This document shows positions 1 through 64,000 of a DNA stretch of 64,000 nt, in pieces. The stretch is from Puniceibacterium sediminis (GTDB lineage: Bacteria > Pseudomonadota > Alphaproteobacteria > Rhodobacterales > Rhodobacteraceae): NCBI RefSeq assembly GCF_900188035.1, contig NZ_FZNN01000012.1:1-64000 (forward strand). Direction: 5' to 3'. How positions within the stretch are numbered: the first letter of the stretch is position 1; each line of letters opens with the position of its first letter. Position numbers and translations under genes: made by a program. Under the pieces are notes generated by a model. That model was given only the letters and a program-made list of their open reading frames with translations. It did no database searches and was not told the DNA's origin.

Positions 1-223
1 GCCCTCATCATGGCGGCGTTGTGCGCTGCCTTCATCCCGAAACACAGGCCGTCAACTTCCCAAATCTTCGTCGGATCAGGTTGTTCAGCCTGAACCCATT
101 AGCCGCAATCCTGAACACCGTTCTTGCGCGCGCATCACTCGCCAACTCAGGGGAATGTGATCCCGGTGCCGCCCACACCCCGGCATGGTATTACGCAGCA
201 TCGCCCGAGAGGGGCCCCCAGGT

Positions 224-604
224 TCAACGGACCATCGGCACGGCGATGTAGTATCTGAACTGTAGCGCCCTCCGCCTCCGGCACAGGGTCGAATAATCGG
301 GCAACGTACAGCCAAGGTTCGCCATCTCCAACAGGCTGGCCACCACGCCCGTCGTTTGCCGCAAGGCCAGTGCGAACAGGACCTGATCATCAGGCAAACC
401 GGATCGCCGCATCGGGCTACACGTCGGGACGGCCAAGGCAACCACCAGCCGCCTCATTTCCTTGTCCCGCCCCCCTCTTAGCGCTGCAAAAGCGCCCACC
501 GGGCGACGGATCAACAACGACCCGCGCGTCCTCAACGCCGAATTGTAACTGGACCAATTCGCCGCGAGATAGCGGACAGGTGGTACCTTCTTCATGCCCC
601 CCAT
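224..604 (-). pseudogene. IS5-family transposase, decayed N-terminal fragment
   Basis: The minus strand reads like the start of an IS5-type DDE transposase: a 'NWSSYNSALRTRGSLLI' stretch, then 'VLFALALRQTTGVVASLL' and 'LPDYSTLCRRRRAL', which match the usual NWxxYNxAL..RGSL, LRQTxGxVxSLL and DFSTLxRRxK blocks. Between the first two blocks the expected 'SDAAIxxCLxxK' segment is split between frames ('RPTCSP' in one, 'VARCGDPVCLMI' in another), so at least one frameshift is present. The frame then stops before any DDE catalytic residue. The 220 bases downstream contain no recognisable rest of the transposase. This is a dead remnant and fits the decayed look of the first 5 kb. Confidence 0.6.
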
Positions 605-762
605 CCAAGCGCTCGAATTTACGACCTTTACGCGTCCCGGTCACAGTTTTGCAATAATTTCATTCCACAAAGGACAACAGTGTGTAGGAGAAACCACCAC
701 ATCCGGGGCTATCCCGCTGCAATTCATTCCAATCCGCTATCTGAATACCGACATTAATTGCA

Positions 763-3312
763 TCACCGTTTTATACTACCAGCCGCCTTGACGACTGCGG
801 CGAGCAGTTCTGCGCGTTGAACCGGTTTCATCAATCGAATATCTTCAGGCCTTAGTCCGTTTCCATGAACTGTCGCCTCGCTTGCATAACCAGACATGAA
901 AATGATCGGCAGGCTTGGCCAACGCTCTCTTAGCGCTTTGGCAAGCCCGGTACCCTGTAATTTCCCTGGCATAACGATATCGGTTAACAATAAATCAAAA
1001 GATGGGTTTGCCTCAAAAGCGGTAAAAGCCATGTCACCAGATACTGTCGCCGTCACGTGGTAGCCTGCAAGTTCCAAAATAGTCACTAGGGTTGCGCGAA
1101 CAGCATCTTCGTCTTCCGCAACAAGTATTTTCTTCCCACGACCTGACGCTTGATTGTCATCAAGCAAAGGTTTGACAGGCTCTTCCAATTCCGATTTCGA
1201 AACCGGAAAATATAATTTGAATGTCGTTCCCTCCCCAGTCTCGGTATAGACCTGGACGGTTCCAGCCGATTGCTTCATGAAACCAACGGTCATTGACAAG
1301 CCAAGGCCTGACCCGACCCCGGGCGGCTTCGTCGTAAAGAATGGCTCGAAAATAGAGCCAATGACGTCGGCCGCTATACCCGGTCCGTTGTCGCTAACTG
1401 CCAGCATGACATATCGGCCTGGGGCCATCTCTTCTTGTCGCATGTCTAGATAGGTTTCATCGATCCGGACATTAGCCGTCTCGATTGTCAATTTTCCGTG
1501 CCCATTCATCGCGTCACGCGCATTCAAAGCCAAATTCAACAGAGCACTTTCCAACGAGGAACGGTCTGCTTCGATCGGCCATAATCCAGCAAGGAGCGAC
1601 GTTTCGATCTCGACGCTTTCCGGCATCGCGCGGGCCATCCAGTTTTTAGCCTCACGAACAACATTGTTGAGATCAAGAACCACGGGTGTCAGAGGCGCTT
1701 GACGCGCAAAGGCCAACATATTTTTGGTTAGATCTGCTCCACGCAGTGTCGCCGAAATCGCCGCGTCGATCATGTCTTTTTGCGCCGAAGGTTTCTCATC
1801 GTCGCGAAGTAGTTCGAGATTTCCGAGGATCACAGCCAGCAGGTTGTTAAAGTCATGCGCCACGCCGCCAGTCAACTGACCTATGCTTTCGTTCTTCTGC
1901 GCTCTGCGTGATATTTCGCGTTCTTTTTCCATTTTTTGCTGCAATTGAACTTCGCGTGTTGCGTCCAAAACGATTGCTTTAACAAGGGTTCTACCGTCTT
2001 CAGTCGCGAAATCGCCGTGAAAGTCCAGCCAACGCGAATGCCCGTCGCGGCTCGTAATCATGTAGCGGTAATGGATCGGTGAAATGGTTTCGCTCGCTCG
2101 TTTCACGGCCTTCAGAAAAGGACCAAGATCTTTGGGGTCGTGCATTTGAGCAAGCAAGGAGGGATTGGCAAGAAGATCTTCGTCAGTATAGCCCCAAATA
2201 TCCACGCATTTGGGACTGATGTACATGAGTTTAGGTTTGTCCCATTCCGTTATGTCATAATCGACGAATGCGCCTGGCAGCTTTTCTGCGATCAACGCCA
2301 AACGCTCTCGTGAGTTTCGGGCTTGATGCTCTGCGTCACGGATGTCTGTCATGTCAGAATTTATACCCGTGACACGCTTGACACTTCCCTTTGCATCCAG
2401 CTCTGTCACCCATGTCGTTCGGATAAATTGAAGTGTTCCGTCTTTCCGAATTGCGCGGAAATCTGATTTGCCTCGAAGCTGCCCTTCCGTCCAAGCGTTT
2501 CGCATCTCTTCTCGTACGCGTTTTAAATCATCCGGGTGGAATAGCGGTTCCAACTCCGAATAGGGAACCATACCTGGTTCCCGGTTCAGGCCGAGCATCG
2601 CGATCATTCCCGCATCATAGTAAGGTCCAGGTTCGCCTACCTCCTGAACGAACAAACCGACCCCAGACGCGCGCATGGCCAAGTCCAGCCTCCTCGCCAT
2701 TTCGGCAGTTTGGTTGGTGTTATTTGCTGCGCGGATTGCGAAGTTCACGATCTGCCAGGTGACTAATATAGACAGAGCGCCACTGACGATGAAACCCAAC
2801 GCGATCGGGGCGAACGTCGCATAAGGGTTTCCAGATTCAATCGTCCCGGCAAGAAATAGCAATGGCAATATATGTAGCACTGAAAAACCGGCCACAAGAT
2901 AGCCAATCTCGGTCTTTGGTATATTCGGCCAATTCTGCAAAGGGCGGAGATAGCTAACGGCCAATCCAACGGCCGGAATGGCGAGGTTCATGAAGACGCC
3001 GATCATTGGCGCAGCCCCTCCGAACCATATCCTGTAAGCTGCCCCAGTAAGTCCAGCAATCAAAGCGCCTATTGGACCACCAAGATAACCCGCAAATATG
3101 AGCGGCCCAGATCTGGCATCAATCGGAGTCGTAAATGGCTCTATCAATATGTTACTCGAACCAAGTGAGACAACCGAAACCCCAAAAAATACGCCAATAA
3201 AAATCTGTTGTGTTCGTCTTCTGCTTTTGAGTCGATCATTGGTAAGGGTTACATAAATCAGCACACCCGCCAGCAACAACGACGTAAGGCTTTGCAATAG
3301 AAATGCGAACAC
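763..3312 (-). CDS. Hybrid histidine kinase with 5TM sensor, two PAS domains and receiver
   Basis: Membrane sensor kinase. The N-terminal ~190 residues hold about five to six hydrophobic helices resembling the 5TM-5TMR_LYT type. Two PAS/PAC units follow (about 200-320 and 330-455, the first with the 'GLNREPG..HPDD..' pattern). Then come a HisKA/HWE-like dimerisation helix 'GGVAHDFNNLL' with phospho-acceptor His486, a HATPase domain with 'LNLALNARDAM' and 'DNGPGI', and a C-terminal receiver with phospho-acceptor Asp778 in 'LLLTDIVMPG'. The open frame extends 56 codons further upstream, but that stretch is basic, low-complexity and runs into recombinase debris. I therefore chose the GTG at 3312, preceded by AAAGAGAG and followed at once by the first membrane helix. 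The 849-residue product is the likely native form, although a 5' truncation by past recombination cannot be excluded. No partner response regulator lies beside it. Confidence 0.8.
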   Translation of the reverse strand: MFAFLLQSLTSLLLAGVLIYVTLTNDRLKSRRRTQQIFIGVFFGVSVVSLGSSNILIEPFTTPIDARSGPLIFAGYLGGPIGALIAGLTGAAYRIWFGGAAPMIGVFMNLAIPAVGLAVSYLRPLQNWPNIPKTEIGYLVAGFSVLHILPLLFLAGTIESGNPYATFAPIALGFIVSGALSILVTWQIVNFAIRAANNTNQTAEMARRLDLAMRASGVGLFVQEVGEPGPYYDAGMIAMLGLNREPGMVPYSELEPLFHPDDLKRVREEMRNAWTEGQLRGKSDFRAIRKDGTLQFIRTTWVTELDAKGSVKRVTGINSDMTDIRDAEHQARNSRERLALIAEKLPGAFVDYDITEWDKPKLMYISPKCVDIWGYTDEDLLANPSLLAQMHDPKDLGPFLKAVKRASETISPIHYRYMITSRDGHSRWLDFHGDFATEDGRTLVKAIVLDATREVQLQQKMEKEREISRRAQKNESIGQLTGGVAHDFNNLLAVILGNLELLRDDEKPSAQKDMIDAAISATLRGADLTKNMLAFARQAPLTPVVLDLNNVVREAKNWMARAMPESVEIETSLLAGLWPIEADRSSLESALLNLALNARDAMNGHGKLTIETANVRIDETYLDMRQEEMAPGRYVMLAVSDNGPGIAADVIGSIFEPFFTTKPPGVGSGLGLSMTVGFMKQSAGTVQVYTETGEGTTFKLYFPVSKSELEEPVKPLLDDNQASGRGKKILVAEDEDAVRATLVTILELAGYHVTATVSGDMAFTAFEANPSFDLLLTDIVMPGKLQGTGLAKALRERWPSLPIIFMSGYASEATVHGNGLRPEDIRLMKPVQRAELLAAVVKAAGSIKR

Positions 3313-3567
3313 TATTTCTCTCTTTCTGCGACTTTGTGGCACGAACCTGGTGACGCACGTGCTTGCCCTTCTCCGGGATGATTTTATCCTACGGCCTCTG
3401 TGACAGGTATGCCAAGAGCAGCGTAGCGATTGAGCACAGCGATGCAGAGGTGATTTCTGCGGCCTGGAGATCACAGACACGTGCCATGAGGCTTTGGCCC
3501 ATGAGTGTCACGCAATGCATCTTAACGTCGACGCGGCTTCGGCCTTGGTATCCGGTCAGCTTTCGCC

Positions 3568-3879
3568 TCAGCCCCCCTGCTCAACGATATCAAAGCTACA
3601 CACGCCGGGTCAGAACTGGTTTTCCCTTGCATATCAGGCGATAAACCGATCGTCGATCTCAAGAAATTCTGGGCATCAGTACTATTGCAGGCGGGTATCA
3701 GCGACTACCGTATTCACAACGACCGCCACACGCACGCCTCGCAACTTGTCTCCAGCGGGATGAGCCTAGCGATCATCGGGAGCCTCCTTGGTCACACGAA
3801 CCCAATGACGACCCAGCGATGTGCGCATATGGCTGACGATCCCCTTCGGCAAGCAGCTGAGATCATGCTGAGAAGATGA
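3568..3879 (+). pseudogene. Tyrosine recombinase (integrase) C-terminal remnant
   Basis: A reading frame open from about 3568 gives 'ELVFPCISGD..IVDLKKFWASVLLQAGISDYRIHNDRHTHASQLVSSGMSLAIIGSLLGHTN' followed by 'TTQRCAHM', the C-terminal catalytic part of phage/Xer-type integrases. The R-H-x-H block (DRHTHA) and LGH box are kept. The catalytic tyrosine of the usual 'TxRYAHL' motif is Cys here, and 'HDLRHT' has become 'HNDRHT'. No N-terminal core-binding domain or first catalytic Arg is seen upstream in any frame. The fragment is thus truncated and catalytically dead. There is no adjacent tRNA that would mark an attachment site. Confidence 0.7.
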
Positions 3880-4124
3880 AACCGAACGGCTAGAGTTTCC
3901 AGACTTGCCTAGAATCACCGCGCGAATGCCCTACCAAGGGGCGGAATCGCATCCGGTTCTTACCCGACTTTCGAACGGGAAGTGATCGATCCGGAACGCC
4001 GGTTGCTCGAGCGGCGCAGCTTGGAGGAGCGACAAAGACCTGCCATCTGTACATCGCTCAGTTAAACAGGTTACGCATGAATGGGAGCTCCTTGCGAAGT
4101 CTGAGTCACGCAAATAGCCTGAAA

Positions 4125-4385
4125 TTAATGGGCCCGCAGTCTGGCAAATTTGCTAAACTCCTCCCAGAGTCGCAGTTCTGACTTTCGCAGATCAGGAAGG
4201 GAGGCAGCTGCAGATTTCTTTGGTATTTCCGCCTTGTTACAGGCGAGCATATTGGAACCACTGGCATTCAGGGGCTTCCTTGCGCGGCAGGTCAATCCGT
4301 AACGCATAACGTAGTCAAGAAGTGCTTCCTCAAGCTCCTGAAGATAATCGGCTTCGATGACTACGAATTCTGACTTTTCGCTCAC
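4125..4385 (-). CDS. Hypothetical protein, 86 residues
   Basis: I do not recognise this protein. The frame could start as far up as 4496, but a GTG at 4385 has AAGGA eight bases upstream, and the acidic 'SEKSEFVVIEADYLQELEEALLDYVMRYG' that follows looks like a folded start, so I chose it. The N-terminal half is predicted helical and acidic, the middle contains several Cys/Arg residues, and the end is amphipathic ('LRKSELRLWEEFSKFARL'). There is no signal peptide or membrane segment. It sits alone between recombinase debris and a gene-poor stretch, so it may be island cargo or a decaying gene. Confidence 0.4.
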   Translation of the reverse strand: MSEKSEFVVIEADYLQELEEALLDYVMRYGLTCRARKPLNASGSNMLACNKAEIPKKSAAASLPDLRKSELRLWEEFSKFARLRAH

Positions 4386-4849
4386 AACGCAATTCCTTGC
4401 TGTCTTTCCACATTGTGGTGTGGAGGTGGTCAACTCACTTTGAGCCTTAGGCTCAGCACTCATACCCAAATGAAATCGACGGTCAGCAGGTCCCAAACCG
4501 AGGGGAAGCCGGTTCGATTACCACCGCTGAACCAGCGCCCACTTCGGATCGTTCGGCATCCGTTGTCTCTGGCTTCCAGTTTGGGAAAATGGCACGATCA
4601 CAGGCCCGCCTGACGATGCGCTGCGCGGGATCTGCATTGTGTCGAATGTTACGCATTCAGGGCAGCCTTTATCCCGGCTACGTCACTCGAGCAGTTCCGT
4701 AAGTGGCAAATCCCAGCTAGCTTGGCCGTGTGGACAAACGATACCGCGTACCGACCGGTGGGATGATATTCCCATTGTTTGGCGTTGGTGTGTGCTGGCT
4801 AGAAACGCGACCAGAGAGAATGCCGAGTATCTGACCAGCCTTCATTTCA
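4386..4849. other. Gene-poor stretch, nothing recognised
   Basis: Several short open frames cross this segment on both strands. None has a convincing ribosome binding site together with recognisable protein sequence. It most likely belongs to the decayed insertion region that starts at base 1. Confidence 0.4.
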
Positions 4850-5032
4850 TCAGATTCTCTCGCCGATAAACTGCTGAGAAAATGCCTGAACGCAGGCGAG
4901 CCCGTTGCGTTCCCAAACAAGCTTGCCCTGAGCAGTACTGAAGGCACCCGTCCTGACGCAGGCCACTTTTTCTTGGTGACCCCCCGTCGCATTATGATTG
5001 ACGCCTTCCGGGATTCTAAACTGTGCGATCAT
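4850..5032 (-). CDS. Hypothetical small protein, 60 residues
   Basis: I do not recognise a family. The start at 5032 is supported by a near-perfect ribosome binding site, AGGAGG, seven bases before ATG. The product starts 'MIAQFRIPEGVNHNATGG' and ends 'ACVQAFSQQFIGERI'. It has no signal peptide, membrane helix or obvious metal motif; two cysteines are spread over the chain. The strong ribosome binding site is the main argument for a real gene, as the coding sequence itself is too short to judge. It may be cargo of the decayed element to its left. Confidence 0.35.
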   Translation of the reverse strand: MIAQFRIPEGVNHNATGGHQEKVACVRTGAFSTAQGKLVWERNGLACVQAFSQQFIGERI

Positions 5033-5201
5033 TTCCCATCCTCCTGTTTGATGACTCAATAATTGCATTATTTTTTGACCTCCTCACGCTTTCGGTCGGG
5101 TATTCGATGTATTCTTTCGTATAGCGCCCCCGCCTTTCACCACGGGAAACGCAAATAGAGAAAGATCGACAGCCTCTGAGTTCATACTTCCCACACCTCG
5201 A

Positions 5202-5915
5202 TCACCCGCTATGGCGGGGAAATATTTTCTTCATGTGCGTATCGAATTCATTCCAGGTGATAACGGCCCTATTTCCGGCGTGTCCGTGATAATAGGAGCG
5301 GCCGGTCGAAGTGGGAAAACCGGCCCAAATTCTTGCTAGGTTCTCCATGAACCGGTGGCGGCTGATCTGACCCGCCATAAAGCCGCTATACCCGGCATCT
5401 TCCAGCAGAATATCAGCGAGAAGATCCTGCACGTGGTCGGTGAATAGCGTGTCTCTGGTTAGCCCAAGTTCATGCACCAGACTTTTCAGGGTCGACGGAA
5501 TGAACTGATAACGCCCAATGGCATGGGGCTGACCAGGAGTAGCTGAAATCCATTGGTAAATTTCACCAATCGTCATTTGCGTGGGGCGCTTTCCGGGGCG
5601 GACCCTGGCCCCATTCTGGACCGCGTCATAACCGCTGCGCCCCGACTCGGCCCAACCGATAAGATGTTTGAGATGTGCGGAGGATCCGGCACCCGCACCA
5701 ATGGGAATATCCCGCCCGGGTTGACCCGAAGACTTCTTGATCATTGAGGAATTCAGATAGATCCGGCTCTGCGTTTCGGTCGTCGAAAGGGTGAATTCAA
5801 TCCCACCGCCTTTCATCGATCGAAAATTAGTAAGCGTGGCTGTTTCTGCCTGTGCATTCTCTGTTGCAAACACCGCAACCAGAGAAAGAGCGACAACCGT
5901 TCCCTTCAAATTCAT
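5202..5915 (-). CDS. Secreted lysozyme-fold (muramidase-like) protein
   Basis: Probable peptidoglycan-cleaving enzyme of the lysozyme-like superfamily, exported to the periplasm or outside. Start at 5915 is chosen over the upstream in-frame ATGs because GGAG lies seven bases before it and a standard signal peptide follows (hydrophobic 'VVALSLVAVFA', cleavage after 'AQA', residue ~23). The mature protein has a small beta-rich leader (25-60), then the catalytic domain: 'GWAESG' with likely catalytic Glu90, and the 'AIGRYQFIPSTLKSL' block that in phage muramidases lines the active site. Length (237 residues) fits a single-domain enzyme. No holin, spanin or phage structural gene is nearby, so it is probably not part of a prophage lysis cassette. 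It lies downstream of the DUF11 gene cluster, separated from it by a terminator, so any shared role is speculative. Confidence 0.65.
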   Translation of the reverse strand: MNLKGTVVALSLVAVFATENAQAETATLTNFRSMKGGGIEFTLSTTETQSRIYLNSSMIKKSSGQPGRDIPIGAGAGSSAHLKHLIGWAESGRSGYDAVQNGARVRPGKRPTQMTIGEIYQWISATPGQPHAIGRYQFIPSTLKSLVHELGLTRDTLFTDHVQDLLADILLEDAGYSGFMAGQISRHRFMENLARIWAGFPTSTGRSYYHGHAGNRAVITWNEFDTHMKKIFPRHSG

Positions 5916-6101
5916 TTTCGTCTCCATTTCACACATCCAGTGATGAGGAGATTTTGACATTTTCGATAATTCAAATCATTCGCGCAAAAGATAATGCGCG
6001 CGGCAAAAGCATAGGTGCCCCCGCGCTATGTATATTGCCGTGCCCCAAAGGGCGGCGGGTCAGGGCCATATCTCACCATATCGACCGACCGTGCCCGTCA
6101 T

Positions 6102-6140
6102 AAAATCTGGCCACGCCGCAGATGCGCTTGCGGCGTGGCC
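6102..6140 (-). terminator. Rho-independent terminator of the DUF11 gene cluster
   Basis: A perfect 12-bp stem (GGCCACGCCGCA at 6109-6120 paired with 6129-6140, 8-base loop) lies 24 bases past the stop of the 1907-residue gene. Read on the minus strand it is followed by a short TTTT at 6105-6102. Confidence 0.8.
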
Positions 6141-6163
6141 CTTCCTGGCAACTGGTGGATGTC

Positions 6164-9100
6164 TCAGTTGCCGAGGAATCCGTCGAGCTGATCCCAGAGG
6201 GAATTGTCGATCAGCAGGTTGAAGCGGAAGTAGAAGCCTTCTTGGTAGAGCGCGCTTTGCCCCGCCAGCCGCCCGTCCGCCTTGTTGTAGCCAATGGCCA
6301 GAAGCGTGCCCTTGGTCGGCACAAACCCGAATTCGGCACCCAGTCCGCTGCTCGTATTACCGGCATCGTCCCACAGTTGCGCCACGTTGGCACCGATCTG
6401 GAAGCGGTTCTCGCCGAATTCATAGCTCAGACCCGCCTGTACCAACTGCGTGGTGGCGCTGGCAGAGGTGCCGCCGGAGACGTCGATCTTTTGATGCTGA
6501 CCAGCGTATTTGCCGTTCAAGCGCAGATCTGCATCGACCTCGTATGACGCATCAACCGACCACAGATGGCTTTCCGTCCGGTTGTGCTTTTCCTCCAGGC
6601 GATGCTCGTACCAGGCCAGAACTTCCAACCGTGGATCGCTTAGCGGGCGGTAGGCAACCCCGGCGCGGGTGCGCATGCGGCGGTGATCATTGCCATTGCG
6701 CTGGTCGACGGCAACCCGGGTGCGGCCCAACACAGTCAGATCGGGCGTGACCTTGCCCGCCAACCCAAGGCTGGCATAGTAGGTGTTGCCGGAGTTTTCG
6801 AAGGTCGTATCGAAATCCGCATCCCCTACCCAGTCGCCATCGCCTGATCCCCATTTCATGCCAACCGCTACACTGGTCAGTTCGGCTTCGTTGGCGTCCA
6901 TCATGCGCGAATGTTCGATGCCAAGGTCGAGCGTCGTCGTCTCGTTCAGCTTGAAGTGCGCGTTCAGGCCCTGGTGCAGAGTTGTATCGATTTCGCCCGC
7001 GCCCCGGGTCAGCTCGGTGCGTCCGCTAAGCCATTCGTTCAGCTCGAAGGTAAAGCCAAGCGTTGCGCGGGACATCACGACGTCATCGGCAAAATGCACC
7101 TCAACCTCGTTATAGACGCGCCAGCCCTGCTTGGGTTCACGGTAAAGGCCAAGTGTCAGCTCGGTCGGCGCTTCGCGACCACTCAGCGGCTGATGCAGCT
7201 CTGCCTCGATCACGGTGTCGGGCCGGTTCAGCGGAGTCCAATGGGCACCAAGGGTAAGAGACGTTTCCGCATCGGTTACATTCTGGCGACGGTCCTGCCG
7301 GTATTCGAACCCTATGTCGCCGCGCAGCTGCTTGCTGATCCGACGCGAATAAAGCGCCTCAACCGTCAGCCTGTCGGTATCGTTGATCCGGTCGCGCACC
7401 ATTTCTGCGCCAAGCGCGATGTCGCTTTTGCGGTCGATCTCGTAACCATAGCTCAACCGGACCTGAGTGGTGCCCGGACGGGCCAAACCGCCACGCGCCA
7501 GGAAGTTCTCGCCGGTGTGGATTGCCTCAAAGCTTAGCCACTGACTCTCTGTCTGCAACTCATAGGACAGCCGCGCGGCCCCATCGACTTCGCCACGCGA
7601 ATCCTCGGATCTGGCCAACTCTGCCTCCCAGATGCCCCCGACCTTGTCCTCGCGGCGGATGTATCCGGATTGCAGCCGCTCCCGGGCCGGGTTGCCGATG
7701 GGGGCATCGGCATGCACCACGCGGGCACCGATGGTCGTCCGCTCGCCCACGGCATAATTTGCTTCGCCACCATAGAGCCAGTACGTCTCGGCGCCCTCGG
7801 CCTCCACTTCGTAGGTCACGCGGATCGACACCGGATTGCCATCCGGGTCGAACTGCCGGATGGGGGTATCAAAGGTGATCGTGTCGCGAAAGAAGTCGAG
7901 GATGTAGTCAGTGCCCCGGCGCATGGGTGTCGAGGTCAGGATATCGCCCCCCTGCTCGTCGCGAACCAGGATTTCGACCCGCTCGGAACCCTGAACATAG
8001 CCGCCAAGGTCGAGGTCATAGGGACCGGAAATGCCGCGGCCGCGTATTTCTTGCACCATTTGTTCCTGCGCGGTTCGCGCGCCAAAGACCGTGACAGACA
8101 CCTTGTCGTTTTCCCAATGCGCTTTGGCACCGGTGGCGACGCGGCGCAGCCCGTCAAGCTTGAACGCGCTGGCCTCTGGTTCGATGGCGATATCGCCATA
8201 GAGGATGTAGGAACGGCCCTTTTCGACCTTTACGAACAGGTTTCCAGACGATTGCGCATCTTGACCGCGTTCGGAGTTGTCGCCGTAAACCGGGTAGTAT
8301 TCGTCGCCGCGAATGTCGCGGAACAGACGGTCTTCGGTGTCGCGGTCCGAACTATAGCGCAGGGTCAGCAGCGCGTCGCCACGGATCGCCCCCTTGAGGT
8401 AGACCTCGCCGCGAACACCCGTTGCGGTATCCTCGAACGAGCTGAAACGATCCTTGTCCAGCAACGCCCCATTGTTCTTGCCCAGTGCCACCGCTCCTTC
8501 GATGACGCCGATCAGGATCCGTTCGTCCAGATCCGGGGTAAAGGTGATTGTCGCCTCGGCGCTGCCAAAGTTTCCGGTCACGGTGATGCGGTCCGGCCCG
8601 GCAACCTGCGGCGGGATCAGGCCGAACGTGGCCTCGCCATTATCAAGGTAAGCCTGCACGCCCGGGGTGCCGGGGCGAATGTCTGTCACATCCCACAAGG
8701 CACTGCGCGCGTGCAGTGTCACCGTGCTCGAGGCCGGAACCGGCAGCCCGCGCGCATCCAGCACACGTACCACAACCGGCACCACAGAGACGGGCGAGGC
8801 TGAGGCCGTTTCGGGCAGGATGATCTCGAACCTGGCGGGTTTCCCGGGGGCGATCAGGGTGATTTCCTTGCGGACACGTTCGATGCCGAAACCGTCCTTG
8901 CCGACCAAGCTCAGGGTGTTCTTGCCCGCGCCCAGTTTCACGGCGATGTATTCCAGCGCCTGGACGTTGTTCTTTTCCCAGTTGGTGCGTTCACCCACCC
9001 GGTCAGAGCCAAGCTCGCGACCGTTCAGCATCAGCGCCAGCGTCAGGTCAGCCTTGCCCTTGACCCGGATATTCTGGGTTGAGCGCACAACCGTCTGACC

Positions 9101-17495: not shown

Positions 17496-17572
17496 CTTAT
17501 CCTCACTCGTTCGCTGTCCGGAACTACCATAAGGTCATCCCCAATATCGGATGGATAGTTAGGAGATACGAA

Positions 17573-18049
17573 ATGGCAGGCCAACGGTTATTCACGAAGA
17601 TCTTTGCGCTGATCTGCAGCGTGACATTTGCAACCGCCGCCAGTGCGCAGGATGTTGTCCTGAACGTGGCGGTGGGAGAGGAACTCCACCAGCTCAGCCT
17701 TGAAGACCTGCAGGCGCTTCCAGTTTCATCGTTCCAAACCACGACAATCTGGACAGAAGAGCCGCAGGCGTTCAAGGGCGTCTCGCTCAAAGCGCTGCTG
17801 GATTCGTTTGACGTCGTTGATGGTACGATAGAGGCGACGGCGATCAACGACTATTCAGTGACAATCCCCATGTCAGACGCCACCGCTGACGGCCCGATCA
17901 TCGCCTATCTTGCGAATGGTGAACCAATGTCGCGCCGCGGAAAGGGGCCGCTGTGGATCGTCTATCCTTATGATAGCGACCTGAAATATCAGACCGAGTC
18001 GGTTTATAGCAGGTCGATCTGGCAGCTCGATAGGCTTACAATCAAGTAA
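17573..18049 (+). CDS. Periplasmic molybdopterin-oxidoreductase-fold small protein
   Basis: 158 residues with a signal peptide (1-24, ending 'ATAASA'). The mature part resembles a stripped-down sulfite-oxidase/molybdopterin-binding domain: 'LEDLQALPVSSFQTTTIWT..PQAFKGVSLKALLDSF' and 'YSVTIPMSDAT..PIIAYLANGEPMSRRGKGPLWIVYPY'. The Cys that coordinates molybdenum in true sulfite oxidases is absent (no Cys in the mature chain), so catalysis is doubtful and ligand binding more likely. TAGGAG precedes the ATG. The gene is 21 bases before the hybrid kinase, whose first ~195 residues include a periplasmic segment. I infer that this protein is an accessory sensor or ligand-binding subunit of that kinase. 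Confidence 0.7.
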   Translation: MAGQRLFTKIFALICSVTFATAASAQDVVLNVAVGEELHQLSLEDLQALPVSSFQTTTIWTEEPQAFKGVSLKALLDSFDVVDGTIEATAINDYSVTIPMSDATADGPIIAYLANGEPMSRRGKGPLWIVYPYDSDLKYQTESVYSRSIWQLDRLTIK

Positions 18050-18070
18050 GCTCGTGCCAAGGGAGCATTG

Positions 18071-20629
18071 ATGAACGACAACAAGCAGGGTGGCCGGGAC
18101 CGCCCATGGGCCAGATACCTGTTGGTTCTGGCCCTCTTTGCCGGGATACTGATCGCGGGTTATATCGCGTTCAATGTGTGGAACAGGATCCGGGCGCTTG
18201 ATAGCGCGCAGAAGGATCACGCCGAATGGGTGTTTTCCCAGCTTGAAGTCGAATATCTGAAGCTTGACCGCGCCCTTGATGGCGCGCGCTCCGGGGACGC
18301 TGCGGATATCGAGAACCTGCGCAAACGCTTCGACATTTTCTACAGCCGCGCCGAGATCGCCGCGCGCGTGCAGAACATCGGCGATGCCACGCCCGAGATT
18401 GACCGCCTGCGCCGCCTGCTGGATGCGCAGACAGGATTGATTGATGATGACGACACCCGGCTTTTCAACGGGCTCGATGATCTGCAAAGCACTCTGCAAG
18501 AAATAGAAGATGTCCCCCGGCAGATTGCCCTGACCTCGATTTCAATCGCCGCAAAAGCCTCCGAGGCGGAACGCCATCAAATCGTCCGCCTGATGGAAAT
18601 GCTTTTTCTGATCGTCCTGATCGTCACAATTGCACTGATCATTGCGATCCTGCGGCTGTCGCGTCAGAAGATCATCCTGAACCGCACCTCCCAGGAAGCC
18701 GAAGAAAACCATCTGCGGCTGGCGACGACACTGCGCGCCTCTTTGGATGCGGTCGTGGTGATCGATGACACCGGGGTGATCCAGGATTTCAACGGCTCTG
18801 CCGAAGGCATCTTTGGCTTTACGCGTCAGGCCGCAATGGGACGCAACTTCATCGACCTTTTGATACCGCCGAATATGCGGGACGAACAACGCCGAAATCT
18901 TGGCAGGTTCCGCTCTACCGGCGAGATGCGGATTGCGGAGACCGGGCGCCAGGAAACTGAAATGGTCGATCAAGATGGCCGTGTCTTTCCTGTCGAATTG
19001 TCCGTATCGCTTGCCCGTTCCGCGGAGGGGCCGATTTTTGTCGCTTATATCCGCGACATCACGGACAAGCGGCAGAAGGAACAGGAGATTGTGCAGGCGC
19101 GCGACGAGGCACTTGCTGCCTACCGCGAAAAATCCCGATTTTTCGCCATGATGAGCCACGAGATGCGCACCCCGCTGAACGGTGTGCTCTCGGCGATCCA
19201 CCTTCTCGACGATGGGCGCCTCGATACCGAACAGCAAAAATTCCTGGATGCCGCGCTGACCTCCGGGGATATTTTGCTGGGCCATATCAACGACGTGCTT
19301 GCCATCGAACGCAGCGAGGCCGACGCGGACGACCAACAGCTGCAGCCCTGCGACATGGCTGCGCTGACATCCGGCCTGATCGGCACCATGGAGCCGCTGG
19401 CCAAGACGTCCAGCACCCGGCTCCACCTTGATCAGGGCGGGCTGAATGATCGGCCGATCATGACCGACCCCCGCGCGATTCAGCAGATTTTGGTGAACCT
19501 TCTCAGCAACGCGATCAAATTCAGCCCTGATGGCGACGTCACCCTGCGTGCTTTCTACCGACAGACCGGGGATGACGGCATGAGCTTGCACCTCGAGGTC
19601 ATCGACGATGGCCCCGGCATTTCCGAGAAGGACATCAATCGCATTTTCGAAGATTTTGTCTCACTCGATAGCCGCTACGAACGTCGCACGGGCGGCACCG
19701 GACTGGGCCTTGGGATTGTCCGCCGTCTGGTCCAGCGTCTTGGGGGCGACATCCAGTGCCAATCCGAAGTCGGCAGCGGCACGCGGTTTACTGTGCGTTT
19801 GCCGGTCGCAGAGGCCTCAATGTCAGCCATTCCCGCGCGTCCCTCCCCCCGCACGAACCAGACAAGCCAGTCCCCGCTGCACCTCCTGGTAGTCGATGAC
19901 AACGAAATCAACCGGGATCTTCTTGAGGCGATGCTCAGGCGGCTCGGGCACAGAGTCACGGTTGCCACAGGGGGCCAGCAGGCCGTCGATCTTGCCACGC
20001 AATCAAGGTTCGATGCCATTCTGATGGACATCTCGATGCCCGGCATGAACGGTGTTCAGGCGACGCAGGCCATATTGGCTGCCAACGGGCCAAACCGGTC
20101 GACCCCGGTCATTGCGGTCACCGCCCATGCGCTGCCCAACGAACGAGAAGAGTTCAAAGCCGTCGGCATGTCAGGATTTCTTCAGAAGCCGCTGGATAGC
20201 AAGGCGCTCAAATCCACGCTCGCCAGCCTGCGCCCCGGTGAGGGTGCTTCCCAGCCCTCCGTGATCTCCGAAACGCAAAGGGCAAATGACGCTGAGCGAC
20301 CCTTCCTGAACGAAACCCAGATGCTGGAACTGCTCGAACTCCTGGGTCGCGAGAAGCTGTCGGAGCGGATAACGACCCTTGCCCAGCGCGTCGATGCCGA
20401 ACTCCCCGCCCTGATGGATGCGCAGGCGGTGCGGGATCTGCAAACACGATCCCACGCCTTGGCGGGCATGTGCGGCATGTTCGGCGCTGAGCGCCTGCAT
20501 GACTTGCTCAGCGATATCGAAACCGCCTGCAAGGACGGTAATGCACAACGAGCGCACGATCTGGTCAAATCTGTACCGTCAACCTGGCATCACACGGATT
20601 CCGCCTTGCGCCAAAGAATTCTGCAATAG
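18071..20629 (+). CDS. Hybrid histidine kinase with PAS, receiver and Hpt domains
   Basis: 852 residues, inner membrane. Transmembrane helix 1 is near 14-36 and helix 2 near 177-197, enclosing a helical periplasmic sensor of about 140 residues. A PAS domain (about 215-335, 'DAVVVIDDTGVIQDFNGSAEGIFGF') precedes HisKA with phospho-acceptor His363 in 'MMSHEMRTPLNG', HATPase ('NLLSNAIKFSP', 'DDGPGI', 'GTGLGLGI'), a receiver with Asp653 in 'ILMDISMPGMNG', and a C-terminal Hpt domain with His795 in 'SHALAGMCGMFG'. It can thus run a full His-Asp-His phosphorelay and pass phosphate to the LuxR-type regulator at 16731. The start is the ATG at 18071 with GGGAG upstream; a TTG just before it is in frame but less likely. 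Co-transcribed with the periplasmic protein at 17573. Confidence 0.88.
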   Translation: MNDNKQGGRDRPWARYLLVLALFAGILIAGYIAFNVWNRIRALDSAQKDHAEWVFSQLEVEYLKLDRALDGARSGDAADIENLRKRFDIFYSRAEIAARVQNIGDATPEIDRLRRLLDAQTGLIDDDDTRLFNGLDDLQSTLQEIEDVPRQIALTSISIAAKASEAERHQIVRLMEMLFLIVLIVTIALIIAILRLSRQKIILNRTSQEAEENHLRLATTLRASLDAVVVIDDTGVIQDFNGSAEGIFGFTRQAAMGRNFIDLLIPPNMRDEQRRNLGRFRSTGEMRIAETGRQETEMVDQDGRVFPVELSVSLARSAEGPIFVAYIRDITDKRQKEQEIVQARDEALAAYREKSRFFAMMSHEMRTPLNGVLSAIHLLDDGRLDTEQQKFLDAALTSGDILLGHINDVLAIERSEADADDQQLQPCDMAALTSGLIGTMEPLAKTSSTRLHLDQGGLNDRPIMTDPRAIQQILVNLLSNAIKFSPDGDVTLRAFYRQTGDDGMSLHLEVIDDGPGISEKDINRIFEDFVSLDSRYERRTGGTGLGLGIVRRLVQRLGGDIQCQSEVGSGTRFTVRLPVAEASMSAIPARPSPRTNQTSQSPLHLLVVDDNEINRDLLEAMLRRLGHRVTVATGGQQAVDLATQSRFDAILMDISMPGMNGVQATQAILAANGPNRSTPVIAVTAHALPNEREEFKAVGMSGFLQKPLDSKALKSTLASLRPGEGASQPSVISETQRANDAERPFLNETQMLELLELLGREKLSERITTLAQRVDAELPALMDAQAVRDLQTRSHALAGMCGMFGAERLHDLLSDIETACKDGNAQRAHDLVKSVPSTWHHTDSALRQRILQ

Positions 20630-21238
20630 AACCATGATTGTGCCTGGGGCGCTCCCTGACAGATATCTGCCACCATGGCGCTCGGCCCGGGGCTGCCATA
20701 CATATCCATCCGCATAGGCATTTTATACCACCGCCCCCGCGCGTTCGACGCAGGGTTGGCCTAAGGTGGTGACACTTCCCTCGTAAACTGGATGTCAGAA
20801 CCAACAGAAACAGAACGGCTCCACGCCCGTTCAGCAGCGGCACTATGCCCAAGTGGCCGCACGTTTCTCATCACTCACGGATGTTGTTTTCTGACCGGCC
20901 GCTCCTCTTCTTCTCCTCCGGGGAGCGGCCCTTTTTTTCCAATCAAATATTCCTCCACGACCCGGCCCGCAGGCGCATCGCGTCCGCCCTTGGCCGCCAA
21001 AACCGCGGGTCCCGTCACTGTCGCCACAAACTACCCCAAAGCATAGCGGCCTATACGCGGCGACATTCCAACTGCCCGTCCGCACCTTCGCGTACACCCC
21101 GGCAAACGGCGACAATGGGCGGAATCGAAACTGGTCATGGCGACATCATTGGACTGGAGCGCCCCATGCGCGGGGATCCAGCCCGAAGTTCCCAAAACCG
21201 AAAAGACCAACCCAGTGTCAAACCAAAAGGTGGATGAA
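20630..21238. other. 600-base region before the giant exported protein; possible small RNA
   Basis: No convincing coding sequence. It holds one very strong rightward terminator at 20897-20938, about 270 bases after the kinase stop, so either the kinase mRNA has a long 3' tail or a separate short transcript ends there. A 12-bp palindrome ATAG-CGGC-CTAT lies at 21043-21054. The promoter of the downstream gene should lie between 20940 and 21230. Confidence 0.4.
20897..20938 (+). terminator. Strong rho-independent terminator with CU-rich loop
   Basis: GGCCGCTCC (20897-20905) pairs perfectly with GGAGCGGCC (20922-20930), followed by TTTTTTT at 20932-20938. The 16-base loop is almost pure pyrimidine and contains TCTCCTCC, complementary to a Shine-Dalgarno sequence. 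Confidence 0.85.
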
Positions 21239-24200
21239 GTGCTCAAGCCCGTGTCAAACCGATTTCTGCGTATGCTGTGCAGCGGCACAGCTGCGATTAC
21301 GGTACTGTCGTCACCTGCGCTGGCCGAAACCTGCTCGGTGTCTCCGACCTTTGTTAACTGGATCACCCCGGGGACTCTGGGCGGCCTGAACGTGGATCAA
21401 TCCGCGACCCTGCAATGGGGATCTGCCGCGACCGATATTTCTATTTCAGGGCCGCTGTTCATTTTCGGCGGCGAGACATCAATCACGAGGATTTCGGAAT
21501 ATCCCGATTCACGGGGTACCTATTCGCTGAATTTCGGGTCGCCCGTCGTGCACGATCTCAACATTTTTGTCGGGAATGTTGGACGAAACGGGTTTCAGCC
21601 GCTTGAATCCGGGATCGTCGGCGATTTCAACATGACGCTGTCAGGTGGCGGAACTGCCGAAAACCTGTTCGGAGCCGTCACACCGCTCGACAATCAGGGA
21701 TACTTCCAGATCTTTGGGTCAGACACGGAAGGCATCGCACAGACAGCCCTGACCGGCACTGGGGCCGACGGTCTGCCGCTGGATGGCAAGTTCTGGGTCC
21801 ATGATCCCAACCTTGTTCCTGGTGACATCAACAACGGCGGCGAAGATCAAGCTTACGGCATGATTGACCTCGCCTATACCGCGCCGACCGTGGTTTCGGG
21901 CGGGTCCGACACGATCACTCAGCTGACGTTGCGCCAGGTCGGTGTCGGTGTCGGCCCGACTGTGACTCTCGGGGTTCAGGCGCGCCTGCGGTCCTGCATC
22001 AACGCCGCTGATGACGACTTTTCCTCCGCCCCGATTGCCAGCGCCTCAGGCGGAAGCACCGGCAGCGTTCTAGGCGATGACCTCCTGAATGGCGGAGGCG
22101 TCGACACAACGCCACTGCTTGGCAACGTCGATCTGGCGGTGGTGTCCCTGCCCACGCCCGCGGTGGGGGCCATCAACCTCGCCACAGACACGGGCGAAAT
22201 CACCGTAGAGGCAGGCACCACGCCCGGCACCTATTTCGTCGAATACAGCCTGACGGACCGCACAACCGACGGCACGCCGACGAACACCGATACCGCCACA
22301 GCGACGGTGGTTGTCGGCGGAGCGGCCGCAGGTACAATTGTGGCCGTCAACGACGACTATACATCAACCCCCGTAAACGCCGCATTCGGAGGCAGCGCTG
22401 GCGAGGTCCTGACCAACGACACGGCGAATGGCATCCCTGCCCTGTTCCCTAACGTGACGCTTTCAGTCCTGACCCAAGCCGTTCCGGCGAGTCCCGGTGA
22501 CCCGGTCCCCACCCTCGTGACGTCCGGCATCGATGCGGGGCGCGTCGTCGTGCCATCCGGAGTGCCCGCCGGAGTTTACACGATTGACTACCTGCTGTGT
22601 GATGCCGTCAACTCAGCCGATTGCGATACGGCCACCGTCACCATCGCAGTGTTCGAAGGCAACGGTCTGGATTTCGGTGATGCGCCGCTCAGCTATCTGA
22701 TCCCCACGCACGCCGTCGCTTCCACGCCGACCATATATCTTGGCGCGGTTCCTCCTGACACCGAACTGGTCGCGCAATCCGACGGTACAGCCACGGGCGA
22801 CGATATAGCCGACACCAACGACGAGGACGGCGTCACCTTTCCCATCCTGACACAAGGTCTGAGCGTGACGCTGGACGTCGAGGTGACCGGCAACGGGTAT
22901 CTTCAGGCTTGGCTGGATTTCGACGGCGACGGCCTTTTCGCGACCGCCCCGGTCGAACGGATCGCCACCGATCTGCGCGACGACGGAACCAGTGACGACA
23001 ATGTGGCCGGTGACGGCATAATTCAGATAAATATCACGGTGCCGGACGATGCGACCACCGATCTGACCTTTGCCCGCTTTCGCTATGGCAGTGAACAGGG
23101 TCTTGGCACCACCAGCTTTGCCGTCGATGGCGAGGTCGAGGATTATTCACTAATCATCGCCGCCGCAGACCTCGTCGACCGTGGTGACGCGCCCGCCAGC
23201 TATGGCGATCCGCGCCATGTGGTTGTGCCGCAGATCTACCTTGGCAGCGCGCTGCCCGACACAGAGACCTCTACAAGATTCTCGACGGATGCCGATGGCG
23301 ATGATCTGTCAGGCAGCGACGATGAAGACGCGACAACCTTTCCCCAGCTTGTCGCGGGCACCACCGTCCCGCTGACCGTCCAGACCCACGAGACGCTGAG
23401 CGTTCAGTTCGACCTGGGCCTGCCGGTGCTGGTGCCGGGCATCACCAACCTGCAACTCTGGATCGACTTTGACCAGAACGGTGTGTTCGATACCTCCGAA
23501 CAGGTGGCCGTCGATTACCGCGATGGCGGGACCGGCGACACCGATGGCACCTTTAACAATCAGATCAGCCTGAACATTCCCGTGCCGACGGATATCGGCA
23601 ACGGCACCACCTATGCCCGCCTGCGCTGGTCCACCACCAGCGGCATCGCCGCCGATCCGTTCGACGGGCTGAACATGGATGGTGAGGTCGAGGATTACCT
23701 GGTCACCCTGTCCAACCCCAATGGGCCGCTGACCTGTTCGTCGAACTTCTACATGGTCGCCACCGAACCTGCACAGAACCTGCCCGCGCTTGACGAACTG
23801 TCGATCAGCGAAAGCGGCGGCATCTACACGCTCAGCCACACGGACCTGCCGCCCGACTACACCGGCAACTACCTTGTCACCGGCTGGGGCTATAACGAGC
23901 TGGACGGCTATATCTATGGCGTCGGTCAGTCTCCGCGGAACCTCTACCAGATCAACGCGTCTGGTGCCGTGCGCGCCGTGGCCGACATCTCCGGGCTCAG
24001 CCTCGAATCTCCCGACACCAGTTCCGACATCCTGCCAAATGGCATCATGATCTACATGTCCGGCACCGATTTCAGCCGCTATCAGCTGCTCGATATCAGC
24101 GACCCGGCGAATCCGGTGGCGCTTGGGGTGCTGACAGCCGAAGCCGGTGCAGCCTATGGCCGGGATATGGCCTACAATCCGCGCGATGGGCTGATTTACT

Positions 24201-26407
24201 TCGTTGATACGTCGAACAACCTGCACTCATTCGATCCCAGGAACGGCGTGCCAGGGGCTATCACGGTCGATCCTGTGGCCAGCCTCCCCCTGCCCGCCGG
24301 AAAGTTCTCGATCGACATCGACTCGGTCTGGTTCGACGGCAGTGGTTTCATGTACGCCTTTGACAACCAGTCGCGGCAGGTCTTCGCGCTCGAGGTCGGC
24401 TCGGTCGGCGCCCGCCCTGCAAGTTACCAGTTCATCGAAGTGCTGGGCACCATCGACAACCTCACATATCAGGGCAACGATGGCGCCTCCTGCCGCGCGC
24501 CCGGTCCCTTTGTGTCGTCGATTTTTGCCGAGGGCGCGATTTCCGGCACGCTCTATCAGGATGCCGACGGATCCGACACGCGCGATACCGGGGAACCCGG
24601 CCTGCCCGCAGGCATCACTGTCACCCTTCATGACGACAACGGCACGCCCGCCGATCCCGCCGATGACACGCTGGCCTTAACAACGGAAACCACCGCTGAC
24701 GGCAGCTATGCCTTTGGCACGGTCGACTCCACCCTGACCTACCGGATCGAAGTGGACACGACCGATCCCGAGATCCCCGCAGGCCTGACCCTCTCAACCA
24801 CCAACCCACTGACTGGCGTTGCCGTCACTACCGGGGCCGAAACCACGGATCAGGATTTCGGTTTTGTAGCCGCCCCGACCGCCGCCGATCTGTCGCTGAG
24901 TAAAAGCGTCGTCAGCGCGGCAAACGGCCTGCCGGTCACGCAGGCCACAGCGGGCGAGGCACTGGATTTCATCCTGACTGTCACCAATGACGGGCCGGGC
25001 ACCCCGACAGGCGTGCAGGTCCGCGACCTGATGCCTCAGGGTTTTGCCTATGTCTCGGACGATGCCGGGGCTCAGGGTGACACCTACGACACCGGCACCG
25101 GTATCTGGGCGCTTGGCGATGTGCCCGCGGGCAGCAACCAGACCCTGACCATCCGCGTCACCATGCGCGATAGCGGAGAGCACACCAACACCGCCGAAAT
25201 CGTCGCCAGTTCGCTGCCCGACCCCGACAGCGACCCAGCCGTCGGTGCCCTGGTGGATGATCTCTCCGATGGGCTGGCCGATGATGACGAAGCCTCTGTC
25301 ACCCTGGCCTTCACAGGCACCGGCGCGACGCTCTCGGGCGTGGTGTTTCTGGACAATGGCGCCGGGGCCACAGCCTATGACGGCGTGCAGGAAGGGGCCG
25401 AAGCCGGCACCGATCGCGCCGTGGTCGCGGTCTATGACAGCGCCGGTGCACTGATCGGCTCGCCCGCCGTCGCCGCTGATGGCAGCTGGAGCCTGACGCT
25501 CCCCGATGGCTACACCGATGCGGTCACCGTCTCGGTCCTCCCCGACGCAGGGCTGCGCGCAGTGTCGGAAACCGCAGCGGCCCTGCCCGGCCTTGTGAAC
25601 ACCGATCCGCGCGACGGCAGCTTTACCTTCACCCCCGCCGCAGGTACCTCCTACAGCGACCTGAGCTTTGGCCTGATCGTCGAGGCGCGTTTGAACCTGG
25701 ACCAGCAGGCCGCGATCCGCCCCGGTCAGGTGGTGTCGCTGCGGCATGAATATGTCGCGGATGCCACGGGATCGGTCAGCTTTATCGTCGAAAACCAGAC
25801 CAGTGCGACCCCCGGTGCCTTCTCTACCGGGCTGTTCCTGGACACCGACTGCGACGGCACCGCCAACACGCCAATCACGGATCCGGTGGCGATTCAGGCC
25901 GCGACACTGCTGTGCATCGTCACGCGGGTCTCCGCATCCTCTGCAGTCAGTCCAGGGGCCTCTTACAGCTTTGATCTGGTCGCCGACACATCCTACGGCG
26001 CCTCGGGTCTGAACGAACAGGACCGCAACACCGATCGGGTGACCGTGGAATCATCGCAGGGCGCGCTGAAACTGACCAAGACGGTACGCAATGTCACGCA
26101 GGGATCAGCCGAAGGTGTCGCCAACGCCGCCGCGGCCGGTGATGTGCTGGAGTACCGTATCTACGTGCAAAATGCAGGCACCCTGCCCTCCTCGGATATC
26201 ATCATCTATGACAGAACACCGCCCTACACAGTTCTTGCCAACGCGGTGCCCAGCCCGGTTGACCTTGGTGGCGGCGTCACCTGCATCAGTTCGCTACCGG
26301 GTACGGACAGCTCTGGGTATGCGGGCGATCTGCGGTGGAATTGCACAGGCAGCTATCAGCCGGGCGCGGATGGATCTGTGACCTTCCAGATCAGGATTTC
26401 CCCGTGA
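21239..26407 (+). CDS. Giant exported surface protein with GEVED, SdrD-B and DUF11 modules
   Basis: 1722 residues. The frame is open upstream to 21137, but GTG 21239 has AAGGTGG before it and gives a normal 29-residue signal peptide ending 'SSPALA', so I chose it. Modules in order: an N-terminal beta domain (30-260); two Ig-like repeats ('DDDFSSAPIASASGGSTGSVLGDD', 'NDDYTSTPVNAAFGGSAGEVLTND'); two GEVED domains (about 478-640 and 645-825, each opening '..GDAP.SY' and closing 'DGEVEDY'); a propeller-like segment (830-1095); SdrD-B (1100-1210); DUF11 (1215-1350); a second SdrD-B; and a C-terminal DUF11 domain with cysteines ending 'VTFQIRISP'. It is very poor in Lys and rich in Asp/Thr/Gly, typical of Ca-binding exoproteins. 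It has no LPXTG, PEP-CTERM or RTX tail, so its export and anchoring are unexplained. It is probably a member of the same surface system as the genes at 6164-15188. Confidence 0.78.
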   Translation: MLKPVSNRFLRMLCSGTAAITVLSSPALAETCSVSPTFVNWITPGTLGGLNVDQSATLQWGSAATDISISGPLFIFGGETSITRISEYPDSRGTYSLNFGSPVVHDLNIFVGNVGRNGFQPLESGIVGDFNMTLSGGGTAENLFGAVTPLDNQGYFQIFGSDTEGIAQTALTGTGADGLPLDGKFWVHDPNLVPGDINNGGEDQAYGMIDLAYTAPTVVSGGSDTITQLTLRQVGVGVGPTVTLGVQARLRSCINAADDDFSSAPIASASGGSTGSVLGDDLLNGGGVDTTPLLGNVDLAVVSLPTPAVGAINLATDTGEITVEAGTTPGTYFVEYSLTDRTTDGTPTNTDTATATVVVGGAAAGTIVAVNDDYTSTPVNAAFGGSAGEVLTNDTANGIPALFPNVTLSVLTQAVPASPGDPVPTLVTSGIDAGRVVVPSGVPAGVYTIDYLLCDAVNSADCDTATVTIAVFEGNGLDFGDAPLSYLIPTHAVASTPTIYLGAVPPDTELVAQSDGTATGDDIADTNDEDGVTFPILTQGLSVTLDVEVTGNGYLQAWLDFDGDGLFATAPVERIATDLRDDGTSDDNVAGDGIIQINITVPDDATTDLTFARFRYGSEQGLGTTSFAVDGEVEDYSLIIAAADLVDRGDAPASYGDPRHVVVPQIYLGSALPDTETSTRFSTDADGDDLSGSDDEDATTFPQLVAGTTVPLTVQTHETLSVQFDLGLPVLVPGITNLQLWIDFDQNGVFDTSEQVAVDYRDGGTGDTDGTFNNQISLNIPVPTDIGNGTTYARLRWSTTSGIAADPFDGLNMDGEVEDYLVTLSNPNGPLTCSSNFYMVATEPAQNLPALDELSISESGGIYTLSHTDLPPDYTGNYLVTGWGYNELDGYIYGVGQSPRNLYQINASGAVRAVADISGLSLESPDTSSDILPNGIMIYMSGTDFSRYQLLDISDPANPVALGVLTAEAGAAYGRDMAYNPRDGLIYFVDTSNNLHSFDPRNGVPGAITVDPVASLPLPAGKFSIDIDSVWFDGSGFMYAFDNQSRQVFALEVGSVGARPASYQFIEVLGTIDNLTYQGNDGASCRAPGPFVSSIFAEGAISGTLYQDADGSDTRDTGEPGLPAGITVTLHDDNGTPADPADDTLALTTETTADGSYAFGTVDSTLTYRIEVDTTDPEIPAGLTLSTTNPLTGVAVTTGAETTDQDFGFVAAPTAADLSLSKSVVSAANGLPVTQATAGEALDFILTVTNDGPGTPTGVQVRDLMPQGFAYVSDDAGAQGDTYDTGTGIWALGDVPAGSNQTLTIRVTMRDSGEHTNTAEIVASSLPDPDSDPAVGALVDDLSDGLADDDEASVTLAFTGTGATLSGVVFLDNGAGATAYDGVQEGAEAGTDRAVVAVYDSAGALIGSPAVAADGSWSLTLPDGYTDAVTVSVLPDAGLRAVSETAAALPGLVNTDPRDGSFTFTPAAGTSYSDLSFGLIVEARLNLDQQAAIRPGQVVSLRHEYVADATGSVSFIVENQTSATPGAFSTGLFLDTDCDGTANTPITDPVAIQAATLLCIVTRVSASSAVSPGASYSFDLVADTSYGASGLNEQDRNTDRVTVESSQGALKLTKTVRNVTQGSAEGVANAAAAGDVLEYRIYVQNAGTLPSSDIIIYDRTPPYTVLANAVPSPVDLGGGVTCISSLPGTDSSGYAGDLRWNCTGSYQPGADGSVTFQIRISP

Positions 26408-26628
26408 GTTGCATGCTCGCGCAACTCAGCTAAGAAATCTCCCGATCCAATCCGGCAGCTCTTCTTGCTCTCACTTCGGCAATTTTGCAGATTTCGTGCG
26501 GAGCCAATAGGCAATCCGAGGCGCGGTATAGTGGCTTTGCAGTTCACTTGGGATGCGACGGCTGAAGTAAAACACACCGTCCTTAACAAAGGTGAACGTG
26601 GGCGAATTGGTCTCCGACATGGTCTACG

Positions 26629-26650
26629 GCTCGTAGCAGTGGCTACGAGC
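26629..26650. other. Perfect 8-bp hairpin downstream of tRNA-Thr
   Basis: GCTCGTAG-N6-CTACGAGC. It lies 32 bases past the 3' end of the tRNA and about 220 bases past the stop of the giant protein gene. There is no T-run on either strand, so it may be a Rho-dependent or processing signal. The rest of 26408-26681 holds nothing I recognise. Confidence 0.3.
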
Positions 26651-26681
26651 TGGAGCGAAACCTATGTGTTATCTGGATCAA

Positions 26682-26757
26682 TGGTGCCCCCACACGGACT
26701 CGAACCGCGGACCTACTGATTACAAATCAGTTGCTCTACCAGCTGAGCTATAGGGGC
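26682..26757 (-). tRNA. tRNA-Thr (anticodon UGU)
   Basis: The minus strand folds as a full cloverleaf: acceptor GCCCCTA paired with TGGGGGC, D-arm 'AGCTCAGCTGGTAGAGC', anticodon loop TTTGTAA (anticodon TGT), T-arm with GGTTCGAGTCC, discriminator A, and encoded CCA at 26682-26684 side. 76 bases including CCA. Confidence 0.97.
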
Positions 26758-26807
26758 ACTTGCGGCGCAGGCATACCCAGACCGGGCCAATCGTGCAAGA
26801 GGCTTTT

Positions 26808-28478
26808 TTACCTGTTTGCACGCGCCAGCAGGCCAACCGCAAACAAGCCCACCAGGATCACCAAAATCGCCGGGGGGGCCGCGCCTCCGATGTTTTCAAG
26901 ACTGGCCTGTTCGTGCACCCGTGTCGCCAGCGTATCAAAGTTGAACGGACGCAGCAAAAGCGTCGCGGGCAGTTCCTTGACGCAGTCCACAAACACCAAA
27001 AGCAACGCCGAGGCGACCGAGGAGCGGATCAGCGGATAGTAGACCGCGCTCAGCGTCTGCCCCTGTGTGCGGCCCAGCGACCGCGCCGCAAGCGCGAGAT
27101 TCGGCGACACCCGGCCCATGGCCGCATCCGCCGCCCCCTGCGCGATTGCAAAGAACCGCACGCAGTAGGCCAGCACCAGCGCAAAGGCCGATCCGGTCAG
27201 CACAAGGCCGATGTCATAGCCGCTCACACGTTCGATAAAATCTGCCAGGGTGTGATCGATCCCCGCCAGAGGGATCAGGATGCCGATCCCCAGCACCGCC
27301 CCCGGCGCCGCATAGCCGATGGTCGTGACAGGCAGCAGCAACCGCGGGATCTGACGTCCCGACAGCCGCACGCCGTAGACCAGAAAAATCCCCCCCGCCA
27401 CCGTGATCAGCGCCGCGATCCCGCCCACCGTCAGCGTGTTGCGCATGGCCGCAATCAGCGCTGGATCGTTCCAGCGTGCGCCATTGTCCAGCACATGGCT
27501 CAGCAGCACCCCGACCGGCAGCGCAAAGCCAAACAGAAACGGCAGCGCGCAGATCACCATGGTCGCGATACCGGCGAACCCTGGCAACCGCCGACGCGGG
27601 ACCGGGCGATGACGCGACGACAGGTTAAAGAACCGCATCCGCCGACGGCTCGACTTTTCCAGCGTGACCAGCAGGATCACCAGTACCAGCACGACACAGG
27701 CAATCTGCGCCGCGCCGCCCGCATTGCCACCTTGCAGCCAGACGCTGAAGATACCCGTGGTCAGGGTCTGCACGGCAAAGTAGTCGACGGTGCCGAAATC
27801 GTTCACCGCTTCCATCATCACGATGGCAACACCTGCGGCAATCGCCGGACGGGCCAAAGGCAGGCCAACGCGATAGAACCGCCCCCATGCGCCTGCCCCC
27901 AGCGACTGGGCCACCTCTTCGGCGCTGCCGGACTGTTCACGGAACGCGGCCCGGGCCAGCAGATAGACATATGGGAAAAGCGATGCCGCCAACACCAGAA
28001 CCGCCGCCCCCATCGATCGGATCTCGGGGAACCAGTAGTCCCGCGCCGAGGACCAGCCAAAGACATCGCGCAGGGCGGTCTGCACCGGTCCGGCATATTC
28101 CAGAAAATCGACCAGGGCGTAGGCGCCCATGTAGCCGGGGATCGCCAGCGGCAAAAGCAGCAGCCATTCCAGCCAGCGCCGCCCCGGGAATTCATACCGG
28201 CAGATCATCCAGGCGGTACCGGTGCCGACCACCGCCGACAACAGCCCGACCAGGGACATCAGGATGGCCGTGGTTTTCACATAGCGCGGCAGGGTGGTTG
28301 AAATCAGGTGCGGCCAGATGTTGTCCGACGGGAACAGCGCGATCCAGACCACCGCAAGGATCGGCCCGACGACGATGGCGGCAATTACAATAGCGCCAAT
28401 CGACCAGGGGCTGGGGCAAAATCTGGCAAGACGCCGCAGCAACGTCGCCGGGCTGTCAGAGGTGTCGGTCACGGACAT
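26808..28478 (-). CDS. Fe(III)-type ABC transporter permease (two fused halves)
   Basis: 556-residue inner-membrane permease of the FbpB/AfuB family, made of two homologous halves with about twelve helices in total. The EAA-type loops are visible as 'EEVAQSLGAGAWGRFYRVGLPLARPAIAAG' in the first half and 'LALAARSLGRTQGQTLSAVYYPLIRSSVASA' in the second. Family members move ferric iron, or more rarely thiamine or phosphonate, with a periplasmic binding protein and an ATPase. Neither partner is encoded next to it here; the gene stands alone between tRNA-Thr and the gapR region. A 5' partner could lie elsewhere, or the permease could share an ATPase. The ribosome binding site is weak (GGAG twelve bases upstream). 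Confidence 0.85.
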   Translation of the reverse strand: MSVTDTSDSPATLLRRLARFCPSPWSIGAIVIAAIVVGPILAVVWIALFPSDNIWPHLISTTLPRYVKTTAILMSLVGLLSAVVGTGTAWMICRYEFPGRRWLEWLLLLPLAIPGYMGAYALVDFLEYAGPVQTALRDVFGWSSARDYWFPEIRSMGAAVLVLAASLFPYVYLLARAAFREQSGSAEEVAQSLGAGAWGRFYRVGLPLARPAIAAGVAIVMMEAVNDFGTVDYFAVQTLTTGIFSVWLQGGNAGGAAQIACVVLVLVILLVTLEKSSRRRMRFFNLSSRHRPVPRRRLPGFAGIATMVICALPFLFGFALPVGVLLSHVLDNGARWNDPALIAAMRNTLTVGGIAALITVAGGIFLVYGVRLSGRQIPRLLLPVTTIGYAAPGAVLGIGILIPLAGIDHTLADFIERVSGYDIGLVLTGSAFALVLAYCVRFFAIAQGAADAAMGRVSPNLALAARSLGRTQGQTLSAVYYPLIRSSVASALLLVFVDCVKELPATLLLRPFNFDTLATRVHEQASLENIGGAAPPAILVILVGLFAVGLLARANR

Positions 28479-28706
28479 GGGCGGACGGGCTCCGATGCAA
28501 ATACGGGGTCACATGGCATGACAAGCCGTATAGGGCAGCGCGCGCGTTTCAAAAACCCCCCGGTTACCGAGGATCTTTCACACTGGCTCGCAGGGATCGG
28601 GTCGCCGTGGCGATATGGAAACGTAGCGATCCACAGCTTTGCGCGGATCACATCCAAGCCCGACCGCATTCCTGTGCGCCGCCCCCTCGCACAGAGGATG
28701 AACGGC

Positions 28707-28727
28707 GGCGTTCAGCCACTGAACGCC
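28707..28727. repeat. Palindrome GGCGTTCA-N5-TGAACGCC
   Basis: Perfect 8-bp arms, 230 bases upstream of the Fe-type permease start and 83 bases past the gapR stop. Two more GAACG boxes flank it at 28700 and 28731. No T-run follows on either strand, so an operator is at least as likely as a terminator. Confidence 0.35.
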
Positions 28728-28754
28728 AACGAACGGGGACGAGTCCGGGCAAAC

Positions 28755-28803
28755 CCATACGGCAGCCATATCAAAACCATACGGTTTCCATACGCTTACC
28801 ATA
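28755..28803. repeat. Five TATGG boxes at exact 11-bp spacing
   Basis: CCATA (TATGG on the minus strand) begins at 28755, 28766, 28777, 28788 and 28799, so the period is exactly 11 bp in all four intervals. The bases between boxes vary, although three of the four minus-strand spacers end in CG. The array begins seven bases past the gapR stop and lies 280 bases upstream of the permease gene. Confidence 0.7.
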
Positions 28804-28810
28804 TGCCGGT

Positions 28811-29071
28811 TTACGACATGCCAAGCGCTTCCTTGTACATCTCCATCACCGCTTCTTCTTCGGCGATATCGTCAGGCTCACGCTTGCGCAGTGCAATTAC
28901 CTTGCGGATAACCTTGGTGTCGTAACCACGGCCCTTGGCCTCGGCCATGACCTCTTTCTGCTGGTCGGCGATGTCTTTCTTTTCCTGATCAAGCCGTTCA
29001 ATACGCTCGATAAACTGGCGCAATTCATCTGCCGTCACGCGATAGGTTGCATCTGCTTGCTCGTCACTCAT
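28811..29071 (-). CDS. gapR: GapR-family nucleoid-associated protein (DUF2312)
   Basis: 86 residues, the full family length. The N-terminal long helix 'TADELRQFIERIERLDQEKKDIADQQKEVMAEAKGRGYDTKVIRKVIALRK' is the DUF2312/GapR signature. In alphaproteobacteria GapR clamps overtwisted, AT-rich DNA ahead of replication and transcription forks and stimulates gyrase and topoisomerase IV. Start at 29071 is fixed by AGGAGA eight bases upstream; the longer frame from 29149 has no such site. Transcribed alone, leftward, divergent from the small membrane protein at 29192. The phased TATGG array begins directly after its stop codon, which is unusual. Confidence 0.93.
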   Translation of the reverse strand: MSDEQADATYRVTADELRQFIERIERLDQEKKDIADQQKEVMAEAKGRGYDTKVIRKVIALRKREPDDIAEEEAVMEMYKEALGMS

Positions 29072-29191
29072 CTGCTCTCTCCTGGGCGATTGGCCCTCTC
29101 GATAGCGCGGCCCGCCCACCCCATCAAGGGGTTGCGGCAGCACCGGCAATGAATTACCGCGCGCATGTATAACGGGATGAAAGGCAGTCTG

Positions 29192-29407
29192 ATGGATGTT
29201 CTGATCTGGACGGGTGCAGCACTTTCGGTGCTGGGACTTGTCGGACTAATGTGGTGCATCGTCAAAGTCGCCCGCGCCCGCCGCGCCGGGCTGTCGGATG
29301 ACGAGTTGCGCGCCGCCGTGCATCGGGTGCTCCCTTACAATTTCGGCGCGCTTGGCCTGTCGGTCATCGGGTTGATGATGGTCATTCTTGGGATATTCCT
29401 AGGCTAA
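29192..29407 (+). CDS. Small two-helix membrane protein
   Basis: 71 residues, no known function. There are two transmembrane helices (about 4-26, 'LIWTGAALSVLGLVGLMWCIV', and 47-69, 'FGALGLSVIGLMMVILGIFLG'). They are joined by a basic loop and an amphipathic helix 'LSDDELRAAVHRVLPYN'. In-frame ATGs exist at 29165 and 29177; I prefer 29192, which has AAAGG nine bases upstream and starts right at helix 1. Divergent from gapR. The sequence looks conserved-hypothetical rather than spurious because the hydrophobic pattern is regular. Confidence 0.65.
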   Translation: MDVLIWTGAALSVLGLVGLMWCIVKVARARRAGLSDDELRAAVHRVLPYNFGALGLSVIGLMMVILGIFLG

Positions 29408-29589
29408 CGCCTGACGTGCAGCCACGCCCATGCCAGATTCCCGCCTGACAAGCGGGGGCGCATCCGGACCAAAGCCTGCGGTATTTGCGTTGACAGGTGC
29501 CCCGTCCCAAACGCCGCAAGCCGTCTTATATCGAAAGCGACCGCCATTCACCCGGCCCTTAAATGCCCCGCCTTGATGCCACAACCCGC

Positions 29590-29802
29590 TCAGATGGGCA
29601 TGTTGTCGAAAAAATCTTCCGCCTCTTCCTGGCTCTGTTGCCTGTGGCGTCCGACAGTGCTGCGCGGAACGGATCCATTGAAACCGAGTGTCAGAACCAT
29701 CCGTTCCAACCGGGAAATCATGTCCTTGCGCGTGTCGGCATCGACCTCCGAAATATCGTTTTCAAGTGCGTCAATCCGGCGCTTCAGGGTCTGTTTGGTC
29801 AT
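29590..29802 (-). CDS. Small coiled-coil protein, 70 residues
   Basis: Unrecognised cytosolic protein. A strong GGGAGG eight bases before the ATG at 29802 supports it. The first 35 residues form a heptad-like helix ('LKRRIDALENDISEVDADTRKDMISRLERMVLTL'), followed by a polar, probably disordered tail ending 'EEAEDFFDNMPI'. No DNA-binding or metal motif is visible. It stands alone between the small membrane protein (convergent) and the sulfur operon (divergent). Confidence 0.6.
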   Translation of the reverse strand: MTKQTLKRRIDALENDISEVDADTRKDMISRLERMVLTLGFNGSVPRSTVGRHRQQSQEEAEDFFDNMPI

Positions 29803-30114
29803 GATAATGCCTCCCTATGGTATGTCGTTCTCACTGGTTCAGTGCCGATAGACCTGTTGCCCACCGATCTACACGTCAAGCTGCCGGTACACCTCTTGCC
29901 CGCGCGGATCGCGCGGCTTTGAAATGGAATCGGCGTGGAAACCGGTATGCGCCCTCTCCTGCGGGCACACGCCCTTAACGTGTGTACCACGATGCGACGT
30001 CATAGCGAGTCGATCAAGACTTTCGTCGCGGTTTTTGCTTCAAATGATCAGAATTGTGTCAGATCGCCTGTGCCACCAGCCGAAATATTAACGGGCGACG
30101 CGAAAAGTGCTTGA

Positions 30115-30140
30115 AACACATTCAATTTTCATTATGTGTT
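30115..30140 (+). promoter_or_regulatory. Inverted repeat AACACAT-N12-ATGTGTT before the sulfur operon
   Basis: Perfect 7-bp arms ending 22 bases before the blh start. The position suits an operator for a persulfide-responsive repressor (BigR/SqrR type), but the sequence does not obviously match their published boxes, so the regulator is uncertain. The remaining bases of the 360-base gap 29803-30162 hold nothing else I can name. Confidence 0.4.
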
Positions 30141-30162
30141 GACGGAATTAGGAGTGTTGAAC

Positions 30163-31026
30163 ATGAAACCAGACGTAACAGGCTTTTTCGACGACGCGAC
30201 GAACACAATTTCCTATGTCGTGAAAGACCCGGAAGGCAGCGCATGCGCGATCATCGATTCCGTTCTGGACTTTGATCATGCCTCTGGTCGCACCGACACC
30301 CGCTCGGCGGACAGGATTATTGCATACGTACAGGATCACAACCTTGACGTGCAGTGGCTGCTGGAAACCCACGTACACGCGGATCATCTTTCGGCCGCCC
30401 CCTACATTCAGGAAAAGGTCGGTGGCAAGATCGGTATCGGCGACCGCATCACCGTGGTGCAGGAAACCTTTGGCAAGGTCTTCAACGAAGGTACTGAATT
30501 CCAGCGCGACGGGTCACAATTCGACGCCCTGTTCAAGGAAGGCGACAGCCTGCACATCGGCCAGCTTCGGGGCGACGTTCTGCACACACCGGGCCATACA
30601 CCGGCATGCCTGACCTACGTCATCGGCGACGCGGCCTTTGTGGGCGACACGCTTTTCATGCCGGACTTCGGCACCGCACGCTGCGACTTTCCGGGGGGAT
30701 CCCCGACCACCCTCTATGAGTCTGTGCAAAAGATCCTGTCACTGCCCGACGCAACCCGTATCTTTGTCGGTCACGACTACAAGGCACCGGGGCGCGATGA
30801 CTACGCTTGGGAAACCACTGTTGCGGCGGAAAAGGCCAGCAACGTGCACGTCGGCGCGGGCCGCGGTCTGGACGATTTCGTGGCAATGCGAAGCGCCCGC
30901 GACGCACAGTTGGGCATGCCGAAACTGATTATCCCGTCGTTGCAGGTGAATATGCGCGCGGGCCACATGCCGGATGCGGATGCGCAGGGGAACGTCTTCC
31001 TCAAGGTGCCAATAAACAAACTGTAA
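30163..31026 (+). CDS. blh: Persulfide dioxygenase-type metallo-beta-lactamase-fold protein
   Basis: 287 residues. Metallo-hydrolase fold with 'THVHADH' (HxHxDH), 'HTPGHTP', 'VGDTLFMPDFGTARCDFPGG' and 'VGHDY', the ligand set of ETHE1/SdoA/Blh enzymes that carry a mononuclear iron and oxidise glutathione persulfide to sulfite. Start at 30163 is fixed by AGGAG upstream; an in-frame TTG at 30136 lies inside the operator-like repeat. It leads a four-gene operon with two YeeE-type transporters and a DUF442 sulfurtransferase, the classic bigR-regulon gene set minus the regulator itself. Role: detoxification of sulfide-derived persulfides. Confidence 0.88.
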   Translation: MKPDVTGFFDDATNTISYVVKDPEGSACAIIDSVLDFDHASGRTDTRSADRIIAYVQDHNLDVQWLLETHVHADHLSAAPYIQEKVGGKIGIGDRITVVQETFGKVFNEGTEFQRDGSQFDALFKEGDSLHIGQLRGDVLHTPGHTPACLTYVIGDAAFVGDTLFMPDFGTARCDFPGGSPTTLYESVQKILSLPDATRIFVGHDYKAPGRDDYAWETTVAAEKASNVHVGAGRGLDDFVAMRSARDAQLGMPKLIIPSLQVNMRAGHMPDADAQGNVFLKVPINKL

Positions 31027-31050
31027 GCCTGCGGGCTTTGAGGAGTGATC

Positions 31051-31476
31051 ATGGAAATGGACTGGATCCGTGGCCTGCTGGGCGGGCTACTTATCGGCAC
31101 GGGCGGCGCGGTTTACCTGCTCGCCAACGGGCGGGTCATGGGGGCAAGCGGCATCATCGGCGGAATGATCGACGGCACGGGGCGCAATACCGCCGCGGAA
31201 CGGCTGAGTTTTCTGGCCGGGGTGATCGCCCTGCCCCTGCTGCTCACGCTGGCCTTTGGCGGCGTGGCCACCCATATCACCAGCAATCTTGCTGTGCTGG
31301 TCGCGGCGGGGCTGTTGGTCGGTATCGGCACGCGCATCGCCAATGGCTGCACCTCTGGACACGGGGTCTGCGGCATATCTCGGCTTAGCCTGCGCGGCAT
31401 CGTCGCCACCTGTTTCTACATCGGCGCCGGGGGCATCACCGTATTGTTTTTCCGCCACCTGCTGGGAGTGATCTGA
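31051..31476 (+). CDS. pmpA: YeeE/YedE-family transporter half (PmpA-like)
   Basis: 141-residue inner-membrane protein with about four helices. It carries the family Cys signature 'NGCTSGHGVCGISRLS', where the conserved cysteines pass thiosulfate- or sulfide-derived sulfur through the pore. AGGAG five bases before the ATG at 31051. The gene starts 24 bases after blh and ends one base before its partner. Split YeeE halves of this size are known as PmpA/PmpB and are thought to work as a pair. Confidence 0.85.
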   Translation: MEMDWIRGLLGGLLIGTGGAVYLLANGRVMGASGIIGGMIDGTGRNTAAERLSFLAGVIALPLLLTLAFGGVATHITSNLAVLVAAGLLVGIGTRIANGCTSGHGVCGISRLSLRGIVATCFYIGAGGITVLFFRHLLGVI

Positions 31477-31477
31477 T

Positions 31478-31912
31478 ATGCGCAATCTCTTTGCCCTGCT
31501 GGCGGGCAGCCTTTTCGGCGCCGGTCTGCACATATCCGGCATGACAGACACCACCAAGGTGCAAGGCTGGCTGGACATATTCGGCGCCTGGGATCCGACG
31601 CTGGCCTTTGTCATGGGCGGCGCGATCATCCCCATGGCCATCGCATGGCAACTGGCCCGCATACGCAAGTCGCCACTGGTCGGCGGGACCTTTCCACCAC
31701 CCTCGGAACCCCGGATCGGTCGCAATTTGGTCATCGGGTCGGTGCTCTTCGGGATTGGCTGGGGATTGGCGGGCATGTGTCCCGGCCCCGCCATCGCGTC
31801 GATCACTTATGGTGGCCCTGGTGTCATTGTATTCATAGCGGCGATGCTGGCCGGGATGTGGCTCGCGCCAAGGATGCGGTCCTATCTGGACAGCGCCGTT
31901 CCGGCAGAGTAA
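31478..31912 (+). CDS. pmpB: YeeE/YedE-family transporter half (PmpB-like)
   Basis: 144 residues, second half-size YeeE protein, with 'SLFGAGLHISGMTDTTKVQGWLDIFGAWDPTLAFVMGGA' and the single-Cys signature 'GWGLAGMCPGPAI'. About four helices. Tightly spaced after pmpA (one base), so almost certainly translated together with it. Role as for pmpA: movement of reduced sulfur species across the inner membrane, in concert with the persulfide dioxygenase. Confidence 0.85.
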   Translation: MRNLFALLAGSLFGAGLHISGMTDTTKVQGWLDIFGAWDPTLAFVMGGAIIPMAIAWQLARIRKSPLVGGTFPPPSEPRIGRNLVIGSVLFGIGWGLAGMCPGPAIASITYGGPGVIVFIAAMLAGMWLAPRMRSYLDSAVPAE

Positions 31913-31921
31913 TTGAATCAC

Positions 31922-32347
31922 ATGCAAATCCGTCAAATCACACCTAAATACCACGTCTCACCGCAGATCAGCGTCGAGGATGTTCCGGCGATCAAAGACG
32001 CGGGGATCACGACCGTGATCTGCAACCGCCCCGATAGTGAGGTTCCGCCCAGCCATCATGCGACAGCGATCAAAGCCGCCGTGACAGCGGCGGGCCTGCA
32101 GTTCAAGGAATTGCCGCTGACGCACCAGACGATGACTCCGGAAAACATAGGCCAGCATGCGGCATTTATCGAAGGGTCCGAAGGGCCGGTTCTGGCATAT
32201 TGCGCATCAGGCACGCGCAGTTCTGTCGTCTGGGCGCTGGGACAGGTTGGCACGCAGGACACCGATACGATTTTAAGCTCGGTGTCCAAGGCGGGCTACG
32301 ATCTTGAAGGTTTGCGGCCGACACTGGAAAACCTGCGCGAAAGCTGA
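31922..32347 (+). CDS. DUF442/TIGR01244-family sulfurtransferase-like protein
   Basis: 141 residues, last gene of the persulfide operon. The fold is the protein-tyrosine-phosphatase/rhodanese-like DUF442 domain: 'YCASGTRSS' forms the CX5R loop that in this family carries the reactive sulfur or phosphate, and 'PLTHQTMTPENI' is a family block. In many bacteria this domain is fused to the N-terminus of Blh; here it is separate. The ATG at 31922 is used; an in-frame TTG nine bases earlier touches the pmpB stop. Probable role: transfer of sulfane sulfur to or from glutathione. Confidence 0.85.
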   Translation: MQIRQITPKYHVSPQISVEDVPAIKDAGITTVICNRPDSEVPPSHHATAIKAAVTAAGLQFKELPLTHQTMTPENIGQHAAFIEGSEGPVLAYCASGTRSSVVWALGQVGTQDTDTILSSVSKAGYDLEGLRPTLENLRES

Positions 32348-32467
32348 CCGGAGCGCGCTGCGTTTCTGCGGCCTCTTTAGGCTGACCCCCGAGAGGCATC
32401 CGACCGGCTGCAGTGTTGCCTGAACCTCAGGCCGCTCAACGGTTAAGGCGTTGGCGCAGACGGTCGC

Positions 32468-33646
32468 TTATTTGTCATCCCATTCCGTCTCCATCGCGGC
32501 CATTGGGAAATCCTCACCGCCCTCTTCCATAGCGTCGGCATCGAAATCAAAGTCTCCTCCGCCGCCAAATTCCGTGTCGAAATCCAGCGCTGGCAGGTCG
32601 GGCAGATCTTCTTCTGCTTCGGAGAAGTCAAAATCTGCGCCAGGCAGGTCAATTTCCGTTTCGGGCAGATCCATCCCACCGCCAAAACTGAGTTCGCCAA
32701 TATCTTCTTCGGGGGGCGCGGCAAAATCCATCACCGCATCTTCCACATCCGCCTCAGCCTCCAATTGCTGAACACGTTTGATCCCGGGAGGGAGGTTCAG
32801 GCGGATGGCACGAAAGCCGTTCATCTGCCCCAAACGCCCCGCGGCAAGTCTGTGACCCTTTGCAGCCACCAGCTCGGCCTTTTCCAGCGCCTTGTCAGGC
32901 AACTCGATAAGATCACCGGGCCGCAATGCACTGGCCTTGCTCAGCGGCATCCGGATTCGGGCCAGAATCGCCTCGATATGGGCGGGTACAAGCATCATGC
33001 GCGGCTCATGCGGGCCGGGTTCCGACGCGGCCGTCGGATTGGGTGCAATGGAAATCTCGCGCTCGGGCAGCATGATCTGTATTTCGCCCCGGCGTGTCCC
33101 GGTGTCCAAATCCAATGTGACGCGGAAGGCACGGAACGTTGCCGCTTCAAGCAGCAGGCTCGCGGTGCGTGCATCCTCGACAATGGCACCAAAACGAAAT
33201 CCGCTGAGCTGAACAAGATCAGGATGCCCCGCAAGATTAGATTCGAAACGTTCCAGCGTGCCGTCGATCAAGGGTGCCATCATGGCAGCGTCTGTCGGCG
33301 TCAGCGGCCGATCCTCGATCGGCATCCGGGTAACTTTTGAAATGGTCTGAATCTCGATCATGCCGGTCATGATCTCGCGGTCGAAGGAGGCAAGGCCACG
33401 CGCGCCTTCGGGTCCTTCCATGAGAACCAGCAACAGCCCGGGCGCAAGCATCTCGATACACCCGTCCTGATCAAGAACTTCCTGCTGGACCCCTTGGGTG
33501 ACCAGCGCCAATTCCCACAGAACTTCAGATGTCCGGCACAATGCCAGGCGCAAGGCCTTGGCAGGCGACATGGCGCGGGCCTCAAAGGCCCGGCGCGAGG
33601 CGCTGGCCTTCTGGCCCAGAACATCCTGTCTTGCCGCTTCACCCAT
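32468..33646 (-). CDS. FliM/FliN-family (SpoA-domain) protein with acidic tail
   Basis: 392 residues. The SpoA-like domain near 215-295 ('AHIEAILARIRMPLSKASALRPGDLIELPDKALEKAELVAAKGHRLAAGRLGQMNGFRAIRL') is the C-ring fold of flagellar switch and type III secretion sorting proteins. The N-terminal 200 residues resemble a FliM CheC-like middle domain. The last ~95 residues are extremely acidic, with recurring D-F/L-P-(D/E) units ('DLPETEIDLPGADFDFSEAEEDLPDLPALDFD') and no Lys until the final residue. No other flagellar or secretion gene is in the window. It could act in the flagellar switch of this organism encoded elsewhere, or as a standalone scaffold. Start 33646 has only a weak ribosome binding site. 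Confidence 0.65.
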   Translation of the reverse strand: MGEAARQDVLGQKASASRRAFEARAMSPAKALRLALCRTSEVLWELALVTQGVQQEVLDQDGCIEMLAPGLLLVLMEGPEGARGLASFDREIMTGMIEIQTISKVTRMPIEDRPLTPTDAAMMAPLIDGTLERFESNLAGHPDLVQLSGFRFGAIVEDARTASLLLEAATFRAFRVTLDLDTGTRRGEIQIMLPEREISIAPNPTAASEPGPHEPRMMLVPAHIEAILARIRMPLSKASALRPGDLIELPDKALEKAELVAAKGHRLAAGRLGQMNGFRAIRLNLPPGIKRVQQLEAEADVEDAVMDFAAPPEEDIGELSFGGGMDLPETEIDLPGADFDFSEAEEDLPDLPALDFDTEFGGGGDFDFDADAMEEGGEDFPMAAMETEWDDK

Positions 33647-33730
33647 AGTTCAAATTGCCCATTTCCTGGCTGTCTGCCTTCAGGTTTATGCGCAAATTTG
33701 GTTACCAACAGCTTTAACAGAACAACCTAA

Positions 33731-36409
33731 TTACGCAGGCACGACAAAGTTCCTGGGCAGCTCGACCCTGAATGCCGCCCCGCTGCGCCCCGGCAGATAA
33801 GTGATATGACCACCCAGCCGGGTCATGATCTGTCGGCTGATGGCCAGCCCTAGGCCCGCACCGCCCGCCTGTCGGTCGCTGACACGCGCGAATTTTTCAA
33901 AAATCATGTCCTGCGCTTCGGCGCTGATGCCACTGCCGTTGTCAATAAAATCGATCACCAGCAGGCCTTTCTCTTCGCTCACCCGAATCTCCAGTTCCGG
34001 CACGTCGGCGTCGCAATATTTACGGGCATTGGCGATAAGATTGATAAAGACCTGACTGAGGCGGTCCAGATCGGTGTTCAGCATCACCTGCTCTGCGCGT
34101 ACGTCCCGGCGGATGCGCAGGTCGTGCCCGCCGTCATTGGCTGCAGCGGCCGCCCGATCAAGAAGATCGGAAAGCAGACCTTGACGCAGGTTCAGATTCA
34201 CCTGCCCATTTTCGAGCACGCTAAGATCGAGCAGATCGTCCAGCAGTCGAGTCAGCCGGATCGCCTCGTCATGGATGATCGACGCATATTTATTCTGCTC
34301 CGACGCCGTCAGCCCGCTGGTGTCGCGCAGAATCTCTGAAAATGCCCGGATTGAGGTCATAGGCGTGCGTAGTTCATGACTGATCTGGCTGAGGAAGGCA
34401 TCCTTTTGCACCGAAAGCCGGGTCAGTTTCTGATTCGCCTCACGTAACTGGCGGGCTGTCCGGCTTAGTTCGTTCGACTGCGTCTCAAGCCGGGAAGAAT
34501 ATTCCATCAGCTGGGCGCTTTCGTCTGCCACCGCCATCAGGTCTTCGACCGAGACGGACATGCCGCCGACAATCTGCCCGACCATCGCATGGGCAGTCGC
34601 GGCCCCGACCGAACCCGAAAGTTCCTTCTCCAGTGTCTCGAGGAAATCCGGGCTGGGATCTGGGAGCATGCCCCTTGCGCCCTGCCTGCGTGCCTCGCGT
34701 TCGAACAGCGCCTGCGCCTCTGGCGCACCAAGAATGCGCTGCGCCATGATCATCAGATCTTCTGCCTGCGCCACGCCGCCGGACCAACTGCGCGGCCCCC
34801 CCGAATGGTCAAAGACATTGACGAACTGCGCGCCCTGCAACCGTTCCAGCGGCGAGGGAAAACTGGCCAGCGAAAAGGTGATGAACGCAATGACGTTGAA
34901 CGCAATGCTCCACAGGAACGCGTGCAACAGCGGGTCAAGTCCCGAGATCCCGAACAGGGCCTGCGGGCGCAGCCAGGCCAGGCCGAACAACCCCTGGGTC
35001 ATGATCATATCGGAGAGGGCGCCGTTGCCGATGCTGGGCAGGAACAGCGTATAGAGCCAGATGGCAAAGCCAATGATCAGCCCTGCCAACGCGCCCACCC
35101 GGGTTGCCCCGCGCCAGAAAATGCCGCCCAGCATTGCGGGTAGCACCTGCGCCACCCCGGCAAAGGAAACAAGTCCGATGGTCGCCAGCGCGGTTCCCCC
35201 GCCCGAGAGCGAATAATATATGTAACCAAGCGTGACGACCCCCGCGATCGACAACCGCCGGGACAACAGCACCACATGGCGCACGTCGCCCGACACGCTG
35301 GCGCCGTTGCCGGTCAGGCGCAGGAAGATCGGCATGACGATATGGTTCGACACCATTGTCGACAGCGCAATCGCCGCAACGATCACCATCGACGTGGCTG
35401 AACTGAAGCCGCCCAGGAACGACAGCACCGCCAGCCCCTCTTGTCCGGTTGCAAGCGGCACCGTCAGAACAAAGAGGTCAGGGTTTGATCCGGCGGGCAG
35501 CAGATCAAGCCCGACCACGGCGATCGGCACGACAAACAGGCTCATCAGCATGAGGTAGAGCGGAAAGGCCCAGCTTGCTGTGCGCAGATGGCCTTCATCA
35601 TCGCTTTCGACCACCAGCACCTGAAACATGCGCGGCAGACACAGGAACGCGGCAGCCGAAAGCAGAGTCAGCCCGGCCCAGCGGCCGCCATTCATCTGCC
35701 AGTGCCCCAGTTCCGATGCGTCGATGCGGTCCAACGTCTGCGCCACCCCGCCGGACAGGCCCCAGACGACAAAGATTCCGACGGCCATCAAAGCGGCCAA
35801 TTTCACCACCGCCTCAACCGCGATGGCCATGACAACACCGTGGTGGCGTTCGTTGGCATCCAGGTTCCGGGTGCCGAAGATCACGGTAAAGATCGCAAGA
35901 CCAAAAGCGACCCAAAGCGCGGTATAGCTTCGCGCGCCTTCCTCGGGGGATGGCACCCCCGGCTGGGCGAAAACCTCAAAGCTGAGCGTGACCGACTGCA
36001 ATTGCAGCGCAATATAGGGTGTCGTCCCGATCACGGCGAGGACAGTGACGCAGATCGCCAGCAGGTTCGATTTGCCATATCGCGAAGACACAAGGTCAGC
36101 GACCGATGTGATCCGTTGACTGCGCCCGATCCGCACCAGCTTGCGCAGCACCCACCACCATCCCACCATCACGATGCTGGGACCAAGGTAGATCGTGAGG
36201 TATTCAAACCCCGACCGTGCCGCTGACCCAACCGCGCCATAGAATGTCCAGGCCGTGCAGTAGATCGACAGGGAAAGCGTGTAGACCAGCGGCGCCTTGA
36301 GCCATCTCACCTGCCCCCGCAGCGCAGAACGTTCGGCGACAAAGGCCACGGAAAACAGAAAGACCACATAGGTCAGGCAAACCGCAACCAGCGCGTTAAG
36401 CGTGATCAT
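33731..36409 (-). CDS. Na+/solute symporter fused to a histidine kinase (CbrA-like)
   Basis: 892 residues. Residues 1-~560 form a sodium:solute symporter (SSF/PutP) domain with about thirteen helices. A linker with a coiled coil ('MEYSSRLETQSNELSRTARQLREANQKLTRLS') leads to HisKA with phospho-acceptor His678 in 'SQISHELRTPMTS', then HATPase ('NLIANARKY', 'DNGSGI' near 824, 'GAGLGLAI'). There is no receiver domain. CbrA-type proteins sense or move a carbon source and phosphorylate a partner regulator. The partner here is probably the single-domain regulator at 36693. All three genes overlap by ATGA junctions, so they form one translationally coupled operon. The neighbourhood (ScfR regulator, Acs) suggests that acetate or a related short-chain acid is the signal. 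Confidence 0.9.
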   Translation of the reverse strand: MITLNALVAVCLTYVVFLFSVAFVAERSALRGQVRWLKAPLVYTLSLSIYCTAWTFYGAVGSAARSGFEYLTIYLGPSIVMVGWWWVLRKLVRIGRSQRITSVADLVSSRYGKSNLLAICVTVLAVIGTTPYIALQLQSVTLSFEVFAQPGVPSPEEGARSYTALWVAFGLAIFTVIFGTRNLDANERHHGVVMAIAVEAVVKLAALMAVGIFVVWGLSGGVAQTLDRIDASELGHWQMNGGRWAGLTLLSAAAFLCLPRMFQVLVVESDDEGHLRTASWAFPLYLMLMSLFVVPIAVVGLDLLPAGSNPDLFVLTVPLATGQEGLAVLSFLGGFSSATSMVIVAAIALSTMVSNHIVMPIFLRLTGNGASVSGDVRHVVLLSRRLSIAGVVTLGYIYYSLSGGGTALATIGLVSFAGVAQVLPAMLGGIFWRGATRVGALAGLIIGFAIWLYTLFLPSIGNGALSDMIMTQGLFGLAWLRPQALFGISGLDPLLHAFLWSIAFNVIAFITFSLASFPSPLERLQGAQFVNVFDHSGGPRSWSGGVAQAEDLMIMAQRILGAPEAQALFEREARRQGARGMLPDPSPDFLETLEKELSGSVGAATAHAMVGQIVGGMSVSVEDLMAVADESAQLMEYSSRLETQSNELSRTARQLREANQKLTRLSVQKDAFLSQISHELRTPMTSIRAFSEILRDTSGLTASEQNKYASIIHDEAIRLTRLLDDLLDLSVLENGQVNLNLRQGLLSDLLDRAAAAANDGGHDLRIRRDVRAEQVMLNTDLDRLSQVFINLIANARKYCDADVPELEIRVSEEKGLLVIDFIDNGSGISAEAQDMIFEKFARVSDRQAGGAGLGLAISRQIMTRLGGHITYLPGRSGAAFRVELPRNFVVPA

Positions 36410-36696
36410 CCCCCCGCCCCTGGCTCATCCCCGCCCAGACGCAGCCGCAGCGACACGACAAAGGCCGCCAGAATCAGCGCCATCCAGACGCCAAAGATGT
36501 AGATCAGCGCGCCTGAACTCGACACGGTCTCTTCGTCTCCAATGCTCCAGAGCAGCGGCACCGACCAGAGAAGCAGCCCCAGCACAGGCAGGAAACGGGC
36601 GGCATCCATCAGGCGCCTGAGCCGATAGGATTGCCGCTGCAGGAATAGCGGCGATCTGGGCCGATCCGGAGTCAGGTCACGGGCAGGCTCGATCAT
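36406..36696 (-). CDS. Small membrane protein between kinase and regulator genes
   Basis: 96 residues with two transmembrane helices (about 32-52 and 62-86) and an arginine-rich N-terminus ('RSPLFLQRQSYRLRRLMDAARFLP'). It overlaps the response regulator upstream and the symporter-kinase downstream by ATGA junctions, so equal expression is expected. The position recalls the small DUF4212-type subunits found next to acetate symporters, but the sequence does not clearly match them. I infer an accessory subunit of the symporter-kinase. Confidence 0.7.
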   Translation of the reverse strand: MIEPARDLTPDRPRSPLFLQRQSYRLRRLMDAARFLPVLGLLLWSVPLLWSIGDEETVSSSGALIYIFGVWMALILAAFVVSLRLRLGGDEPGAGG

Positions 36697-37076
36697 GTGG
36701 CTCCGCCGACCGGTGCCACAAGAGCGTGAACCGCGTCGAGCACTTCGGCATTGCTGAAAGGTTTTGTCATGAAGTGGCTAACACCGGCGCGTTCGGCCAG
36801 CTCACGGTCCTTGGTCTGGCCCCGCGCGGTCAGCATCAGGATCGGCAAGCCAGCAGTTTCCGGGAGTTCGCGTAATTCGCGCAGGATGTCATAGCCGCTC
36901 TTGCCGGGCAGCATCACGTCAAGGATCACCACGTCGGGCTTGCGTTCCAGCACCGCCTCGACCGCGGTGAGCCCGTTGGAATGTGTCTTGACCGTCCATC
37001 CGTCGCGTAAAAGAATAAAACTGATAGCCTCAATGATATTGGGCTCATCCTCGATCACAAGGACCTGCTTGGCCAT
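36693..37076 (-). CDS. Single-domain response regulator (CheY-like)
   Basis: 127 residues, receiver only: 'IEDEPN' acidic pocket, phospho-acceptor Asp in 'DVVILDVMLPGKSGYDIL' (about residue 52), Thr in 'LMLTARG', Lys in 'FMTKPFS'. It has no DNA-binding domain, so its output must be protein-protein. First gene of the RR/membrane protein/symporter-kinase operon; GGGAGA precedes the ATG. It may feed phosphate to a downstream phosphotransfer protein, or bind the kinase or another regulator such as the ScfR protein upstream. Confidence 0.88.
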   Translation of the reverse strand: MAKQVLVIEDEPNIIEAISFILLRDGWTVKTHSNGLTAVEAVLERKPDVVILDVMLPGKSGYDILRELRELPETAGLPILMLTARGQTKDRELAERAGVSHFMTKPFSNAEVLDAVHALVAPVGGAT

Positions 37077-37163
37077 TCTCGTTTCTCCCCCCTGATGGCA
37101 TCGCGCAACTTTGTGTCGTCTTTTTGATGCCTGTGTTCTTTATCGCCTTTGCGCTGCCACCTG

Positions 37164-38477
37164 TCAAAAGCCGATCTGCCCCCGCCCACTCAAAATCGAC
37201 GGCTCGCGGCGGGCATCGCACCCTGTACGCGGACAGATCCGACAGGTTGTGCCGACCGGCAGCGACTGATCTGACTCGGATCCCGTCTGTGGCACGATCA
37301 GCATATGGGACTGGAACAGTGGTTCCCGATTCACCTGTGCGGGGCCTGTCGGCGAGGCTATGGCAAAGGTGCGGAAGATGTGTGCCGGTTGGCCGGGCTG
37401 TTCGACGGTCTGGCCCAGCAGCATCATCGGGCGGCTCAGCGCCTGATAAAGCGGCCAGAGCGGACAGCCGGCACCGAACCGGGGCATGGCGAAATTCCTG
37501 AGCGGCTTGCGGTAAGTCAGGCTGCCCGAAGCATCGCAGATCGCCAGGCCGACCGGTTCGGGCAACACATCAGACGGCAGGCTGGCAAGACGACGCATGG
37601 CAAGACCGGTATCCACTTCGCAACGCTGTGCCAAAGCTATGGGATCGGCGCCAGTTTCCGCGACCACATCCGATAGAACCGACAACGGCAGTTTTGCGGC
37701 ATCTGCGGCATAGCGGACGAAACTGCGCAGAAGCATGGCGCGTGCCGGTTCGGACCTACCGGAGCCAAGATGTTCGGCCACCTCTGCAGGCGTGCCTTCG
37801 CCGGTTTCAAGCTCGGCTATGTGATGATCCGCGGCATCGAAAATCGCATCTACCTCTTCCTGAGGCACGCTGGGGTCCGACGATGTATCCTCCGCCGCCT
37901 CAAGATAACTCACCAAGGATCGGCTCGTGTCGGCCAGACGGGCGGAATCCTCGTAGATGTTGCGGTGAAAGCGTTCCTGCCACTCTGGATCAATCTCACC
38001 CGGTTCAGCCAGAATGGATGCGGCAGAGCGGATCGCAGTCACAGTCGTAAGCATTTCATGCAGTGATGCGGCAAGGTGGGGATCGTGCGTCATGCGGTCG
38101 GTCAGGGCTTCGACAGTGCGTTCCAGAGTGGCCATGCGTTGTCGGCTATCCGCCAGCAGGTATGCCCAGCCGGGAAACCGCCCAGCGAATTCCTCCGCAC
38201 GGTCCAGTTCCGCCGCCTTGCCACGTGGGTCTGATGCCGCCTCGCGCAGGGCCGCGATCAGTGTCGCCTCGGCCCCCTCAGTCAGCAAAGAGGGTTCGAC
38301 ATCAAGAATGCCCGCCAGATCAAGCAGCAACTTTCCGCCGATTCTGCGCCGGTTGTGTTCGATGAGATTCAGATAAGAAGCTGAAATCGCCACGCGGCGT
38401 GCCAGATCGACCTGCTTGATGCCTGCGATGATCCGCCTCTCTCTGATCCTGCTACCGGTTAGGGTGTCCCGCCCCAT
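37164..38477 (-). CDS. ScfR-type transcriptional regulator (XRE HTH plus short-chain acyl-CoA domain)
   Basis: 437 residues. The N-terminal XRE helix-turn-helix (about 5-62) reads 'RIRERRIIAGIKQVDLARRVAISASYLNLIEHNRRRIGGKLL'. The C-terminal domain (about 300-437) is the short-chain fatty acyl-CoA regulator type (PF09856/DUF2083), with a cysteine cluster 'GTTCRICPRTGCDARREP' that may bind metal. Relatives such as RamB and PccR control acetate, propionate and glyoxylate-cycle genes in response to acyl-CoA. I use the ATG at 38477 (AAGGA upstream) rather than 38513. Divergent from the ABC importer operon that ends in acetyl-CoA synthetase, which makes that operon its likely target. Confidence 0.85.
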   Translation of the reverse strand: MGRDTLTGSRIRERRIIAGIKQVDLARRVAISASYLNLIEHNRRRIGGKLLLDLAGILDVEPSLLTEGAEATLIAALREAASDPRGKAAELDRAEEFAGRFPGWAYLLADSRQRMATLERTVEALTDRMTHDPHLAASLHEMLTTVTAIRSAASILAEPGEIDPEWQERFHRNIYEDSARLADTSRSLVSYLEAAEDTSSDPSVPQEEVDAIFDAADHHIAELETGEGTPAEVAEHLGSGRSEPARAMLLRSFVRYAADAAKLPLSVLSDVVAETGADPIALAQRCEVDTGLAMRRLASLPSDVLPEPVGLAICDASGSLTYRKPLRNFAMPRFGAGCPLWPLYQALSRPMMLLGQTVEQPGQPAHIFRTFAIASPTGPAQVNREPLFQSHMLIVPQTGSESDQSLPVGTTCRICPRTGCDARREPSILSGRGQIGF

Positions 38478-38528
38478 TGGGGAAATCCTTTCGCTATCAA
38501 CGTCTTTCTGCACTGCGACATAAAAATC

Positions 38529-38568
38529 CTTACAAATTACAGATGGATGTTGTGCATTACTTTACAAA
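38529..38568. promoter_or_regulatory. Candidate ScfR-type boxes in the divergent promoter
   Basis: CTTACAAA (38529-38536) and TTTACAAA (38561-38568), 32 bp apart, resemble the TTTGCAAA-like half-sites reported for RamB/PccR regulators. They lie in the AT-rich 222-base gap between the ScfR-type gene and the importer operon. A further TTGCGAAATTTTCGAA palindrome is at about 38594-38609. Confidence 0.3.
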
Positions 38569-38699
38569 ATTTCTGATGCTTTCAAAGCAGTTGTTGCGAA
38601 ATTTTCGAACTTACCCGCATACTGAATTTGCACGTAACGGTGCACGCGTCTGTGGGAAGAGGAGCCTGCATTCGCATTTCACCAAATGGGAGGATGCTA

Positions 38700-40064
38700 A
38701 TGTCCAAAATGAATCTGACACGTCGTGGCGTGATCAAGACCGGCGCTGTCGCCGGCGCAGGGCTCGCTCTGCCGACCTATCTTTCGGCGGCTGCACATTC
38801 GGGTTACACCAACGCCCCAACGGGCGATACTGTCACGCTTGGCTTCAACGTTCCGCAGTCCGGCCCCTATGCCGACGAAGGTGCGGACGAGCTGCGCGCA
38901 TTCGAACTCGCTGTCGAGCACCTGAATGGTGAAGGCGACGGCGGCATGCTGTCGACCTTTTCCTCGAAGGCACTCGACGGCACCGGTATCCTGGGCAAGA
39001 AGGTCACATTTGTGACCGGCGACACCCAGACCAAGTCGGACGCGGCCCGTGCATCGGCCAAGTCGATGATCGAAAAAGACGGCGCCATCATGATTTCCGG
39101 CGGCTCGTCCTCGGGCGTGGCTGTTGCTGTGCAGGGTCTCTGCCAGGAAGCGGGCGTCGTGTTCATGGCGGGTCTGACCCACTCGAACGACACCACAGGC
39201 AAGGACAAGAAGGCGAACGGTTTCCGTCACTTCTTCAACGCCTACATGTCGGCAGCGGCGCTCGCGCCAGTGCTCAAGAACCTCTACGGTGCTGATCGTG
39301 CGGCCTACCACCTGACCGCCGACTACACCTGGGGCTGGACACAGCAGGAATCGATCCAGGCCGCGACCGAAGCGCTTGGCTGGAGAACGGTCAACAACGT
39401 TCTGACGCCGCTGGCAGCAACGGACTTCTCGTCCTACATCACGCCGGTACTGAACTCGGGCGCAGATGTTCTGGTCCTGAACCACTACGGCGGAAACATG
39501 GTGAACTCGCTCACCAACGCTGTTCAGTTCGGCCTACGCGACAAGCAGGTAAACGGCAAGAACTTCGAAATCGTCGTTCCGCTCTACTCCGAGCTGATGG
39601 CGAAGGGTGCCGGTGCCAACATCAAGGGCATCGTCGGCTCGCAGAACTGGGACTGGAAGCTCGAAAACCAGATGGGCGCCAAGTACACGGGCACCAACGC
39701 CTTTGTGCAGTCCTTCGGCAACAAGTACGGCTTCCCGCCGTCCCAGGCCGCCCAGACATGCTATGCGCAGACGCTGCTTTATGCGGATGCCGCGGCACGT
39801 GCCGGCACGTTCAACCCCTGCGCCATCGGCGAAGCCCTTGCAGGCTTTGAATTCGACGGTCTGGGCAACGGTCCGACCCTGTATCGTGCCGACGATCACC
39901 AGTGCTTCAAGGACGTGCTGGTCGTGAAGGGCGCAGAGAACCCCGAGGACGAATTCCACCTGGTGGAAATCGTCGAGGTCACACCGACCGAGCAGGTCAC
40001 CTATGACCCCAACCACCCCATGTTTGCTGGTGGTGCTCTGGGCGCCTGCAACCCGGGCGCATAA
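38700..40064 (+). CDS. Branched-chain-amino-acid-type ABC substrate-binding protein (Tat-exported)
   Basis: 454 residues. The N-terminus carries a twin-arginine signal 'LTRRGVIKTGAVAGAGLALPTY', so the protein is exported folded. The mature chain is a two-lobe periplasmic binding protein of the HAAT/LivJ/AmiC type ('VTLGFNVPQSGPYADEGADELRAFELAVEHLN', 'GAIMISGGSSSGVAVAVQGLCQEAGVVFMAGLTH'). Start at 38700 has GGGAGG at the right distance. First gene of the importer operon; two strong hairpins follow before the permeases, as is usual when the binding protein must be made in excess. The ligand is not evident. The linkage to acetyl-CoA synthetase suggests a short-chain carboxylate, amide or amino acid that yields acetate. 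Confidence 0.88.
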   Translation: MSKMNLTRRGVIKTGAVAGAGLALPTYLSAAAHSGYTNAPTGDTVTLGFNVPQSGPYADEGADELRAFELAVEHLNGEGDGGMLSTFSSKALDGTGILGKKVTFVTGDTQTKSDAARASAKSMIEKDGAIMISGGSSSGVAVAVQGLCQEAGVVFMAGLTHSNDTTGKDKKANGFRHFFNAYMSAAALAPVLKNLYGADRAAYHLTADYTWGWTQQESIQAATEALGWRTVNNVLTPLAATDFSSYITPVLNSGADVLVLNHYGGNMVNSLTNAVQFGLRDKQVNGKNFEIVVPLYSELMAKGAGANIKGIVGSQNWDWKLENQMGAKYTGTNAFVQSFGNKYGFPPSQAAQTCYAQTLLYADAAARAGTFNPCAIGEALAGFEFDGLGNGPTLYRADDHQCFKDVLVVKGAENPEDEFHLVEIVEVTPTEQVTYDPNHPMFAGGALGACNPGA

Positions 40065-40077
40065 GCTACTTGCCTCT

Positions 40078-40106
40078 AACCGGCCGCGCCCCCCGCGCGA
40101 CCGGTT
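40078..40106 (+). terminator. Attenuator hairpin after the binding-protein gene (first)
   Basis: 12-bp arms AACCGGCCGCGC / GCGCGACCGGTT (one mismatch) around a 5-base C-loop, followed by TT. Likely partial terminator or mRNA-stabilising hairpin. Confidence 0.6.
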
Positions 40107-40111
40107 TATCT

Positions 40112-40139
40112 GCACCCTGCCCGCAATCGGGCGGGGTGC
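40112..40139 (+). terminator. Attenuator hairpin after the binding-protein gene (second)
   Basis: 12-bp arms GCACCCTGCCCG / CGGGCGGGGTGC (one G-U pair) with a 4-base CAAT loop, directly after the first hairpin and 35 bases before the permease start. Confidence 0.6.
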
Positions 40140-40174
40140 TTCCCCACATAACAATCGCATAAAAGGGTGGGACC

Positions 40175-41206
40175 ATGGACGCCATCATTCTGCAAATCCT
40201 GAACGGCCTCGACAAGGGTTCGGCCTATGCGCTGATCGCGCTGGGTCTGACACTGATATTCGGTACGCTCGGCGTGGTGAACTTTGCCCACGGCGCGCTG
40301 TTCATGATCGGATCGTTCTGCGCCGTTACCGTGCAGCGGATCCTGTCGGTCAGTTTCAAAACTGTCGATCCCAGCAAGACAGATTTTCTTGGTAACCCGT
40401 CGACCTATGACACACCCTACGTGGTGCACTGGTTCGGGCCCGAGTTTGGTGCCGGGATCATCGACTGGTCCGTACCACTGGCCATCCTGTTCGCCATCCC
40501 CATCATGATCGCCATCGGTTTCATCATGGAACGCGGGCTGATCAAGCATTTCTACAAGCGTCCCCACGCGGACCAGATCCTTGTGACCTTTGGCCTGGCC
40601 ATCGTGCTTCAGGAAGTCATCAAGTATTACTACGGTGCCAATCCGATCCAGACCGGCGCGCCTGAGGTGTTCCGTGGTTCGTTCGATTTCGGCGTGCTGT
40701 TGGGCTTTGATCCCAATGTGATCATCTATCCTTACTGGCGCCTCGTGTATTTTGCCTTTGCCGCCGTGATCATCAGCGCAGTCTTCGCCTTCCTGCAGTT
40801 CACCACCTTCGGGATGGTGGTCCGCGCCGGCATGGCCGACCGCGAGACAGTGGGTCTGCTGGGCATCAATATCGACAAACGGTTCACCATCATGTTCGGC
40901 CTTGCCGCGGCTGTCGCGGGCCTGGCGGGCGTCATGTACGCACCGATCAACGCGCCAAACTATCATATGGGTATGGATTTCCTCGTTCTCAGTTTCGTGG
41001 TGGTCGTCGTCGGAGGCATGGGATCGCTTCCCGGTGCCGTTCTGGCCGGCTTCCTGCTGGGAATTCTGGAATCCTTTGCCTCGATGACCCAGGTCATCGA
41101 CCTGATCCCCGGTATCAATCAGATCATCATCTATGTCGTCGCGATCATCGTATTGCTGACCCGCCCCCGTGGCCTGATGGGCCGCAAAGGCGTGATGGAG
41201 GAGTAA
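40175..41206 (+). CDS. LivH-type ABC permease
   Basis: 343 residues, inner membrane, about eight helices. LivH family features: 'LNGLDKGSAYALIALGLTLIFGTLGVVNFAHGALFMIGSF' at the N-terminus and the conserved 'GVMYAPINAPNYHMGMDFLVLSFVVVVVGGMGSLPGAVLAGFLLGILE' near the C-terminus. It contains a 40-residue insertion after helix 1 ('SFKTVDPSKTDFLGNPSTYDTPYVVHWFGPEFG') not seen in E. coli LivH, probably a periplasmic loop. GGGTGG precedes the ATG. Forms the transmembrane core with the LivM-type protein 3 bases downstream. Confidence 0.9.
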   Translation: MDAIILQILNGLDKGSAYALIALGLTLIFGTLGVVNFAHGALFMIGSFCAVTVQRILSVSFKTVDPSKTDFLGNPSTYDTPYVVHWFGPEFGAGIIDWSVPLAILFAIPIMIAIGFIMERGLIKHFYKRPHADQILVTFGLAIVLQEVIKYYYGANPIQTGAPEVFRGSFDFGVLLGFDPNVIIYPYWRLVYFAFAAVIISAVFAFLQFTTFGMVVRAGMADRETVGLLGINIDKRFTIMFGLAAAVAGLAGVMYAPINAPNYHMGMDFLVLSFVVVVVGGMGSLPGAVLAGFLLGILESFASMTQVIDLIPGINQIIIYVVAIIVLLTRPRGLMGRKGVMEE

Positions 41207-41209
41207 ACA

Positions 41210-42412
41210 ATGTTCGGACTCGAGAAAAAAGACGCGACCCTTCTGCTGATCGTGGCCGTGCTGACCATGTGCGCGCCGTTTATCCTGAACCCCTTCCCCA
41301 GCGACTCGGGGCTCGCGCAGTTCAACGCGGGCTACCCGGATCTTATGCAGCGGTTCGTGATCTTCGGGATCTTCGCCATCGGCTTCAATATCCTGTTTGG
41401 CCTGACCGGCTACCTTTCATTCGGTCACGCCGCCTTTCTGGGGGTGGGTTCCTACTCTGCCGTCTGGATGTTCAAGCTGCTCAGCATGAACGTGATCCCG
41501 GCAATCCTCCTCTCGGTCATTGTCGCGGGGGCCTTTGCCCTGATCATCGGCTTTGTCAGCCTGCGCCGGTCGGGAATCTACTTCTCGATCCTCACGCTGG
41601 CCTTCGCGCAGATGTCCTTTGCCCTGGCCTATTCGGTGCTGACGCCGATCACCAACGGCGAAACCGGCCTGCAACTGTCGCTGAACGATCCGCGCATTCT
41701 GGGCACCTCAATCTCGGCTGATGGCGGGATCCCCGTGACCCAGCTTTTCGGGATCGAGATGCGGTCGACTTACGCAATGGACGTCGGTCCGTGGCTGTTC
41801 CAGTTCAACGCGGGCTACTATCTTTGTGCCATCCTGCTGCTGCTGGCATTTTACCTCTCCATCCGCATCTTTCGCTCGCCCTTTGGCCTGATGTTGCGGG
41901 CGGTGAAATCCAACCAGCAACGGATGAACTACACTGGTCTGAATGCGCGCCCCTACACGCTGGCAGCCTTCGTGATCTCGGGTATGTATGCCGGTCTCGC
42001 CGGTGGCCTCCTCGCCTCTATGGACCCTCTGGCCGGTGCCGAGCGTATGCAGTGGACCGCATCCGGCGAAGTTGTCCTGATGACCATTCTGGGTGGTGCA
42101 GGCACGCTGATCGGCCCGGTTCTGGGTGCAGGCTTCATCAAGTACTTTGAAAACATCTTCTCCAAGATCAACGACAACGTCCTGCACCAGTGGTTTGCCT
42201 TCATGCCTGACGGGCTCGAAGACTTCATGGTGACCATCGTCCACCCCTTTGTGGGCAAGGGCTGGTCGCTGACGCTGGGCCTGATGTTCATGGCGGTGGT
42301 GATTTTCCTGCCCGGCGGCCTTGTCGAAGGTGGTCAGAAGATCGGCAAACTGTTCCGCCGCAAGAAGGCTGCTGAGGATACGTCCCCAGCCGCCAAGACA
42401 CCCGCAGAATAA
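41210..42412 (+). CDS. LivM-type ABC permease
   Basis: 400 residues with about ten helices. The LivM signature is clear: '[33 protein letters not shown]', '[26 protein letters not shown]', and '[32 protein letters not shown]'. The C-terminus is a short lysine/alanine tail. GGAG, formed by the end of the preceding gene, serves as ribosome binding site, so translation is coupled. It pairs with the LivH-type permease. Confidence 0.9.
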
Positions 42413-42423
42413 GGAGGCACGTC

Positions 42424-43179
42424 ATGGGCATTCTCGAAGTCAAAGACGTCAACAAACGCTTCGGCGGCCTCCAGGCCCTCGGCAACGTCAATCTCTCGGT
42501 CGCGGACAACACCGTGCACGCCATCATCGGCCCGAACGGCGCGGGCAAATCCACCCTGCTCAATTGTCTTGTGGGCAAGCTGATCCCCGACACCGGGTCG
42601 GTCATGTTCGCAGGGCAGTCCGTGCTGGGGCGCAAACCGTTCGAAATCAACCAGATGGGCATCAGCCGCGTGTTTCAGACGCCTGAGATCTTTGGCGATC
42701 TGACGGTGATGGAAAACATGATGATCCCCTGCCTTGCCAAGCGCGACGGATCGTTCCGGATGCACGCCATCGAATCGGTTCTCGACGAAAAGGCGCTGCG
42801 TGAAAAGGCCGAGTCCATGCTCGAAGAGGTCAAGATGCTGGACAAGCGCAACATGCATGCAGCATCCATGTCGCGCGGTGATAAGCGGCGCCTGGAAATG
42901 GCTATGTGTCTGGTCCAGGAACCGCGCCTTTTGCTACTGGACGAACCCACAGCCGGCATGGCGCGGGCCGATACCAACAACACCATCGACCTGCTCAAGG
43001 AAATCAAGGCGCGCGGCAACATCACGATGTGCATTATCGAACACGACATGCATGTGGTGTTTTCGCTTGCCGACCGGATCACCGTTCTGGCGCAGGGCAC
43101 CCCCCTGGTCGAGGACACGCCGGAAAACATCAAGGGCCACCCCAAGGTACGCGAAGCGTATCTGGGCGAGTCGGCCTGA
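42424..43179 (+). CDS. LivG-type ABC ATPase
   Basis: 251 residues. Walker A 'GPNGAGKST' near 37-45, ABC signature region 'MSRGDKRRLEMAM' (the family form of LSGGQ), Walker B 'LLLLDEPTAGMA', and H-loop 'IEHDM'. The length is typical of LivG. AGGAGG precedes the ATG, 11 bases after the LivM-type gene. Forms a heterodimer with the LivF-type ATPase downstream and drives uptake. Confidence 0.92.
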   Translation: MGILEVKDVNKRFGGLQALGNVNLSVADNTVHAIIGPNGAGKSTLLNCLVGKLIPDTGSVMFAGQSVLGRKPFEINQMGISRVFQTPEIFGDLTVMENMMIPCLAKRDGSFRMHAIESVLDEKALREKAESMLEEVKMLDKRNMHAASMSRGDKRRLEMAMCLVQEPRLLLLDEPTAGMARADTNNTIDLLKEIKARGNITMCIIEHDMHVVFSLADRITVLAQGTPLVEDTPENIKGHPKVREAYLGESA

Positions 43180-43195
43180 ACAGGAGGGCAATCAG

Positions 43196-43951
43196 ATGAA
43201 CGTCAAACCAGACTTCTCAAAGCACGCCAACCATGCGGAAACCGCCCCGGCATTCCTGTCGGTCTGGGACATCCACGCCTACTACGGTGAAAGCTATATC
43301 GTGCAGGGTGTGTCCTTCAACGTGCACGAAGGCGAGATCCTCGCTCTGCTTGGCCGCAACGGTGCCGGCAAGACCACGACCCTGCGATCCATCGCGCGTC
43401 TGGCCAATCCGCAGGTGAACAAGGGCGAAATCTGGCTCGATCACCAGCCCCTGCACAGGATGAGTTCCTATCAGGCGTCGATGGCGGGCCTTGGCCTTGT
43501 CCCCGAAGACCGCCGCATCATCCCCGGCCTCACGGTCGAAGAGAACCTGCAGCTGGCCCAGATCGCCCCGCCCATTGGCTGGTCGCTGGAACGTCTTTAC
43601 GAACTATTTCCCCGCCTTGGCGAGCGGCGCAAACAGGAAGGCGTGACCCTGTCGGGCGGCGAACAGCAGATGCTGGCCATCGCCCGGGCGCTCGCGCGGG
43701 ACATCAAGGTGCTGCTGCTGGACGAACCCTACGAAGGACTTGCTCCGGTTATCGTGGACGAGATCGAAAAGACCCTGCGCATCGTCAAGGAGCAGGGCAT
43801 GACCACGATCATCGTTGAACAGAACGCCGTGCGGGCGCTGCAATTGGCTGACCGGGCCGTGATCCTGGACACCGGGTCGATCGTATTCGACGGAACCGCG
43901 TCCGAAGTACTTGAAAACGAACAGCTTCGCGCGGAATACCTCGCGATCTGA
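43196..43951 (+). CDS. LivF-type ABC ATPase
   Basis: 251 residues. Walker A 'GRNGAGKTT', signature '[15 protein letters not shown]', Walker B '[13 protein letters not shown]', H-loop region 'IIVEQN' (Gln/Asn form common in LivF). It has an N-terminal extension of about 20 residues compared with E. coli LivF. The ATG at 43196 follows AGGAGG; the frame is open far upstream, but that part only overlaps the LivG-type gene. Last gene of the importer; a hairpin separates it from acetyl-CoA synthetase. Confidence 0.92.
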
Positions 43952-43960
43952 ACTGATAAC

Positions 43961-44010
43961 CGGCCCCCTGTACGACCAAAGCAGTCTTGCAAACGGGGGC
44001 CGGGCCGTTT
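43961..44010 (+). terminator. Hairpin between importer and acsA
   Basis: CGGCCCCC (43961-43968) pairs with GGGGGCCG (43995-44002), followed shortly by GTTTT at 44007-44010. Probable partial terminator that uncouples acsA from the importer. Confidence 0.45.
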
Positions 44011-44039
44011 TCCCTGCCCCCAAATTGGAGGAGCCTAAA

Positions 44040-45989
<1,950 letters not shown>

Positions 45990-45993
45990 GGCG

Positions 45994-46680
45994 TTGGATG
46001 GTACAGTGACGCCCGTGGGTGCCCCGGTTCTGATTCTGCTTGGGCCGCCCGGGGCGGGCAAAGGCACGCAAGCCCGTATGCTGGAAGAAAAATTCGGCAT
46101 GGTCCAGCTGTCGACCGGCGACCTACTGCGCGCCGCCGTCAAGGCAGGCACCGAGGCTGGCAGACAGGCGAAGGCCGTCATGGACGCGGGCGGGCTGGTG
46201 AGTGATGACATCGTCATTGCGATCCTGCGCGACCGGCTTGATGCGCCGGACACCTTACAGGGCGTTATTCTCGACGGCTTTCCTCGAAACACACCTCAGG
46301 CCGAGGCGCTGGATCTTCTGTTGGCCGAACGTGAGCAGAAGATCGACGCGGCCATCAGCCTTGAGGTCGACGACGCGGAAATGGTCACACGTATCTCTGG
46401 CAGATACACCTGCGCGGAATGTGGCGAAGGGTATCATGACCAATTCAAAATCCCGCAAAAGCCAGGCGTCTGCGATGCCTGCGGCGGCACCGACATGACG
46501 CGCCGTGCCGATGACAATGCCGAAACCGTGGGCAGCCGACTGCAGGCCTATCACGAGCAGACCGCCCCACTGGCACGTTATTACCGTGCCAGAGGCGCAT
46601 TGCACTGCATTCCTGCCATGGACGGGATCGACGATGTCGCGGCCCGGCTTCATGCGATTGTGACCTCGACCCGAGCGTAA
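45994..46680 (+). CDS. adk: Adenylate kinase with zinc-type lid, second-copy candidate
   Basis: 228 residues. It interconverts ATP + AMP and 2 ADP. P-loop 'GPPGAGKGT' (about 14-22), 'STGDLLRAAV' NMP site, 'DGFPRN', and a long-form lid with a four-cysteine zinc site 'TCAECGEGYHDQFKIPQKPGVCDACGG'. Translation appears to start at TTG 45994, with a strong GGAGGTGA five to six bases upstream and only 4 bases after the acsA stop; GTG codons follow as alternatives. Placed directly after an AMP-forming synthetase, it probably recycles the AMP that Acs releases. The housekeeping adk of these bacteria usually sits with ribosomal protein genes, so this is likely a paralogue. Confidence 0.92.
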   Translation: MDGTVTPVGAPVLILLGPPGAGKGTQARMLEEKFGMVQLSTGDLLRAAVKAGTEAGRQAKAVMDAGGLVSDDIVIAILRDRLDAPDTLQGVILDGFPRNTPQAEALDLLLAEREQKIDAAISLEVDDAEMVTRISGRYTCAECGEGYHDQFKIPQKPGVCDACGGTDMTRRADDNAETVGSRLQAYHEQTAPLARYYRARGALHCIPAMDGIDDVAARLHAIVTSTRA

Positions 46681-46993
46681 CAAAAGCCCCGTAGCGGGCC
46701 AAATGTCGGCAAGCGCACCGAAATTTCTTCGGAGCGTTTCGCTGCCATTTTTGAAATTGAGCGTTCCGTGCGCCTTGCGCAAGATGGCCGGAGCGCCCAA
46801 AAAACGATGCAGATCAGGGACAACGCAGTAATTACTGCATGAGCTTGAACCCTCGCGGTGCATCAGGCATGGACGCCGAGCCGCAAAATGCGCAGATTTG
46901 AAACAATGAGTATCGCCTGTTGAAGGGCAAGGTATCCGAATGAGAGGGAATTGACGTGCTTGCGCACCTGACAGGCATGAGGAAATCCGAGTT
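46681..46993. other. Intergenic region, no gene seen
   Basis: 313 bases between adk and the exonuclease-like gene. A weak CCCG-TAG-CGGG hairpin lies just after the adk stop (46,688-46,699). I see no conserved RNA or further coding sequence. Confidence 0.4.
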
Positions 46994-48298
46994 ATGATCG
47001 AGCGCAATGGCTTCCGTTTCCGGGTTTTCCGAGTGTTTGCAGTTCTTGCCCTTACGCTGGTGGGTGGGTTGCAGGCCGCGCTGTGGATTGGCAGCAGACG
47101 AACCCTGGACATCGGATCCGAGGCCGGATTCGCCTTGGTGGGGGTTGCCGGGACCGGGCTGATCCTTGTGCTTTGCGTCGCGGCCTGGCTCTATTTTGAT
47201 GAGCGGATTGCAAAGCCGTTGGAACGGCGGGCCTTTGCACCGGTCACGACGGATGTCCGCCCCACACTCAGCCAAGAAGACATCGCCCTGCAGGACGCGC
47301 GCCGCATGGCCCGTGCCATGGCCCTCCTGGAATCGGACAAGGCCCAACTGATCAGGCTGATCAGCGAAATTCCCGGCGCGATACTTGTGATCAACACTGC
47401 GGATCAGATCGTGCTTTATGACAGTCAGGCAGCAGATCTTCTCGCCCGACTGGGTGTGCCACGTCTGAACGCCCCGCTCGGTGACTATTTAGAGGCCACC
47501 GGCCTGTCGGCTGCGCGATCCAAGATGCAGCGCACCGGGCTAGAGGTGCGCTTCACAGCGAGTGCCATCCATTCTCCTGACAGCCTCAGCGTACGCCTGC
47601 GTCCTCTCGACAATGGCAATGCGCTGGTCATTTTTCAGGAAACAGAAGCCTCCGGGGGGGCTACCTTGCCCGGCCCTCTTGTCTATGACTTTGCGCTGAT
47701 GGCTCCGCGAAACGGGCAGGACATCGACTCTATGTCCCTGAACGCGCTGACATATTTGGTCCTTTCGACAGAAACGACCGGCCTTCTGCCGCACCGCGAC
47801 AATATCGTGAAGATCGGCGCCGTCCGAATGGTCGGCTCGCGCATCCTGCGGCGGGAAACTTTGGAACTGCGGATCGACCCAGCATCTAAAAACGCGGGCG
47901 AAACATCTGAGGATGGGCGGATGGGCATCCTTGAAGCCAGCGCGGAATTGCACAAATTTGCCCATGATGCGGTGATCGTGGCCCACAACGCCCCACTGCG
48001 CATGGCCTTTCTGCGGCACCATGCGGGTGTGACCTGGGACCATCCACAGATCGATCTGGTGCTGCTATCGGCGCTGCTGTTCGGAGATGGCGCGGATCAC
48101 AGCCTGAGGAGCCTGGCCAGTCGGACGGGTGTCGGCCCGTCCCACGCATTGTCGCGTGGCGGTCTGGCCCAGGCGATTTTGGCTGCAGAAGTGTTGCAGC
48201 GCCTTATGCCGATGCTTGCAGCGCGCGAGTTGGACAGCCTTCGCGAACTGATGGATGCGTTGGACCAACACGCGGACAGTCTGGAAAAATTGCATTGA
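46994..48298 (+). CDS. Membrane PAS protein with catalytically dead DEDDh exonuclease domain
   Basis: 434 residues. Two transmembrane helices (about 13-33 and 49-71), a coiled coil (95-120), a PAS-like domain (about 120-215, 'IPGAILVINTADQIVLYDSQAADLL'), then a DnaQ-like 3'-5' exonuclease fold (about 250-425). The exonuclease motifs are recognisable but stripped: 'DxETTG' is S258-T-E260-TTG, 'HNAxFD' is H331-NAPL-R336, and 'HxAxxD' is H384-ALSR-G389. All three metal-binding aspartates are lost, while the Glu and His remain. Full-length relatives with intact motifs occur near acs/symporter genes in other proteobacteria. I infer a nucleotide- or nucleic-acid-binding signalling role, not nuclease activity. 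Confidence 0.78.
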   Translation: MIERNGFRFRVFRVFAVLALTLVGGLQAALWIGSRRTLDIGSEAGFALVGVAGTGLILVLCVAAWLYFDERIAKPLERRAFAPVTTDVRPTLSQEDIALQDARRMARAMALLESDKAQLIRLISEIPGAILVINTADQIVLYDSQAADLLARLGVPRLNAPLGDYLEATGLSAARSKMQRTGLEVRFTASAIHSPDSLSVRLRPLDNGNALVIFQETEASGGATLPGPLVYDFALMAPRNGQDIDSMSLNALTYLVLSTETTGLLPHRDNIVKIGAVRMVGSRILRRETLELRIDPASKNAGETSEDGRMGILEASAELHKFAHDAVIVAHNAPLRMAFLRHHAGVTWDHPQIDLVLLSALLFGDGADHSLRSLASRTGVGPSHALSRGGLAQAILAAEVLQRLMPMLAARELDSLRELMDALDQHADSLEKLH

Positions 48299-48361
48299 TC
48301 CGCCGAGGCAGTAGCCCCGGTGAAGATAAAAAAGGCCCGAATACCGGGTCGTGATCGGTAT

Positions 48362-48679
48362 CTAGGCTGCTTTTATCACGAGATCGGCGACAAGGATCCC
48401 ATCGTATCCCCCGGCACAGATCGACACCAGCATCCCGCCGGCGCGTATGTGATCGGGATGCGCCTCATAGGCCAGATGCGCCGTGCGGTCGGTGAAGGTC
48501 ACCACAAAACCGTAGGGATAATCCGGCGTCTTGCCCTCGTAATCCGCATTCGGTCCATGGTCGAAGGCCAGAAGTCCCAGTACCTTCCCCTGCAATCCGT
48601 CAAGAAGCTCAAGCGCCTCAAGCAGGATGGCCTTGTCGTGCCTCGGGGGTAGGTTCAGCAGCACAATGTGACGGATCAA
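48362..48679 (-). CDS. Dabb (stress-responsive alpha/beta barrel) family protein
   Basis: 105 residues; small ferredoxin-like dimeric fold typified by 'MIRHIVLLNLPPRHDKAILLEALELLDGLQGKVLGLLAFDHGPN' and 'YGFVVTFTDRTAHLAYEAHPDHI'. Relatives include enzymes and stabilisers in aromatic or polyketide metabolism. The start is a TTG that overlaps the stop of the LacI gene. Last gene of the ten-gene catabolic operon, followed by convergent genes. Its role is probably within that unknown pathway. Confidence 0.85.
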   Translation of the reverse strand: MIRHIVLLNLPPRHDKAILLEALELLDGLQGKVLGLLAFDHGPNADYEGKTPDYPYGFVVTFTDRTAHLAYEAHPDHIRAGGMLVSICAGGYDGILVADLVIKAA

Positions 48680-49707
48680 CTCGAGGTACCTTCAGGGTCT
48701 ATGCCAAGGCTCGTTTCACGCGCCGCAAGGGACACCGGTGCGCGGCGCAAGGCGGGCGGGCGCTGCCCGGTTTCGACCCAGTCAAGCAGCGCTGCTGCAG
48801 CATCCCGACCGAATTGCGCGATATCGCAGTCGACCGAACTGAGGCGTGGCCAGACCTGATTGCATTCTTCAATGTCATCAAAGCCGACGATCCGGAAATC
48901 CTCACCCACTCGGCGGCCCAGCCGTGCGAACCCGGAAAGAAGACCCAAGGCGACCTGATCGTTGAAGCAGACGGCGGCGTCGATTTCAGGCGTTTCGCGG
49001 CTGATCTTCTCGGCGATCTCTGCACCAAACGCCCGTGTGGCGCGGCCATGAAACGAAGTTGGCTGTACCCCTGTGCCAATCAGTGCTTCAAGATATCCTG
49101 ACATCCGTTCGGTCGTGACCGCCCTGTCCTCCAAACCGCCGACAAAGGCGATGTTGCGGGCGCCCTGTTCGATCAGGTGCTGGGTGGCGAGCAGCCCACC
49201 ACGGGCAAAGTCGAAGGTCGCGAAGGGAAACAGATCGCCGCGCGGATCGACCTGACGGAGGACCTGCAGGCAGGGGATGCCCGCCCGTGCGATCTGATCA
49301 AAGGTCTCCGCCTCCTGCCCGTAGGCGGGTGAGATGATAAAGGCCGAAACACCGTGTTCGATCATCGAGCTGACCATCTGCGCCTGAAGCGCGCCGTCCT
49401 CATCCGAGTTCGAAATGACAGTGGCGTAGCCCTGCGCGGACAGGGCCATCTGCACGGATGTGGCAAATTCGGTAAAGAACGGGTTGCGCAGGTCGTTGAT
49501 CACGAGGCCGATCAGACCGACGGACGATTTGCGCAGGTTGGCGGCAGCGCGATTGTAGACATAGCCGGTCGCGGCCATCGCCTCGCGGACCTGCTTAGCT
49601 GTGTCTTCCTTGACCGTAGGGCTGCCGCGCACGACCAGCGAGACGGTGGATTTCGACACACCGGCCGCGCGGGCCACATCTAGGATAGTTGGTCGGCGTG
49701 TGTTCAT
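48676..49707 (-). CDS. LacI-family transcriptional repressor of the catabolic operon
   Basis: 343 residues. N-terminal LacI helix-turn-helix 'TILDVARAAGVSKSTVSLVVRGSPTVKEDTAKQVREA' (about 6-40) plus hinge 'YVYNRAAANLRKSSVGLIGLVI', then the two-lobe periplasmic-binding-like effector domain. It follows the DUF993 gene by a single base (TAA-G-ATG), so it is cotranscribed with the genes it presumably controls and autoregulated. An in-frame TTG at 49716 is possible. Its likely operators are the two GAACGTTC palindromes at 59591-59621. The effector is unknown; its identity would name the pathway's substrate. Confidence 0.92.
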   Translation of the reverse strand: MNTRRPTILDVARAAGVSKSTVSLVVRGSPTVKEDTAKQVREAMAATGYVYNRAAANLRKSSVGLIGLVINDLRNPFFTEFATSVQMALSAQGYATVISNSDEDGALQAQMVSSMIEHGVSAFIISPAYGQEAETFDQIARAGIPCLQVLRQVDPRGDLFPFATFDFARGGLLATQHLIEQGARNIAFVGGLEDRAVTTERMSGYLEALIGTGVQPTSFHGRATRAFGAEIAEKISRETPEIDAAVCFNDQVALGLLSGFARLGRRVGEDFRIVGFDDIEECNQVWPRLSSVDCDIAQFGRDAAAALLDWVETGQRPPALRRAPVSLAARETSLGIDPEGTSS

Positions 49708-49708
49708 C

Positions 49709-50869
49709 TTACTCAATCCCGTGTAGGGTCAAAAGGGTAGTCATCCTGATTTTCGCAAGGTCCGGACGGGCAAGCAAGCCTGCACGGTCTGCCAGACGGA
49801 AGATTTCTGCGTAGTGTGTAATCGCACGGCTGGATTGAAAGCCCGCGGGCATGATGAAATGCTTCTGCGTGCCGTTCAGCCAGGACAGAAAGGCGATCCC
49901 GGCCTTGTAAAACTGCGTCGGCGCGCGAAAGATTTCCCTACTAAGCGGCACGGTGGGGGCCAGCAGCGCGTGATACCGTTCCAGATCGTTCATCGCCAAG
50001 GCTTCGAGCGCGCGCGAGGCCGCCGGAGCGATGGCGGCGAAGATGCCAAGAAGCGCGTGGGAATAATGGGTGCAGTCGCCTTCAATCAGGGCGGCATAGT
50101 TGAAATCGTCACCGGTGTAGAGACGCACGCCACTGGGCAGCCGCTTGCGAAAGGCCTCTTCATGCGCCTGATCCAGCAGGGAAATCTTGATCCCGTCAAT
50201 CTTGTCGGCATGTGAATTGATAAGAGTCAGCACCGTTTCCGTCGCCGTGGCCACGTCGGTGCTGCCCCAGTAACCGGCAAGGGCTGCGTCGAACATGTCG
50301 CCTAGCCAGTGAAGCACCACCGGTTCCCGCGCCTGTTCCAGAAGCTGACCGTAAAGAGCGATGTAGTCGACCGCACCCGCCTTGATCGCGGGCAAGGCGC
50401 GGGTGGCCATCAGGATAATCTGGCCGCCTGCCGCCTCGATCGTGGCCATCTGGGTTTCATAGGCCGCGCGGATCGTATCCAGGCTGGAAAGTTCCGCCAG
50501 CGCCACATGGTCCGTGCCCGCGCCACAGGCGACGCGCGGTTTCAGCGGATGGGCCTGCGCCTCTTTCATGGTTCGTTCGATCAGCTCCTTCGCAGTCAGC
50601 CAGTCTACGCCCATGCCGCGCTGCGCCGTATCCATCGCCTCGGCCAGTCCAAAGCCCTGATCCCAGAGCGTGTGCCTAAATGCGAGGGTCGCGTCCCAGT
50701 CCACCGCCGGTCGGCCACCCCATGGATCGCGTTCGCGCAGTGGGTCCGAAATGACATGCGCGGCGGCAAAGGCCGTGCGGGTCAGCGGCACATGCGGCGC
50801 ACGCGGGATAAGCGGCGTTCCGGACTGGGTATAGTCCGACAGGGTTCCGTCGAGGTTCGGCAGGCGCAT
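49709..50869 (-). CDS. DUF993-family protein (dihydrodipicolinate-synthase-like barrel)
   Basis: 386 residues. Matches the DUF993 type, a TIM-barrel related to dihydrodipicolinate synthase/aldolases: 'RVACGAGTDHVALAELSSLDTIRAAYETQMATIEAAGGQIILMATRAL', 'KIDGIKISLLDQAHEEAFRKRLPSGVRLYTGDDFNY'. The 'GIKIS' Lys is a candidate Schiff-base lysine. The family is frequently found next to Gfo/Idh oxidoreductases in sugar- or cyclitol-like catabolic operons, as here, but no member's reaction is known to me. Three bases downstream of the GMC oxidoreductase gene. Confidence 0.8.
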   Translation of the reverse strand: MRLPNLDGTLSDYTQSGTPLIPRAPHVPLTRTAFAAAHVISDPLRERDPWGGRPAVDWDATLAFRHTLWDQGFGLAEAMDTAQRGMGVDWLTAKELIERTMKEAQAHPLKPRVACGAGTDHVALAELSSLDTIRAAYETQMATIEAAGGQIILMATRALPAIKAGAVDYIALYGQLLEQAREPVVLHWLGDMFDAALAGYWGSTDVATATETVLTLINSHADKIDGIKISLLDQAHEEAFRKRLPSGVRLYTGDDFNYAALIEGDCTHYSHALLGIFAAIAPAASRALEALAMNDLERYHALLAPTVPLSREIFRAPTQFYKAGIAFLSWLNGTQKHFIMPAGFQSSRAITHYAEIFRLADRAGLLARPDLAKIRMTTLLTLHGIE

Positions 50870-50872
50870 GAA

Positions 50873-52456
50873 TCAGATTCCCGTGTCTTCGCGGATCATG
50901 TCGGCGGCTTTCTCCGCAATCATGATGGCAGTTGCATTGGTATTGGCTGAAACGAGACGGGGCATGATGCTTGCATCTACCACCCTGAGCCCTGCTATCC
51001 CGTTAAAGCGCAACCGTGGGTCGACCACAGCGTCCGGGTCAACACCCATCCGGCAGGTGCCCGCCGGGTGGTGATCGGTCTTGGCATGGGCCGCGGCATA
51101 CGCCGCCAGATCGTCGTCCGTCGTCAGGTCCGGCCCCGGCAGACGTTCGGCCAGCACATAGGGTTTCAGTGCCGCCTGTGACATGATCTCGCGGACCATG
51201 CGCAGACCCCTGATCGACATTTCCTTGTCATAGGGATCAGCCCAGTAGTTCGGATCAATCAGCGGCGCGGCGCTGGCATCATCCGACGCGAGCCGCACAG
51301 TGCCCCGGGATCGGGGCCGCAGATAAGCCGAATTCAGCGTCACCCCGCCGTGGGGCATGTGATCCACACCGGCCTCAATCCCCGATCCAAGCCCAAGGTG
51401 GAACTGGATATCGGGCGATCGCGCGTCTTTGTCAGCATACCAGAAGCCGCCGGTTTCAAACAGGGACGAGGCGACGGGGCCGGAATGGTTGATCAGGTAC
51501 TGAAGCCCCGCAACGACAGACCAGAGCGGTTTGGCATATTTGTCATAGGTAAAATCGCCGCGACATTCGCAGATCGTGAAGAGGTCAAGGTGATCCTGAA
51601 GGTTCGATCCCACTTCGGGCTGATCGAACACCACGGGCACGCCAACTTCGGTCAGATGATCCGCAGGCCCGATGCCCGACAGTTGCAGCATTCGAGGAGA
51701 GCCAATCGCGCCCGAGGAAAGCAGAACCTCTGTTCCGGCATGGATTTTTTCACCACCGGCAAGCTCGACCCCTGTGGCGCGGCCCTGTTCGACCATGATC
51801 CGGCGTACCTGTGTACCCGTCCGCACGGTCAGGTTCTTGCGATGGCGCACCGGGTCCAGATAGGCGACCGAGGTCGAGGAGCGGCGCACATTGCGCTGGG
51901 TCAGCTGGTAATATCCCACCCCGTCCTGACGCTCCCCGGCCATATCCATGTTGCGTGGGATTCCCATCTGTGCGGCTGCGTCGAAATAGGCATCACAGAT
52001 CGGCAGCGGGGCGGAGGGTTGCGATACCCCCAGCGGGCCGCCCTTGCCGTGGTAGCGGTCGTTGTAGGTGTCGTTGTCTTCGGCCTTGCGGAAATAGGGC
52101 AACACGCTTTCATAGGACCAGCCGATACAGCCCAATTGCCGCCATTCGTCATAGTCCTGCGCAGCACCACGCGTGTAGATCTGCGCATTGACCGACGATC
52201 CGCCGCCAATCACCTTTGCCTGAGTATACCGCAGCCTGCGTCCGCCCAGATGTTCCTGCGGCGTGGTGAACCAGCCCCAGCTTCCGATACCCTTGGTCAT
52301 CTTGGCGAAACCGGCGGGCATCTTGTAAAACGGGTGCCAGTCGCGACCGCCTGCTTCCAGCAGCAGCACGCTGGCCTTGGTTTCGGACAGTCGCGCGGCA
52401 AGTACGCAGCCAGCCGAACCGCCGCCGATGATGATGAAATCGTATGTCTGTGCCAT
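50873..52456 (-). CDS. GMC oxidoreductase (choline-dehydrogenase-like)
   Basis: 527-residue FAD enzyme. Dinucleotide-binding 'IIGGGSAGCVLAARLSE' at the N-terminus, GMC signature 1 'KVIGGGSSVNAQIYTRG', signature 2 'GAIGSPRMLQLSGIGP', and the C-terminal active site 'DHHPAGTCRMG..AVVDPRLRFNGIAGLRVVDASIMP' with catalytic His pair region and 'NTNATA'. It oxidises primary or secondary alcohols to aldehydes or ketones. GAGG five bases before the ATG at 52456. Six bases separate it from the SDR gene. One of two GMC enzymes in the operon. Confidence 0.92.
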   Translation of the reverse strand: MAQTYDFIIIGGGSAGCVLAARLSETKASVLLLEAGGRDWHPFYKMPAGFAKMTKGIGSWGWFTTPQEHLGGRRLRYTQAKVIGGGSSVNAQIYTRGAAQDYDEWRQLGCIGWSYESVLPYFRKAEDNDTYNDRYHGKGGPLGVSQPSAPLPICDAYFDAAAQMGIPRNMDMAGERQDGVGYYQLTQRNVRRSSTSVAYLDPVRHRKNLTVRTGTQVRRIMVEQGRATGVELAGGEKIHAGTEVLLSSGAIGSPRMLQLSGIGPADHLTEVGVPVVFDQPEVGSNLQDHLDLFTICECRGDFTYDKYAKPLWSVVAGLQYLINHSGPVASSLFETGGFWYADKDARSPDIQFHLGLGSGIEAGVDHMPHGGVTLNSAYLRPRSRGTVRLASDDASAAPLIDPNYWADPYDKEMSIRGLRMVREIMSQAALKPYVLAERLPGPDLTTDDDLAAYAAAHAKTDHHPAGTCRMGVDPDAVVDPRLRFNGIAGLRVVDASIMPRLVSANTNATAIMIAEKAADMIREDTGI

Positions 52457-52461
52457 GTGCC

Positions 52462-53208
52462 TCAAAGCCTTGGGATAGAGAGGCCACCGTCCAGCGGAAT
52501 GACCGCTCCGGTGGCGAATTGCATGTCTCCGCGCGCCAGCGGCAGAACGGCCTGGCCGATGTCGCCGGGCATGCCCCAGCGGCGTGCGGGGACAAGACCG
52601 GCTTCGATCCGGGGGGTATAGCTGTCCTGTACCCCGGCGGTCATGGGGGATGCGATGATGCCGGGACGCAGTTCAAAAACCCCGATCCCCGCCTGCGCAA
52701 GCCGCACAGCAAAGAGCTTGGCCATCATCGCAGCCCCCGCCTTGGACAGGCAGTATTCTGCGCGCTCGACCGAGACCATTTCGGCGCTGGCCGAGGTCAC
52801 GAAGAGCATGGACCTGTAGGGATCGACGGGCTGCACCAGCAGGTTTCTGGCCACCGCCTGAGCGAGGAAGAAAGCACCGCGCAGGTTGATATCCATGGTG
52901 AAATCATAGTTCTCGGGCAAGAGGTCGAGCATGTCACCGCGCACCCGCGCCGGGACGCCCGCGTTCGAAACATAGGTGGTGATCGGCCCGGCCTGATCCA
53001 GAAGCGCGCCGATCCCGTTAAGATCGGACAGATCGTGGCGGATGTAGCGGGCGTTTGGCCCCAGCTGTGCCAATGCGTCAACCACAGCCCCGGACTCGGG
53101 TGCGGCCTCGGCCGCCAGCGTCACCTGCCACCCGGCATCCGCCAGAACCGAAGCAATCCCAAGGCCAATGCCCTGCTGTCCGCCGGTGATCAGCGCATGG
53201 GGCGTCAT
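52462..53208 (-). CDS. Short-chain dehydrogenase/reductase
   Basis: 248 residues, classical SDR. NAD(P)-binding 'TGGQQGIGLG' near 7-16, 'NAG' at 'YVSNAGVPA', catalytic Ser in 'VTSASAEM' and 'YCLSK' (YxxxK) at about 153-157. The C-terminal 'GAVIPLDGGL' is typical of 3-ketoacyl reductase-like members. The ATG at 53208 is preferred over 53214 because GGAGGG lies five to six bases upstream. Overlaps the second GMC gene by four bases. Confidence 0.9.
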   Translation of the reverse strand: MTPHALITGGQQGIGLGIASVLADAGWQVTLAAEAAPESGAVVDALAQLGPNARYIRHDLSDLNGIGALLDQAGPITTYVSNAGVPARVRGDMLDLLPENYDFTMDINLRGAFFLAQAVARNLLVQPVDPYRSMLFVTSASAEMVSVERAEYCLSKAGAAMMAKLFAVRLAQAGIGVFELRPGIIASPMTAGVQDSYTPRIEAGLVPARRWGMPGDIGQAVLPLARGDMQFATGAVIPLDGGLSIPRL

Positions 53209-54698
53209 GTCCATCCCTCCGAAATCGCATCGGCGCAGCGCAGAGCGTGGGCGGCCACCGTCAGCGACGGGTTCACGGCCCCCGACGTCGGCAGCACGCT
53301 GGCATCCGCGATAAACAGGTTCTCGTGGTCATGCGTGCGGCCCCAGATATCTGTGACCGATCGCGTCGAATCCCAGCCCATCCGCGCCGTGCCGCATTGA
53401 TGCGACGGCGTGCGGCGGTCGAACGCCTTGGACAGCACAACCGGGAACCCGGCGCGGCGCATCACCTGTTTCATCTTTGCGACCAACGCCAGATGTGCCT
53501 CCCAATTTGACCGCCGCCAGTCGAGCCTGATCTGACCATCCTTGACGGTCACGCGGCTGTCGACATCGGGCAGGTCTTCGGACATGAGGTAGAGATCAAT
53601 GCTCCGGTCGGTGATCCATTTTGCGATTCGCAGAGGTATCCCCGATTGCGATGACAGGATCGGGGCCGAAATCTTGCCCAGCAACTGCACATTTCCCAGC
53701 GGTTCGCCATACGGGCCCCCGTCCAGGTAAAAGTCGTTGACCGTCAGTGTCTTCTGATAAACGGATGGATTGCGGCGCAGCGGATGCAGCGCCAGCATCG
53801 CAGAGGCGTTGTGGTTCATGAAATTCCGCCCCACCTGATCCGAGCTGTTGGCCAGCCCTGCCGGATGGCGCGCATCCGCGGACCGCAGCAACAGCGCCGC
53901 CGTATTCACCGCCCCCGCCGCCAGCACCACCACAGGCGCGCTCAGCGTCTCGCCCAGGCCATCGCGCGTCACTTCCAGCCCGGTGATCCGGCCGTTTTCG
54001 TCCGCCAGCAGACGGTCCACATGCGTGCCGGTCTGGAGCGTGACATTGGGGTACTTCAACGCCTCGGCCAGGCCACAGCTTTCGGCATCCATCTTGCCGC
54101 CGCAGGTGTCGGGATGCCCGTCCCAGGGCGTTTTTCCACCAGCCAGCCAGCGGTCCAGATCAACTCCCAGCGGCAGCGGGGACGGATGCAGACCAGAGGC
54201 CCGCAACCGCTGCGCCAGGTCGGCAATCACAGGTTCGTCCGGGACGGGGGGATGCGGATAGTCCCCCGCATGGGGTGGCTCACTTGGATCTGCCCCCAGT
54301 GCCCCGCGAACCTGATACAAGGCTTCGGCCCGGTCGTAATAGGGGGCGAAGTCGTCATAGGACACCGGCCAGCCAGCGCTGGTCCCGCCCATATGCGAAT
54401 TCAGCGAAAAGTCCGCCTCGCGGAAGCGGAAAAGCACGGCACCGTACATCTTGGTATTGCCGCCGACAAAGTAAAAGTTGCCGGGGTTGAATGCGCGGCC
54501 CTGCCCGTCCAGCCAGCTTTCCTTGGGGCGGAAATGCCCGCGCGCAAAGATTGCGGTCGCATCACGCGCCTCGGGGCTGTCACGCAGGTGTTCGCCCCGT
54601 TCAAGGATCAGGATCTGTCGGCCCGTCGGTGCAAGGGCGGCGGCGATCGTCGCCCCGCCCATGCCCGATCCGATCACGATGATCTCTGGCTGCGGCAT
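53205..54698 (-). CDS. GMC oxidoreductase, divergent second type
   Basis: 497 residues. FAD-binding 'VIGSGMGGATIAAALAPTG', GMC region 'YFVGGNTKMYGAVLFRFREADF', and C-terminal active-site block 'SHQCGTARMGWD', ending 'NPSLTVAAHALRCAD'. It is shorter and more distant from choline dehydrogenase than its neighbour, nearer to the membrane-associated sugar/gluconate-type dehydrogenases (pyranose-like). It likely oxidises a different hydroxyl of the same substrate. Five bases downstream of the aldehyde dehydrogenase gene. Confidence 0.88.
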   Translation of the reverse strand: MPQPEIIVIGSGMGGATIAAALAPTGRQILILERGEHLRDSPEARDATAIFARGHFRPKESWLDGQGRAFNPGNFYFVGGNTKMYGAVLFRFREADFSLNSHMGGTSAGWPVSYDDFAPYYDRAEALYQVRGALGADPSEPPHAGDYPHPPVPDEPVIADLAQRLRASGLHPSPLPLGVDLDRWLAGGKTPWDGHPDTCGGKMDAESCGLAEALKYPNVTLQTGTHVDRLLADENGRITGLEVTRDGLGETLSAPVVVLAAGAVNTAALLLRSADARHPAGLANSSDQVGRNFMNHNASAMLALHPLRRNPSVYQKTLTVNDFYLDGGPYGEPLGNVQLLGKISAPILSSQSGIPLRIAKWITDRSIDLYLMSEDLPDVDSRVTVKDGQIRLDWRRSNWEAHLALVAKMKQVMRRAGFPVVLSKAFDRRTPSHQCGTARMGWDSTRSVTDIWGRTHDHENLFIADASVLPTSGAVNPSLTVAAHALRCADAISEGWT

Positions 54699-54703
54699 GG
54701 CTG

Positions 54704-56221
54704 TCAGCCCTTGACCCAGTTGTCGCGGCCCGGGGTGACCCGCATGGTCAGAGTCTTCAGTTCGGTAAACTCCTCAAGGCCATAGCGACCCAGTTCGCGC
54801 CCCTGCCCGCTTTGTTTTACGCCGCCAAACGGCATTTCCGGGAAACCGTCCATCCAGGTGTTGGTCCAGACCGTGCCCGCCTGCACCTTGCGGGCGAATT
54901 GCAGGCAGGTGTGCATATTGGTGCTCCAGACCCCTGCGGACAGACCGTAAGTGGCACCATTTGCAAGCTGGATCGCCTCGTCAAAGTCGCGGAAGGTCAG
55001 CACGGCCAGTACCGGGCCAAAGACTTCGTCCCGCGCGATAGGCATATCCGGCGTCACCCCGGTCACCACGGTCGGCCCGTAGAACTGCCCCGGCAACCCG
55101 TCGAGAGTCAGAGCCTGTCCACCCAGCGCGACCTTCGCGCCGCCGGATTGTGCATCGCGCACATATCCCGCGATCTTGGCCTGATGCTCGGGCGAGATGA
55201 TGGCGCCAACCTGAGTGTCGGGATGCAGCGGATCGCCAAACGGGACCTTGCGCGACAGGGCGACGATCTTGTTCGTCAGCGCCTCGGCGACGTCCTCGTG
55301 CACGATGATCCGGCTGCCGGAATTGCAGCATTCTCCCGCGTTGAAGTAGATCCCGAAAGTGATCGCATCCGCCGCCGCATCAAGATCCGCATCGGGAAAG
55401 ATCACCTGAGGGTTCTTGCCGCCAAGTTCGAAGGACAGCTTTTTCAGCGTCCCCGACGCCGCCGCCGCAATCCGTTTGCCAACCCCGGTGGAGCCGGTGA
55501 AAGACACCATGTCGACAGAGTCGTGGGCCGACATAAGCGCGCCAACCGGATCGCCAAAACCCAGCACGATATTGACCACGCCCTTGGGCAAACCGGCCTC
55601 AATCAGCATCTCGCCCAGCATGACGGTGGTGGACGGGGTCATTTCAGATGGTTTCACCACCGCCGTGCAGCCAGCCGCCAGCGCAAAGGGCAATTTCTGG
55701 CTGACGATCAGGAAGGGGAAATTCCAGGGCGTGATCATCGATACCACGCCAATGGGATCGCGCAGCACCACGCCAAGCATGTCCGGCCCCAGCGAATTGT
55801 GGCTGTCCCCGTGAATCGTGCGCGCAAGCGAGGCGGCATAGCGCCAAAGGTCTGCCGCGCCTTCGATCTCTGCCCGGGATTGGCTGATCGGCTTGCCGCT
55901 TTCCAGCACCTCCATCACCGCGATTTCTTCGCGTCTCGCGTCGATCAGGTCGGCCACCTTCAGCAGCAGCGTTGCGCGATACTTGCCGGATGTTTCGGCC
56001 CAGCCCGATGTGTCAAAGGCGCGCCGCGCGGCTGCAATAGCGGCCTCGGTCTCGGTCACGCCGCCCTTGGCAGAGGTACTGACAAGGGTGCCATGCGCGG
56101 GCGAGTGGCGTTGGAACGTCTCGGCAGAGTCCGTCCATGCGCCGTCGATCAGGTGCCGACCAACAAAGGGTTCGGGCATGGCAACAGAGGCGGAGTCGAT
56201 CAGGGTCAGGTCATTCATCAT
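54704..56221 (-). CDS. Aldehyde dehydrogenase (NAD(P)-dependent)
   Basis: 505 residues. ALDH superfamily with 'TPWNFP' (Asn167), catalytic base Glu265 in 'SFELGGKNPQ', and nucleophile Cys299 in 'NAGECCNSGSR'; the 'FTGSTGVGKR' NAD loop is intact. It oxidises an aldehyde to the acid, probably the product of one of the alcohol-oxidising GMC enzymes. It starts directly after the enoyl-CoA hydratase stop (TGA-ATG). Confidence 0.94.
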   Translation of the reverse strand: MMNDLTLIDSASVAMPEPFVGRHLIDGAWTDSAETFQRHSPAHGTLVSTSAKGGVTETEAAIAAARRAFDTSGWAETSGKYRATLLLKVADLIDARREEIAVMEVLESGKPISQSRAEIEGAADLWRYAASLARTIHGDSHNSLGPDMLGVVLRDPIGVVSMITPWNFPFLIVSQKLPFALAAGCTAVVKPSEMTPSTTVMLGEMLIEAGLPKGVVNIVLGFGDPVGALMSAHDSVDMVSFTGSTGVGKRIAAAASGTLKKLSFELGGKNPQVIFPDADLDAAADAITFGIYFNAGECCNSGSRIIVHEDVAEALTNKIVALSRKVPFGDPLHPDTQVGAIISPEHQAKIAGYVRDAQSGGAKVALGGQALTLDGLPGQFYGPTVVTGVTPDMPIARDEVFGPVLAVLTFRDFDEAIQLANGATYGLSAGVWSTNMHTCLQFARKVQAGTVWTNTWMDGFPEMPFGGVKQSGQGRELGRYGLEEFTELKTLTMRVTPGRDNWVKG

Positions 56222-56989
56222 TCAGCGTCCCGGAAATTCTGGAGTACGTTTGTTGGCAAAGGCATCGACGCCTTCGGCCTTGTCTGCGCTGGCGCCGATC
56301 ATGGCACCGCCAAGGGCTTCGATCATCGCGCTGCGATCTTCGCCCACGGCCGCGTGGATCTGGTATTTGGCAACTTCGGTGGCCATCGGGCTGGTCTTGC
56401 CCAGCTTTTCGGCGATCTCCCGTGCCATAGCTTCGGGGTCGTCGCTGACTTCGGCAACGAATCCCAAGGCATGCGCGCGCTCGGCGTTCAGCCGACGTCC
56501 GAACAGGGCCATCTCCTTGACCACCGGTTCGGGCAGCAGACGGGTCAGCCGCTGGGTGCCCGACCAGCCCGGAACGATCCCGACCTGCGTTTCCGGCAGC
56601 GCCAGCGTCGCGCGTGGGGCCATGATGCGAATGTCGCAGGCAGTGGCGAGTTCAAGGCCGCCACCAAAAGCATGGGCACCGATAGCGGCAATGGTGGGAT
56701 GTGACAGCCGTGCGAGCCGGTCGAATATTCTGTGCCCGTCACGGACCCAGTGGCGGGCGAAATCAAACGGGCTTAGCGCGCCCCAGGCGATTATATCGGC
56801 ACCCGCGCAGAACGCCTTGGCCGGGCTGGCGGTCAGGATCACGCAGCGGATGGACCGTTCCATTTCCAGTGCGGCACAATGCGCATCCAATTCACGCAGC
56901 ATTTCGGGCGTAAAAGCATTCAGCTTGTCCGGGTTTTCCAACCGCAGCGTCGCGATCGGGCCATCTATGGTCAGGCTCACACGGCTCAT
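56222..56989 (-). CDS. Enoyl-CoA hydratase/isomerase (crotonase) family protein
   Basis: 255 residues. Crotonase fold with oxyanion-hole blocks 'KAFCAGADI' and 'HAFGGGLELATACD'. Both catalytic glutamates of hydratases are present, Glu113 (GGGLE) and Glu133 (LPETQ). It therefore probably hydrates a 2-enoyl-CoA. It overlaps the CoA-transferase gene by four bases. With the CoA-transferase it forms the acyl-CoA half of the operon. Confidence 0.92.
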   Translation of the reverse strand: MSRVSLTIDGPIATLRLENPDKLNAFTPEMLRELDAHCAALEMERSIRCVILTASPAKAFCAGADIIAWGALSPFDFARHWVRDGHRIFDRLARLSHPTIAAIGAHAFGGGLELATACDIRIMAPRATLALPETQVGIVPGWSGTQRLTRLLPEPVVKEMALFGRRLNAERAHALGFVAEVSDDPEAMAREIAEKLGKTSPMATEVAKYQIHAAVGEDRSAMIEALGGAMIGASADKAEGVDAFANKRTPEFPGR

Positions 56990-58557
56990 AAGGTCAGCCC
57001 CATCGGCCCGGTGCCAAGCAACGAGAGCGGCATCGTGGTAGCACCCTCGGCAATGCGAACGCGGCCTTCTGACGCCTGAACGATATCGCGCTCTGGAACG
57101 ATCCCGGGCATGATCTCATAGGCCTCAAGCCCCGTTTCGGTCAGCCGCATCACGCAGCGTTCGGTGATATAGACGACTTCCTGCCCGGTGCGCAGGGCGC
57201 GCTGGCCGGCAAAGGTCACATGTTCGACTTCGGAAACCATCTTGGTGAATTTGCCGGGTTTGGCGACGCGCAGGCCGGTATCGGTCAGCTCCAGACCTGC
57301 AGCCGCCTCAAAATATCCGGAAAAGACAATCTTGCGGGCGTGGGCGGTAATGTCGACGAACCCACCGCAACCCGCTGTCAGATAGGGTTTCTTGCCCAGT
57401 TTCGAGACGTTCACATTGCCCTTAACATCAACCTCAAGGAACGACAGGAACGACACGTCGAACCCACCACCCTGGAAGTAGGTGAACTGGTTGGGGCTCG
57501 GTACAAAGGCATCGGCGTTGGAGGCGCAGCCAAAGGCAAAGCCCATCAGCGGCATCCCCCCGACAGCACCCTGTTCGATGGCCCAGGTAACGGCGCCGAC
57601 CTCACCCTCCTCAAGCAGAATACGGGGCACCATGGCCGAGATACCAAAGCCGAGGTTGGCCGTCTGCCCACGCTTCAGCTCCATCGCGGCACGCCGCGCA
57701 ATGACCTTTTCAATGCCATGTTCCGCAAGTTCAAAGGAGGACCAGGGCCGCATCACCTCGCCCGAAATCGCCGGATCATATTGGGTTTCGGTTGTCTGCT
57801 TCTGGTCCGGATCGACGACGATCAGATCCACCAGATGCCCCGGCACATGCACGTCGTGCGGGCGCAGGGATCCGTTGGCCGTGACCCGTTTCACCTGAGC
57901 GATCACCAACCCGCGATGGTTGCGCGTGGCAATGGCCTGATCGAGCCCACCAAGGTAGGCGCCTTCGTGTTCGTAGGTCAGATTGCCATGTTCATCAGCA
58001 GTGGTCGCGCGCAGGATCGTGACGTCTGGAACGATATTGGGAAAGTGTAGCCAGGTGTCGCCGCCGAATTCGACGCGATGCACGATGGGTGTTTCAGCCG
58101 CGCGGTCGTTCATCGCGCAGCCCTGCAATTCGGGATCGACGAAAGTCTCCAACCCTACCTTGGTCAAAACCCCGGGGCGGCGGGCAGCAACATCGCGGTG
58201 CATGTCGAACAGGATGCCCGAAGGCACGTTGTAGGCAGCGACACGGTTGTCCACGACCATATGCCAGATCGCCGGCATGGGCAGCGACGACGGCCCCGAG
58301 GGGTAAGACCCCCCGATGATGGTCGACAGCAACCCGTCCTTTGCAATGTGGTCCACGCCCTTGATACCGTACATGTCCCCCGCGGCGATGGGGTGCAGCG
58401 TGGTCAGATTGCGCGGATGGCCTTCGGAATCGAAGCGTTCCCCGATGGCTTTCAGCACCGCATCGGGACAGCCAAGGCCAGAGGAGGAGGAGACCGAGAC
58501 GACCGCATTATCGGCAATCCGCGCAGCAGCTTCGGCGCTGGTGACGATTTTCGACAT
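56986..58557 (-). CDS. Family I CoA-transferase (acetate/propionate CoA-transferase-like)
   Basis: 523 residues in one chain: alpha and beta halves of a family I CoA-transferase fused, as in YdiF/Pct. The catalytic glutamate is Glu328 in 'WAIEQGAVGGMP' (the family E-x-G-x-x-G-G motif), which forms a thioester with CoA. N-terminal 'SGLGCPDAVLKAIGERF' and 'GLDQAIATRNHRG' are family blocks. It would activate a carboxylic acid produced by the pathway, using acetyl-CoA or another donor. It is three bases from the Gfo/Idh gene. Confidence 0.92.
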   Translation of the reverse strand: MSKIVTSAEAAARIADNAVVSVSSSSGLGCPDAVLKAIGERFDSEGHPRNLTTLHPIAAGDMYGIKGVDHIAKDGLLSTIIGGSYPSGPSSLPMPAIWHMVVDNRVAAYNVPSGILFDMHRDVAARRPGVLTKVGLETFVDPELQGCAMNDRAAETPIVHRVEFGGDTWLHFPNIVPDVTILRATTADEHGNLTYEHEGAYLGGLDQAIATRNHRGLVIAQVKRVTANGSLRPHDVHVPGHLVDLIVVDPDQKQTTETQYDPAISGEVMRPWSSFELAEHGIEKVIARRAAMELKRGQTANLGFGISAMVPRILLEEGEVGAVTWAIEQGAVGGMPLMGFAFGCASNADAFVPSPNQFTYFQGGGFDVSFLSFLEVDVKGNVNVSKLGKKPYLTAGCGGFVDITAHARKIVFSGYFEAAAGLELTDTGLRVAKPGKFTKMVSEVEHVTFAGQRALRTGQEVVYITERCVMRLTETGLEAYEIMPGIVPERDIVQASEGRVRIAEGATTMPLSLLGTGPMGLTL

Positions 58558-58560
58558 GGC

Positions 58561-59562
58561 TCAGAGCCCCTTGAAATCGACGGCGGTGCGCTGACCGGAT
58601 TTTGCCGCCTGCGCCACGGCTGCTGCCACGGCCAGCGACTTGATGCCGTCCACGCCATCGGCGCCCGGGCGGCCCTTGCCTGCAAGCGCCCCTTCGAAGA
58701 GTTTGACGGCGTGGTCATAAAGGCCGTGACCGGAAAACGGCAGCGCGGCGCGACCAGAGGCCGTCACGATCTCAATCTCGCCCATCGGTGCCGGGGTCAT
58801 CACATTGCGTGCAAGGATCGCGCCCTCGGTGCCGTAGACTTCGAAAGCCGTCTTGGCATATTCGTGCGTAAAGCTTTCGTGCGTCTGGACCATCACACCC
58901 GAAGGCATGTGCCAGATCGACATGCAGCTGTCCTCGACCCCCTGCCCCAACCCGGATTCGGCGGACATGGCGACAACATCCACCGGGTATTCGCCCAGTT
59001 GAAAACCGACCGTGTCGGCGTCATGCACGACGATATCGGCGATCACGCCACCACCCGCTTCGGGGCTGGTCAGGCGCCAGCCCTGCAGGTGTTTCGGCAA
59101 CAGGACGGCATGGTGTACGCGGACAGAAAGCACGCGACCGATTTTTCCGGCCTTGATCGCATCGCGGATGGCGATGTGCGACCCGGCGTTGCGCAGATGG
59201 TGGTTGGTGGCAAAGACCAGCCCCGCATCCTTTGCCGCCTGCACCATGGTCACGGCGTCGTCGATGTTGGTCGCCAGCGGCTTTTCGCAAAGCACATGCT
59301 TGCCTGCGGCAATGGCGGCCATCGCCTGAGCGAAATGTTTTTCGTTTGTGGTCGAAATATAGACAGCGTCGAGGTCCGGGTCCGCCAGCATTTCGTCCAG
59401 AGAGGTCACGCCTTTGGCAATGCCATGGGTGTCGGCGTAGCTTTGCGCCCGCGCCGAGTCAGAGCTGAGCACGGATTTGATCGTGCCGCCGTTGCTGCGA
59501 AAAGCGCCGATCATTTGTTCGGCCGCGATGCTGCTGGCCCCTATCAGTCCCCAGGTGGTCAT
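58561..59562 (-). CDS. Gfo/Idh/MocA-family oxidoreductase
   Basis: 333 residues. N-terminal Rossmann domain 'TWGLIGASSIAAEQMIGAF', the 'CEKPLATN' block with the conserved Lys of the active site, and the C-terminal alpha/beta substrate domain with 'HDADTVGFQLGE'. The family oxidises or reduces hydroxyl groups of sugars, cyclitols and related rings with NAD(P). Start 59562 (GAGG eight bases upstream) rather than 59583. First gene of the ten-gene operon. Confidence 0.93.
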   Translation of the reverse strand: MTTWGLIGASSIAAEQMIGAFRSNGGTIKSVLSSDSARAQSYADTHGIAKGVTSLDEMLADPDLDAVYISTTNEKHFAQAMAAIAAGKHVLCEKPLATNIDDAVTMVQAAKDAGLVFATNHHLRNAGSHIAIRDAIKAGKIGRVLSVRVHHAVLLPKHLQGWRLTSPEAGGGVIADIVVHDADTVGFQLGEYPVDVVAMSAESGLGQGVEDSCMSIWHMPSGVMVQTHESFTHEYAKTAFEVYGTEGAILARNVMTPAPMGEIEIVTASGRAALPFSGHGLYDHAVKLFEGALAGKGRPGADGVDGIKSLAVAAAVAQAAKSGQRTAVDFKGL

Positions 59563-59590
59563 GGCGGTATCCTCTTGGATCATAATTTCT

Positions 59591-59600
59591 GGAACGTTCT
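59591..59600. promoter_or_regulatory. LacI-family operator O2 (GGAACGTTCT)
   Basis: Palindromic core GAACGTTC centred 21 bp from O1, downstream of the -10 box and near the expected transcription start. The AACGTT centre is typical for LacI-family proteins. Confidence 0.65.
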
Positions 59601-59605
59601 TTTAT

Positions 59606-59634
59606 GGAATAGGAACGTTCCATTATCATGTCAA
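59606..59634 (-). promoter_or_regulatory. Sigma-70-type promoter of the catabolic operon
   Basis: On the minus strand TTGACA (59634-59629) is followed, after exactly 17 bases, by TATTCC (59611-59606). It lies 44-72 bases upstream of the Gfo/Idh start. Confidence 0.6.
59612..59621. promoter_or_regulatory. LacI-family operator O1 (GGAACGTTCC)
   Basis: Perfect 10-bp palindrome filling the promoter spacer directly upstream of the -10 box. Binding here would block RNA polymerase. Confidence 0.7.
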
Positions 59635-59838
59635 GCGGCAAGGGAAGGCTGCTGGAAAACTCTGTATTCCGCCTGAAAGGCATCCAAAGCGCGGCGCCGA
59701 TGCGGGGCCAGGCGCGCATGTCCCCCGACCAATAGAACCGGCGAAAGCCGACGTTGGACGGGAAGGATCAAACCGATTTCATACCAGATCGGCCAATGCA
59801 GATGTGGATCGGTATCCCCGAGATGCCTGAATAATTGC

Positions 59839-60117
59839 CTAACGCGCGCGACTGCGCCATCCGCCGCGGCGGCGCGGTGCGGCCATGCCGGTCAGGCCCT
59901 CGTGCAGCACGGTTGTCATCGGGTGGCTGTCGGTCCCGTTGTCCGCCGCCGCGTGCCGTTCGATCAGGGCGCGGATCATCGTCGAGGTATCGGCATCCAC
60001 CGGCACCGCAAGTGCCCAGTCCAGAAAGATCGACCGGCATTCCCCGTAGGTGATGCCGTCGATCCGATAGGCTTCGTTTATCAGACCCTTGGGGTCGGTC
60101 GCGTCGCCCTTGATCAT
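59839..60117 (-). CDS. Conserved small protein translationally coupled to glnE
   Basis: 92 residues, no family recognised. The ATG at 60117 overlaps the glnE stop (ATGA) and has AGGAGAGGCGGA upstream, so it is expressed with glnE. The N-terminal two-thirds look globular ('LINEAYRIDGITYGECRSIFLDWALAVPVDADTSTMIRALIERHA'), while the C-terminal end is basic ('PRRRGGWRSRAR'). A role linked to nitrogen control is possible from position only. Confidence 0.7.
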   Translation of the reverse strand: MIKGDATDPKGLINEAYRIDGITYGECRSIFLDWALAVPVDADTSTMIRALIERHAAADNGTDSHPMTTVLHEGLTGMAAPRRRGGWRSRAR

Positions 60118-62897
60118 TCCGCCTCTCCTGCCTGTGGCAATGCGGCGTCGAGTATTTCCGCAGCCTGCAGGGTACGCGCCTGCAGCGTCTCGGCAAGAGC
60201 CTTCATGCTGTCTAGACCCGTGACACGCTGCAGAAAGGCACATCCGCCAAGGCCAAGCTTGTCCGGGTCCAGCTGTGCATCGCTGATCAGACGCGCGCCG
60301 ACCTGCAGGCCCCAGCACAGCGCGTGCGTCTGGGCGAGATGCTCTGCCTCTGTGGGGATCAGCCAACCCTGTATGACGGCGGCGGAAAGTCCCTCACTTA
60401 ATCCCATCGAACCCGCGCACGACAGAAGGGCCCCGGCCTGCGCCGCCAATTCGATATCCTGCATCCGGCCGCGCCCCAGCTTTGGGTCCCAGAATGCACC
60501 CGGCCCCTTGGCCCCGGCAATCCGCGCCCGCATCACCGCCACATCGCCCAGTACCGTTTTCTGATCACGCGGGGCCGCCAGCAATTCGGCCCGGAAGGCC
60601 GTGACGTCGTCAACCAGATCCCTAGGGCCCGCCACGACACGGGCGCGGGTCAGGGCCAGATGCTCCCAGTTCCAGGCATCTTCGGTCTGATAGGCGCGAA
60701 AGGCGACCAGACTGGTCGCCACCGGCCCCTGATTGCCCGAAGGACGCAGGCGCATATCGACCTCGTAAAGTTTGCCCTGCGCCATCGGGGCGGTCAGCGC
60801 GGTGATCAGCGCCTGGGTGAGACGGGCGTAATAAACCCGGACTTGCAGGGGTTTGGCGCCTTCGGACATCTCTGCCCCGTCGGGATCATAGATCACGATC
60901 ACGTCCAGATCCGACCGGGGGTGGAGCCGCCCGGCACCAAGCGATCCCATGCCCAGAACGATCGCACCACGCCCCGGGGGCGCGCCGTGCTTCAGCGCAA
61001 ATTCCGCCTGCACCACCGGCCAGAGAGTCGCCAGCGTTGCCTCGGCCAGATCGGCGTATTGAACGCTCGCCTCATCTGCATCTGTCAGTCCGCGCAGCAG
61101 GTGGACGCCCACGCGGAAATGCCATTCGTTCTTCCACCGCCGCGCCGCATCCAGCTTGCGTTCGTAATCCGCCTCTCGGGCCAGTTTGGCAGTCAGCTCA
61201 TCGGTCAGGGCCTTTTTCCCCGGCCAATCCGAGAAGAATCCGCCGCCGATGACCGCATCAAAAACGCGCGCGTTCCGCGACAGGTGACGGGCCAGATCCG
61301 GTGAGGTTCCGGTGATGTCGACCAGCAGGTCGATCAGTTGATGATTTGCCTCGAACAGGGAAAAAAGCTGCACGCCGGCAGGCAGCCCGGCCAGAAAGCC
61401 GTCAAAGGCCAGCAGCGCCTCTTCGGGTCTGGCGGTGCTTTCCAGACGGCTGAGGATTTCCGGGCGCAGCCGTTTGAAAATTTCGACTGCCCGGGCAGAG
61501 CGCAGCGCCGGATAGCGCGGCCAGCGCGCGATGATCGGGCTGTTTTCAAGGGGGGTCGGTTCCGGTGCGGGGCTTGAATCGCTTGCGAAAAACCCTTCGG
61601 TCAACTCATGCACGGCATTCAGCCGTTCGGTCAGGTCGCGCCGCCAGACGGTTTCGTCCACGTCCATGAGACAGGCCAGCCGGGCAAAGCCTTCGCGCTG
61701 GTCAGGCAGATCGTGGGTCTGCTGGTCGTTGATCATCTGCAACCGGTGTTCGACCTCGCGGTGGCTGCGATAATGGTCGGTCAGCGCGTCGGCCACATCC
61801 GCGGGGATCCAGCCCTTTTTCGCCAGGACGCCAAGCCCTGCAACCGTGCCGCGCACCCGCAGTTCGGGATCGCGCCCGCCGGCGATGATCTGCCGGGTCT
61901 GGGTGAAAAATTCAATCTCGCGGATGCCACCGCGGCCCAGCTTCATGTTGTGCCCCGGCAGGGTGATCGCCCCGCCAAGCCCCTTATGTTCGCGGATGCG
62001 CAGGCGCATGTCGTGAGCATCCTGAATGGCCGCAAAGTCCAGATGACGACGCCAGACAAAGGGGCGCAGGTCGGACAGGAACCTGTCGCCCGCAGCAATG
62101 TCACCGGCGCAGGGGCGCGCCTTGATATAGGCGGCGCGTTCCCAGGTACGCCCGAGGCTTTCATAGTACCGCTCTGCGGCCTCCAGACCCATGCAGACCG
62201 GGGTTACGCTGGGATCGGGGCGCAGGCGCAGATCGGTGCGAAAGACATAGCCTTCGCCGGTCAGATCGCCCAGCGTCGCAGCCATGCGGCGGGTGGCGCG
62301 GATGAAACCGGCGCGGGCCTCGTGGAAATCGTCGGCGCTGTAGCGGGATTCATCGAACAGGCAGATCAGGTCGATATCCGAGGAATAATTGAGCTCTCCG
62401 GCGCCCATCTTGCCCATGGCCAGCACCACCATGCCGCCTGCCGTATCCAGCTGATCCTCACCCAGCCCCGGCAGCTTGCCACGCCGGACCTCTTGCATCA
62501 GCGCAGCCCGCAGGGCGCGCGCACAGGCCAGATCGGCAAGGTCGCTGAGCGTGCCGGTGACGGTTTCCAGCGGCCAGACGCCGCCCAGATCCGCGAGTGC
62601 GGTCAGCAGTGCAATCCGGCGTTTGGCCTGCCGCAGATCGTTCGCCACCTGATCCAGCGCGCCGTTGCGCAGGTCGGAAAAGAGCGTCTTTACAGCAGCT
62701 TCGGGATCGTCCAGCGCGGCCTCAAGCCAGGTGCCTTCCTTTTCGATCAACCCGCGCAGGAACGGGCTGCACCCGGCGGTTCCGGCAATCACATCCGCAA
62801 CGGGACCTTTGGCCCAAGGGAGCGCTGCGCGCACGTCCTGGGCCGCGTCGGCGGCAAAGGGGCGGGGTGAGCGGGTGATGCGGCTGGCAAAGGTCAT
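60114..62897 (-). CDS. glnE: Bifunctional glutamine synthetase adenylyltransferase/deadenylase
   Basis: 927 residues. Two nucleotidyltransferase domains joined by a regulatory linker. The N-terminal deadenylase site is 'GKMGAGELNYSSDIDLICLFD' (about 165-185), with the C-terminal adenylylase site 'GMGSLGAGRLHPRSDLDVIVIYD' (about 650-672), each with the G-S/x-D-x-D metal motif. It attaches AMP to or removes it from glutamine synthetase under control of PII. The length is typical of alphaproteobacterial GlnE. Divergent from the YbaK-type gene. Confidence 0.95.
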   Translation of the reverse strand: MTFASRITRSPRPFAADAAQDVRAALPWAKGPVADVIAGTAGCSPFLRGLIEKEGTWLEAALDDPEAAVKTLFSDLRNGALDQVANDLRQAKRRIALLTALADLGGVWPLETVTGTLSDLADLACARALRAALMQEVRRGKLPGLGEDQLDTAGGMVVLAMGKMGAGELNYSSDIDLICLFDESRYSADDFHEARAGFIRATRRMAATLGDLTGEGYVFRTDLRLRPDPSVTPVCMGLEAAERYYESLGRTWERAAYIKARPCAGDIAAGDRFLSDLRPFVWRRHLDFAAIQDAHDMRLRIREHKGLGGAITLPGHNMKLGRGGIREIEFFTQTRQIIAGGRDPELRVRGTVAGLGVLAKKGWIPADVADALTDHYRSHREVEHRLQMINDQQTHDLPDQREGFARLACLMDVDETVWRRDLTERLNAVHELTEGFFASDSSPAPEPTPLENSPIIARWPRYPALRSARAVEIFKRLRPEILSRLESTARPEEALLAFDGFLAGLPAGVQLFSLFEANHQLIDLLVDITGTSPDLARHLSRNARVFDAVIGGGFFSDWPGKKALTDELTAKLAREADYERKLDAARRWKNEWHFRVGVHLLRGLTDADEASVQYADLAEATLATLWPVVQAEFALKHGAPPGRGAIVLGMGSLGAGRLHPRSDLDVIVIYDPDGAEMSEGAKPLQVRVYYARLTQALITALTAPMAQGKLYEVDMRLRPSGNQGPVATSLVAFRAYQTEDAWNWEHLALTRARVVAGPRDLVDDVTAFRAELLAAPRDQKTVLGDVAVMRARIAGAKGPGAFWDPKLGRGRMQDIELAAQAGALLSCAGSMGLSEGLSAAVIQGWLIPTEAEHLAQTHALCWGLQVGARLISDAQLDPDKLGLGGCAFLQRVTGLDSMKALAETLQARTLQAAEILDAALPQAGEAE

Positions 62898-63008
62898 GGG
62901 GGTAGATGGCCATGACTGGCCCCCAAGCGCAATGGTCTGCCGTCTTGTCCGCCACGGCTGGCTGGCCTAGCGTCCCGCTGACACTGCCAAGAACAGAAAG
63001 ACAAGCCG

Positions 63009-63476
63009 ATGAGCAAGAGCCTGACCCGTGTCCGAAACGCCCTGATCGCCGCCGGGATTGAACCCGATATTCGCGAGGTCGGACAGGCCCGCACCGCGCA
63101 GGAAGCGGCGGATTCGGTGGGTTGCGCGCTGGATCAGATCGCCAAGTCGATCATCTTTCGGGGCGAGGAGTCCGGCGAGGCGCTGCTGTTTCTGACCGCG
63201 GGCGGCAATCAGGTGAATGCGGCCAAGGCTTCGGCCATCGCGGGCGAGGCGTTGGGCAAGGCGGACGCGGCGCTGATTCGCTCGCAGACCGGTTTTGCCA
63301 TTGGCGGTGTGGCACCCGTCGGGCACCTGAGCCCGATCCGCGCCTGGCTGGATCCGCGATTGCACGAATTTGACGTGATCTGGGCCGCTGCGGGCACGCC
63401 ACGGCATGTGTTTGCGCTGGACCCGGGAACGCTATTGTCGCTGACCGGGGCCCTTGAGGGTGATTTTACGGATTAG
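63009..63476 (+). CDS. YbaK/EbsC-type aminoacyl-tRNA deacylase
   Basis: 155 residues, single editing domain related to the insertion domain of prolyl-tRNA synthetase: 'CALDQIAKSIIFRG' with the conserved Lys, 'LFLTAGGNQVN', 'TGFAIGGVAPVGH' and 'IWAAAGTPRHVFAL'. Members clear mischarged Ala- or Cys-tRNA(Pro). Standalone gene, divergent from glnE across a 111-base gap. Confidence 0.9.
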   Translation: MSKSLTRVRNALIAAGIEPDIREVGQARTAQEAADSVGCALDQIAKSIIFRGEESGEALLFLTAGGNQVNAAKASAIAGEALGKADAALIRSQTGFAIGGVAPVGHLSPIRAWLDPRLHEFDVIWAAAGTPRHVFALDPGTLLSLTGALEGDFTD

Positions 63477-63650
63477 CTTTGTGATGGTAAGATGGGATGC
63501 GCCCCAGTTTACCAATCAGAATTGAAGCCCGATTATGTCAGTGTTGAGACAGAAGCCGCGCAGAATGGGCCGGCGTGGACCTCTCATTTTCTGCAGGTAA
63601 TACCCCAAAAACCCCTAATTTCACCCCACACAGACCGCCAAATTCGAAAA

Positions 63651-63669
63651 ATGTAAAAAACCTTCACAT
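63651..63669. promoter_or_regulatory. 19-bp palindrome, upstream copy (ATGTAAA-N5-TTCACAT)
   Basis: Matches the downstream copy at 63709 in arms and spacer length except one base in the left arm. The two sites are 58 bp apart centre to centre. The rest of the 281-base gap from 63477 holds nothing I recognise. Confidence 0.5.
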
Positions 63670-63708
63670 CGCCCCTTGAAGACTGCGCCCTGCGTCCCGA
63701 TCTATTCG

Positions 63709-63727
63709 ATGTGAAAGACATTCACAT
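63709..63727. promoter_or_regulatory. 19-bp palindrome, downstream copy (ATGTGAA-N5-TTCACAT)
   Basis: Perfect 7-bp arms, 31 bases before the DUF2852 gene start, so probably overlapping its core promoter. The spacing (TGTGA-N7-TCACA) is one base longer than the CRP consensus. Confidence 0.6.
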
Positions 63728-63757
63728 TAAAACGCAACGCAGACAACGGAGACCAAC

Positions 63758-64000
63758 ATGACATCTGCAACTTATACCGCCACGCTTCCCGCCAACGCCG
63801 GTTGGTTTTCGCGCGCTGAAGCCTGGCTTGACCGAAAGGGCAAAGGCGCCTGGATCGCCGCAATGGTCCTCGGCTTCGTCTTCTTCTGGCCGGTTGGCCT
63901 CGCCCTTCTCTTCTATATGATCTGGAGCAAGAAAATGTTCAGCACCTCCTGCCGTAAATCCTTCAAGTCCAGCGGTTTCAGCACCATGAAATCCAGCGGC
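63758..64000 (+). CDS. DUF2852-family membrane protein (3' end beyond window)
   Basis: The first 81 codons are visible; the gene runs off the window. GGAG seven bases before the ATG. 'GKGAWIAAMVLGFVFFWPVGLALLFYMIWSKKMF' is the single membrane segment and the hallmark of DUF2852 proteins, which in Rhodobacterales have a total length of about 140 residues with a polar, Ser/Lys-rich C-terminal part that begins here ('RKSFKSSGFSTMKSSG'). Function unknown. The paired palindromes in front suggest tight regulation. Confidence 0.8.
   Translation, partial: MTSATYTATLPANAGWFSRAEAWLDRKGKGAWIAAMVLGFVFFWPVGLALLFYMIWSKKMFSTSCRKSFKSSGFSTMKSSG

Follow-up and report, generated by a model that had tools for sequence, protein, structure and literature searches.

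A predicted giant outer-membrane barrel and its operon in Puniceibacterium sediminis suggest a regulated export and display system for DUF11/GEVED fibrillar adhesins

The locus lies in a window of 64,000 nt of Puniceibacterium sediminis DNA (the whole stretch that was analysed), and the four exported open reading frames on which the original prediction was built are all present there. Three lie on the reverse strand: the gene for a 170-aa protein (P170; 14676–15188), which is the first of an operon and encodes approximately one copy of a C-terminal domain; that for an 879-aa DUF11 protein (11977–14616); and that for a predicted outer-membrane protein of 1907 aa, with a signal peptide and a C-terminal giant barrel (6164–11887). 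The fourth, on the forward strand (21137–26407), encodes a GEVED/DUF11 protein resembling fibrillar adhesins, of 1756 aa from the first ATG and 1722 aa from a later start. The modules first assigned to these proteins were DUF11, SdrD-B and GEVED. Pfam confirmed DUF11 in the 879-, 1907- and 1756-aa proteins, SdrD_B above cut-off in the 1907-aa protein and GEVED in the 1756-aa protein (E = 3.5e-23), while SdrD_B fell below cut-off in the last and DUF11 was marginal in P170. DUF11 is confined to this locus in the P. sediminis genome.

Downstream of the barrel gene, and conserved in that position, is a gene for an exported endolysin/lysozyme-like muralytic enzyme of 252 aa (5202–5960, reverse strand; E105, HAIGRYQF motif). 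Its identity rests on a match to the phrog_90 endolysin family in PHROGs (E = 9.4e-15), as its profile gave no match in the PDB. A gene for a 60-aa protein (4850–5032, reverse strand) follows the endolysin-like gene, and several relatives have kept it there. Together with a shared C-terminal module and four palindromes, described below, these genes make the system larger than first read. RR327, a 327-aa receiver protein (15646–16629, forward strand), had been taken for a degenerate-GGDEF response regulator; no GGDEF was detectable by family searches, and this assignment was rejected. It is also not a conserved part of the locus, receiver homology being present at only one other class A locus (L047), so that we discarded it as a component and place it probably outside the system. 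At the edges, a CckA-like PAS hybrid kinase gene (763–3480) adjoins the locus and is not conserved with it, and an unrelated ABC transporter permease gene of the molybdate/sulfate/phosphonate type (26808–28478) flanks the GEVED gene.

Gene-order comparison identified the 170, 879, 1907 and endolysin-like genes as the conserved unit inside the locus. This DUF11 operon is present in 13 of 397 family genomes; in Rhodobacteraceae the order 170-879-1907 is kept, with the endolysin gene mostly next. The recurrence of 170-879-1907 in Rhodobacterales and, in diverged form, in beta- and gammaproteobacteria indicates that the arrangement is not due to chance. The 879- and 1907-type genes also recur with a large protein bearing the C-terminal module in beta/gammaproteobacteria and Aquificota, and four-part sets reach Thermovibrio (L085). 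Within Desulfurobacteriaceae (Aquificota), L085 (1480–17238) and L086 each have a row made up of an 879-type gene, an N-part and a barrel; at L085, the gene for a 1515-aa C-terminal-module protein belongs to it as well.

The 1907-aa protein comprises an N-terminal domain common to the 879-aa protein, CarboxypepD_reg, DUF11, SdrD_B and Ig-like domains, and the barrel. The barrel domain (residues 1123–1907; 6167–8521, reverse strand) aligns over its full length with 49 relatives. The proposal that this protein carries its own outer-membrane barrel is supported by structure prediction, the check suggested for it: AF2 gave a model with a mean pLDDT of 82.2 and a pTM of 0.73, in which approximately eight predicted strands are followed by a small plug-like insert (residues ~1303–1339) and 32 more. 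The figure of ~40 strands was counted from predicted secondary structure only, and closure is presumed. No family in Pfam or NCBIfam covers the barrel, scattered OMP families matching weakly. Foldseek returned no close fold from the PDB: LptD, MtrB-type proteins, TonB receptors, SlpA and SprA all gave a TM-score to the query below 0.3, with the best query coverage for Deinococcus SlpA (TMq 0.28), and a fold search against viral proteins yielded nothing useful.

With the motif YP[VT]YGD[DN]S, at least 586 related loci were found in Proteobacteria, Omnitrophota, Aquificota and other groups, and the barrel family shows two architectures. In the fused type (~1900 aa, as here) everything is on one chain; in the split type, a DUF11 giant with its own export is followed by the barrel protein as a separate polypeptide. 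An OmpA domain stands before the barrel in 10 of 20 split relatives and SPOR domains in others; as these domains bind peptidoglycan, the pre-barrel side is placed in the periplasm. Split-type barrels occur in ~40 of the 397 genomes and lack the C-terminal module, so the family must have a role independent of it. Split-type systems, for which there is no named family, are widespread in Burkholderiales, Rhizobiales and other groups; at L087, L093, L103, L120 and further loci, a DUF11 giant of 1500–3000 aa overlaps or abuts the gene for an OmpA-domain giant barrel. Members of the barrel family may rank with the largest outer-membrane barrels made from a single chain.

The 879-aa and GEVED proteins end in a shared C-terminal module (11980–12753 and 25640–26404, respectively). 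Their C-termini align by hhalign over 233 columns up to the last residue (E = 2.3e-19) as a two-domain unit, the final domain of which is matched by P170, and all three proteins have a final β-strand at the C-terminus. When every candidate was scored in 30 genomes, the module turned up in 15/15 that carry the barrel operon and in 1/15 that lack it, that one being weak. Across the 397-genome family sample, where 10 candidates per genome were scored, it was found in 19 genomes: 13 with the 879-aa protein, two with diverged fused barrels (G239 and G414) and four others. Where the module occurs without the operon, the gene is broken (G310), lies at a contig end (G404) or gives a weak match (G022 and G435). 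The GEVED-type gene of G310 (L167, 7372–11191) consists of two overlapping ORFs in a genome with no detected barrel, and looks like a decayed orphan.

All 15 operon genomes also encode GEVED-type cargo, with one to three large GEVED/DUF11 proteins each that carry the shared tail. These genes are often distant from the operon, in unrelated neighbourhoods, so that a core machine is combined with cargo encoded at scattered sites. The module is predicted to fold as two Ig-like domains. A fold search returned generic Ig-like matches, with no specific structural relative and no T9SS CTD, and the module may therefore be a stalk terminus and not a signal.

The regulatory genes consist of a NarL/LuxR-type response regulator of 230 aa with receiver and GerE domains (16731–17423, reverse strand), a periplasmic molybdopterin-fold protein of 158 aa (PF00174; 17573–18049, forward strand) and a PAS-HisKA-HATPase-receiver-Hpt hybrid histidine kinase of 853 aa (18068–20629, forward strand); all three had been recognised in the original prediction, and Pfam agrees. 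The phosphorelay residues are intact in homologs, with H364 conserved in 31/31, D654 in 22/22 and H796 in 21/21 for the kinase, and D79 in 40/40 for the regulator. The mature part of the molybdopterin-fold protein contains no cysteine here or in 32 of 33 homologs. As the Mo-ligand cysteine is thus absent, the protein is probably a cofactor-free sensor partner of the kinase.

These three genes form a cassette of their own, often found where the operon is absent: its marker, the molybdopterin-fold protein, occurs in 218/397 family genomes versus 13/397 for the DUF11 operon. “Dedicated sensor” was therefore too strong a term for the cassette as a family, and the regulators do occur mostly without DUF11 genes in relatives, the pattern first named as counting against the proposal. 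The reverse link, however, is strong, since the cassette LuxR gene adjoins the operon in 11 of 13 carriers. In the LuxR tree, operon-linked regulators cluster (4 changes versus 11.7 expected on shuffles), and 15 of the DUF11-linked regulators form a clade with one other (support 100/98). No uniform target gene was found in the cassette-only neighbourhoods. At L128 (10686–13301) and L129 (13591–16185), where the DUF11 operon is absent, RTX-like calcium-binding repeat proteins adjoin the LuxR cassette and are possible other targets.

A palindrome of the form TATNC-N4-GNATA, a putative LuxR operator, occurs at four sites: TATTCTTTCGTATA (5110–5123) upstream of the 60-aa gene, TATACCTTGGAATA (15334–15347) 152 bp before P170, TATACCTTCGTATA (17471–17484) in the divergent promoter region of the LuxR and molybdopterin-fold genes, and TATCCATCCGCATA (20703–20716) between the kinase and GEVED genes. 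Four sites in the window compare with 0.17 expected (0/100 shuffles); genome-wide there are 26 in 4.64 Mb, four of them within 16 kb at this locus. Upstream of P170, the palindrome is found at ≤1 mismatch in 26/32 regions (2.7 expected), at a spacing of 151–156 bp in most relatives. Exact copies are present in 13/16 molybdopterin-gene regions (0.45 expected) and in 6/21 cargo promoters (0.74 expected). The same palindrome precedes cassettes in genomes without the operon, as would fit autoregulation. In the same-genus relative Puniceibacterium confluentis (G002) it is kept, the LuxR ortholog (89%) being on another contig. At the Neomegalonema loci it was not found at its usual place before P170, and no LuxR ortholog was found in the one such genome tested (G059). 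Palindrome placement and LuxR adjacency support coupling of operon and cassette; the palindrome is the best evidence for it, and suggests, from sequence, that the regulator binds there.

Several known systems offer points of comparison. Type IX secretion, which combines the SprA/Sov translocon with CTD-bearing cargo, has been described as specific to Bacteroidetes (PMC7463736). The logic of our locus appears to resemble it by analogy, with a very large single-chain outer-membrane barrel and Sec-exported, genome-scattered cargo of gliding or adhesion type sharing a C-terminal Ig-like module, but no homology was found in tests on SprA and the CTD family: a profile of 50 barrels did not find SprA in the PDB, the Foldseek match was weak (TMq 0.18), the C-terminal module had no match to the CTD family, and the barrel has ~40 predicted strands against 36 in SprA. 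Chaperone-usher systems likewise have an outer-membrane barrel with a plug-like insert, and autotransporters (type V) N-terminal repeats with a C-terminal outer-membrane barrel; their barrels, however, have 24 and 12 strands, respectively. Usher and chaperone families had no match among the ten proteins scanned, nor did an autotransporter family in Pfam match the 1907-aa protein. Family searches likewise found no PEP-CTERM or sortase sorting signal in the C-termini, as had been noted from the outset. A T11SS was considered as exporter and rejected; in PMC12282271, most of what reads as DUF11 is DUF1194, which is unrelated.

Among fibrillar adhesins, GEVED accompanies adhesive NR2 domains (CshA_NR2/GEVED), and in Proteobacteria the stalk is mostly built of DUF11 (PMC10952558). 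The 1756-aa protein has the signal peptide, GEVED domains and DUF11 stalk repeats reported for such proteobacterial adhesins (PMC10952558), features by which it qualifies as a putative fibrillar adhesin; unlike them, it has neither sortase motif nor OmpA anchor, and its tail is tied to the barrel operon. The phosphorelay residues H364-D654-H796-D79 are standard for NarL/FixJ response regulators with hybrid Hpt kinases. What differs is the pairing with a periplasmic molybdopterin-fold protein that, in contrast to sulfite-oxidase-fold molybdoenzymes, has no metal-ligand cysteine.

Taken together, we consider the most likely reading, at a probability of about 50%, to be that the locus encodes a regulated outer-membrane system for export or anchoring, and thus display, of DUF11/GEVED fibrillar adhesins through the giant barrel. 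The regulated surface or adhesin system originally proposed is upheld by gene order, cargo–barrel co-occurrence and the shared promoter palindromes, with the amendment that the 1907-aa protein probably acts as the machine instead of being one adhesin of four. That machine would consist of the giant barrel, its plug-like insert and the preceding periplasmic Ig-like, SdrD_B and DUF11 arms, for which the endolysin-like protein would open the murein locally. The 879- and 170-aa proteins would be accessory parts or form the base of the stalk. The GEVED/DUF11 protein and its counterparts at other sites in related genomes would be adhesins exported by Sec, and the C-terminal module that they have in common with the 879- and 170-aa proteins would be the part by which they are recognised or anchored. 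Regulation would begin with the cofactor-free molybdopterin-fold protein, acting with the Hpt hybrid kinase to phosphorylate the LuxR-type regulator; by binding the palindrome, this may in turn control the operon, the cassette to which it belongs, and the GEVED and 60-aa genes.

Next in rank, and unlikely, is an envelope scaffold in which the barrel and its DUF11/SdrD_B arms tether the outer membrane to peptidoglycan, the 879-aa, 170-aa and GEVED proteins being periplasmic or outer-membrane-associated struts and nothing being translocated. Periplasmic DUF11 proteins are known, such as OmcB of Chlamydia, and the OmpA or SPOR domains of the split relatives speak for such a tether, as does SlpA, the barrel with the best Foldseek coverage, which has a long periplasmic tether. 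Class A proteins, however, unlike the split relatives, have no OmpA domain, scattered and variable cargo of 1000–2000 aa is typical of surface adhesins, and GEVED is an adhesin-associated domain (PMC10952558).

A single chain that runs from a signal peptide through N-terminal repeats to a C-terminal barrel would also suit a protein that exports its own N-terminal DUF11 part in the manner of an autotransporter, the other DUF11 proteins being co-regulated biofilm proteins on unrelated routes. With peptidoglycan-binding domains directly before the barrel in split relatives, whose DUF11 chain is a separate, separately exported polypeptide, and with strict cargo–barrel co-occurrence and no autotransporter match, we regard this as the least probable of the readings. 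Improbable, too, is mere co-regulation, whereby a common Rhodobacteraceae cassette has come to lie next to a cluster of unrelated surface-protein genes, with the palindrome reflecting general stress or biofilm control. The many cassettes without the operon and the RTX-like neighbours at L128 and L129 are what it would lead one to expect, but adjacency in 11 of 13 operons, the conserved operator spacing and the LuxR clade specificity argue against it, and it leaves the shared C-terminal module and the cargo–barrel co-occurrence unexplained.

If adhesin export or anchoring by the barrel is correct, a wider, more tentative possibility arises: that of an undescribed secretion or display pathway outside Bacteroidota, in which a single-chain barrel of ~40 predicted strands, with relatives in Proteobacteria, Omnitrophota and Aquificota, serves to export or anchor adhesins that are encoded at scattered sites and share their C-terminal module. 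More than 580 loci encode members of the barrel family, for which there is neither a curated name nor a solved structure. For the question of how very large DUF11/GEVED adhesins reach the surface in Gram-negative bacteria other than Bacteroidota where known anchor or secretion genes are absent, the locus supplies a candidate for the machine, a C-terminal tag that can be recognised and a promoter element that is defined, with which the question is directly testable in cultured marine Rhodobacterales such as Sulfitobacter, Pacificibacter and Actibacterium.

Follow-up and report, generated by a model that had tools for sequence, protein, structure and literature searches.

In Pseudomonas putida, MxtR/ErdR (CrbS/CrbR) controls one operon for the CBS protein PP_0354 and the RNase_T protein PP_0353; the latter matters for growth on pyruvate, not acetate (PMC9927547). 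Pflu5625, which comprises cNMP, CBS and nucleotidyltransferase domains, belongs to the CrbS/R regulon and its function is not known (PMC5715377). Nucleases without activity are represented by Maelstrom, whose DEDD fold is inactive and binds RNA (PMC4408791), and by Ssd1, an inactive nuclease of the RNase II family (PMC8097288). The protein described here shares its family, its domain architecture and its side of acs-adk with the active membrane PAS-DEDDh exonucleases of the roseobacter acs operon (L040, L038 and L037), to which it is 31-43% identical. Unlike it, these enzymes contain the residues D-E-D-H-D, a substrate-side loop and a longer membrane-PAS linker, and are encoded directly behind a DUF294 gene and a 172-aa gene. 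To our knowledge, no substrate has been described for either the exonucleases or the DUF294-type proteins that belong to CrbS/R (MxtR/ErdR) acetate regulons.

The window (the whole stretch of DNA that was analysed, 64,000 nucleotides) contains a gene at 46994-48298 (+) for a membrane-PAS pseudo-DEDDh exonuclease, identified from the ORF, Pfam, a residue survey and a structural model. Its coordinates and its length (434 codons, 434 aa) were as given in the first-pass annotation. A search of the window's genome at E 0.001 found no other copy. The ORF encodes a predicted membrane hairpin, a probable coiled coil, a putative PAS fold and a DEDDh exonuclease fold lacking its catalytic site. An AlphaFold model was prepared from 53 aligned homologs (mean pLDDT 84). 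Two long hydrophobic helices spanning residues 7-81 (7-40 and 42-81; 47012-47236, +) are predicted to form the membrane hairpin, and a further long helix (residues 94-124; 47273-47365, +) is a probable coiled coil. Residues 129-215 (47378-47638, +) comprise two strands, helices and three strands, the correct order for a PAS fold. Assignment of this unit was based on the strand and helix order in the model; Pfam PAS families gave no matches in the 434-aa protein, and PAS_4 matched in longer homologs. The linker between hairpin and PAS unit is some 20-25 residues shorter than in intact homologs. Both alignments and models placed hairpin, PAS unit and exonuclease domain in one chain.

The degenerate exonuclease domain (residues 250-412; 47741-48229, +) was delimited by Pfam, profile match, model and Foldseek, with the fold itself at residues 253-410 of the model. 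RNase_T was the sole Pfam match, at 24.8 bits and barely over the cut-off of 24, compared with 118 bits for an intact homolog. The closest solved structures, both by profile and by fold (Foldseek), were the proofreading exonucleases PolC and DnaQ (Pol III epsilon; 2p1j, 9qpc, 2gui), which support an RNase H-like fold. Unlike the window protein, these are active, soluble replication proofreaders with a full DEDDh site. The exonuclease fold proposed earlier was confirmed, and the model supported two membrane helices and a PAS-ordered unit. Longer homologs of approximately 700 aa (L021-L030, L051 and L052) have 200-250 more residues separating the PAS from the exonuclease. A by-eye resemblance of this segment to a worn histidine-kinase core was discarded, as Pfam found no kinase remnant there.

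Alignment with intact homologs established that the window protein retains one of the five DEDDh residues and has replacements at the other four (all codons +). In motif I, FDTETTG of the intact homologs becomes LSTETTG, with S258 (47765-47767) in place of the catalytic Asp, and E260 (47771-47773) is the sole catalytic residue retained. In motif II, HNAPFDMAF becomes HNAPLRMAF, with R336 (47999-48001) in place of the catalytic Asp. In motif III, RHTALGDA becomes SRGGLAQA (S387 to the A after Q393). Because R-H-T-A-L-G-D-A aligns with S387-R388-G-G-L-A-Q393-A, R388 (48155-48157) occupies the position of the active-site His and Q393 (48170-48172) that of the catalytic Asp. The HNA and TTGL core is retained.

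The first-pass annotation had described replacement of all three catalytic aspartates, at S258, R336 and G389, with E260, TTG, HNA and H384 kept. Loss of the site, the changes at S258 and R336, and retention of E260, TTG and HNA agreed with the alignment. The count was too low, as the His is also gone, and no catalytic position corresponds to G389, the true Asp site being Q393. H384 is not conserved (three orthologs have Q, A and A there), so the H384/G389 assignment is attributed to a coincidence of spacing. Shifted aspartates that might restore the metal site were also sought, and in none of the four orthologs was an acidic residue found near a lost ligand. The loop IPPAS-VH-DAM of the intact homologs, which in DnaQ-type exonucleases lies on the substrate side of the fold, is missing in 4/4 dead-form orthologs. 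The window protein is predicted to be without exonuclease activity.

A protein search of 397 genomes of the family (approximately one per genus) plus the window's genus itself yielded 99 short-form sequences. Four of these, the only such sequences in the searched sets, carry S-E-R-R-Q (the dead form: window, G001, G002 and G005), and all are in the window's genus, a small group of marine bacteria. The remaining 95/95, approximately one per genus, have D-E-D-H-D, and the catalytic residues were also intact in those longer (~700-aa) forms that were checked. The alignment of orthologs proposed earlier demonstrated that the replacement residues are fixed and identical in the 4/4 members of the clade. 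Since all 95 others keep the five residues and all four share the replacements, these are more than chance. Sequencing or assembly error was rejected as their source, as four genomes agree. The four dead-form proteins are 54-64% identical to one another, and none contains a stop or frameshift. Within the genus, intact short forms were found in G004 and in G005, there as an extra copy on a different contig; G003 is without any exonuclease of the acs-operon PAS-exonuclease family.

In a maximum-likelihood tree the dead clade was recovered with support of 100/100, nested in a 99/99 clade with active forms. The protein is by this placement a member of the active-type family that is without the catalytic motif. 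A position outside all active short forms was rejected (p-AU 0.0024). Joining of the dead clade with the active form of G004, from the same genus, gave a slightly higher likelihood and was not rejected (p-AU 0.53). The stem of the dead clade was 1.72 changes per site, compared with a median tip of 0.34, and was followed by ordinary branches. At equal acs identity, dead-active pairs were 36-39% identical compared with 52-61% for active-active pairs. Dead-dead pairs were 57% identical, only moderately below the 66% of active-active pairs. By these sequence comparisons, the history of the clade is one of a burst of change and then renewed constraint. The dead form of G005 lies beside acs-adk, with an intact operon copy in the same genome (contigs C94 and C87; L035 and L036). 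This intact copy grouped with G053, apart from the window's genus, so it may have been acquired horizontally or may reflect a binning error or contamination.

The gene lies in an acetate locus, as had been noted earlier: a branched-chain amino acid type ABC transporter, acs and a second adk lie 5' of it on the same strand. The acetate--CoA ligase gene acs is at 43911-45989 (+; the first ATG-like start of the ORF may precede the true start), and the second adenylate kinase gene, an adk paralog, is at 45994-46680 (+). The order of active-type loci, with Pfam identities, is acs-adk-DUF4212-SSS symporter-DUF294/CBS/cNMP protein-172-aa protein-exonuclease. The DUF294 gene and the 172-aa gene are directly upstream of the exonuclease in 93/95 active loci; the remaining 2/95 are cut by contig ends, with under 600 bp of upstream sequence. 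PP_0354/PP_0353 likewise pairs an exonuclease with a CBS protein within an acetate-linked regulon; PP_0353 differs from the window protein in that its partner is present and it is treated as a putative active nuclease, the likeness resting on the RNase_T domain (PMC9927547). The product of the 172-aa gene is a conserved protein of 165-190 aa with no Pfam match, found between DUF294 and exonuclease in virtually all active-type loci (L040:8801-9319 and equivalents).

All four dead-form loci have the order acs-adk-exonuclease, and the window gene is not directly downstream of DUF294 and 172-aa genes. The adk-exonuclease gap is 313-365 bp (46681-46993, +, in the window) and occupies the site of the DUF4212, SSS symporter, DUF294 and 172-aa genes of active relatives; remnants of these four genes were sought in the gap and none were found. 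DUF294 and DUF4212 are absent genome-wide from G000, G001 and G002 (three of the four dead-form genomes) and from G003, and both occur in G004 and G005, each with an intact exonuclease. In G003 the acs gene is present (G003:C1:1437458-1439434, L178), and the second adk, DUF4212, DUF294 and PAS-exonuclease are all missing. The first-pass annotation did not include the coincidence of catalytic loss with absence of the four operon partners. Comparison of the four dead-form loci also identified a block, GGCATGGACG-N13-TGCSCA (46866-46894, +), with a promoter-like footprint 99-163 nt before the start codon. It is kept in 4/4 loci, and hardly anything else in the gap aligns. Its conservation makes the block a likely promoter or operator, which fits a gene in use.

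Selection was estimated from a GY94 fit. In the dead clade, the nuclease domain gave an omega of 0.137 and the remainder one of 0.184, rough values because synonymous sites are near saturation, and omega 1 was rejected (2dlnL 208 and 199). These values demonstrate purifying selection after the loss of the site. The corresponding values for active homologs were 0.044 and 0.072, so that omega of the dead-clade nuclease domain is approximately threefold higher and constraint is weaker than before. S258 and R388 were kept through synonymous codon changes. Conserved positions made up 30/46 near the old site and 56/126 elsewhere in the domain (permutation p 0.18), and a reading of the old active site as the domain's best-conserved part was dropped at this p value.

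The explanation we favour, and hold to be probable, is that of a retained pseudonuclease which lost its partners, had its site dismantled and is now a non-catalytic membrane PAS protein in acetate metabolism. The ancestor would have been a membrane-anchored PAS-DEDDh exonuclease, encoded by the last gene of the roseobacter operon acs-adk-DUF4212-symporter-DUF294-(172-aa protein)-exonuclease. In the genus lineage, the four middle genes would have been lost and the catalytic site dismantled (D-E-D-H-D to S-E-R-R-Q), the exonuclease being orphaned on loss of its nucleotidyltransferase and transporter partners. The sequences themselves establish which residues changed, that the changes are fixed in the clade, that it descends from active-type forms, that the operons differ and that purifying selection followed. 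Since the protein is still preserved, it probably has a non-cutting job now; we infer a sensing or docking role. As the least certain step, the former nuclease domain may serve as a docking or binding/ligand surface of the membrane PAS protein, which would probably tune acs/adk-linked acetate metabolism. The coupling of partner loss with catalytic loss is suggested by one clade and one presumed event, which is unreplicated.

Simple decay of an exonuclease made useless by the operon deletion, vanishing and still present in four species, would also account for the loss of partners and of the catalytic site, the approximately threefold rise in omega and the lack of any copy in G003. It is nevertheless unlikely, given four genomes free of stops and frameshifts at only 54-64% protein identity, omega values of 0.14 and 0.18 that are far below 1, identical replacements of which two were maintained through synonymous codon changes, the conserved promoter-like block, and a long stem that gives way to ordinary branches. 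Some remaining hydrolytic activity, with a metal held by E260 and relocated ligands, would fit the retained E260 and fold core, and the abstract of a pseudoenzyme review allows for possible migration of catalytic residues in some such proteins (PMC10211241). With all other ligands replaced, two of them by arginine, and no acidic residue close to a lost ligand in the four orthologs, such activity is hardly credible.

A metal-free cleft that binds RNA, AMP or another phosphate ligand, with the new arginines supplying charge, was also considered. Two arginines in place of metal ligands, the kept HNA and TTGL core, the neighbouring acs and adk, whose products handle AMP, and the precedent of Maelstrom, an inactive DEDD fold binding RNA (PMC4408791), are all compatible with this. 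The substrate-side loop is deleted in 4/4, however, and conservation of the site is not significantly above that of the rest of the domain, which makes a binding cleft improbable. The earlier proposal of a nuclease fold turned into a sensor or nucleotide-binding module holds for the lost metal site, the membrane/PAS tether, the acs neighbourhood and preservation by selection; nucleotide binding is unsupported because of the missing loop, and the sensor-like architecture was inherited, because active relatives have the same PAS/membrane part. A more elaborate scheme pairs the DUF294 nucleotidyltransferase and the PAS-exonuclease as nucleotide-adding and nucleotide-removing enzymes that control acetate or pyruvate metabolism. 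Loss of the adder would have made catalysis needless, and the dead descendant would have been remodelled into a metal-free sensor of ligands, located at the membrane beside acs and adk. We regard this scheme as a long shot.

The retained pseudonuclease is of wider use as a natural experiment. The site is intact in all 95 comparison genomes, and its loss is confined to loci whose operon is missing DUF294, the symporter and two small membrane proteins. This ties an uncharacterised exonuclease to DUF294 and suggests functional dependence. Dead nucleases kept by selection are already known, and the window clade is one more case, a bacterial example of a DEDDh pseudonuclease. Maelstrom and Ssd1 likewise lost the active site and were kept under selection; they differ in being eukaryotic, in having RNA binding shown and in lacking a membrane-PAS context, and the Ssd1 fold is different.

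The branched-chain type ABC transporter (38628-43951, +) precedes acs in dead-form loci, and in L038 its ATPase is likewise found ahead of acs; the transporter might be a stand-in for the lost symporter. Divergent to the transporter-acs cluster, 33731-38513 (-) encodes a histidine kinase whose N-terminus is long and hydrophobic, a protein of 96 aa, a stand-alone receiver-domain protein and a short-chain acyl-CoA regulator of the ScfR/RamB type. The histidine kinase set is possibly a CrbS-like acetate sensor.
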